From positions 1 through 33,736 of IMG/VR virus record IMGVR_UViG_3300021373_000844: DNA of 33,736 nt; one strand, given 5' to 3'. Positions within the stretch are counted from its first letter, which is position 1. Each line of letters begins with the position of its first letter. The notes under the pieces were generated by a model, which saw only the letters and a program-made list of their open reading frames with translations, searched no databases and had not been told where the DNA came from. The DNA is from a virus. The position numbers and the translations under genes were made by a program. Positions 1-33,736 of the stretch are shown piece by piece.

Positions 1-1251
1 CGCTGTAGATGAGTTAGTAAGTCTTAACTCTGCGCCAGAACTATCTGAAATTTCAAGATTTGTAGCAGGAGAACTCGTACCAATACCTACGTTGCCGCTA
101 TCACGGTTAATGGTCATGTGAGTTGTAAACGAACCGCTAGTGCCGCCACCTATGTAAAGGTTATTATCGCCACCGTCATACTTAAGCTCAAAACCGCTAA
201 CTCCACTTTCGGTCAGCTTTAAGGAAGCATCACCATTAGACCCGCCTTCAATTCTTGCTGTAGCATTAGTAGACGAAACTATGTCTAGCTGGTTAGCAGG
301 AGAAGTAGTACCCAGACCCAACCGCTCCGCAGAACTATCCCAGAAGAAAGATTGACTTGTGCCAGCCGAATTGTAGAAGCTGATGTCGCCAGTAGCTTCA
401 ACACGCAGTCTATCTTTGGTGTTAGTCTGTAAAGTAATCTCACCAGCAGAAGCAGAAGCATTGATGTCAAAGCCAGCACCGCCCAGTGTAGTGTCGTAAG
501 ACTGAACTGTAAGTGTTCTACCTGCGGCGCTTCCGCTTAAGGTTAGAATGTCAGTAGCATTAGCACCTGCTTCAACAGTCAAACCATCAGCAGTCACTGT
601 GCCGGTCACGTCGATGCCTGTGGAGGTTGTGGCTAGTTTTTGAGTGTTGTCGTAATTAAGAGTGACAGCTCCGTTCGTAACGGCAGATAAATAAACTTCG
701 GTGCCACCGCCAGTCCTGAGATTAAAGTTAGTCGCGTCAATATTTAAATTACCTGTACCTACATCGCGTATATAACTGTCAGAACCATTGTGATAAATCT
801 GTAGATCAGAGCCAGCACCAAACACAGCCTTGTCGTTGTCGCCAAAAGTTACGTCGCCAGTAGTGCTGATAGACGTAAATGATCCTGAGCCAGCTACAAG
901 GCTGTCAATGTTGGCTGTGCCGTCAATAAAGAGGTCATTCCACTCTGCGCCGACTGCGCCCAAGTTGTAGGTGTCGTCAGCAGAAGGGATAAGGTTAGAA
1001 GCAATGTCTGCCGTAACGGTAACAGTGTCTGTAGCGGCGTTGCCCAGAATTGTATTGCCGTTGACAGTAAGCCCGTCAATAGTAACGGTGCCTGTGAATG
1101 TGGGGTTATTTGCGTCTGACTTAGAGTTTACCGCTGTTGCGATATTAACGAATTCTGTCTCAAACTCTGAGCCACGAATGATCTTGCCTGAGTCACCAGA
1201 TGGCAGGGAGTCCTTCTCGGCAAAGTCAGTTGTCTTTGTGTAGTTAGTCAT
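1..1251 (-). CDS. tail fibre protein, N-terminal part (cut by window edge)
   Basis: This is the first 417 codons of a receptor-binding fibre. The protein opens MTNYTKTTDFAEKDSLPSGD, followed by SGKIIRGSEF, an opening I know from marine podovirus fibres, where it probably anchors the fibre to the tail. After it come Thr/Gly/Asn-rich beta repeats, including 'NPTFTGTVTI' and a 'NVGIGTSSPA' unit near residue 388. The start is ATG 1251-1249 with an AGAGGAAA ribosome site just upstream. No stop occurs before base 1. The gene follows the major capsid gene and its hairpin on the same strand. The C-terminal part is almost certainly the ORF that enters the window at 33736 and ends at 32043. Fibre function rests on composition and repeat type, not on a known receptor. 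Confidence 0.85.
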   Translation of the reverse strand, partial: MTNYTKTTDFAEKDSLPSGDSGKIIRGSEFETEFVNIATAVNSKSDANNPTFTGTVTIDGLTVNGNTILGNAATDTVTVTADIASNLIPSADDTYNLGAVGAEWNDLFIDGTANIDSLVAGSGSFTSISTTGDVTFGDNDKAVFGAGSDLQIYHNGSDSYIRDVGTGNLNIDATNFNLRTGGGTEVYLSAVTNGAVTLNYDNTQKLATTSTGIDVTGTVTADGLTVEAGANATDILTLSGSAAGRTLTVQSYDTTLGGAGFDINASASAGEITLQTNTKDRLRVEATGDISFYNSAGTSQSFFWDSSAERLGLGTTSPANQLDIVSSTNATARIEGGSNGDASLKLTESGVSGFELKYDGGDNNLYIGGGTSGSFTTHMTINRDSGNVGIGTSSPATNLEISDSSGAELRLTNSSTA

Positions 1252-1287
1252 GGCTAAGTTTCCTCTTGCCTAATCTAAGAACCAGAA

Positions 1288-1315
1288 AGGGAAAGGGGCC
1301 ATTGCTGACCCCGAA
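1288..1315 (-). terminator. hairpin after the major capsid gene
   Basis: Read on the minus strand, the capsid stop is followed by GGGG, a 10-base loop (TCAGCAATGG), CCCC and a T/C-rich tract (TTTCCCTTTC). The stem is short and the tail is not a pure T run, so this is a weak or partial terminator. Many podoviruses have an attenuating terminator directly after the capsid gene. It would lower fibre expression relative to capsid. Confidence 0.5.
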
Positions 1316-1321
1316 GATTCA

Positions 1322-2266
1322 TTAAGCAGGAACTGCTAGGATGAAACCAGCTTCTGGACGATACGCCTGAACGCCGTACAGACAGTCAGCAGTATACAGC
1401 GTAGAGAGATACTCTTGCTTGTACTGAGTCTGTGAACGTACAGACATCTGCTCTGCAATTACGACAGCATCGCGGTGGAACAGAAGGGCGGCACGCTTGC
1501 CTGAGGCGATAGTTGCACAGTTGTTAGAAACGTAAACGTCTACACCGTACAAGTTACCGATAAGGCCAGACTGGACGCCTTGACCAGATACGAAGTCAGA
1601 AGACACGTAGCGGTCGATACCCATAATTGAGTTACGCGCAGAAGGCGGGATAACAAGCGAGCGATCTTCCATAGGAACGTTGTTGTCATCAAGCTTCTGG
1701 ATCATGTCACGGAAGAATCCGTCGCTGAACTCAGTGTTAGCTGGGAGAGCCTGTCCAGTAAACGCAGTAGTAGTGCCGTTGTTGTTGAAGAAAGCCGCAC
1801 TGTTCTGGTAGCTAGTAGCAGTTGGAGACAGAGTCATTGTTCCGTCACCGAAGCCAGTAGCAACAGCGTGAAGATCAGTATCGATCTGAGTAGCAAGAGC
1901 GTAGCCAGCATCTTCAGTGTAGAACTGACGAAGGCTGTTAAGCGCCTGTACTTCAACGATATCTTCAATCAAACGTGAGTATTCAAAGTGACGATCAACG
2001 TCAACAGTGAGTTCACTTTCAGTGTTTGCAATGATCTTAACAGACGCATTTTCAGCTTTAACACTTGCGTCTGAACGAGTGGGCTTAGGCACGTGGAGCT
2101 TGTCGCCTTTCTTGCCAGACATTGCGAGCTTCTTTACAAGAGGAACCATCTTGAGGTTCTTCTGGTAAGCCGCAACAATTTCATCACTCCAGATTTCTGG
2201 AATGAAAGTTGCCGCATCGGTTTTGCCGGTAATACCGGTAGCGCCGGGATAGTTTACAGTAGCCAT
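1322..2266 (-). CDS. major capsid protein
   Basis: 314 residues, the usual size for an HK97-fold capsid protein of a small-headed podovirus. It begins MATVNYPGATGITGKTDAAT and then has FIPEIWSDEIVAAYQKN, the N-terminal pattern of many marine phage capsid proteins. Next come the 'GKKGDKLHVPKP' and 'VDRHFEYSRLIEDI' stretches and a C-terminal beta-rich part with 'YGVDVYVSNN'. It follows the scaffold gene directly, the normal order. The ATG has an AGGAG site 6 bases upstream. No protease gene is evident nearby and the N-terminus lacks an obvious long delta domain, so assembly probably uses the separate scaffold. Confidence 0.93.
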   Translation of the reverse strand: MATVNYPGATGITGKTDAATFIPEIWSDEIVAAYQKNLKMVPLVKKLAMSGKKGDKLHVPKPTRSDASVKAENASVKIIANTESELTVDVDRHFEYSRLIEDIVEVQALNSLRQFYTEDAGYALATQIDTDLHAVATGFGDGTMTLSPTATSYQNSAAFFNNNGTTTAFTGQALPANTEFSDGFFRDMIQKLDDNNVPMEDRSLVIPPSARNSIMGIDRYVSSDFVSGQGVQSGLIGNLYGVDVYVSNNCATIASGKRAALLFHRDAVVIAEQMSVRSQTQYKQEYLSTLYTADCLYGVQAYRPEAGFILAVPA

Positions 2267-2283
2267 GTCAATCTCCTATTGGA

Positions 2284-3117
2284 TTATTTGACTCGACCCT
2301 CTGCGTACGCCTGGAAAATCTCATTAGATAAAGACTGATAACGCTCGGGGTCTGTTTTCATAAGTTTAATAATGTCGGCCCTGCGATATGTCTTTTTACG
2401 TTCCCCCTCACCACTGCCTCTCGTGTTGCCTGTACTAGCCGCCTTGAGTTGCTGTTTCCGCACCTGTTTCTCAACAGTTGCAGTTTGTTGGGCCACTGTC
2501 TTTCGTTCTTTCCAGAGCGAGAACAGTTCATCGGCCGCATCAGCGTTATACTCTTGGTCAGCTTCTACAAACAGCTGAGTCCTAATCTTCGAGGCTTTTA
2601 TCCAATCTGCAAACTTAGGATCACTAAGAATGCTTTGCATGTCAGGGTGCTTATTGCCAAGTTCTGCAAGCGCCGCTTGCTTCTTGTAATTTGCACTGTA
2701 CTGCTCGGCCTCTCTGATTTTTGGGTGATTCTCAATAGCACGATTAACGGCGGCTTGAGGATCGGTAAAGTAGTCAATATCACTTTCAGGCTCAACATTG
2801 CTCTGTTGAGGTGCTGATTGTGTTTGAGTATTAATATACTCATCCACTACCTTGCGAAGCTCACCGACTTCAGAGGAGTGCCGACTCATCACCTTTTCAA
2901 CTTCTTGGTGCATCTGAACAACTTCTTTCAGAGATTTACCTCGGTACTTCTCTGGAATATCGTCTTCAGTGTCTTGCTCTTCTGCGTCTTGAGGTTGCTC
3001 AATCGCTTCGATTGCAGATTGCTCTGCTTCTAACGATTCAGTCTCGTTCACTTCGTTTTCAATGTTATCTTCATTGTCCCCTTCAAGGTGAAGATCAAGC
3101 ATTGTAGCTCTAGACAT
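2284..3117 (-). CDS. capsid scaffolding protein
   Basis: 277 residues. It has a very acidic N-terminal third (runs of E, D and Q), then 'DIPEKYRGKSLKEVVQMHQE' and a predicted helical, coiled-coil middle. The C-terminus is basic (KQQLKAAST...GEGERKKTYRR). This arrangement (acidic N-terminus, helices, basic capsid-binding tail) is typical of podovirus scaffolds, and the gene sits directly upstream of the capsid gene. It should act as an internal template for procapsid assembly and leave before or during packaging. The start at 3117 lies 3 bases after the previous stop, with GGAG about 9 bases upstream; a second in-frame Met at residue 6 is possible. Confidence 0.85.
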   Translation of the reverse strand: MSRATMLDLHLEGDNEDNIENEVNETESLEAEQSAIEAIEQPQDAEEQDTEDDIPEKYRGKSLKEVVQMHQEVEKVMSRHSSEVGELRKVVDEYINTQTQSAPQQSNVEPESDIDYFTDPQAAVNRAIENHPKIREAEQYSANYKKQAALAELGNKHPDMQSILSDPKFADWIKASKIRTQLFVEADQEYNADAADELFSLWKERKTVAQQTATVEKQVRKQQLKAASTGNTRGSGEGERKKTYRRADIIKLMKTDPERYQSLSNEIFQAYAEGRVK

Positions 3118-3120
3118 TTA

Positions 3121-3354
3121 TTAAACTCCGTCAGTTGGAGATTTACGTTTCCTGCCAGCTTCTTCGTGTTCTCGCACCCACTTCATGTGACGACCCGGAA
3201 AGTCCCCACTTGATCCATCGAGTACGCACTTAGGCGCTGACAGCATTTTAGTAGCCTCGGAACCACAACCGCACCTACTAGTTGTGACTCCTCGCTCTAC
3301 CATCTTTTCAAAGACATGACCGTTAGAGCAACGGAAATCGTATATTTTATACAT
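3121..3354 (-). CDS. FmdB-like zinc ribbon protein
   Basis: 77 residues. The N-terminal half, YKIYDFRCSNGHVFEK then TSRCGCGSEATKML, matches the FmdB/putative regulatory zinc ribbon pattern: an aromatic-rich first strand, C-x3-H or C-x2-C, a spacer of about 15, then a second Cys pair. The first pair here is Cys-Ser-Asn-Gly-His, so one Cys may be replaced by His. The C-terminal part is basic (GRHMKWVREHEEAGRKRK). Such proteins are common between portal and capsid genes of marine phages, but their role is not established. It overlaps the upstream gene by 8 bases, so translation is probably coupled. Confidence 0.75.
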   Translation of the reverse strand: MYKIYDFRCSNGHVFEKMVERGVTTSRCGCGSEATKMLSAPKCVLDGSSGDFPGRHMKWVREHEEAGRKRKSPTDGV

Positions 3355-3601
3355 CCATGTCTTCTTGTTCTTCGGCCTCTGCCTGTTCTCGCGCCGCAGT
3401 AATCGTAGCCTCTAGGTTGATTACTGTAGCAAACGCAGACACTTGGCCTTTACGGAAAAAAAGGTCTTCGACATCCTTAACCGTTTGAATATCCGCTAAC
3501 TGTGTAGCATTTCGTGACAGCTCCTCTACGAGTTGCTTGAAACCTTCGCTATTAAACAACGTGTTGTAGTTGTCAAAATACGTCTCAAGTTCTGGCGTCA
3601 T
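3347..3601 (-). CDS. small acidic protein of unknown function in the head operon
   Basis: 84 residues, mostly helical by composition, with an acidic C-terminus (AREQAEAEEQEDMDV). The middle reads ELSRNATQLADIQTVKDVED and then LFFRKGQVSAFATVINLE. Proteins with this 'LFFRKGQ...VINLE' stretch sit upstream of scaffold genes in related phages as far as I recall, with no assigned function. ATG 3601 has a strong AGGAG site. It may bind head or terminase components, but that is only position-based inference. Confidence 0.75.
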   Translation of the reverse strand: MTPELETYFDNYNTLFNSEGFKQLVEELSRNATQLADIQTVKDVEDLFFRKGQVSAFATVINLEATITAAREQAEAEEQEDMDV

Positions 3602-3658
3602 TAATACTTTCTCCTACTTGGTTGATTAAGTGCCTTTTACCATGCTTTTTGCAAAAAG

Positions 3659-3916
3659 TCAGGCTTTTCTTGATCTAGCCGTCTTCTTTGCAATTCGCTT
3701 CGGTTGAGTTGAGTGTTGCTTTCCTGCCGCTGTGTCCTTGCGCTTCTTGCGAGTTGTCGCCGCATACTCTTTAGCCGACAAAGACTTAATGGCTTTTTCA
3801 GGTAGGTATCGCTCACCCGTAGCCTTTGCGCCTTGAGTAGACGGCTTGCCTGACTTAGTGCGCCAGTTTTGTTTAGTCCAGCTTTTTAATGACTTCTGCG
3901 ACTTTTTTAAAGTCAT
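3659..3916 (-). CDS. small Lys/Arg-rich protein (DUF5872-like)
   Basis: 85 residues with about a third Lys or Arg. The core SLKSWTKQNWRTKSGKPSTQ, then GAKATGERYLPEKAI, then ...KRIAKKTARSR is a pattern I associate with DUF5872-type proteins of marine phages and algal viruses. The function is unknown; the high charge suggests nucleic acid binding. The start is ATG 3916-3914, sharing its A with the TAA of the upstream gene (TAATG), so translation is coupled. It belongs to a run of very small basic genes (3659-4692) between the collagen-like genes and the zinc-ribbon/scaffold block. Confidence 0.75.
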   Translation of the reverse strand: MTLKKSQKSLKSWTKQNWRTKSGKPSTQGAKATGERYLPEKAIKSLSAKEYAATTRKKRKDTAAGKQHSTQPKRIAKKTARSRKA

Positions 3917-4092
3917 TACTTATAGCCTCCGCCCTTTGACTTGTATTCTTTAGCAAGCATCTGGGCTTTTCGTGCAGACCATTGACCCGGCTTTCCACCC
4001 TTGCCGCCTGCTTTAATCTTGTTAAACAAGTTTTTCCGCATGGTTGGCTTAGTGTAATTACCGGCCTGATTTACCTTTGACTTAGTAGCCAT
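3916..4092 (-). CDS. 58-residue basic Gly/Lys-rich phage protein
   Basis: Reads MATKSKVNQAGNYTKPTMRK, then NLFNKIKAGGKGGKPGQWSA, then RKAQMLAKEYKSKGGGYK and TAA. The 'GNYTKPTMRK...IKAGGKGG.PGQWSARKAQMLAK.YK' pattern is familiar from many marine phage genomes, always as a tiny ORF near head genes, with no known function. It is strongly positively charged and lacks membrane segments. The ATG lies inside the 15-codon ORF at 4082-4129 and has no good ribosome site of its own, so it is probably translated by coupling. The stop overlaps the next start (TAATG). Confidence 0.8.
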   Translation of the reverse strand: MATKSKVNQAGNYTKPTMRKNLFNKIKAGGKGGKPGQWSARKAQMLAKEYKSKGGGYK

Positions 4093-4129
4093 AAGGCTTT
4101 TTTACTTTTTTCTTCTTTTTCCCTGGCAT
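4082..4129 (-). CDS. 15-residue Lys-rich mini-ORF, possible leader peptide
   Basis: Encodes MPGKKKKKVKKPYGY with an excellent ribosome site (AAGGAGAACGTT then ATG). It overlaps the start of the 58-residue gene by 11 bases in another frame. It could be a true micro-protein; small 'MPGKKKK' proteins occur in related phages, usually longer, so this may be a shortened version. Or it may serve mainly to load ribosomes for the next gene. Confidence 0.4.
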   Translation of the reverse strand: MPGKKKKKVKKPYGY

Positions 4130-4139
4130 AACGTTCTCC

Positions 4140-4286
4140 TTACTTTTTGTGAGTCTTTTGAATTGCAAAGTCCGCTGACTTAGTTGCTCCCTTGTGTGGC
4201 TTGTAACCACCCGCAGGATCTTTCATCAACCTATACTCTTTGCCCTTTTTCATCCAGTGATAACCATCGGGTGCTTTAACTTTCAT
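4140..4286 (-). CDS. 48-residue basic protein of unknown function
   Basis: Reads MKVKAPDGYHWMKKGKEYRL, then MKDPAGGYKPHKGATKSADF, then AIQKTHKK. The motif 'APxGYHWMKKGKxYxLMK...GYKPHKGA' recurs in marine phages as a small conserved ORF of unknown role. The upstream ribosome site is weak (GGTGAC). It is basic, soluble by composition and part of the tiny-gene run. The conserved spacing of aromatic residues (Y9, H10, W11, Y18) suggests a small folded domain rather than a disordered tail. Confidence 0.75.
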   Translation of the reverse strand: MKVKAPDGYHWMKKGKEYRLMKDPAGGYKPHKGATKSADFAIQKTHKK

Positions 4287-4292
4287 AGCTTG

Positions 4293-4583
4293 TCACCATT
4301 TAACCTTGTCAGCCCAATATGCGGCAGAACACTTTCCTTTGGCAATGTTTTTAGCATGACGAGCTTTAAAAGATTTTCGCTTTGCCTTCATCTTTTCTGA
4401 CTCTCCCGCCTTGGGTTTTCCTGCGGTACTAGCCCCTTGCTCGCCAAACCGAATGGTTTTTACTTTACCATCATCGCACTTAACTACGACCACATGAGAT
4501 TTAGTAGGATGATTAGGCGTTCTCTTGGGCTTGCTGAACCCGCTTACCCCTGCTCGCACTACGCTTGGGTGTTTCTTTGCCAT
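4293..4583 (-). CDS. basic protein with DUF6321-like C-terminus
   Basis: 96 residues. The N-terminal part, SGFSKPKRTPNHPTKSHVVV, leads into a small beta segment (VVVKCDDGKVKTIRFGEQGA). The C-terminus, KSFKARHAKNIAKGKCSAAY then WADKVKW, matches the 'FKARHAKNI.KGK.SAAYWA.KVKW' signature I associate with DUF6321, widespread in marine phages and large viruses. The function is unknown. The start at 4583 has a GAGGAG site and lies inside the upstream 59-residue gene (4513-4692), an overlap of 71 bases. The family name is from memory and should be confirmed by an HMM search. Confidence 0.78.
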   Translation of the reverse strand: MAKKHPSVVRAGVSGFSKPKRTPNHPTKSHVVVVKCDDGKVKTIRFGEQGASTAGKPKAGESEKMKAKRKSFKARHAKNIAKGKCSAAYWADKVKW

Positions 4584-4692
4584 TAGACAACTCCTCTACT
4601 TTCTTTTTTAACTCTTCTACCTCTAGCTCTAGCGGCTCCATCATATTTTTTACTTCAAGAAGTAACAACCTAAACTCGTGATCTGTAAACAT
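4513..4692 (-). CDS. 59-residue coiled-coil protein
   Basis: Reads MFTDHEFRLLLLEVKNMMEP, then LELEVEELKKKVEELSNGKE, then a basic Ser/Arg/Gln tail ending QAQENA. Residues 8-36 have heptad spacing of Leu, Val and Met with alternating Glu and Lys, a clear short coiled coil. An AGGAT site precedes ATG 4692. The last third overlaps the DUF6321-like gene in another frame. It is probably a small oligomeric structural or assembly factor; no family is recognised. Confidence 0.65.
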   Translation of the reverse strand: MFTDHEFRLLLLEVKNMMEPLELEVEELKKKVEELSNGKETPKRSASRGKRVQQAQENA

Positions 4693-4700
4693 CTTTCATC

Positions 4701-5048
4701 CTAGTTGTAAGGGAACCATTCTCCAAACTTACGGACATATATAAAGATAACCGTAGTGTCTGGTGTATTGATCGTAATTGTTGTACCGCCAAATTCGTCT
4801 ATGTTGTATTGAGCAATATTAAAAAACGAAGATGATGATGTAATGTTAATGTCGCCAATAATTTTAACTGTGTTAGCCGTAGTTAATTTTACCATTACCG
4901 TTTCACGGTCTTTAGGTGTTGGATTCAATACTATATCTACATCGGCACTACAACGAAGTATTTCAGTCCCAGAAGTAGTATGACTACCTGACACTTCATA
5001 CGCTTGCGCTATGCCTAGGTCTGCTCTAGATTGCGGTATGTAGCTCAT
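4701..5048 (-). CDS. beta-rich virion-type protein, paralogue of its upstream neighbour
   Basis: 115 residues beginning MSYIPQSRADLGIAQAYEVS. It aligns by eye along its length with the C-terminal 110 residues of the upstream collagen-like protein. Shared blocks are SRADL, 'TTSGTEIL/TTGGSEIL', 'DRETVMV/DRETVIV', 'VKIIGDINI/IDIVGEINI', 'YNIDEFG/YNINEFG' and a final 'FGEWFPYN/FKEWLAI'. The ATG at 5048 shares its A with the TAA of that gene (TAATG), so I prefer it to an upstream in-frame start 15 bases earlier. The fold is probably an all-beta domain of a head or tail decoration or fibre protein. Tandem duplication is the simplest origin. Confidence 0.75.
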   Translation of the reverse strand: MSYIPQSRADLGIAQAYEVSGSHTTSGTEILRCSADVDIVLNPTPKDRETVMVKLTTANTVKIIGDINITSSSSFFNIAQYNIDEFGGTTITINTPDTTVIFIYVRKFGEWFPYN

Positions 5049-5740
5049 TAGATCGCTAACCACTCTTTAAATTCTTGGATATATACTAGGTGCAGTGTCG
5101 TATCATCCTGCTCTACAATAATGCTTCTAGCGCCAAACTCATTGATATTGTATTTAGCTACATCGTAGTAAGACATATTGACAATATTAATCTCACCTAC
5201 AATGTCTATTCTGTCATCTGTACGGCAATTGACGATAACCGTTTCACGATCTTGCGGATGCTCTCTAAGGTTAATAACAACGCCAGAGGTAACTTTGAGA
5301 ATCTCTGAGCCGCCTGTTGTGTGGTTGGCAGTAATAATCTTAGCGTTAGCGTTCTTAAGATCTGCGCGACTAGCCATGCTACCCATAGAGATGTTGTAGA
5401 CGTTAGGCGCCTGAGCCTCATTAATATCCTTAACCGATCCAGCATCTATTTCATCGCCATTAGTTAAGGTTAAGACAAGATGGCCGTCAAAATCTACGCT
5501 TGCATCTTCAACGCCCACACCACGCTCGCCATCAGAGCCATCGGCTCCATCCTTACCGTTACTACCATCCTTACCATCTTTACCCGCAGGGCCGGTTTTT
5601 CCGGTTTTTCCGGTTTCTCCTTTTACCCCCTGCGGGCCGGGGTCGCCTTTATCCCCTTTTTCTCCACGAATAGCTTCTACTGCTTGTATCTTAGACAGTA
5701 GCTTGTCGTAAATGGCGGTAAGCTTTAAATCCACGTTCAT
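5048..5740 (-). CDS. collagen-like (Gly-X-Y) virion protein
   Basis: 230 residues. An N-terminal helix (about 1-25, LTAIYDKLLSKIQAVEAIRG) leads into about 16 Gly-X-Y triplets (residues 25-75), with GEKGDKGDPGPQG and GKDGKDGSNGKDGADG-type units that should form a collagen-like triple helix. Then comes a beta segment (DASVDFDGHLVLTLTNGDEI) and a C-terminal domain paralogous to the whole downstream protein. Phage collagen repeats occur in fibres, decoration proteins and fibre-tip proteins, so a trimeric virion appendage is likely. The start overlaps the portal stop by 4 bases (ATGA). Its place after the portal gene favours a head or connector appendage. Confidence 0.8.
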   Translation of the reverse strand: MNVDLKLTAIYDKLLSKIQAVEAIRGEKGDKGDPGPQGVKGETGKTGKTGPAGKDGKDGSNGKDGADGSDGERGVGVEDASVDFDGHLVLTLTNGDEIDAGSVKDINEAQAPNVYNISMGSMASRADLKNANAKIITANHTTGGSEILKVTSGVVINLREHPQDRETVIVNCRTDDRIDIVGEINIVNMSYYDVAKYNINEFGARSIIVEQDDTTLHLVYIQEFKEWLAI

Positions 5741-7719
5741 TCTTGACCAAGACGTTGCATCAGCATTTGTTCGGCTTCACGAGTTTCATTTGCCCGTTGC
5801 TCTACTTGAACATTACCCTGCTCTTTAGCGGCAACCTCTCGCTCACGCAAGAGGGTTTCTGCTACACGCATTCGGCGTTCAAACTCTTTGTCGTCCTGAT
5901 CGCCTTCTTTAAGATTTCTCGTAATCGCATTGATTCGATCAATCTCAAGCTCTTGCGGAACCACTGCCGCCTCTGCCGCCAGCTTGGTAGCTCTAGCGTT
6001 AGACTCCTGAGCCTGAGCATTAAGCGCATTGGTTTGTGACTGCTGGAACTCAACTTGAGCCTGCTGTACTGCCATCTGCGCTTCTTGCGCCTGCGGATTA
6101 GGCTGAAGTGCTTGAGTCATAGCCGCAATAAGTTCTTCACGGTTTGACAAGTTCATGTTGTCAATAATGCTTTGAACCAGTGTTGGGTAAAGCGGAGATT
6201 CTTGACCCATGGTTTGTAGCAACTGCACTAGCTGAGTTACCTCGTACTCACGCGCAATAATGCCTAGCGTACTACTAGCGTTAAACTTGTAGTCAGCGAC
6301 AGGGTAGTTTTCAGGGTCAAACTGCATATACCGATATGCCGCTTTCTTTACAAAAGGAATCAAGAATGACTGCTGAAAGTTAATTAGTGTGCGTTTGTGC
6401 CGTTTGATAATGGCACCCAGCGACATACTAATTCCTGCCGCCGTAGCTTCGCCATTAACTTGACCCGCAATACCCGCAGAATCTACTGCGCCTGTTGCTT
6501 GCTGAACCATTTGTTGTAATGCACCGGCTTGAGCAAAGGTAATCTGACTAACTTGCCCAAAATTAAAAGGCTGTAGCACTTCGCGAGGATCGCCGTTAGT
6601 TAGGATCATCTTGCCGGGTCGGACTTCAGGCTTTGCGCCTCGTGGAAGTCGAGTAGCATCGATAGCCATCATCGGGTGGATAGTAAGGCTTAGTGCATCA
6701 ATACGTGCGCGTAGCTCTGTATCAAGCGCTTTTTGTGAGTTATAACCTTTCTCACATACACCACGACCCCAAAATCGACCTGGCACTACGTCCCAAGGGA
6801 ATGCTACAACGGGGCGGTCTTGCATCATGTATGGATTAGCTTCTGCCTTGAGAAGGATTCCGCCGTTAGCAACAACAATCACTGCCTCAACGTACTTGCC
6901 TTCTTCCTCGATATCATCATCTAGCGCTTCAGCCAAAAGCTCACGCGGAACAAGTCCGTAGTATTTGGTAAGGCGGATCTTGTCATCGTTATAAATAGTA
7001 ATGTCTTGATCTGGCTCAAGATCAGTATCTGGTGCGGCCGAGCCTACATACACATCACGATAGATGCCTTGCTCCTGAAGCTGTTCTACATGATGCTTGC
7101 TAACAAACTCATCAATGCATACGCCTAATGCTTCATCTACGCTAGTCGCTACCGGATCAATTAAAAAGTTCTGCGGCAAAATAGGGCGCAGTTTTACTTT
7201 GACTCGATCAGTAATGTTAATGCCCACGGCTTGAAGATCGCCATCCATGATGGGCTGGGTTGCTGGCACCATCTCTTTCATTTCTTCAATGACAATCTCG
7301 CCAATACCAGTTCCAAACACAGCCGCATTAATTAAGCACTCGGCTACTGCCTTTCGGACCATGCAGTCCTCAAAGTCTTCGGTTAGCTTGTTGCGCAAGA
7401 ACTGAACGTCTTGGCGCTCGGTATCACCCATGTTGTCAGAGACATCAAACCACTTTCCTCTTCCAAAAGTAGCCTCTTCAAGCTCTGCTACATTAGACTC
7501 AACGGCTTGCTGAAGTGCAGGAGAAATGATACGGGAACGCTCAGAGCGACGATCGCTGTCAGCAGGGTCCCATATTCCTCGCCATAGTCTGTAATATTCT
7601 TCAAAACGGCTTTCGTAATTCGACTCATAGTAGTCGCGCCAATCCTCGCATTTGTCAACGACCCAACTTTCAATTGAATCTTCAATAAGAATTGGATCAG
7701 ATTCGTAAATTTCACTCAT
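5737..7719 (-). CDS. portal protein
   Basis: 660 residues, in the range for podovirus portals. The opening includes DWRDYYESNYESRFEEYYRL and then WRGIWDPADSDRRSERSRII, typical of the portal N-terminus. It is followed by 'SPALQQAVESNVAELEEATF', 'VPGRFWGRGVCEKGYNSQKA' and a Gln/Ala-rich helical C-terminus ('MAVQQAQVEFQQSQTNALNA') that could form the barrel in the head. It sits directly after the large terminase with one base between genes. The dodecameric ring would be the DNA entry and exit pore and the docking site for the gp4-like adaptor encoded at 27704-28351. Confidence 0.92.
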   Translation of the reverse strand: MSEIYESDPILIEDSIESWVVDKCEDWRDYYESNYESRFEEYYRLWRGIWDPADSDRRSERSRIISPALQQAVESNVAELEEATFGRGKWFDVSDNMGDTERQDVQFLRNKLTEDFEDCMVRKAVAECLINAAVFGTGIGEIVIEEMKEMVPATQPIMDGDLQAVGINITDRVKVKLRPILPQNFLIDPVATSVDEALGVCIDEFVSKHHVEQLQEQGIYRDVYVGSAAPDTDLEPDQDITIYNDDKIRLTKYYGLVPRELLAEALDDDIEEEGKYVEAVIVVANGGILLKAEANPYMMQDRPVVAFPWDVVPGRFWGRGVCEKGYNSQKALDTELRARIDALSLTIHPMMAIDATRLPRGAKPEVRPGKMILTNGDPREVLQPFNFGQVSQITFAQAGALQQMVQQATGAVDSAGIAGQVNGEATAAGISMSLGAIIKRHKRTLINFQQSFLIPFVKKAAYRYMQFDPENYPVADYKFNASSTLGIIAREYEVTQLVQLLQTMGQESPLYPTLVQSIIDNMNLSNREELIAAMTQALQPNPQAQEAQMAVQQAQVEFQQSQTNALNAQAQESNARATKLAAEAAVVPQELEIDRINAITRNLKEGDQDDKEFERRMRVAETLLREREVAAKEQGNVQVEQRANETREAEQMLMQRLGQE

Positions 7720-7720
7720 A

Positions 7721-8974
7721 TCAGTATCCCGCTACCACATCTAAAATTTCGTGGTCCTCAATTTCATATTCGTAGTCGTAAGCTACGTTAGCCAGCTGGT
7801 CAATATACGCGAGCGCATCAACCAAGTCATCGTGGGTCAAAGGATCAGGGAACTGAAACAATTGGTCAAGGAATCTTGAATTCCATTCCCCCTTGTTTAG
7901 CGTGATAAAGCCGTTTTCAAAACGACCCTGTAACGCCCACATAATTCTATCTGTTTTTTTCTTGTTACCGTGAGTTAATTCTTCAACTCTAAAAAAAGTA
8001 CCATATCTTTTTTGAAGGTCTGCCAGTGGTGACATGACTGCTTGTTTGGCAATCCCTCGTTCGATTCCAACACTAACTGGCTGGTAATCCCTGACGGCCT
8101 GAAATATTTTGGCCGCTGTCTCGTCAAGGCTCCAACGTCCGTAGATAATATTATCAACGTACCAACCGTTAGGGCTGACTTTGACAACCGCAATCGCCGT
8201 GTCGTCCAGCTTCGTATTTTTTGTTTTCTTTTTGTTGACCTCTTCAAAACCAGCCAAGTCAACTGCAATGTAGTAGTCTCCTACATCCGGCTTATCCTCA
8301 CTAAAAGATACCCAGTCTTCCTTAAACATCTCTGAACCGCGGGCTTCAAACGACGCCATAAATTCCTGGCGAAACGCATAAGAAGACATAGACTTTTTTG
8401 CAATATCGATTTCAGACGGGTCAAGAAGAGGATTATCGTAAGAAGTAAAGTGCCATGCCTTGTACGTTTCATCATCGCCTAACTCCGCATATTTATACAG
8501 TTCATAGAAATGATTTCTCCCCATTGGCGTCCCAATAAACATTGAACAGCCCTTTTGGTCGGCAAGTGCCGGTCTAAGAATCTGCTCAAATACTTCCGGC
8601 TTCATGTCGGCGTATTCATCTAGCACTAAGAACTTGAGGCTAACACCTCGCATTGTTTCTGGTCTGTCAGCGCCTTTGAGGCTGATGGTTGCTCCATTGA
8701 CCAATTTAATTTGTAAATTATTGATGTGGCTACCAGCAATAACAGGATGCCCAAGCTCAAGAAGGGTTTGCCACATGATGTCTCTGGCCTGTCCTTGGGT
8801 GGGCGCAACATAAAATACATGACCTTTATCTGCTTGCAGTGCATTAACAATTAACATCCAAGCCGCAAGACGCGACTTACCAGTACGGCGTCCTGCCGCG
8901 ACTATTTTAAATCTTGTGTCATCTGACCAGACTTGTTGTTGCCAAGGCAGTAATTCAATATTTAAGTCAGTCAA
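7721..8974 (-). CDS. terminase large subunit
   Basis: 417 residues with both expected domains. The ATPase has Walker A GRRTGKS (28-34) and Walker B FLVLDE (115-120), followed by 'MFIGTPMGRNHFYELY' as coupling motif. The RNase H-like nuclease has acidic residues in YIAVDLAG (Asp239), VGIERG (Glu305) and 'HDDLVDALAY' (381-390). It pumps DNA through the portal and cuts concatemers. At 417 residues it is shorter than T7 or P22 terminases (about 500-590). It overlaps the glutaredoxin gene by 8 bases. Headful versus cos cutting cannot be told from the sequence. Confidence 0.95.
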   Translation of the reverse strand: MTDLNIELLPWQQQVWSDDTRFKIVAAGRRTGKSRLAAWMLIVNALQADKGHVFYVAPTQGQARDIMWQTLLELGHPVIAGSHINNLQIKLVNGATISLKGADRPETMRGVSLKFLVLDEYADMKPEVFEQILRPALADQKGCSMFIGTPMGRNHFYELYKYAELGDDETYKAWHFTSYDNPLLDPSEIDIAKKSMSSYAFRQEFMASFEARGSEMFKEDWVSFSEDKPDVGDYYIAVDLAGFEEVNKKKTKNTKLDDTAIAVVKVSPNGWYVDNIIYGRWSLDETAAKIFQAVRDYQPVSVGIERGIAKQAVMSPLADLQKRYGTFFRVEELTHGNKKKTDRIMWALQGRFENGFITLNKGEWNSRFLDQLFQFPDPLTHDDLVDALAYIDQLANVAYDYEYEIEDHEILDVVAGY

Positions 8975-9230
8975 GTTCGTCTAGCTCTTCTTCGGTTAGC
9001 TCTCGCTCGGTAGCGCCCGCCTCTGCAAGCATCCCGTTTAGCTCAACAGGAGAGTTAAATTTATACATGACCGCCGGCACTGCTCTTCGGCCTGTTAGTG
9101 TTTCAACCATATCCCAGCCAGCTTGGCCCGGCGGAATTTTCACATACTTATGGTCGATGTCGTATTTGGTTAGCTTGGTTCTAATAGCCTTACAGCCTTT
9201 GCACCAATCTGCCCCAAGAACAATAACCAT
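8967..9230 (-). CDS. glutaredoxin/thioredoxin-like protein
   Basis: 87 residues with a compact thioredoxin-fold pattern: strand VIVLGADW, redox motif C10-K-G-C13 at the first helix, a second strand (HKYVKIPP) and 'RRAVPAVMY', whose V-P (Pro52) fits the family's cis-proline. The CKGC motif with preceding Trp resembles thioredoxin (WCGPC), while the short length is glutaredoxin-like. The C-terminus is acidic (ERELTEEELDELD). Phages use such proteins as reductant for ribonucleotide reductase or for redox control, but no reductase gene is in this window, so it would serve host enzymes. It is embedded between packaging genes. Confidence 0.82.
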   Translation of the reverse strand: MVIVLGADWCKGCKAIRTKLTKYDIDHKYVKIPPGQAGWDMVETLTGRRAVPAVMYKFNSPVELNGMLAEAGATERELTEEELDELD

Positions 9231-9231
9231 T

Positions 9232-9594
9232 CTATGATCCGTTAAAGTTGTTAAACGCCGCTGATCTTTCTAATAACTGGAAGGTAACCGCTACTTCCAT
9301 CTGTCCTGTTGCTGAAGACGCTTGAGTTTTTACAACGTCTCCGTTGTGCAGTACAAAGATGCCGTTGTCGTTTTGACCGCCTATGATTTCTTTGTTACCT
9401 GCGCCAATGCTAGTCCCGTCAAAAAAGTACATCTGGTCTACGCCACCTGTCTCCCACCAAAGACTTACTTGGTTTGTGCTTGTTCCGTGGTTAGCAACAA
9501 AGATATACACGACATGTATCGTGTAACCCGCCGGTATAGTAAACAGTACCTGCTCAGTAGCGTCTGATAACGTAATATGTTTTGTATGAAGCAT
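9232..9594 (-). CDS. small beta-rich protein of unknown function
   Basis: 120 residues starting MLHTKHITLSDATEQVLFTI. It is made largely of beta strands: 'PAGYTIHVVYIFVANHGTST', 'QVSLWWETGGVDQMYFFDG', 'NGIFVLHNGDVVKT' and 'GQMEVAVTFQLLE'. The pattern (alternating hydrophobics, Gly/Asn turns) suits a jelly-roll or head-decoration type fold, but I recognise no family. ATG 9594 shares its base with the endolysin stop (TAATG), so I prefer it to the non-ATG extension upstream. A minor virion protein is the likeliest role from its place in the packaging/head operon. Confidence 0.7.
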   Translation of the reverse strand: MLHTKHITLSDATEQVLFTIPAGYTIHVVYIFVANHGTSTNQVSLWWETGGVDQMYFFDGTSIGAGNKEIIGGQNDNGIFVLHNGDVVKTQASSATGQMEVAVTFQLLERSAAFNNFNGS

Positions 9595-9941
9595 TAGGAA
9601 TACGTCCACATAACTGGAGTTGTCTTTCGGGAGTCTACGTGAACAAAGGTTCTAGCGACACCTATGCCACCAAACCCTAACTTGAGTGCGTTATGCACAA
9701 TGTTCATGCGCTCTACGCCGTTAGATACGGCAATATCCGCCGCGATTCCCTGCGAGTGGGTGCCAGGCTCTGGCTTTCTGGCCTCGTTAGGATGTGTTGC
9801 ATCCCGATAGCCCGAGGTAATGCGAAAGGGGAAGCCGCATTCGGCCCTTAAGAAGTCTAACTGCTCCAGAAACTCCGAATCCATTTCGTTTTTTCCGGTA
9901 TGCGTACAGTCAAACTCCCAGATATCAAAGTATTTCACCAT
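9594..9941 (-). CDS. endolysin, M15-type peptidase
   Basis: 115 residues from MVKYFDIWEFDCTHTGKNEM. It carries the M15 zinc peptidase signature: 'FRITSGYRD' strand, H-S-Q-G-I-A-A-D-I (His and Asp zinc ligands) and 'FVHVDSR' with the third ligand His. These enzymes cut cell-wall peptides (L-alanyl-D-glutamate or D-Ala-D-Ala type). No signal peptide is seen, so release would need the holin encoded at 30370-30768. ATG 9941 follows GGGGACA; in-frame starts at 9950 (ATG) or 9953 (TTG) are possible. The gene overlaps the small terminase candidate. It lies between packaging genes rather than in a lysis cassette. Confidence 0.9.
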   Translation of the reverse strand: MVKYFDIWEFDCTHTGKNEMDSEFLEQLDFLRAECGFPFRITSGYRDATHPNEARKPEPGTHSQGIAADIAVSNGVERMNIVHNALKLGFGGIGVARTFVHVDSRKTTPVMWTYS

Positions 9942-10362
9942 TGTCCCCATCAATTACCGTGGGTTGGATAGTAGTTGGATCAATATCCTTGACCTCTGCT
10001 GTACCCACGCCCGTTATGTTGATCTGAATAGCAGATTTCCCGCCATTTTGCACGACATCTTTCTCAAAGGCCGCCACAGGTAGTATTCGATCCATTACTA
10101 ACTTCCAAGCCGCCGCCTGATTCTTGTGATCGTGATCGAGCGCGGCATCAAAAATGGTATCGAGTACCCGTTTGGACTTAGGGGACGCCAACATACGAGA
10201 CTTATACTCGTTAATAATCGAGGCATCACCCTTTGGACGACCTACCTTCCCTCTTCCCCCGGGAGAGTTTTGGGCCAAGTCCTTTTTGGATGGCCTACCA
10301 GACTCCTGTTTGCGCTGTTTGATCTCACGCTTTCTTCGTTGAACGTACGATTCTTCCATCAT
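9925..10362 (-). CDS. terminase small subunit candidate
   Basis: 145 residues. A very basic N-terminus (VQRRKREIKQRKQESGRPSK) and a GRPKG AT-hook-like motif near residue 42 are followed by a helical core 'SPKSKRVLDTIFDAALDHDH', then KNQAAAWKLVMDRILPVAAF. The C-terminal segment is beta-rich (SAIQINITGVGTAEV). This pattern (GRPKG, helical core, KNQAAAWKLVMDRILP) is common upstream of large terminase genes in marine phages and is usually taken as the small subunit, which recognises the packaging site. A DNA-binding regulator is the alternative. It starts one base after the stop of the PD-(D/E)XK-like gene. Confidence 0.65.
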   Translation of the reverse strand: MMEESYVQRRKREIKQRKQESGRPSKKDLAQNSPGGRGKVGRPKGDASIINEYKSRMLASPKSKRVLDTIFDAALDHDHKNQAAAWKLVMDRILPVAAFEKDVVQNGGKSAIQINITGVGTAEVKDIDPTTIQPTVIDGDNGEIL

Positions 10363-10363
10363 T

Positions 10364-10870
10364 CTAGCCTTTAAATTTCTTGGTCATAAGGCAATACCAC
10401 AATCTTTCTATTGGCTTTAGCTGTTTAGCATTCATACGCAGTCTAGGGCCATGCCCGTAGTTATGAGGCTCGCTATTCTCAACAAAAAACGCTTTGTCGA
10501 CGTAGCCATTTACACGCAATGTGTTGCCTCCAACCTTTCCAACAGCGACAGCAATATCCGCCTTAAACTTTTTTTCGGTATCGAATACTAAATCACCGTA
10601 CTCGTTATTGCTAAACTTTACGTCAATAGACGTATCGCCAAACCAAAGATCAATGCCGCCATCAGAAAGCACATTGATTGTCGGGGGCTCTAAATCAAAA
10701 AGCCGAGCTATCGCAAACTCGGCTTTAAATCCCCAAATGTTGGCTTCTACTCTAGACTGCCTTTCATTCTCCAGCCTAGGCGGGAAGCCTTGCATCTCGC
10801 AGAGCTTAACTGTATCCGCTCCCATTAACTCCGACGCATGAGCGTCCTGTTTGTTGATAGTAATCAGCAT
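10364..10870 (-). CDS. PD-(D/E)XK nuclease-like protein, first gene of the late operon
   Basis: 168 residues. After a helix containing Glu51 (WGFKAEFAIARLFDL) comes 'DGGIDLWFGDTSIDVKFSNN', where Asp74 and Asp83-x-Lys85 fit the E-xn-D-xn-(D/E)-x-K core of restriction-endonuclease-fold nucleases. The C-terminal half has strands (VGGNTLRVNGYVDKAFFV) and a helical end. It could be a nuclease for packaging, recombination or host DNA breakdown. It sits directly upstream of the small terminase candidate and is the first gene after the non-coding switch region. No close family is recognised, so catalytic activity is inferred from the motif only. Confidence 0.65.
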   Translation of the reverse strand: MLITINKQDAHASELMGADTVKLCEMQGFPPRLENERQSRVEANIWGFKAEFAIARLFDLEPPTINVLSDGGIDLWFGDTSIDVKFSNNEYGDLVFDTEKKFKADIAVAVGKVGGNTLRVNGYVDKAFFVENSEPHNYGHGPRLRMNAKQLKPIERLWYCLMTKKFKG

Positions 10871-10970
10871 AAATTTTAAGTGGTTCTAATTACCGACCCA
10901 CCCTCCCTATCCTATATATATACTTTAGGTTAAACAATACTCCGACCTCTCTTTTTTACTCAGAAAAAAT

Positions 10971-11014
10971 CAGTTTTCCTAGTTTTCCCTGTATCCCCAA
11001 CTGTAGGGGGCGGG
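10971..11014. repeat. AGTTTTCC direct repeats plus CTGTAGGGGGCGGG block, copy 1
   Basis: Two adjacent AGTTTTCCT/AGTTTTCCCT units (10972-10990) are followed by GTATCCCCAA and then the 14-mer CTGTAGGGGGCGGG (11001-11014). The same 14-mer, preceded by GTTTTCCCT, recurs at 19727-19750. A shared 14-mer with matching flanking units in two intergenic regions is unlikely by chance. It is probably a protein-binding, replication or processing site. Confidence 0.7.
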
Positions 11015-11556
11015 TTGACTATACCTTAGAACTTAATGGAATTAAAACCACGGCAATATAACTAAATGAATCAGACACTTAAAGTAATCCAAAATCACTC
11101 TTTTTTGTATCTGGGTGGGAACTATATATACACTGTGTCGCGTTACCCCCTCCCCGGTACTGTTTTTCACCATGTTTTGCCGAATGATCCCGTAGATTCT
11201 GTACGCAGGAGTGTGAGTATCCACGTAGTAGCCCCAAGAGCTATTGATCCCCATCTAATTTATCCAGTTCGCTTATCGTATTAGACACGCAGAAAGTTAT
11301 TGGCTACCTGATTGGATTGGTAATGACAACGCAGGCCCGTCTCCTATGTCTTAATTTCTACACCGTTACCGTCATCCGCTTAGGATTCCGTCACGTCGGC
11401 ATCTCTGCAAGGGCCACAAAAATAACGGTTTCCACGCAACGTCTCTGCCTGCTGATAAATCCGGCTGTGGACCCTCCGCGATTTTTCTGGACTACCCCCT
11501 TGCAAAGCTGGTCTCCGCAACGGAAGTCCTGCTCCTGTCGGAAACGGCAGAAATTT

Positions 11557-11573
11557 TCAACAAAGGAGAAGTA
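11557..11573 (+). promoter_or_regulatory. ribosome binding leader TCAACAAAGGAGAAGTA
   Basis: This 17-base leader precedes ATG 11576 and is repeated exactly at 11865-11881 before the next gene. A 12-base version (TCAACAAAGGAG) lies at 14472-14483. The AAGGAGAAG core is a near-ideal Shine-Dalgarno sequence, suggesting high expression of these early genes. Confidence 0.7.
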
Positions 11574-11575
11574 CC

Positions 11576-11833
11576 ATGTCATTACAACTCAATCCAAATT
11601 CAGGTCTAGCCTTCCGTAACGAGCGCGGTCTTACGTACTCAGACAAAGCTCCGCACTTCAAAGGCGAGATTGAATTCGAAGGCAAGCGCATCGAAGTAGC
11701 AATTTGGGAGCGTCAAACGAAGTCCGGCAAGACAATGCTTAGCATGAAAGTCGAAGACAAACATGCGGCTGAATTAGATCGACTTGATCGACGACGTGAA
11801 TACCTTCACGAAGTAGTAAACGCAGGTAAGTAG
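11576..11833 (+). CDS. first early gene, small protein with a DUF736-like pattern
   Basis: 85 residues: MSLQLNPNSGLAFRNERGLT, then 'SDKAPHFKGEIEFEGKRIEV', 'AIWERQTKSGKTMLSMKVED' and a charged C-terminal helix. The order (KAP.FKGE, beta strands, W.RQTKSGK..LS.KVED) recalls small DUF736-type and related beta-barrel proteins of phages and plasmids. I base this on pattern memory only, and the function is unknown. It is the first gene of the early module, has a strong ribosome site, and is followed by a rho-independent terminator, so it may be a highly expressed early protein that acts on the host. Confidence 0.75.
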   Translation: MSLQLNPNSGLAFRNERGLTYSDKAPHFKGEIEFEGKRIEVAIWERQTKSGKTMLSMKVEDKHAAELDRLDRRREYLHEVVNAGK

Positions 11834-11840
11834 TAACTAC

Positions 11841-11861
11841 GGGGCTTCGGCCCCTTTTTTT
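11841..11861 (+). terminator. rho-independent terminator after the first early gene
   Basis: GGGGCTTCGGCCCC forms a perfect 5-bp stem (GGGGC/GCCCC) with a TTCG tetraloop-like centre, followed by seven T. This is a canonical intrinsic terminator 8 bases after the stop at 11833. Partial readthrough or another promoter would be needed for the genes that follow. Confidence 0.85.
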
Positions 11862-11884
11862 ATGTCAACAAAGGAGAAGTATCT

Positions 11885-12046
11885 ATGTATATATTAATTG
11901 TGTTGTTGGTGGCGATGGCGACGATTACTGCATTGTCGACGATGATGGCGCTACTTAACTTGATGTTTCCGGTGGCGTTGATGTGTGGCGTCTTAACTAT
12001 TGGCTTGCTGTATGCGATTGATACTTTGGCGGAGGCAATTGAGTAA
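11885..12046 (+). CDS. 53-residue membrane protein
   Basis: Reads MYILIVLLVAMATITALSTM, then MALLNLMFPVALMCGVLTIG, then LLYAIDTLAEAIE. Nearly the whole protein is hydrophobic, enough for two transmembrane helices (about 2-24 and 28-46), with a short acidic end. It has the same strong leader as the first early gene and overlaps the next gene by TAATG. Early phage membrane peptides can act in superinfection exclusion or host membrane take-over, but nothing here fixes the role. Confidence 0.7.
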   Translation: MYILIVLLVAMATITALSTMMALLNLMFPVALMCGVLTIGLLYAIDTLAEAIE

Positions 12047-12234
12047 TGGAATATCTCGTAACGCTAATCGAAACCACCGAACATATCGTGTCGGTTGAGG
12101 CTAATGATGAGTGTTTGGCACGTGCCTATGCAGTCATCGGATGGAAGGAAGGCGATCTCCTTGATGATCGTCCCCGCTTGCTTGACCTAGAAGCGGTTTC
12201 AATTAATGCAATACCTATGGAGGATGTAGCATGA
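12046..12234 (+). CDS. small acidic protein of unknown function
   Basis: 62 residues: MEYLVTLIETTEHIVSVEAN, then DECLARAYAVIGWKEGDLLD. It opens with a beta hairpin-like pattern, has a short helix with one Cys, and ends acidic. The start overlaps the membrane-protein stop (TAATG) and its stop overlaps the next start (ATGA), so the three genes are translationally coupled. No family is recognised. Confidence 0.65.
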   Translation: MEYLVTLIETTEHIVSVEANDECLARAYAVIGWKEGDLLDDRPRLLDLEAVSINAIPMEDVA

Positions 12235-12641
12235 GCAATTTAGAAGAAGCTTTGTTAGAAGTTGTACAGGAATGCGAGTCGATGGCGACAACAGTCGAAG
12301 CATCTGTAAGTGACAGCGATTACGACTGGAATATGAAAGCTCGTATTCGTTCGGTGCGAACTGCGTTAAATGACGCAAAGAGTCTGGCCGAAGCTTTGCT
12401 TGAAGATGTTGCTCGACGTGTTTACTGCGTCGAAGTTACCAGCACAGTTGAACAGACTATCAAGGTGCTTGCGAAAACTGAGGACGATGCGACATGTAAA
12501 GCGGCTGAAGTAGCTGAGCGCCGCATTCGATTCACGCTTGGCATAGAGCATGACTATGACGTTTGGAGTGAAGCTCATTCCCATGGTGATGAGTCCCCGC
12601 AAGATGACGATGCAGATATCGAGGTGCATTATGACGACTAA
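12231..12641 (+). CDS. acidic protein of unknown function
   Basis: 136 residues. The N-terminal half is helical and Glu/Ala-rich (EALLEVVQECESMATTVEAS); the middle has 'RRVYCVEVTSTVEQTIKVLA', a beta-like stretch. The C-terminus is extremely acidic (ESPQDDDADIEVHYDD), which could mimic nucleic acid. The middle 'VEVTSTVEQTIKVLAKTEDD' resembles the N-terminal strand of the preceding small protein (VTLIETTEHIVSVEANDE), hinting at a shared domain. Overlaps with both neighbours indicate coupled translation. Confidence 0.65.
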   Translation: MSNLEEALLEVVQECESMATTVEASVSDSDYDWNMKARIRSVRTALNDAKSLAEALLEDVARRVYCVEVTSTVEQTIKVLAKTEDDATCKAAEVAERRIRFTLGIEHDYDVWSEAHSHGDESPQDDDADIEVHYDD

Positions 12642-12852
12642 CCAAAAGAAACAAATCCGATTGTTCGACAAGGACAATGAAACCCTGGGATATATGGAGT
12701 TTGATTTCGATGCGACATTCGATCAGATGAATGAATGCATTGAAGACTTCGCTCCATTCAACGAAGGGTTGGCTGGGTATGAAATCCTGAGAGATGGTTA
12801 CTTCAAGTCTGGCCTCGAAGCTATGCAGATAGCATGGAATGGCAAAAGCTAA
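12631..12852 (+). CDS. 73-residue protein of unknown function
   Basis: Reads MTTNQKKQIRLFDKDNETLG, then YMEFDFDATFDQMNECIEDF, ending MQIAWNGKS. It looks like a small alpha-beta protein: strand (KQIRLFD), strand (LGYMEFDF), helix (ATFDQMNECIEDF). The start lies 11 bases inside the preceding gene. The early-block setting suggests a host-directed or accessory role. No family is recognised. Confidence 0.65.
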   Translation: MTTNQKKQIRLFDKDNETLGYMEFDFDATFDQMNECIEDFAPFNEGLAGYEILRDGYFKSGLEAMQIAWNGKS

Positions 12853-12862
12853 TGACGCTCAC

Positions 12863-12899
12863 GTTCTTGCGCCCCCGGTTTGTGCGGGGCGCAAAGAAC
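12863..12899 (+). terminator. intercistronic GC-rich hairpin without T tract
   Basis: GTTCTTGCGCCCC pairs with GGGGCGCAAAGAAC, a 13-bp stem with one bulged A and a loop of about 10 bases. No T run follows, so it is probably an RNA processing or stability element rather than a classic terminator. It sits 11 bases after a stop and shortly before a strong ribosome site. Confidence 0.55.
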
Positions 12900-12933
12900 C
12901 CTCGCTTTACTATTCAACTAAAAGGAGTTTGTT

Positions 12934-13131
12934 ATGGAAAGACGACACTGGATTTCTGTCGAATACCGTACGTCAAACGATAAAGACTTTGGTTATACCC
13001 GAGCTTATCCTCTCGATGGCGGGCCTGAAGGTGATGTCGAAGGCATGGTGCTTTCGGCTATCGAAGATTACGAAGCTAGCAAAGTTGAATACCCTGACTT
13101 TGAATGGCGTCTTTATTACAAGCATTTTTAG
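12934..13131 (+). CDS. 65-residue protein of unknown function
   Basis: Reads MERRHWISVEYRTSNDKDFG, then YTRAYPLDGGPEGDVEGMVL, ending EWRLYYKHF. It is rich in aromatic residues and acidic residues, with a probable beta-beta-alpha-beta layout (WISVEYR, GYTRAYPL, EGMVLSAIEDYEAS, EWRLYYKHF). An AAGGAG site precedes the ATG. It lies between the hairpin at 12863 and a mini zinc-ribbon gene. No family is recognised. Confidence 0.65.
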   Translation: MERRHWISVEYRTSNDKDFGYTRAYPLDGGPEGDVEGMVLSAIEDYEASKVEYPDFEWRLYYKHF

Positions 13132-13140
13132 GAGGTTGCT

Positions 13141-13311
13141 ATGGCACTTACATCTTGGCTTGACTCAGAGTTTATTTGCCCTTTATGCGATCAGTCATTC
13201 TTTAATGATTCGTCGATTGTTTACGATGACATACTCGACGACTCTATTTGCTGGCAATGCGCTGAGAGTCTGGAAGAAGAACGCAGTGAAACCTTTGCAA
13301 ACCTTTCATAA
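13141..13311 (+). CDS. 56-residue mini zinc-ribbon protein
   Basis: Reads MALTSWLDSEFICPLCDQSF, then FNDSSIVYDDILDDSICWQC, then AESLEEERSETFANLS. Two CxxC knuckles (CPLC at 13-16, CWQC at 37-40) spaced by 20 residues form a clear zinc-ribbon pattern. The rest is acidic, unusual for a DNA-binding finger, so protein binding is more likely. AGGAGG lies just before the ATG. A second mini CxxC protein is encoded at 15529-15681. The last 20 bases overlap a sequence repeat also found at 18450. Confidence 0.7.
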   Translation: MALTSWLDSEFICPLCDQSFFNDSSIVYDDILDDSICWQCAESLEEERSETFANLS

Positions 13312-13326
13312 CTTTGATAAAGTTTA
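13293..13326. promoter_or_regulatory. operator-like repeat upstream of the ArdC-like gene
   Basis: CTTTGCAAACCTTT (13293-13306) followed by AACTTTGATAAAGTT (13311-13325), a perfect inverted repeat with 6-bp arms around GAT. The first 14 bases are exactly repeated at 18450-18463, where TTTTGATAAGTTTA follows. Two copies next to gene starts suggest binding by a regulator. Confidence 0.5.
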
Positions 13327-13330
13327 ACCA

Positions 13331-13355
13331 TGTTCGGGGCTCAACACCCCGGACA
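13331..13355 (+). terminator. intercistronic hairpin before the ArdC-like gene
   Basis: TGTTCGGGG, a 7-base loop (CTCAACA), then CCCCGGACA: a 9-bp stem including one G-U pair. No T run follows. It lies between the mini zinc-ribbon gene and the ArdC-like gene and resembles the hairpins at 12863 and 14423. Confidence 0.55.
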
Positions 13356-13380
13356 TCCACAAACCAACGGAGTACAACCT

Positions 13381-14211
13381 ATGAAATATGATCGAATCCT
13401 CGAACTCGTTATGGCCGCTATGGAAGATGAAACTTCATGGCGCAAAACATGGCAGTCACAATCCTGCCTTCACCAAAACTGGGTCAGCAAACGACCTTAC
13501 AATGGCACGAACCAGTTGATGACAATGATATCTAGCTGGATGCACGGCTTTGAAAAACCCTACTGGTTAACCTACAAGCAAGTCGTTGAGCTTGGCGGCA
13601 GTGTTAAAGGGCAGAAGGCTACGCCCGCTATCTTCTTTGGTACTGGCAAAGACAAAGAAGACACCGATAAGTCCTACAAGTTTGCCAAGCTATACAACAT
13701 CTTTAACATCGAGCAGACCGGCATCGAGTTACCCCAGATTGAGTTACGGCAAACCAAGCTTGAACGACCCTATGAAATGGCCGATGCAATCAAGGTTAAG
13801 ATTAGCTCCAGCACATTCCACAATCCGTGTTACTCGCCATCGGCTGATGAAATCCGAATGCCGATGCCAGGGCAATTTGAAACTGACGATGCCCATCAAT
13901 CCACTTTCTATCACGAATGCATTCATGCTACCGGTCACAACTCCCGGCTAGATCGGCCGCTGACTGGTGCATTTGGTAGCGAAGACTACGCCAAAGAAGA
14001 ATTGATTGCAGAGCTTGGATCAATCTTTTTATGTAGCGAGCTAGGTGTGACGTATGACATAGCGCAACACGCTAGCTATCTCAACTCTTGGAAAAAGGCA
14101 ATCCAGTCTAATCCCAAGTACCTAACGACTGCGGCAACCGAAGCACGAAAGGCTAGCGAGTATTGCATGTCGCAGTTCACCATGATGCGGAAGTATGACG
14201 AAGCCGCATAA
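13381..14211 (+). CDS. ArdC-like antirestriction protein with zincin domain
   Basis: 276 residues from MKYDRILELVMAAMEDETSW. The N-terminal ArdC-type ssDNA-binding domain shows 'PYNGTNQLMTMISSWMHGFE', 'YWLTYKQVVELGGSVKGQKA' and 'TPAIFFGTG', the usual pattern. The C-terminal domain is a metallopeptidase-like zincin: H178-E-C-I-H182 in 'FYHECIHATGH' and 'YAKEELIAELGS' supplying the third ligand Glu. In plasmids ArdC protects incoming ssDNA from restriction; phage homologues are presumed to counter host defence. ATG 13381 follows a GGAG site; an in-frame start at 13330 would lie in the hairpin and is rejected. The active-site residues look intact. Its unknown small neighbours may also be anti-defence genes. 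Confidence 0.88.
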   Translation: MKYDRILELVMAAMEDETSWRKTWQSQSCLHQNWVSKRPYNGTNQLMTMISSWMHGFEKPYWLTYKQVVELGGSVKGQKATPAIFFGTGKDKEDTDKSYKFAKLYNIFNIEQTGIELPQIELRQTKLERPYEMADAIKVKISSSTFHNPCYSPSADEIRMPMPGQFETDDAHQSTFYHECIHATGHNSRLDRPLTGAFGSEDYAKEELIAELGSIFLCSELGVTYDIAQHASYLNSWKKAIQSNPKYLTTAATEARKASEYCMSQFTMMRKYDEAA

Positions 14212-14230
14212 CCAACCAAGGAGAAATGTT

Positions 14231-14416
14231 ATGGAAACTACAATACATATAGATGATGGAACGGCTTTGCTTTTCTGTTACGGCAAAGCTATTGATTTGT
14301 GGATTGCAGAACAAGGAAAAAATTGTCTTAAAGAAAGCACGTCGGAAAACATTCCCCTTATAGCTGAATCTTTATGGGAAGATTTTTGGCATACCCACAA
14401 AAAATTAATTCCTTAA
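14231..14416 (+). CDS. 61-residue protein of unknown function
   Basis: Reads METTIHIDDGTALLFCYGKA, then IDLWIAEQGKNCLKESTSEN, ending HTHKKLIP. It is a small alpha-beta protein with two Cys that do not form a CxxC motif. AAGGAGAAA lies upstream of ATG 14231. An in-frame extension to 14195 would overlap the ArdC-like gene and lacks a ribosome site. It is immediately downstream of that gene and so probably co-transcribed. Confidence 0.65.
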   Translation: METTIHIDDGTALLFCYGKAIDLWIAEQGKNCLKESTSENIPLIAESLWEDFWHTHKKLIP

Positions 14417-14422
14417 TCGTTC

Positions 14423-14464
14423 GGGATTCCGCACCCCGGCTCAAGCGGGGGTCGCGGAAATCCC
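14423..14464 (+). terminator. long intercistronic hairpin
   Basis: GGGATTCCGC pairs with GCGGAAATCCC (one extra A), enclosing CCCC/GGGG with loop GGCTCAAGC. This gives a long, interrupted GC-rich stem 6 bases after a stop. The sequence after the stem (TCACTAATC) is not a T tract, so transcription termination is uncertain. Confidence 0.6.
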
Positions 14465-14490
14465 TCACTAATCAACAAAGGAGTAAACAA

Positions 14491-14682
14491 ATGGATGATC
14501 GTTTAGAAGGTCGATGGTTGACACGCGGTGAGCTTGGCGAAGTCGTGCTGTCTAACATCGAGTATTACCTAATCAACCAATGGGATTACCTTGGGTTTTC
14601 TCGTTGGGCTACTGACTTTGGCATTCCGCATAGCGAAATCTTAATGATTATTGCGGCCGAACAAACTTTACGTGAAGAATAA
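14491..14682 (+). CDS. 63-residue protein of unknown function
   Basis: Reads MDDRLEGRWLTRGELGEVVL, then SNIEYYLINQWDYLGFSRWA, ending IIAAEQTLREE. Mostly helical; 'FGIPHSEILMIIAAEQ' could be the second half of a helix-turn-helix but there is too little to say so. ATG 14491 has the TCAACAAAGGAG leader also used by the first two early genes, which fixes this start over an upstream extension. Confidence 0.65.
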   Translation: MDDRLEGRWLTRGELGEVVLSNIEYYLINQWDYLGFSRWATDFGIPHSEILMIIAAEQTLREE

Positions 14683-14693
14683 GGAGAAGCACC

Positions 14694-15059
14694 ATGAATC
14701 TAACAAGTGAGTACCTCAGCAAGATCTGCCCTGAATTGCTGGAATCTGAAATCAAAGTTCTTAAGGACAATCTGCTCGACCTACACAGCCCTGACGAGAT
14801 TTATCCGCAGGTTGTGCGCGTCACTGCAAAGAGTCTGTTTCCTTACATCGTAACCAATGAGCAGGTCGTCTCGTATCTCGATGGCAGGGATCGCATTGTT
14901 AACGCCATTGAGTTCTTGAAAGCGGCGCACAATCAGCTGGATAAAATTCCCAGGCTATCCGATAACTGCGGCATGGCTATGATTGAAATGAACCAGTGGA
15001 TACATTATCTCAACGAAGAGCTTAGTCATCTGGAGAAAGGCAATGCAAAAGAACAGTGA
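14694..15059 (+). CDS. helical protein of unknown function
   Basis: 121 residues: MNLTSEYLSKICPELLESEI, then KVLKDNLLDLHSPDEIYPQV. It is predominantly helical with a Leu/Glu-rich N-terminus, a middle 'VVRVTAKSLFPYIVTNEQVV' and a C-terminal helix 'NQWIHYLNEELSHLEKGN'. AAGGAGAAG precedes the ATG. The 3' end overlaps the next gene by 17 bases. No family recognised. Confidence 0.65.
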   Translation: MNLTSEYLSKICPELLESEIKVLKDNLLDLHSPDEIYPQVVRVTAKSLFPYIVTNEQVVSYLDGRDRIVNAIEFLKAAHNQLDKIPRLSDNCGMAMIEMNQWIHYLNEELSHLEKGNAKEQ

Positions 15060-15231
15060 CAAATATTACCCGGAGACTTTACTCCGGGTTTATTTTAACT
15101 ATTGCAAAGCTAATGACATCAAGCCGAGCTTTGAAGACATGGATGACTTTATCTGTGAAATCCTTGGCGTTAATCAGATAAATGGCATACCTTCATATAG
15201 AACAATAGACGAGGTGTTTAACAATGACTAA
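15043..15231 (+). CDS. 62-residue protein of unknown function
   Basis: Reads MQKNSDKYYPETLLRVYFNY, then CKANDIKPSFEDMDDFICEI, then LGVNQINGIPSYRTIDEVFN. It looks helical, with a possible small DNA- or protein-binding bundle. GAGAAAGG lies upstream of the ATG, which sits within the end of the preceding gene. The stop overlaps the next gene start by 8 bases. Confidence 0.6.
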   Translation: MQKNSDKYYPETLLRVYFNYCKANDIKPSFEDMDDFICEILGVNQINGIPSYRTIDEVFNND

Positions 15232-15520
15232 ACGAATTTACATCCAAGTTAAAGCATCTGTGCCTGATGACATGGATGAGTTCGAAGGAGCAATCATTGA
15301 TGACTTTGATCGCAACACTGGCATCGCATTGTTATTTGTTGATCCGTTTGATATCGAAGCGGATTACGATGTTGTTGAGACTGAAGAAGATCATGAGTTT
15401 TGGGGTCAGTTTGTAGACGAAAAACTGCAAATTTTATTTGAACGAAAATGCACTTGGCATGGCCGGCCAATATTAAACGCCGAAGATGTATGCTGGGAGC
15501 TTGAGGATATGCGCCATTAG
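15224..15520 (+). CDS. acidic protein of unknown function
   Basis: 98 residues: MTKRIYIQVKASVPDDMDEF, then EGAIIDDFDRNTGIALLFVD. It has beta strands (RIYIQVKASV, IALLFVDPF) and many Asp/Glu, and ends in a helix (LNAEDVCWELEDMRH). The first strand resembles 'EYLVTLIETTEHIVSVEAN' of the 12046 gene in layout only. High acidity is shared with the 12231 and 12631 genes, so this block as a whole encodes acidic proteins. Confidence 0.65.
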   Translation: MTKRIYIQVKASVPDDMDEFEGAIIDDFDRNTGIALLFVDPFDIEADYDVVETEEDHEFWGQFVDEKLQILFERKCTWHGRPILNAEDVCWELEDMRH

Positions 15521-15528
15521 GAGGAGTC

Positions 15529-15681
15529 ATGGAGCTATTTCAATGTATTGTCTGCCAGCAATGGATGGAGTCTGGCTTTTTAGATGACGATGAAGTCTGT
15601 GAAGAGTGCAATGAAAGACTAGAGTACGATGGTCAGCCTGATGAAGCACAGGAGTGGCATGACTTTGATCCTTACTGTTAA
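15529..15681 (+). CDS. 50-residue mini CxxC protein
   Basis: Reads MELFQCIVCQQWMESGFLDD, then DEVCEECNERLEYDGQPDEA, then QEWHDFDPYC. Two knuckles, CIVC (6-9) and CEEC (24-27), form a small zinc ribbon; the rest is highly acidic. GGAGGAG precedes the ATG. It parallels the gene at 13141-13311: same size class, two CxxC pairs, acidic body, but different spacing. Confidence 0.7.
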   Translation: MELFQCIVCQQWMESGFLDDDEVCEECNERLEYDGQPDEAQEWHDFDPYC

Positions 15682-15877
15682 ACTCCAAGTGTCCAAGGCG
15701 ACAACTGTACTCCTCGCCTGTTGAGCCGGTTGACAGCGCCCCGGTGGGCACAATCGCTGTTCCTCTATCCCTGAGGTGGCACGATGCTTGCATGATGCTG
15801 GCACTTGACATCCCGCCCTACTATGCCACCCTGTCCAACTATCAACTACCGGCCCCAATGCCGCACAGGAGTACGCT
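15682..15877 (+). other. 196-bp GC-rich spacer with inverted repeats
   Basis: No gene is seen. AGGCGA (15696-15701) pairs with TCGCCT (15714-15719), and GGTGGCA (15775-15781) with TGCCACC (15824-15830). TTGACA occurs at 15730 and near 15805 but without a good -10 at the right distance. It may be a structured leader for the metallophosphoesterase transcript. A minus-strand ORF across it has no ribosome site and is rejected. Confidence 0.35.
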
Positions 15878-16084
15878 ATGACTACAAGCCCAGACGAGGC
15901 ACTGAAAAAAATCCGAACGGAGGAAGATGTGCTGGCCGCACTGCTTTCCTATCTGCACCTGCACTATGTGAAGATAGCCAACACAGAAGAGCCGCATGTG
16001 AGTATTCCAGTAGACCCAGTGGAATTAACTCAGATCGTTGCTGTCCTTGCGAGAGCAAACACGATGCGAGGTATTCGTCCATAG
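15878..16084 (+). CDS. 68-residue protein of unknown function
   Basis: Reads MTTSPDEALKKIRTEEDVLA, then ALLSYLHLHYVKIANTEEPH. It looks like a small helical domain followed by 'VSIPVDPVELTQIVAVLARA', a second helix. An AGGAG site (CACAGGAGTACGCT) precedes the ATG. It lies 19 bases before the metallophosphoesterase gene and is probably co-transcribed. No family recognised. Confidence 0.6.
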   Translation: MTTSPDEALKKIRTEEDVLAALLSYLHLHYVKIANTEEPHVSIPVDPVELTQIVAVLARANTMRGIRP

Positions 16085-16103
16085 GGTTCCATTAGGGGGA
16101 ATA

Positions 16104-17267
16104 ATGGAGCATCCGTTACAAGAGTATTGCAATACAGAACATCAAAAATACTTAGTCAAACTCAGATATCTCGAAGGCCGTAGCTGGTCTGAGATATCAG
16201 AGATCGTTGGATCTGATCGAACCAATGCGCGAAACGCTCTCAAGGCAGTAGAAGGCAGAGCGGCTAAAGCTGGCTATGCGCCAAAGCACGATCATGTTCA
16301 CACTGTCCCACCCGGCTACGCAGTCAAAGGATCTTCAACACTTTACAAGGATGGCTCCGTTGCCCTTCAATGGGTAAAGACTGAGGCAGATAAGCAAGCT
16401 CAACTCGATGCAATAATTAGCAGGATTGAGTTGGCGTGTGAAGGCATTAAGCCATGGAGGCAAGTCAAGGCGCCGAAGAAAATTCAAGACAATTTACTTA
16501 GCTTGCTGGTGGTTACGGATTTTCATCTGGGTAGCTACTGTTGGGGCGACGAGACTAGCGAAGACTACAACACCGACATGGCCAGGGATCTATTCCTGTC
16601 AAGCATCAAAGATATGATCGACAGTACGCCTAACAGCAAGATAGGTTTACTTTGTAATCTTGGTGATTTTTTGCACTGGGACGGACTCCTCCAAATCACT
16701 CCCACTTCCGCTCATATCCTCGATAATGACAGTAGGTACAGCCGTATCGTCGATATAGCTATGACGGTCATGAACGAGGCTGTGCGGATGATGCTGGAGA
16801 AGTATGAGAAGGTCGTCTTTGTCTGCGCCGAAGGTAATCATGACATCGCGGGCTCCATCTGGTTACGCAAGTTCATTAGAAAGTTGTACGCCAATGAGCC
16901 AAGGCTGGATGTCATCGACAATGACTTCCCTTATTACGCTTACAGACATGGCAAGGTAATGCTGTGCTTCCATCATGGTCACAAAGTGAAGATGGACAGA
17001 TTGCCTAAAGTGTTTTCGAGTGAGCCTCGATTCAGAGAAGATTGGGGCAAGTCGACGGTGGCGTATATCCACAGCGGACATTATCATCATGAGCGGATAT
17101 TAGAAGACGCGGGGGCTATTACAGAACAGCACCCCACGTTAGCATCGCGAGATTCGTATGCCACTCGGCTGGGCCTCATGTCCCAGCGCGGAGCCAAGGT
17201 CATTACATACGACTCAGAAGACGGTGAAGTAAGCAGAATCACCGTTAGGCCAAAAGCTTACGACTGA
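16104..17267 (+). CDS. metallophosphoesterase with N-terminal HTH
   Basis: 387 residues from MEHPLQEYCNTEHQKYLVKL. Residues about 24-50 (EGRSWSEISEIVGSDRTNARNA) form a helix-turn-helix. From residue 132 a calcineurin-like phosphoesterase follows with all metal motifs: DFH (139-141), GD (187-188), GNHD (244-247), 'FHHGH' (289-293) and 'HSGHYHH' (323-329). This set fits a Mre11/SbcD-type nuclease or phosphatase that uses two metals. The HTH suggests DNA targeting, so a DNA end-processing nuclease for recombination is plausible. ATG 16104 has an AGGGGGA site; the longer in-frame start at 16038 overlaps the previous gene and is less likely. The 3' end overlaps the convergent 17258 gene by 10 bases. 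Confidence 0.85.
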   Translation: MEHPLQEYCNTEHQKYLVKLRYLEGRSWSEISEIVGSDRTNARNALKAVEGRAAKAGYAPKHDHVHTVPPGYAVKGSSTLYKDGSVALQWVKTEADKQAQLDAIISRIELACEGIKPWRQVKAPKKIQDNLLSLLVVTDFHLGSYCWGDETSEDYNTDMARDLFLSSIKDMIDSTPNSKIGLLCNLGDFLHWDGLLQITPTSAHILDNDSRYSRIVDIAMTVMNEAVRMMLEKYEKVVFVCAEGNHDIAGSIWLRKFIRKLYANEPRLDVIDNDFPYYAYRHGKVMLCFHHGHKVKMDRLPKVFSSEPRFREDWGKSTVAYIHSGHYHHERILEDAGAITEQHPTLASRDSYATRLGLMSQRGAKVITYDSEDGEVSRITVRPKAYD

Positions 17268-17443
17268 TCTTCTTCAGTCAAAGCGCCTTCGATGGCGGCC
17301 CTTGTAGTAAAGGGCTTGCCTTTGGCGTCAGTGAAATACTTGATCCCCTGAGCTTCCAGCACCTTGATTAACTTCGGCGAAGTATACGCCTTAAAGATGT
17401 GAAAGAGATCGCGATAGTAAAGGTATTCAGTTTGGTCGGTCAT
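17258..17443 (-). CDS. small DUF4224-like protein
   Basis: 61 residues: MTDQTEYLYYRDLFHIFKAY, then TSPKLIKVLEAQGIKYFTDA, then KGKPFTTRAAIEGALTEEDQ. The 'SPKLIKVLEAQGI.YF.DA.GKPFTTRAAIE' layout (helix-turn-helix then a short strand and 'R.A.E') resembles DUF4224 proteins, often near recombination genes in phages. It may be a small DNA-binding regulator. AGGAG lies 6 bases before ATG 17443, directly after the T tract of the hairpin at 17455-17478. The end is convergent with the metallophosphoesterase gene. Confidence 0.65.
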   Translation of the reverse strand: MTDQTEYLYYRDLFHIFKAYTSPKLIKVLEAQGIKYFTDAKGKPFTTRAAIEGALTEEDQS

Positions 17444-17454
17444 TAAGAACTCCT

Positions 17455-17478
17455 AAAAAAGCCCCGCCGAAACGGGGC
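17455..17478 (-). terminator. rho-independent terminator within the recombination island
   Basis: On the minus strand, GCCCCGTTTCGGCGGGGC followed by six T: a 6-bp GC stem with a 6-base loop. It is 7 bases past the SSB-like gene stop and directly before the ribosome site of the DUF4224-like gene, so that gene would depend on readthrough. Confidence 0.85.
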
Positions 17479-17485
17479 AAACCAC

Positions 17486-17779
17486 TCACCATGGAATGTC
17501 GTCGTTAGGGACAGGCTTTTGCGCTTGGCTTGCTGGCTGTCGAGCAGGTTGGTCAGCACTGGGTTTCCATGTATTTAACTCAGCATACCACTTGCCTGAT
17601 CGCCCTTCTTTAATCTCGATATTCATCCACTCTGAATCTGGATCTGCCTTCTTTCTTGAGGCAACCCAAGCTCCAAAGTCATCGAGCTTAATTGAAAGCT
17701 TTAGCTTTACAAAGTCTGGCGCATTTGCATCGGGCAACTTAACCATCATGCCATCTACAAAAATCTTTTCATCGTTCAT
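17486..17779 (-). CDS. SSB-like protein with acidic tip
   Basis: 97 residues. The N-terminal beta-rich part (EKIFVDGMMVKLPDANAPDF, then VKLKLSIKLDDFGAWV) fits an OB fold. A flexible Pro/Gln/Ala linker (QPARQPASQAQKPVP) then ends in NDDIPW, close to the DDIPF tip of bacterial SSB. That tip binds recombination and repair partners in SSB. The mid-part 'SEWMNIEIKEGRSGKWYAEL' is the expected last strands. It lies next to an ERF annealing protein, and the pair would coat and anneal ssDNA. It is shorter than cellular SSB (about 170 residues). Confidence 0.65.
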   Translation of the reverse strand: MNDEKIFVDGMMVKLPDANAPDFVKLKLSIKLDDFGAWVASRKKADPDSEWMNIEIKEGRSGKWYAELNTWKPSADQPARQPASQAQKPVPNDDIPW

Positions 17780-18014
17780 AACATCTCCTCAACGGGTTGA
17801 TTTTCATTACTTGGTTTTCATAGGTGGTAAACACACCACCTTTTGACTGAGCCAAATTTAAAGCCTCCTTCACCTCATTTGGCGTTTCTTCTACGATACA
17901 GCGCAATGCTTCCCACTCTTCGTTAGCCACTGCGCTCTTGACCTGACAGATGAAATCAAACTCCTCGCGTATCACTTTCATGTACGCAAGGAACTCTTCT
18001 TCATTTGCTACCAT
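17769..18014 (-). CDS. 81-residue helical protein of unknown function
   Basis: Reads MVANEEEFLAYMKVIREEFD, then FICQVKSAVANEEWEALRCI, then VEETPNEVKEALNLAQSKGG. Almost entirely helical, with a middle 'NEVKEALNLAQSKGGVFTTY' that could bind a partner. It overlaps the ERF gene at its start and the SSB-like gene at its stop (11 bases), so it is translated with both. The length and position suit a recombination accessory protein, but no family is recognised. Confidence 0.7.
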   Translation of the reverse strand: MVANEEEFLAYMKVIREEFDFICQVKSAVANEEWEALRCIVEETPNEVKEALNLAQSKGGVFTTYENQVMKINPLRRCYER

Positions 18015-18400
18015 CCTCGCTTTGCACCTGACGTCGCATTGTTGGCATCATCGTCTTTATCAGCTCCGATACCCAATGCCATTGACAGGCTATATCGCTT
18101 GGCATAGGTGACAGCACTGCCGAATGCTTGGGCCGTTGGTTTGTCTGCTCGAACAATCATCTTGCCAGTTGATAGCGAGTCACCATGCCCATACAAAACA
18201 GTTTCAATGCAGGCGCCTACATCACACTCGTGACTAACCTGCTGAATCATTATCCCGTGACCGTTCAGGGCTTCTTTAGCGTAATCCCAAAGATCTTCAA
18301 ATTTAACGTAGCTACTTTTAAAATGCGGGTTTACTGCTTCTGCTTTGGCGTGAGATAAATCTTGTTGAACTTCAAGAAGCTTTTCAATTAGCTTACTCAT
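18008..18400 (-). CDS. erf: ERF-family single-strand annealing protein
   Basis: 130 residues with clear ERF marks: NPHFKSSY (24-31) and 'FEDLWDYAKEALNGHGI' near the start, then 'TAQAFGSAVTYAKRYSLSMA' (89-108), then 'GIGADKDDDANNA'. P22 Erf is the type member; such proteins anneal complementary ssDNA and promote circularisation or recombination of phage DNA. At 130 residues it is the core domain only, without the longer C-terminal region of P22 Erf (about 200). GGAGG lies before ATG 18400. It is the first gene of the minus-strand island and shares its upstream region with the ATPase gene. Confidence 0.9.
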   Translation of the reverse strand: MSKLIEKLLEVQQDLSHAKAEAVNPHFKSSYVKFEDLWDYAKEALNGHGIMIQQVSHECDVGACIETVLYGHGDSLSTGKMIVRADKPTAQAFGSAVTYAKRYSLSMALGIGADKDDDANNATSGAKRGW

Positions 18401-18449
18401 ACTGCCTCCTTCATTTGATTGAGCTTGCAGTCTACAAAACTTTTAAAAA

Positions 18450-18474
18450 CTTTGCAAACCTTTTGATAAGTTTA
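18450..18474. promoter_or_regulatory. operator-like repeat, second copy
   Basis: CTTTGCAAACCTTT (18450-18463) is identical to 13293-13306, and is followed by TTGATAAGTTTA, similar to the TTGATAAAGTTTA at 13314-13326. It lies between the divergent ERF and ATPase genes, 65-90 bases before ATG 18539. Confidence 0.5.
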
Positions 18475-18504
18475 TTGACAGATAGAGTAAACTCCGTCAG
18501 AGTT
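18475..18504 (+). promoter_or_regulatory. -35 consensus TTGACA and inverted repeat AACTC-n5-GAGTT
   Basis: TTGACA (18475-18480) is a perfect -35. No good -10 follows; CAGAGT lies at 17-bp spacing. AACTC (18490-18494) and GAGTT (18500-18504) form an inverted repeat with loop CGTCA, in the spacer and -10 zone, as expected for a repressor or activator site. An unusual or activated promoter for the ATPase operon is plausible. Confidence 0.45.
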
Positions 18505-18538
18505 AAGAGCTTTCACCACAACAAAAAAGGAGACAGGA

Positions 18539-19705
18539 ATGCAGGACGACTGGGCAGACTACTGCGAGTCAGTAGGACAAAAACCCGCCTTTGTAATTAA
18601 AGAAGAACTCATCAACGAAACCTTTCCGGGAAACCCGTATTACACAAAACAGAATGGATCATCATCGCTATCAAGACTTATGGGTGTTGCAGTTAACAGT
18701 CGCATAGAAGAGCTTGAGATGCGCTTGGCGCAAGAGCGAGACGTTATCCCTGGCATGATCACCACCGGCACCGTAACGCTTGTATACGCGCCTTCTGGGG
18801 CCGGCAAAACGGTCTGGATTCTTGGCAATTTATTCCAGAGTATTCGGAACAACCTAATAAAAGGCTCCGATGTAATCTATTTTAACGAAGACGACGGAGC
18901 AAAAGGAGTACTTCAGAAAGCCAAGATGGGCAATCGGCATGGCATAACAATGGTCACTTTAGCCAACTCACCAGATCCATCACTCCGTACAACAACTGAC
19001 GCACTTCAGCTGTTGAACGCTATTCGTGAAGAAGGTGAGGCTAACGGCAAGATTGTTATCTGCGACACCCTCAAGAAGTTTGCGCCTGTACTCAACAAAG
19101 GGGATATGCGAGAAGTTCTTCATGTCTTTCGTGAATTCGCGGCCGCAGGCGGTACTGTCATCTTACTAGGGCATTGCAACAAACATCGAAGCATGGACGG
19201 TCGCTTGATCTACGAAGGCGTTGGAGATCTTAAAGCTGATGTAGATAATATGTTTGGCCTTGATCCAGTCAACGATAAGTTTGCTTTCTATCAAGAGCTG
19301 TTAGTAATCAATGAAAAGGATCGTAGCCAAATTAGCTTTGAAGGCGGATTCAAATATAAGCAGACCAGTGCAACAGTAGGGTATGAAGAGTCAGTAGATT
19401 CTGTGCAGTTCATGACAGTTGATGACATCACAGAACTTAAAGAGAAACAAAGGGCGCAGATCAACATTGGCAAAGCAATCAACAAGTATGAAGATGAGTA
19501 TCTATTTCTTAGCACTGTTATGAAGCAAGGCAAAATGTTTAGTCAGTCAGAGCTATGCGATCTTTTGTATGATGATGAGATTAACCCAAACGGATGCACA
19601 AAGAAAAAGCTTCTTACCTGCATCGAGCTACTCAAAGGCAACAATCTAAAGCTAGAACGCCGTGGCGAACACAACAAAAAGTATTATCGTTGGATTCCCA
19701 TGTAG
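18539..19705 (+). CDS. RecA-like / RepA-type P-loop ATPase
   Basis: 388 residues. A P-loop APSGAGKT (84-91) and Walker B-like 'KIVICDT' (Asp176) lie in a RecA-type core with 'DVIYFNEDDG' and 'TVILLGHCNKH' (sensor-like His). The layout matches AAA_25/RepA hexameric helicase-like ATPases. The C-terminal part, 'SQSELCDLLYDDEINPNGCT', resembles a winged helix that could bind DNA. It probably serves as a helicase-like or loader ATPase for replication. An AAGGAG site precedes the ATG. With no polymerase or primase gene in the window, it may recruit host replisome parts. Confidence 0.82.
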   Translation: MQDDWADYCESVGQKPAFVIKEELINETFPGNPYYTKQNGSSSLSRLMGVAVNSRIEELEMRLAQERDVIPGMITTGTVTLVYAPSGAGKTVWILGNLFQSIRNNLIKGSDVIYFNEDDGAKGVLQKAKMGNRHGITMVTLANSPDPSLRTTTDALQLLNAIREEGEANGKIVICDTLKKFAPVLNKGDMREVLHVFREFAAAGGTVILLGHCNKHRSMDGRLIYEGVGDLKADVDNMFGLDPVNDKFAFYQELLVINEKDRSQISFEGGFKYKQTSATVGYEESVDSVQFMTVDDITELKEKQRAQINIGKAINKYEDEYLFLSTVMKQGKMFSQSELCDLLYDDEINPNGCTKKKLLTCIELLKGNNLKLERRGEHNKKYYRWIPM

Positions 19706-19710
19706 TCTGT

Positions 19711-19805
19711 TTCCCCCGTTTTCCCCGTTTTCCCTTCTGTAGGGGGCGGGATAGATTAAAAGGCGGGGGGTATACTTGGGTAAACTGGGGAAACTGGGAA
19801 AACTG
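19711..19805. repeat. AGTTTTCCC-type repeats plus CTGTAGGGGGCGGG block, copy 2
   Basis: Between the ATPase stop and the ninB-like start lie direct GTTTTCCC units (19718-19735), the 14-mer CTGTAGGGGGCGGG (19737-19750), a G-rich tract (GGCGGGGGG), and inverted copies (AACTGGGG, AAACTGGG, AAAACTG at 19783-19805). The two sets of units face each other, so the RNA could form a large hairpin. Copy 1 lies at 10971-11014. Confidence 0.7.
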
Positions 19806-19806
19806 A

Positions 19807-20238
19807 ATGGGAAATATGGATACATCACATCGCTGGTTAGTCGACAAAGAAGAAAAGATGAACTTCTTTATTGCTTTTGTCACAACTCAATTCGATCAAG
19901 GCAAAAAAATCCTGTACTACATCAAGGATACAACGCGCAGTGATCGGCAAAATAACGCCATGCACTTATGGTTTAGGCAGATAGCCGAAGGTCTTAACGA
20001 CGCTGGGTACTGGGTACGGCATCCGTTCAGTGACAAGCTGGAGATACCGTTTACCGAGGTGCTGGTAAAGGAAACCCTCTACAAGCCCATCATACGCTCT
20101 ATGTACGACAAACCGTCCACAGGCAAGCTAACCCCCAAGGAACTCTCAGAAGCCGCTGAGGTGCTAATTAGGTGGCTCTCAGAGCATAAGGGCGTATACA
20201 TTCCCTTTCCTCAACAACTAAAGGATGAGTTGCGGTGA
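19807..20238 (+). CDS. NinB-like recombination protein
   Basis: 143 residues. The core 'DTTRSDRQNNAMHLWFRQIA' matches the '(R)S..QN..mh.W..eia' signature of NinB (lambda Orf), followed by 'EIPFTEVLVKETLYKPIIRS' and a C-terminal 'LIRWLSEHKGVYIPFPQ'. Lambda Orf binds ssDNA and SSB and can replace RecFOR functions in recombination. The neighbours are a NinG-like gene and, nearby, an ERF gene, which supports the assignment. Start at ATG 19807 or, 9 bases on, 19816; neither has a strong ribosome site, and the first overlaps the repeat block edge. Confidence 0.78.
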   Translation: MGNMDTSHRWLVDKEEKMNFFIAFVTTQFDQGKKILYYIKDTTRSDRQNNAMHLWFRQIAEGLNDAGYWVRHPFSDKLEIPFTEVLVKETLYKPIIRSMYDKPSTGKLTPKELSEAAEVLIRWLSEHKGVYIPFPQQLKDELR

Positions 20239-20429
20239 TTGATAGAGATGGAGAGGCTACATGGCAGGAGATAGCCGACGAGATAGGGCTGTCTAGGAAG
20301 GGAGCCAAGTACGTTTATAATTCAGCTATGAAAAAACTAAAGCAAAACCCAGAGTTAAAAAAATACTGGATAGATTTAATTGGAGAAGGATATGAAGCTA
20401 AAGAGAACAGCCGCAGATCATTGGTTTAG
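20235..20429 (+). CDS. small HTH protein resembling sigma region 4
   Basis: 64 residues beginning MIDRDGEATWQEIADEIGLS. 'TWQEIADEIGLSRKGAKYVY' then 'NSAMKKLKQNPEL' has the order of the sigma-70 region 4 helix-turn-helix (TLEEIG..LG.SRE.VR.I...A..KLR). The start codon is GTG at 20235, overlapping the NinB stop (GTGA). The rest of a sigma factor is absent, so it is a stand-alone DNA-binding or RNA-polymerase-interacting protein, perhaps a late-gene activator. Its end overlaps the NinG-like gene by 38 bases. Confidence 0.7.
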   Translation: MIDRDGEATWQEIADEIGLSRKGAKYVYNSAMKKLKQNPELKKYWIDLIGEGYEAKENSRRSLV

Positions 20430-20817
20430 TCGATGCGTCAGAATCCGCAATGACTTTAAATGCCAAGGTTGCGGCACTCAATATGAGTCTAACAGCACTG
20501 GCCTTCACTGCTCTCATTACTTTACGCGCGCTAAGAAGGGCCTACGGTACGACGGAATGAACGCTTTTGCTCATTGCTATGGTTGCCACCAGAAGTACGG
20601 AAGTAATCCCGACTACTTTGTCCGCCACTACATAGACGAGTACGGCGAGGGAGCCCTTGAGTTAATTAGGGAAAAGGCTGAAGACATTGATCTAGGCAAG
20701 CGGATGCATAAAGAGCAGAAAGAAATAGCCAAGCACTATAAAGAAGAAGCCGCCCGTATGGAGAATGACAGGGCGGCAGGTGTAGCTGGCTGGTTAGAGT
20801 TTGTTAGCTGGGACTAA
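20392..20817 (+). CDS. NinG-like (Rap) recombination nuclease
   Basis: 141 residues from MKLKRTAADHWFSRCVRIRN. It has zinc-binding Cys24-x2-Cys27 (CQGC), 'LHCSHYFTRAKKGLRYDGMN' and 'CYGCHQKYGSNPDYFVRHYI', the pattern of lambda NinG/Rap and related HNH-like proteins. Lambda Rap cuts branched DNA (D-loops and Holliday junctions). ATG 20392 has a GGAGAAGG site, better than the in-frame TTG at 20380. The gene ends in a 4-base convergent overlap with the last late gene on the other strand. Confidence 0.82.
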   Translation: MKLKRTAADHWFSRCVRIRNDFKCQGCGTQYESNSTGLHCSHYFTRAKKGLRYDGMNAFAHCYGCHQKYGSNPDYFVRHYIDEYGEGALELIREKAEDIDLGKRMHKEQKEIAKHYKEEAARMENDRAAGVAGWLEFVSWD

Positions 20818-23474
20818 GACTCTGGATTACGTTGTCGTAAAGCCTCTTCTAGCATTCCTTCGGCCGTTGTAGACTCCATCATCTCAGCAATATTTCTAGC
20901 GGCTCGTAAAGGCTGTTTAATAATTGGGAGCTCCGTTGCCAATGCTTGCGGCGGACGCTCCTTATCAAGAACCTCGATCGTTGTGCCGGCAATGTCTCTT
21001 GCGCGACTTGTGATAATTGGCTCCATACCCATAGCAAACGTAGGCAGTATTCCGTACTGTTGAATCTGGCCGTACTGGTAATCGTTAAGACCCAGCGTGT
21101 TGGCCGTTAGCAAACTTGCCCAGGCATCGCCGTATCCGCGAGCTAACCCACCAAATGAAGCTTCTCCGTCACCGAAGATAAACTGCCGGCCTTCATTAAT
21201 TACTGCATAGCCACCGGCTCCGTATGCCGCATACCGGCCAAGAAACTCTGCCGCCTTTTCTGGCTTGCCTGCCTTGATGTTGCCCATAACCTCACGCAGT
21301 GCTAGCGCCTGCTGTTTGACCACGAAACCACGCAGTGCCCACAATGGCCGCAAGTTTGGATTTCTTGCCCATGCCGCAGGACGACCAGCCGCACTAATTA
21401 ACTGCTGTTGACCTAAGCCGGCAAACATTAACTCCTCTACAAGCTCAGAGCCTTTACCTGTGTACTTGTCCCAGTTTACGTCATGCTGTTTTAGTTGCTT
21501 CTCAAGGACGCTAAGCTCCGCATCGTTAAAATAAAAGCCCCAGTTTTCTTTAAGCTTTCCAGCCTTAGCATCATCTGCCGCACTACGCAGTACGCCGCGC
21601 ATAACGCCCTTCTTGCCGACCATATCCATAGCCGCAAAGCCTGAGCCTTTCATTAAAAAGTCTGCGCTGTTACGCATAAGCTCTGCGGTTCTAGCCATAA
21701 AGCCCTGCTTGTTGCTTACAAGGTCATTTGTCTTGTTAACGAATTCACCGAAGCTTTGATTGTTTAAGCCCATCTTGGCTAGATCGGGACTTGGTGGTTT
21801 TTTAAAAGGACTAAGCACCTTTAAGCCTTCGATGACTGCACGGCCACCATACTTGGCTCCCAGCAATGGAATGTCCGCTAGGTTAAGAATGGCTGACATA
21901 GGCCCGGCAAGTGTCGTTGCATAAGCCGTAGAATTAGCCGCTTGAATTAATGGGTGTGGTGCCTTCTGTTGTCCAAGGATCGAATCAGTAATTTTGTTGA
22001 CTGCATACTGCGATCCATCAAGGCTGATGCCTTTCTGTCTAAACGAGTAAAACAATGCATCCATAAACTCTTGAGGGCTAATTGCTTGTTGGCCATTTCG
22101 TCGTGCAATAACACTAATGTCCACGCCAAACTTATCTTGCAACTGGCCTAGACGCTCCATTTTAAAGACCCGTTGCATATCAGATACAAGCGGGTTGTCG
22201 TAGTCAGCAGGGTTGGGCGCGGCATCATCCCCATCAAGATATGACCCTCGGGTACGTCGTTCCATACCGGGATCATCAAACATCTTTTCAATGTCTGCGT
22301 CTGTCATGCCCTCCTCTTTTAGCCGTCTAACGGCCGCCGAGTTACGGGTATGCAAGTAGGTAAGTTCAGTCGGGAATTCTGCACCAAACACTTTTTTGTT
22401 TAGCTGAGTATTCTTCTTGTAGCTGTAATTTAGATAGGCTTTTAGCACGTTCATGTGTTCGGTGCTAAGGTCTTCTGATAGTTCTTTCTCTAGCCTAGCC
22501 ATTGACGCGGATCTAGTCTTACCAAGTTTACCGGCACCATAATCAAGCAGTACGCCTTTAGCTTGCTCGCTCTCATTGAATATTTTAATGACAGGCACAA
22601 GAGCCTCGGCAATATTGCCCAGATCCTTGTTTACATTACGCAGTGCAGTCTCGTCAGCACGCTGAAATCTAGCGCCAATCTGGGGGCTAACAACACGCAT
22701 TAGCTCATCTGATACGCCTGTTACCTTGTCATTGTAGAAGTTAGTTAGTGCGCCGGTAGCGCTTTCCCATAGCTCGCCAAACGTTTTAGCTTCTGACATC
22801 GGCTTTCGGGTGTACTTAGGATTGTCTACCTCAGTAAATACTTCATCAGCCTGAGCTTTCTGTATGGCATTAGCGTCTGCAACATTCTCAACGGGAAGAC
22901 TGTCATCAGCCAAATCATCAAGCTGAGTACGCAAACCGCCCGAGGACGATGGCGTTGTTGCCAATCCTATAACCTTGCCCAGCGCAAAGCCGGCCAAGCC
23001 GCCAACAACTGCGTTTGCCGCTCGATCCTCAAATTGCTCTCCAGATCCGGCTCCGTAAACTGCCGCCTCCGCCCCAGCTTGCTTGCCTACACTTTTTACT
23101 CCAAGCGCAGACAAGGCTCTAGCACCGCCAAGCCCTGTTGGTATTGCCCCAGCCGCTTCTGCGGCAAGAGCAACTTTAGGTTGCAAGGCTTCAAACTCTT
23201 TTTGTTCTTTGCGAATTTGGTCAAGCTCTTGATTGTAATCGCCCATTGGCTTTGACTCCGCTCGAATCATAGCTTCAAGCTCATCAGCAAACCCAAGGGT
23301 CGCGCCTTGAGCTATTGCGCGAGTAGTGCCAGCAACGCGCTCTCGCTGGCGCTCTTTGTGATTGGCGTAAAAACGCTCAAACAAAACCTCGTAGCTATCC
23401 TCTTCCGGCTTTGTTTTTTCTATCTGCCTGTTAAGAAGAATTGAAAGCGCATCTAAAGAGTCAGATTTAGCCAT
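20814..23474 (-). CDS. large internal virion / DNA ejection protein
   Basis: 886 residues from MAKSDSLDALSILLNRQIEK. An N-terminal helical region is followed by 'RAIAQGATLGFADELEAMIR', a motif I know from phage internal or ejection proteins, then an Ala/Gly-rich stretch ('NAVVGGLAGFALGKVIG') that could insert in membranes. The remainder is long helices with a C-terminal Arg/Glu tail. The position at the end of the tail operon is where T7 gp16 or P22 gp16/gp20 equivalents lie. No transglycosylase motif is evident. The start at 23474 overlaps the preceding gene by TAATG-type sharing; an upstream extension to 23546 is in frame but inside that gene. Confidence 0.75.
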   Translation of the reverse strand: MAKSDSLDALSILLNRQIEKTKPEEDSYEVLFERFYANHKERQRERVAGTTRAIAQGATLGFADELEAMIRAESKPMGDYNQELDQIRKEQKEFEALQPKVALAAEAAGAIPTGLGGARALSALGVKSVGKQAGAEAAVYGAGSGEQFEDRAANAVVGGLAGFALGKVIGLATTPSSSGGLRTQLDDLADDSLPVENVADANAIQKAQADEVFTEVDNPKYTRKPMSEAKTFGELWESATGALTNFYNDKVTGVSDELMRVVSPQIGARFQRADETALRNVNKDLGNIAEALVPVIKIFNESEQAKGVLLDYGAGKLGKTRSASMARLEKELSEDLSTEHMNVLKAYLNYSYKKNTQLNKKVFGAEFPTELTYLHTRNSAAVRRLKEEGMTDADIEKMFDDPGMERRTRGSYLDGDDAAPNPADYDNPLVSDMQRVFKMERLGQLQDKFGVDISVIARRNGQQAISPQEFMDALFYSFRQKGISLDGSQYAVNKITDSILGQQKAPHPLIQAANSTAYATTLAGPMSAILNLADIPLLGAKYGGRAVIEGLKVLSPFKKPPSPDLAKMGLNNQSFGEFVNKTNDLVSNKQGFMARTAELMRNSADFLMKGSGFAAMDMVGKKGVMRGVLRSAADDAKAGKLKENWGFYFNDAELSVLEKQLKQHDVNWDKYTGKGSELVEELMFAGLGQQQLISAAGRPAAWARNPNLRPLWALRGFVVKQQALALREVMGNIKAGKPEKAAEFLGRYAAYGAGGYAVINEGRQFIFGDGEASFGGLARGYGDAWASLLTANTLGLNDYQYGQIQQYGILPTFAMGMEPIITSRARDIAGTTIEVLDKERPPQALATELPIIKQPLRAARNIAEMMESTTAEGMLEEALRQRNPES

Positions 23475-23475
23475 A

Positions 23476-25308
23476 TTATCGACTTCCACGAATAGCAGTT
23501 CTTCTTCGCGCCTGCATTTCACGATATCGGTTTCGTGATTCCTCAAGCTCTTGCTCTTGAATTGCTATAAAGTCTTGGTCGACAGCTTCTGCCGCTTCTG
23601 CTACAGCCGCCTCGTCACTATAAAGCGCCTCTAGCTCCTTACCTTTTGCCTCTGGATTTTGCTGTCGTATTTTTCCTTTAATAAGCTCGCGTCTTTCAGT
23701 CGTAGTTTCTGTTAAGCGCTCTTGTCGCACATCAAAAAACTCTTGCCCTGGAGTCGCAATATCCATTTCTTCAATAGCTCTTGTAACTATTTGGGTAAAC
23801 GGCTCATTTGGATTTTGCATATAAGATGCGGTTAGCTTTCCAACAAGGCGGTTATATTCTTCGCCCCCTTCTTTTCTAAGATCGCTAACAACATCGTACA
23901 AGCTTCTGCCCGGAGCAAGTCGAATGCCAAATATCGAAGGAGTTGCACCAACTTTTTCTGGGTCGTAAAAACGAGAAGACTTATCTGTAACTTTGAGAAA
24001 AGCATCAATGCCTTCAACTGCTCTTTCTTCTGCTACAGTTTCGCTTCTTTCATACTTTCTCTTTTCATCTTTAGCTTTTGATATTGCGTCAGTAACAATG
24101 TTTATGCGCCGATTGTACTCAGATCGCATTAAAGTTTTTTTGCCTTTGTTGTGCTTATCAATATCCGCAAGAGCCTCTTCAACCTCGTCCATGCCAACAA
24201 AAAAGTTTTGATTTTCTGGGGTTTTAAGCCACTTTAAATCTAACTCATTAACTTCTTTTGTTTCTAAAGCTTCAAGCCTTCTGTTGCGTGACTCAAGCTG
24301 TGCTTCAAGCTCGCCAGATATATATTGCTCTTGCTCTGCTAAAAACACTTTAGCTGGGCCTTCGGCTTTATTTATTTGATCTTGAAGCGCCTTTAGTGGA
24401 TCTTGCCCTGTCATCAAGACGGTTATGATTCCGTCTGCTCGTTGTTTGTTTGCGGTCTTTAACGCTTCGTTTGCGGCTTGCTCGGCTTGCACTTCAGCAT
24501 CTACTCTTTCGTTATATGCAGTTTGCGCAATGCCAACAAATTCAGCCGCATCTTCTGGACTTGTTTCCTTAGCAAGATCAATCATTTGAGCTTCTAAGTT
24601 TGTCAGCTTTTCCATGTCAATTTGATCGCTAGGCTTTTGTCCTTCGCGAGCCATTTGAAGTTTAAGGTCGGCTATTCTGGCATTATAGGATTCTATTCTG
24701 CCGGCTTTTTCACTGTCGCGAATAGTATTTCTTCTATTAATTGCCGTGGCTTGAGCCGCTTCATAGCGATAGCCATTTTTCTTTCCATACTCTGCTTCAA
24801 ACTCTTCTCTTGTAACGCCACTAGAAACTGCCGCTACTGCCGCGTTATCTAGCGCCGTACTGCTAGCTTTGTTTGCATTATCAATGTCGGTATAAGCACC
24901 CTCAAGGATTGCAGGATCATTTGTACCTCTAGCAAGAGAAACAACCTCTGATTCAATAACCGCCCTTTGCTCTGGCGTAATATCAGGGTTTGATAGCTGT
25001 CTAACCTTCATTGCAATTTGATTCTGCGTTGCTGTCATAGCAGATGACTGTTCTGCTTTGCGCCGCATTTTTGCGCCTTCTAATTGCATTTCAGGCCTGT
25101 TAAGTTGTGCGCCATACTTTTCATAAATGCCACCAACAGCGGCCTCATTGCCTTGGGCGGCAGAAAGCTCTTCCATCATTCCTTCAAAGGTTTTCTTTTC
25201 CTCTCGTCGTCGAGGGGCGCTTCCTAATCGCTCTCCAGCAGTAAACAAGCCTTCCATATAGGCAGGCCGGGTAAGAGACTGAAGAAACGCACTACTAAAC
25301 TTTGCCAT
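23476..25308 (-). CDS. internal virion protein, coiled-coil rich
   Basis: 610 residues starting MAKFSSAFLQSLTRPAYMEG. After about 40 residues it is almost continuous helix with Glu/Gln/Ala/Lys composition, e.g. 'EAQMIDLAKETSPEDAAEFV' and 'LEEALADIDKHNKGKKTLM'-like stretches, ending in a basic Arg-rich tail (YREMQARRRTAIRGSR). This fits the second internal virion protein of podoviruses (T7 gp15 type), part of the ejection channel. Its gene lies between two other internal virion genes. Low complexity makes family assignment uncertain. Confidence 0.7.
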   Translation of the reverse strand: MAKFSSAFLQSLTRPAYMEGLFTAGERLGSAPRRREEKKTFEGMMEELSAAQGNEAAVGGIYEKYGAQLNRPEMQLEGAKMRRKAEQSSAMTATQNQIAMKVRQLSNPDITPEQRAVIESEVVSLARGTNDPAILEGAYTDIDNANKASSTALDNAAVAAVSSGVTREEFEAEYGKKNGYRYEAAQATAINRRNTIRDSEKAGRIESYNARIADLKLQMAREGQKPSDQIDMEKLTNLEAQMIDLAKETSPEDAAEFVGIAQTAYNERVDAEVQAEQAANEALKTANKQRADGIITVLMTGQDPLKALQDQINKAEGPAKVFLAEQEQYISGELEAQLESRNRRLEALETKEVNELDLKWLKTPENQNFFVGMDEVEEALADIDKHNKGKKTLMRSEYNRRINIVTDAISKAKDEKRKYERSETVAEERAVEGIDAFLKVTDKSSRFYDPEKVGATPSIFGIRLAPGRSLYDVVSDLRKEGGEEYNRLVGKLTASYMQNPNEPFTQIVTRAIEEMDIATPGQEFFDVRQERLTETTTERRELIKGKIRQQNPEAKGKELEALYSDEAAVAEAAEAVDQDFIAIQEQELEESRNRYREMQARRRTAIRGSR

Positions 25309-25322
25309 GTCAGTCTCCTTGT

Positions 25323-26147
25323 TTAACCAACAGGTGGAATGTCGAATGAATAATTAGAGCCCAGCGCGCCGCTTAATAAGCCGCCGCCAAGCGCACCAGC
25401 AAGGTTCGCCTGACCAAGGCTTGCACCAAGCAATGCTTCAAGACCAGTCGCCCTAGCTTCACCAAACAATCCTGTACCATACATTTGCGCTTGTTGTTGC
25501 GCGCCAGCCGCTGTCATTCCGGGAGTAATGGCAGAAAGGAGTTGAGTTTGAGGGAGATAACTCGCACCTAAAAATTGTTGCCCTAATCCAACTTGTTGCA
25601 TTTGCTCTGCTCTGGCTTGTTCCATAGCACCAATTCGCGCTCTAGCAATTGCATCCTGCTGGGCGCGCTCCATGGCTAGTTGCTCAGGAGTGCCTCCAAA
25701 TTGCGCTGTACGGACTCCTAGTCGACCCTGTGCCGCTAGACGCTCTTCAAGCCCAAGACGCTCCATGCGCTCGTCAGGACGCTGTGTGGCACGTATGCGT
25801 TCAAACAAAGCTTCTTCTCGTAATGCCGGGTCTAGCTGTGCGCTTTCAAAGAAACTGCCGGCACCGCCAAACATGCGCTGTTGGAATGCCTGCTCTTCGG
25901 GAGAGGCGGTTAGCCCGTATTGGAATTGGCCAGTCTGAGGATCTTGAGTAATGCCAAATCGACCCCCCGTAGCGCTGGTTACTGTATATGGGCGAAATGC
26001 CGCTTGCTCTAATTGAGTTTCAGCAAGCTCTCCCATTTCGCGACTACCGCGCTCACCAATATCTCCAAGTCTGTTATAGGCACTAAGAAGAAGACCGGCC
26101 CCTCCTACGCCTAACAGCTCATCAAAAAAATCACCTATACCTGGCAT
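25323..26147 (-). CDS. Gln/Ala/Gly-rich internal virion protein
   Basis: 274 residues. It opens MPGIGDFFDELLGVGGAGLL with a hydrophobic Gly-rich helix, then a helical Gln/Glu/Ala/Arg region ('EQLAMERAQQDAIARARIGA' and 'MEQARAEQMQQVGLGQQFLG'). The C-terminus is Gly/Ala-rich and hydrophobic ('ANLAGALGGGLLSGALGSNY'). The size, amphipathic helices and gene position fit the smallest ejection protein (P22 gp7 or T7 gp14 type), which inserts in the outer membrane. No specific family is recognised. Confidence 0.7.
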   Translation of the reverse strand: MPGIGDFFDELLGVGGAGLLLSAYNRLGDIGERGSREMGELAETQLEQAAFRPYTVTSATGGRFGITQDPQTGQFQYGLTASPEEQAFQQRMFGGAGSFFESAQLDPALREEALFERIRATQRPDERMERLGLEERLAAQGRLGVRTAQFGGTPEQLAMERAQQDAIARARIGAMEQARAEQMQQVGLGQQFLGASYLPQTQLLSAITPGMTAAGAQQQAQMYGTGLFGEARATGLEALLGASLGQANLAGALGGGLLSGALGSNYSFDIPPVG

Positions 26148-26163
26148 TTTAATTTCTCCCTAA

Positions 26164-27702
26164 TTAAACCGTTTTACCCATTAGTGCTAATAGGTTTATT
26201 TCTTGAAGTGATAAAGCAAACCCGTTGATGTCAGACTCAAGACCCACAACTACGGTTGTCCCGCTACCAACCGCATTTAAGCTTCGTTGGTTAGTAAGTT
26301 CACCACCAGTAAACTCTGATAGTGGATTAGAATTAGCACCAAACTCATTAACGTTATAAAAAGCAGGTTGCTGGTTGCCTACTGTAAACTCTGTCGTACT
26401 GAAGCTAGTGCCAAAGTCATAAGCAAACTTCATAAATACCGTAGCACTGTTTGCGCCTACTAGCGTTGGTTTAATCTTCTTAAGAATCTTTAAACGAGAA
26501 GGATCGCCAAAAGTCAGACTAGGGCTAAAGTATTTAAAGCGATACTTAACTCCATTGTCTGAATATCCCTTGTATTCACTAATACCATCTATTGTTCCTA
26601 TATAGACAGTGCCATTAGCAAGTCTTTCATAAGCAGAAAATTTAGAGCCAGGCCATCGAGTAACCCTAAAAGACCCATCCTCCAAAACACCTCTTACATC
26701 AAAACAGAATGTAGTCTCTTGCCCAACAAAAGTAAGCAAGTAAAAGTTTTCTTCTGGGCTGTATAAAGATCTAAAAAATTGAGACTCGCCTTGGATTAAA
26801 CCAATAATGTCTTTTGTAATTGTTTTAGATAGTGTGCTAATTGGCATAGACTTTTCACGTATAGTCCTACCAAAGCTACGAAGACCCGTGTGTGACAAGA
26901 AGATAACGTCTGTCCCTGTATACTGCACAGTGTCACGATCAACACAACCAATACCAGCTACAGTATCTGCTAACGCCATTGTTGCTGGCGCTTGAGCACC
27001 TTGATATACAACAATACTGTGCTGACCAAAGATAATAAGAAGTCCGTTATGCGCCGCTAATGCAACAATCTCGTCATAACCGTCAGGCCATACCTTTGAG
27101 ATATCAATACTACCGCTAGTACCACCAGACCAGTCATGCCCTATCAGCAAGTCAGACCAGTAAATAGTAGACTTATTGTTAGTAAAGTCAGCAGTCCACA
27201 ATCTTCCGTAAGCCGCTAAAACTTCATTGCCGTAAATAGCTGAAGTAACACCAGCGGCGCCAGAAATACTGCTAAGTGTCTGCACTGCGCCTGAAGAGTT
27301 ACTGTAAACTAACGGCTGATAACCACGCTGGAAAAAGTAAACATTGTTATTAAAGTCAACCATCTTCCAGTTGTCAGCAGTAATGGTATAACCGCCGGGT
27401 GTTTCATCTACTAGCGTAGTTGTACCGCTAAGTATCTTGTTATTACCAACAGAAAATATCTTGTTGTTACCAGCCTCGTCCCTGAACTCTCTAATAGCAC
27501 GTATAGACTCAGTGCCTAAAGCGGTCTTGTTTGTTGTAATAACCTCATGCCCTTTACGTGCGGCAATACGACCACGCTTGTCAATGACTGCGTTATCTGC
27601 AATCTCAGCAAATGATGGATCTTGAGCCAGCGGAGAGTCTTCGGTATTGACACCCTTAAATGCTGGAGCTACAAGATTAATGCTTTGTAATTGCTGTGCC
27701 AT
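26164..27702 (-). CDS. tail hub / packaged-DNA stabilisation protein (gp10-like)
   Basis: 512 residues, rich in beta strands. It opens 'INLVAPAFKGVNTEDSPLAQ' and 'FAEIADNAVIDKRGRIAARK', the shared opening of P22 gp10-like and T7 gp12-like tail proteins. Repeating blades follow: 'VYFFQRGYQPLVYSNSSGAV', 'GRLWTADFTNNKSTIYWSDL', 'HNGLLIIFGQHSIVVYQGA', 'FLSHTGLRSFG'. These form the beta-propeller that makes the short-tail hub. It follows the gp4-like adaptor gene, the expected order. It seals the portal channel after packaging. Confidence 0.85.
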   Translation of the reverse strand: MAQQLQSINLVAPAFKGVNTEDSPLAQDPSFAEIADNAVIDKRGRIAARKGHEVITTNKTALGTESIRAIREFRDEAGNNKIFSVGNNKILSGTTTLVDETPGGYTITADNWKMVDFNNNVYFFQRGYQPLVYSNSSGAVQTLSSISGAAGVTSAIYGNEVLAAYGRLWTADFTNNKSTIYWSDLLIGHDWSGGTSGSIDISKVWPDGYDEIVALAAHNGLLIIFGQHSIVVYQGAQAPATMALADTVAGIGCVDRDTVQYTGTDVIFLSHTGLRSFGRTIREKSMPISTLSKTITKDIIGLIQGESQFFRSLYSPEENFYLLTFVGQETTFCFDVRGVLEDGSFRVTRWPGSKFSAYERLANGTVYIGTIDGISEYKGYSDNGVKYRFKYFSPSLTFGDPSRLKILKKIKPTLVGANSATVFMKFAYDFGTSFSTTEFTVGNQQPAFYNVNEFGANSNPLSEFTGGELTNQRSLNAVGSGTTVVVGLESDINGFALSLQEINLLALMGKTV

Positions 27703-27703
27703 A

Positions 27704-28351
27704 TCAGATAGTCCTAAAAATCATTTCCTCTGGGTGCTTTGCCGCGTCAATGGCAATTGCATCAGATAAATATCTATCGGCAATAGAAAAGTATTCAGGA
27801 GTAGAAGTGCCTCCTGTTTCGCCACGCTCTCGTGCCAACAAAGCTACAGCAAGGTGAATCACAGGTTTTTCAGGTACTAATAAATTAGTGCTGTCAGATG
27901 TAAGGTCTGCCTGTCGCTTTACAACATCAAAGCGCAAACTATAAACACCATCTGGCTTTGCGCTAACAAGAACCTGCGTATCTCCATTCGAATCCAAACC
28001 GTTGTAGGTAAAGTATTGAGGAGCGCCAGAAGTTTCGCTTGATAAATAAATATTTTCGTTAAACCAATCTTTAGACTGATAAGTTAAATAGCATTTCTGA
28101 GTATTGTTTAAGGCAGACATTAACTTTACGTTGTCGCCTGTTTCGGGAAGAGAATACAAGTTATCGTCAGCAACAGTATTAATAACAATAGTTTCCCGTA
28201 AAGCAGACCAATCGGCGGCCTCTTCTACAATAGTCTTAGCGTCGTTAATAAAATCGCCAACCATCTTTGAGTATGTGCTGTCATTTACACTGACAACTTC
28301 TTCTTCACGCAAGCGGCGCAACACATTGTTCATTATGTTGAGGTAGGTCAT
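27704..28351 (-). CDS. head-tail adaptor (gp4/gp11-like)
   Basis: 215 residues. The N-terminal helices ([20 protein letters not shown], then [20 protein letters not shown]) are the typical opening of T7 gp11/P22 gp4-type adaptors. It continues '[20 protein letters not shown]', a beta segment, and ends with helices '[14 protein letters not shown]...[16 protein letters not shown]'. It attaches below the portal and binds the tail hub encoded next. The start overlaps the preceding gene by 4 bases (ATGA). Confidence 0.85.
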
Positions 28352-30369
28352 ACAAGCATTCCTTTCTTTCGCTTTTGAAGGCTATTAGCAATAACACCGC
28401 CAAGCGCTTGATTGTAATCTTTCATTTGTGGTGGCTGAGAAAGCAATCCCGCCGAATAATCTAAGTTTGGAGGAGCAATTATTGGTTGAAGCTCCGGTAC
28501 TTGATAACTTAAACCAGTCATAAATGGCGAACTACTTCTGCCGCCACCACCGCCGCCAGTAGCGCCGCCATCAACTGGGGGCTCTCCGGGGTCTCCGGGC
28601 TCTACGGTTACAGGGCCGGGGCATTGACCGCCTTCATGATCGCTTGGCCTAGTGTTATCTGCACACTCAGAACACAGCGGCCAATCTACTGCGCCATTAG
28701 CGCACGTTTCTCCGTCTTCGCCCGGCTCTGGTTCTGGCTCAGGACTCGGCTCAGGCTCTGGCTCAGGTTGAGGCTCTGGCTCCGGCTCTGGCTGGGGTTC
28801 TGGCTCCGGCTCTGGCTCGGGTTGGGGCTCCGGCTCGGGCTCCGGTTCGGGTTCTGGTTCAGGCTCTAGCTGAATAACGCAGTTGCCTTCCTCATCATAA
28901 GTCCCATCTACGCCTAAATCGTTTTTGCAGGGAGCGCCCGGCTCAAAAACAACTGGGTCTTCGCATTCGCCGGTGACTTCATTTCTAACTTGACCGGGTA
29001 TTTTGCATGGCCCTTCTATGCTTTCCTCTACACACTCACCTTCGGTGTTAGGCTCATAGCCAGATAAACATCCGCCACAACGATCCGTTCCGTCTTCTCC
29101 CGCTGGTATGTGCGCTCTGTTTTGTTGGGCACACTCTTCTGCTGTTGGGCCTATAGGCGCTTTCTTTTCTGGCTCGCACCGTTGTGTTTGCTCTGAAAAA
29201 ACAAATCCTTCAGGACACTGAGTACACTCGGGATAGTTAATAGCGCCGTTAGCACATTCGAGCGGAGCTTGAGCGCAATACTTTTCATTGGCTTCTCTAA
29301 ACGCAGGATCTTCGCAGTTACCAGCAAACAAGAATGGGTTTTCTAATTCTAATTCTTCTTGTACTTCCTCAAGAACAATACTTGATATCCACCCGCCCAA
29401 AACGCCCGTAAGAACATTTTCTAAATCATTTGTTCTAAAAATTGCACCAGTAGCAAGATCTCCCCATGCATCTCTTACTGCTTCTATTGCACTATTTACT
29501 TTATTTTCAAACCAGCCAGTAGGATCTTCCAAAAAATCCTCAATGCTTTCACCGGTTTCAATAATTTTTACTTCAAGGTCTCTCCAAGTAATATCAGCCA
29601 TACCCGGCGGTATTGGAATATTAATTCCTGGGATTGCAAGAATTGAGGCAATGTTTACACAGCCTTTCCAGCCGTCATAAGTGCCTCTTTCATCGCTTGA
29701 TTGGCCAGTCCATGTCTCACAGTCTTTAGAAATTCCAGAAGCACTTTGTAGAACGCTAACAATTAAGTCTTTTGCATCCTGAACACTAGTGGGTATAGCG
29801 CCTTGCACTGTTTCAATAATTGCTATTGCAACATTAACTTCGTCTTCTGTAGCGTCTGGGTTATCGGCAAGTATTTGCTCTAAGAGAGTAGGCTCTTGAT
29901 CGCCTCCCCCTTCTTGTTGAGCAAGCCATTCCTCATAACCGCCCGCATTTTCTATTGCTTCAATAAAAGTTATTAACTCAGCAAGAGCATCAGCAGTAAT
30001 TCCGGTTGCTTGACCAATATCATAAGGAGCATCTGGATTCATCCTAATGCTATTTGCTGTTAGGATTTCCACCATAGTTGGATCGGCCCAAATAGCCCCC
30101 AACTCTGATTGACCTATACCACCTAACATGCTTTCAAGACGATCTCTAAGAGTATCTTGTTGTTCTACTTCTTCAAAAGGAGGTTGCTCTAAACCTGAAT
30201 CTAAAACAGGATTAATTGGCGCTCTAGTGCGCCCTTGCTCAAAAGGTGTGGGAATAGTGGAAGTATTTGCACGACCGCCGCCAGGGCCGGATTGCCCTAA
30301 AGCTCGCTTTATTGCTTCGATCTGCTGTTCTATTAGCCTACTGCGATCGTCGTTGTCAAAACCTGCCAT
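28348..30369 (-). CDS. Cys-rich structural protein with Pro-Glu repeat
   Basis: 673 residues. The N-terminal third is acidic and helical ('[20 protein letters not shown]'). The middle is Cys-rich with small modules such as '[20 protein letters not shown]', '[19 protein letters not shown]' and '[17 protein letters not shown]', like EGF or growth-factor-receptor repeats. Next comes a Pro-Glu dipeptide tract of about 25 units (28721-28869) with Gln/Ser interruptions, then another Cys module and a Gly-rich hinge. The C-terminus has '[20 protein letters not shown]'-like bases and a basic tail. It is probably a long extended virion protein, with disulfides formed after lysis or in the virion. Function unknown; a host-contact fibre or tail-adhesion protein is possible. 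Confidence 0.75.
28721..28869. repeat. (Pro-Glu)n coding tandem repeat
   Basis: A near-perfect 6-base repeat (GGCTCN/GGTTCN on the plus strand, encoding Pro-Glu on the minus) about 150 bases long, broken by GGTTGA/GGCTGGGG-type units that give Gln. Such hexamer arrays vary in copy number by slippage, so length may differ between related phages. The opposite frame reads as a false Arg/Leu protein. Confidence 0.9.
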
Positions 30370-30768
30370 TTACTTTTCCCTCGACACGCCCTTGGTTTTT
30401 TCATAAGAGCGCATAGCGCCAAGCCCCAACATGCCCATCAAAACAGGCATCATAGTCTCTAAGTCAATTAAAGGAATAACAACCTCGATCTCTAGCAACG
30501 CCAAAACAAAGTTAGTAAAGGGTATGACCATAAAGTTACCCGCCATACCCAGTACACAGCACCAGCCAACCGCGGGCCTCCATCCAGCTACGAACATAGA
30601 TTTATGCGCGGCTTCAGCCTTGTTAACCTCTAACTGCGCCTTAGCTAGCTCCTGAGCGTGGCGTTGAGCCATGGTTGCTACCTCATGGGCCAACTTAGCC
30701 TTCTGGTCTTTGTCCTCTATGAACTTGTCTAGCAACCCAGTCACAGGGCCAATTAGCATTTCTATCAT
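30370..30768 (-). CDS. holin-like protein (3TM holin type)
   Basis: 132 residues. An N-terminal hydrophobic helix (MIEMLIGPVTGLLDKFIEDK) is followed by a charged helix 'AHEVATMAQRHAQELAKAQL', then 'WRPAVGWCCVLGMAGNFMVI', then PFTNFVLALL and 'MMPVLMGMLGLGAMRSYEK'. The 'FVAGWRPAVGW' motif and final 'LGLGAMRSYEK' match the three-TM holin family first described from gene transfer agents. It would make the inner-membrane hole releasing the endolysin. The gene is far from the endolysin but in the same late unit. Its start overlaps the preceding gene by 4 bases. Confidence 0.83.
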   Translation of the reverse strand: MIEMLIGPVTGLLDKFIEDKDQKAKLAHEVATMAQRHAQELAKAQLEVNKAEAAHKSMFVAGWRPAVGWCCVLGMAGNFMVIPFTNFVLALLEIEVVIPLIDLETMMPVLMGMLGLGAMRSYEKTKGVSREK

Positions 30769-31112
30769 TCTGGCTCCTGTGCGTATAACGATTCCATCGT
30801 GCCAATGCGAATGGTTAGATCATGGACATCTTTCTGTATCGCCCTAAGATCCTCTACATCCATCTGCACACCCTCGATTAGCATATCCTGCCTAGCATCA
30901 TCAGGCAGTGCGCCCATCTCTCCACGAGGCCATAGAATACGAAACTCAGTGTTACGCTCTATTTCCATTTGCGATTTATCCAGGGAATGCTCAAGCGTAT
31001 TAAGCCGCTCCTGAATACTAAAATAAGCCATTGTCGCAATAGACGTAGCCGCAACCATAGCAATCAAGTTGCGGATAGGGATTGTTACGTCTGTTGACTC
31101 GTTAATATCCAT
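30765..31112 (-). CDS. single-TM coiled-coil protein, possible spanin
   Basis: 115 residues: a short N-terminal cytosolic segment, one TM helix (about 14-30, IRNLIAMVAATSIATMAYFS), then a periplasmic helix 'QERLNTLEHSLDKSQMEIER'. It ends 'VQMDVEDLRAIQKDVHDLTI', a second coiled coil. This N-in, C-out layout is that of an i-spanin, and it lies next to the holin gene, but no outer-membrane lipoprotein partner is visible. It could equally be another lysis regulator. The stretch 'WPRGEMGALPDDARQDMLIE' is conserved in marine phages as far as I recall. Confidence 0.7.
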   Translation of the reverse strand: MDINESTDVTIPIRNLIAMVAATSIATMAYFSIQERLNTLEHSLDKSQMEIERNTEFRILWPRGEMGALPDDARQDMLIEGVQMDVEDLRAIQKDVHDLTIRIGTMESLYAQEPE

Positions 31113-31114
31113 AG

Positions 31115-31312
31115 CTACCTAGCAAACTCTAAGATCGCAATAGCCATTGTGATTATCACAGCCAAAGACGCAAAACCTCCCGTCATCATTTTTTCTAAAC
31201 GATCAAACCGCTTATTGTGTTCGTCAAGCTGTAGCTGAATCATTTGATACCGCAAGGCACACTCAGCTTCGTGTTTATCTAAGCGTGCCAATGCTTCGTC
31301 TACAGAGTTCAT
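31115..31312 (-). CDS. XhlA-like coiled-coil membrane protein
   Basis: 65 residues: MNSVDEALARLDKHEAECAL, then RYQMIQLQLDEHNKRFDRLE, then a C-terminal TM helix (GGFASLAVIITMAIAILEF). The coiled coil followed by a C-terminal anchor matches the hemolysin XhlA layout found in phage lysis modules, where it may help holin function. It sits in the small-protein lysis cluster between the spanin-like gene and a 53-residue membrane protein. Confidence 0.7.
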   Translation of the reverse strand: MNSVDEALARLDKHEAECALRYQMIQLQLDEHNKRFDRLEKMMTGGFASLAVIITMAIAILEFAR

Positions 31313-31321
31313 GAGTACCTC

Positions 31322-31483
31322 TTACTGCTTTGCTTTACCAATGTTAATAGCCAAGATATCAATAAAGCGGTACACCTTTGCCATCCATACGTCGTCCTTA
31401 GGCGTAGGCGTAAGGGCCGCAATGATGGACGCTACAGAGATGACCGCTGTTGCAATGTTGGCTATGTCAGCAATAGTGTCCAT
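31322..31483 (-). CDS. 53-residue membrane-associated protein
   Basis: Reads MDTIADIANIATAVISVASI, then IAALTPTPKDDVWMAKVYRF, then IDILAINIGKAKQ. One TM helix (about 4-24) is followed by 'TPTPKDD', then an amphipathic helix. The 'ALTPTPKDD...KVYRFIDILAINIGKAK' pattern is common in phage lysis regions and may be a holin-like or accessory protein. ATG 31483 shares its base with the stop of the upstream gene (TAATG). Confidence 0.75.
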   Translation of the reverse strand: MDTIADIANIATAVISVASIIAALTPTPKDDVWMAKVYRFIDILAINIGKAKQ

Positions 31484-31776
31484 TACCAAGGAACACCGTC
31501 AGCAGTAGTAGGGTTCTTCTGGTCTGCAATGTCTGCCGCTAGAGCCGCCTCAGTTGCCGCCTGATCGACTTCTCCCCAGACCCAACCCAAGACTACCTCT
31601 TCAGTTAGATTGTCGTAGGGGACAAATGAGGGGTCTGTAGAGTCATAGGTAAAGCTACAGGTACCATAGGCAGAAGCAGAAAACTCTCCGTCTACCTCAG
31701 ATACGCGCCAGTGTGCAACGACTACGCCACCGTCTGATAGCTCTCTTTCTAATGTTGCGATTGTCCATGTAGCCAT
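31483..31776 (-). CDS. small conserved protein downstream of the tail fibre
   Basis: 97 residues: MATWTIATLERELSDGGVVV, then AHWRVSEVDGEFSASAYGTC, then 'SFTYDSTDPSFVPYDNLTEE', 'VVLGWVWGEVDQAATEAALA' and a C-terminal 'QKNPTTADGVPW'. This pattern recurs next to fibre genes in marine phages; I do not know its function. A role in fibre assembly or as a small virion protein is inferred from the position only. ATG 31776 lies 2 bases after the preceding stop. Confidence 0.75.
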   Translation of the reverse strand: MATWTIATLERELSDGGVVVAHWRVSEVDGEFSASAYGTCSFTYDSTDPSFVPYDNLTEEVVLGWVWGEVDQAATEAALAADIADQKNPTTADGVPW

Positions 31777-31778
31777 TG

Positions 31779-31991
31779 TTATGCTCCGAATACTGCGTTG
31801 CAGATAGCCTGTACGTTAGAAGGCTCTGATGACCAGTCGTCTCCAGAGTTGATAACGTGACGGTGATAAGACTGAGAGATGACAGCGCCATCCTCAACGA
31901 TACGAGTAGCAGTACGTACTTGAACGACAGAGCCGTCCTCTGTAGCTACTACTTCGATTTTGTCTGCTGTTACGCTTTTAGTTAATGCCAT
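31779..31991 (-). CDS. 70-residue protein downstream of the tail fibre
   Basis: Reads MALTKSVTADKIEVVATEDG, then SVVQVRTATRIVEDGAVISQ, then SYHRHVINSGDDWSSEPSNV. It is beta-rich with 'SYHRHVI' in the middle and ends 'ICNAVFGA'. ATG 31991 has an AAGGAGACAACA leader, so the longer in-frame start at 32027 is rejected. It lies 51 bases past the fibre stop. Like its neighbour it may be a small fibre chaperone or virion protein, inferred only from position. Confidence 0.7.
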   Translation of the reverse strand: MALTKSVTADKIEVVATEDGSVVQVRTATRIVEDGAVISQSYHRHVINSGDDWSSEPSNVQAICNAVFGA

Positions 31992-32042
31992 TGTTGTCTC
32001 CTTAGTTAGTCCAGCCCCAGAGTCCACTGAGGCTATTTAGGG

Positions 32043-33736
32043 TTACTCGATTCGATAGACACCTGATATGTTAATTGTTGCCGCCGCGTCCATTGCAAGA
32101 TCAGAACTACCTGTGCCAGATGCGGTGTTAATTGTTCGCATACGAAGCACTGTGCTATTAAATACAGTGGAGCAAGTAAACATGCTATCTGCTGGCTTTG
32201 TTAGCAAAGAAATATCACCTATTGGTAGGCCTGCTTGCGAGTAGGCAGTAAACGGCAACCCACTAATACGCAAGTCTCCTGTTCCTGTGTGGCCCGTATA
32301 AGTTACATAAAGCTGTATAAACACTATATTGCCAACCTTTGTATACTTACCGTACTGAGTAGAATACGTGGCTGTACCCGCAGTAGTAGTACCAATGACC
32401 GCAGGAGTCCACGTCCCTTCTTCATAGTCATCCAGCTTGTTCGCCGCCGCTACCCCGCCGAGGTATGCTCCGCCTGAGAGGTAGAGGTCTTTGAAGCGAC
32501 CTGTATCAGTACCTAAATCAACACCACCATCGTTAACAGCACCAGTCGAGTCAACTCCATAAACAGTATCAGCGCCAAAGGCAATGCCAACATGACTTGA
32601 GTTTCCTGCTAAAAACATATTGTCAGCAAGAGTTACACCAATATTACCGACGTTAGCGCCGTTTTTGTTAAATGTAACAATAGAGCCGTCACTAGTTTTG
32701 CGGTTGATCTGCAATGCAGACGCACCATCTCTAGTGATACGGACTAAGCCATCAGCCTGAACTTCAGTGCCAGCAGTGCCGAATCCTGTAGCAGTCTTAC
32801 CTACCAGCACGTTACCGCTAGAGTCGATGCGCATGCGTTCTGAGCCGTTGACTCTATAGTACATCGCGTTGCCCGCTTGATCGTAGAAGACACCCCCTGG
32901 ATTATTAGAAGCGCCATCTGCAAACAAGAGGCCAACTGTTGAATTACCAGCATCGCTTCGCACTTGGATGTACTTAGAGCCTGTCGCTCCGCCGACACAC
33001 AGATCAAAAGCAGGATCAGTAAGGCCGATACCTACGTCACCCGCAGAGTTGATACGCATGCGCTCAGAACCGTTAGTGTACATGCGCATAGCATTTAAAC
33101 TATTTTGATAGTAGATGCCTTCGCCTGTAGTTAGTGCGTTATTTCCAACCCAGCCTGCCGCTGTATCGCCCGCAATAACAATTCCATTGTGGCTTGAGTC
33201 GCTGTCTTTAAATCGTGCTAAAACACCTCCAGTAGCGTTTTGCAAATCTAAAATATAACTAGGAGAAGTCGTACCGATACCTACATTGCCCGCTTCAGTG
33301 ATTCTGAACCTTTCTTGTAACGCTCCTGTAGAACTGTCAGAGTTACGGACTACAAAGTCTGCACCGAAGTTAGCACCTGTTCGGTTGCTTTCAATAACTG
33401 TAGAACAAACATCAGTATGGTTACGTAATTGAATACTTGACGAGGTTCCGCTTGCGTTTGTTCCGTTTTCAAAAATAGCGCCAATAACTTCACCGGAAGA
33501 ACTAGCGTTAGTGTGCAGTAGCCCCTCAGGAGAACTCGTACCGATACCTACGTTGCCGCTGGCGTCGATGCGCATGGCTTCAGTAGCATCAGCACCTTCT
33601 GTAGCGCCGGGAATTGTGCTGAATGTAAGTTCGCCATATGCGCCGCCACCTGTAGAAGCAACCGCTTTAACTGAAGACGCAACACTAGGGTTAATCCCAG
33701 AAGTATCAGAGCTATAGAACTCTAAAGCACCTATTA
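32043..33736 (-). CDS. tail fibre protein, C-terminal part (cut by window edge)
   Basis: 563 residues in frame up to the edge. It carries repeats of the type 'RMRIDASGNVGIGTSSP' (for example near 33575, 33290, 33045 and 32830), typical of marine phage fibres. It ends with 'YLGGVAAANKLDDYEEGTWT' and a beta-rich C-terminal domain finishing 'ATINISGVYRIE', which probably contacts the receptor. The reading frame is open to 33736. The first visible residues (IGALEFYSSDTSG) continue the style of the ORF that leaves at base 1. The internal ATG near 33575 is not the true start. Confidence 0.85.
   Translation of the reverse strand, partial: IGALEFYSSDTSGINPSVASSVKAVASTGGGAYGELTFSTIPGATEGADATEAMRIDASGNVGIGTSSPEGLLHTNASSSGEVIGAIFENGTNASGTSSSIQLRNHTDVCSTVIESNRTGANFGADFVVRNSDSSTGALQERFRITEAGNVGIGTTSPSYILDLQNATGGVLARFKDSDSSHNGIVIAGDTAAGWVGNNALTTGEGIYYQNSLNAMRMYTNGSERMRINSAGDVGIGLTDPAFDLCVGGATGSKYIQVRSDAGNSTVGLLFADGASNNPGGVFYDQAGNAMYYRVNGSERMRIDSSGNVLVGKTATGFGTAGTEVQADGLVRITRDGASALQINRKTSDGSIVTFNKNGANVGNIGVTLADNMFLAGNSSHVGIAFGADTVYGVDSTGAVNDGGVDLGTDTGRFKDLYLSGGAYLGGVAAANKLDDYEEGTWTPAVIGTTTAGTATYSTQYGKYTKVGNIVFIQLYVTYTGHTGTGDLRISGLPFTAYSQAGLPIGDISLLTKPADSMFTCSTVFNSTVLRMRTINTASGTGSSDLAMDAAATINISGVYRIE

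Follow-up and report, generated by a model that had tools for sequence, protein, structure and literature searches.

We analysed a stretch of DNA of 33,736 nucleotides (the window), an IMG/VR record from an uncultivated phage, and found that a module of iterons and a conserved core stands at two distant loci, called site 1 and site 2 here, and that in related genomes the iteron word covaries with a single residue of the ATPase encoded just upstream of site 2. The comparison of these genomes strongly supports a model in which the ATPase recognises both sites through its winged helix, with residue 359 determining which base stands before CCC. Because the ATPase has RepA-like AAA_25 residues, because no polymerase, primase or DnaB is recognised, and because the layout is like that of SaPI Rep/ori, we take site 2 to be probably a replication origin that is recognised by the ATPase as initiator, and put the probability of this reading at roughly 0.72.

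In the sequence of the window, the module at each site consists of three 9-bp iterons (GTTTTCCCN), a gap of 1–2 bp, and then the core CTGTAGGGGGCGGG. Site 1 (10973-11014) is a single iteron array with its core, lies in the spacer between divergent operons and is the only one of the two that adjoins an AT-rich stretch, none being seen beside site 2 in the window when judged by reading. Site 2 (19709-19803) has two iteron arrays in facing orientation: the module at 19709-19750 opposes an inverted array at 19777-19803, which carries a C-run core at 19762-19775. GTTTTCCC units are found at 10973-10999 and 19709-19735 on the + strand and in inverted form at 19777-19803, which bears out a sequence-only reading of this DNA that had reported inverted units at 19.7 kb.

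Table 1. Positions of the two sites and of the genes and protein regions discussed with them (window coordinates).
Feature	Position	Strand	Basis
Site 1 array, iterons GTTTTCCTA, GTTTTCCCT, GTATCCCCA	10973..10999	+	Score 21, shuffle maximum 18; class equals that of site 2 in relatives having site 1
Site 1 core CTGTAGGGGGCGGG	11001..11014	+	Exact match
RecA-fold ATPase (AAA_25), 388 aa, proposed replication initiator, perhaps also helicase	18539..19705	+	Pfam PF13481, E=1.8e-10, above the curated cut-off
Winged-helix domain at the C-terminus of the ATPase, residues 318-388	19490..19702	+	AlphaFold2 pLDDT 91 for residues 299-388
Predicted recognition helix (residues 355-365); its specificity residue, 359, is Leu in the window	19601..19633	+	Residue 359 separates the iteron classes perfectly
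Site 2 left array, iterons GTTTCCCCC, GTTTTCCCC, GTTTTCCCT	19709..19735	+	Sequence; array score 23, shuffle maximum 18; counterpart in relatives
Site 2 left core CTGTAGGGGGCGGG	19737..19750	+	Exact match; in relatives mostly TTTAGGGGGCGGG; present regardless of iteron class
Site 2 right core GGCGGGGGGTATAC (reverse complement GTATACCCCCCGCC), C-run form	19762..19775	-	Sequence; G-run or C-run form here in relatives
Site 2 right array, inverted iterons (reverse complement GTTTTCCCA, GTTTCCCCA, GTTTACCCA)	19777..19803	-	Array score; in relatives, class switches along with that of the left arm
NinB/Orf-like recombination mediator, downstream of site 2	19807..20238	+	PF05772, phrog_72; not always adjacent in relatives

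The sequence-only reading had started from a 14-mer shared by two non-coding loci, and both parts of this hold, since the exact 14-mer is present on the + strand at both sites and both sites are intergenic. A comparison with shuffled sequence, which that reading had suggested, separates the larger module from the 14-mer. The 42-bp module of three iterons and core matches between site 2 and site 1 at 34/42 positions, whereas 100 shuffles gave nothing above 26/42. The three iteron arrays (scores of 23, 22 and 21) are the only ones in non-coding DNA that exceed the shuffle range. The 14-mer alone could be a product of chance (25 direct exact 14-mer pairs in the window, with 3.4 direct and 4.8 inverted pairs expected per shuffle), and it was rejected as a diagnostic marker because many of the at least 118 IMG/VR stretches that carry it lie outside the relatives of the ATPase. 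The 14-mer is thus the lesser point, and what repeats is the larger module of iterons and core. One further module match, of 27/42 at position 5595, was discarded as a site, as it falls within a collagen-like Gly-X-Y coding repeat. GC skew tracks gene direction in the window and is of no help in locating an origin.

Conservation was followed in about 125 related IMG/VR contigs, the first 80 relatives being gathered through the ATPase. Site 2 lies downstream of the ATPase gene in nearly all of them, so the block does occur at the corresponding place in related genomes, and in most it is no more than about 100 bp from the ATPase stop. One extra small gene stands between the two in about eleven genomes (noted in L124, L125, L126, L140, L147-L149, L151, L152 and L159). 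The iteron word changes by lineage (AATGCCC, AATCCCC/AATACCC, TTGGCCC, TTTTCCC) at a constant 9-bp spacing; the left and right arms of site 2, and site 1 where present, switch word jointly, and the inner core (T)TTAGGGGGC(GGG) is largely constant across iteron words. In a divergent clade the block is a compact near-palindrome with three iterons per side, and the core of these compact variants is a TTTT-GC palindrome-AAAAA, the reverse of the order in a terminator. The handedness of the block is swapped in L180, L182-L185 and L188 (TTTGCCC left, AATGCCC right), and in L193 and L199 one more inverted array of iterons stands about 170-200 bp past the right arm. The large hairpin that had been proposed for 19.7 kb turned out to be weak (DNA fold z = -1.5), and in relatives the arms pair imperfectly because their sequences usually differ, with AAT- on the left and TTT- on the right.

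The block keeps close to the ATPase in relatives, whereas ninB is found at distances of about 0.1 to 1.9 kb from the ATPase stop. Because other sequence sits between block and ninB in L155, L168, L170, L174-L178 and L237-L249, where ninB is 0.7-1.9 kb off, the block-ninB interval looks like a hotspot of gene insertion. Site 1 is absent from L138-L140, L147-L149, L176, L177, L183, L184 and L190, and since it is missing from many relatives in which the switch-region flanks are kept, it would be an accessory site, most simply a regulatory site for the ATPase in the early/late switch. Neither DNA nor protein searches found relatives of the region or of the ATPase among cultured phages and plasmids, and none of 50,697 deposited phage records matched the ATPase. 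A scan of GTDB returned a single fragment, from a gammaproteobacterial MAG, which is too little to name a host.

Five residues of the ATPase are invariant in relatives, K90 (Walker A), E117, D176, H212 and R262, with catalytic roles assigned by inspection. No relative of the protein was recovered when solved structures were searched by sequence; the best Foldseek matches were to KaiC and were weak, with a core model that is poor over residues 67-89 and 212-271 (pLDDT below 50). The model of the C-terminal domain matches winged-helix regulators with Z of 8-9.4 (VIA-align).

In ten shared proteins, we compared the alignment columns for those that separate genomes with G before CCC from genomes without it. 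Only the ATPase has columns that separate the full sample perfectly, at residues 333, 340 and 359, and all three are in the C-terminal winged helix; NinB, NinG, the small and large terminase, the putative SSB and the other shared proteins have no such column. Apparently perfect columns in proteins 17486 and 9925 were discounted, being based on a few rows. All 63 genomes with xGCCC iterons have Arg at residue 359, and all 18 with A, C or T before CCC have Leu there. When words are pooled, Arg goes with G in 470 of 478, and Leu with C in 107, A in 49, T in 14 and G in 0 of 170. A weaker link concerns residue 352: the next base outward is G in 34/64 cases with Glu at this residue and in 8/487 with Gly. 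A set of 37 further contigs, which tests the Arg half of the rule only, is all Arg with G, in 283 of 283 words when six contigs of the first set are included in the count. Seven more contigs also obey the rule (3 Leu with non-G, 4 Arg with G), and in all 44 contigs beyond the first set follow it. We infer from the pooled words that Arg 359 would contact a guanine and that Leu would leave that base uncontacted.

On a tree built from the N-terminal part of the ATPase only, the class changes at least 6 times on well-supported branches (9 by parsimony), and residue 359 follows every class change and agrees in all independent pairs. Since the C-terminal domain and site 2 are adjacent, an exchange of cassettes could move them jointly, and this may explain part of the covariation at site 2. 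Linkage alone does not account for the covariation because site 1, which is 8-9 kb away, has the class of site 2 in 10/10 near genomes, and a tree of its own flank forces at least 2 class switches (3 by parsimony). In the pair L133 and L135, the flanks downstream of the core are nearly identical and the iterons are different, each fitting its own ATPase.

Like iteron origins, the block contains a short word repeated directly in tandem in non-coding DNA, and this is kept in relatives. The genes of the window that were scanned include an Erf annealase, a putative SSB, NinB, NinG, an exonuclease, ArdC and virion genes, with no recognised polymerase, primase, DnaB or other helicase among them, and no DnaB_C match was found in 16 related contigs. 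Counting against an origin are the lack of an AT-rich unwinding element by site 2 in the window, a feature that plasmid iteron origins commonly but not always have, and the extra gene that separates ATPase and block in some genomes. If site 2 is an origin, the ATPase would bind it through its C-terminal winged helix, with one domain per 9-bp iteron on the two facing arrays; the ATPase domains would next assemble into an oligomer that surrounds or adjoins the conserved GC-rich core, and would open the duplex, and the protein would act as the replicative helicase or load it, leaving synthesis to host enzymes. Site 1, as a half-module between divergent operons, would bind the same ATPase and probably adjust early/late transcription or couple transcription to replication. 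In this scheme, we infer the start of replication upon binding, the oligomeric state, the duplex opening, the helicase activity and the role of site 1.

This arrangement is like that of SaPI Rep/ori, and of SCCmec Cch2 with its putative origin, in that the block is directly downstream of the gene of its own ATPase, with a C-terminal reader domain that is here predicted from covariation and the model. The C-terminal domain of SaPI Rep helicases recognises iterons directly downstream of the rep gene, and Rep is thought to bind as two hexamers (PMC7581432). Unlike SaPI Rep and Cch2, which have a DUF927 or D5/Primase_Cterm ATPase (PMC7581432), the present protein matches the RecA-fold family AAA_25, the only one that Pfam finds in it. 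It further differs from SaPI Rep/ori by 9-bp tandem iterons with a GC-rich core, by a second, distant half-site, and by belonging to a phage and not to a satellite. It probably works like SaPI Rep/ori but is not a sequence member of that family, being a variant of the iteron-initiator kind. In P4, the alpha protein is one initiator with two separated binding regions, ori and crr, and the two sites here are likewise separated, putative binding regions for one initiator; site 1 is absent in many relatives and so, unlike crr, is unlikely to be essential. The ATPase family also differs, and no primase domain is matched here, whereas P4 alpha is described, in the work of Ziegelin et al. 1993 as cited in PMC8965321, as a multifunctional initiator for origin recognition, helicase and primase.

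The RecA-fold core and the five invariant residues are reminiscent of RSF1010 RepA and of GP46 of the lactococcal phage F13. RepA-type hexameric helicases form a RecA-fold class that includes AAA_25 and has a Lys/Glu/Asp/His/Arg catalytic set (PMC8965321). The ATPase has no sequence match to solved RepA. In RSF1010 the iterons are read by a separate protein, RepC, unlike the predicted reader domain here, which is fused to the ATPase. In lambdoid O/ori systems, iteron words differ among relatives and match the cognate initiator. The same is true of geminivirus Rep/iteron pairs (PMC12548392). The proteins are unrelated in both cases, and here one recognition-helix residue is tied to one base. 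We would give even odds to the system being an undescribed phage origin family, with an AAA_25 initiator-helicase that has its own iteron-reading winged helix, a readable code (Arg at 359 for G, Leu at 359 for bases other than G, and perhaps a preference for G at the next position with Glu or Asp at 352) and a distant half-site tying replication to the early/late switch.

The covariation would be equally well explained if the ATPase bound the iterons as a transcription regulator, with site 2 controlling ninB-ninG, site 1 the early/late switch, and replication starting elsewhere. The position of site 1 between divergent operons and that of site 2 just upstream of ninB in the window fit this reading, but in many relatives ninB is up to 1.9 kb from a block that stays near the ATPase, site 1 is missing from many relatives with conserved switch-region flanks, and paired inverted arrays exceed what a simple operator needs, so that we consider it unlikely. 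It is more doubtful still that the ATPase serves in recombination or partition (as a protein like Sak4/RadA, or one with the logic of ParA/TubR) and that the block is its loading, pairing or segregation site. Its neighbours Erf, NinB, NinG and the putative SSB and a weak PHROG match to Sak4 (E=0.005) are in accordance with such a role, but the genome would then be without a recognisable initiator, and neither Sak4 nor RadA is known to read iterons sequence-specifically with a winged helix. A terminator, another hairpin-forming RNA/DNA element or a packaging (cos/pac) site is very improbable: the inverted arrays and, in some relatives, a terminator-like AGGGGGCGGG...CCCGCCCCCTTTTT suggest one, but the block has no stable GC hairpin followed by a T-run, the fold is weak, the arms are systematically mismatched, the compact variants have their T-run on the wrong side, and iteron class shows no covariation with either the small or the large terminase. 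Among the options that the sequence-only reading had left side by side, an iteron origin is therefore the one that gains support, with a specific binder which had not been singled out before; neither a paired terminator nor a site for packaging or recombination is favoured, and a regulator site is possible for site 1.

Three other parts of the window were noted along the way. A second conserved non-coding element at 11101-11160 consists of TTTTTTGTATCTGGGTGGGAAC, about 24 variable bases and CCCCCTCCCCGG; it is found in 25 related sequences at near-fixed spacing, purines and pyrimidines tend to alternate in its variable part (0.66, with 0.50 in shuffled sequence), and the element could be a promoter, cos or another protein site. 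At 17258-18400 (-), on the opposite strand in the early region, is a recombination module of Erf (PF04404, E=7.4e-21), for which no counterpart was detected in most relatives, and a putative SSB ending in DDIPW. An ArdC-type anti-restriction gene occupies 13330-14211.

A virus lineage whose ATPase is unmatched in deposited phages thus appears to hold a complete initiator-origin pair, with a DNA-reading rule that is visible from sequence. Repeated parallel changes of one residue and one base, at two sites that are not linked, provide a natural series of initiator/origin pairs with different specificity. This raises the question of why close relatives keep altering the password of their origin; that they avoid a satellite or the initiator of a relative is speculation. 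The pairing also gives a route to finding origins in uncultivated phages.
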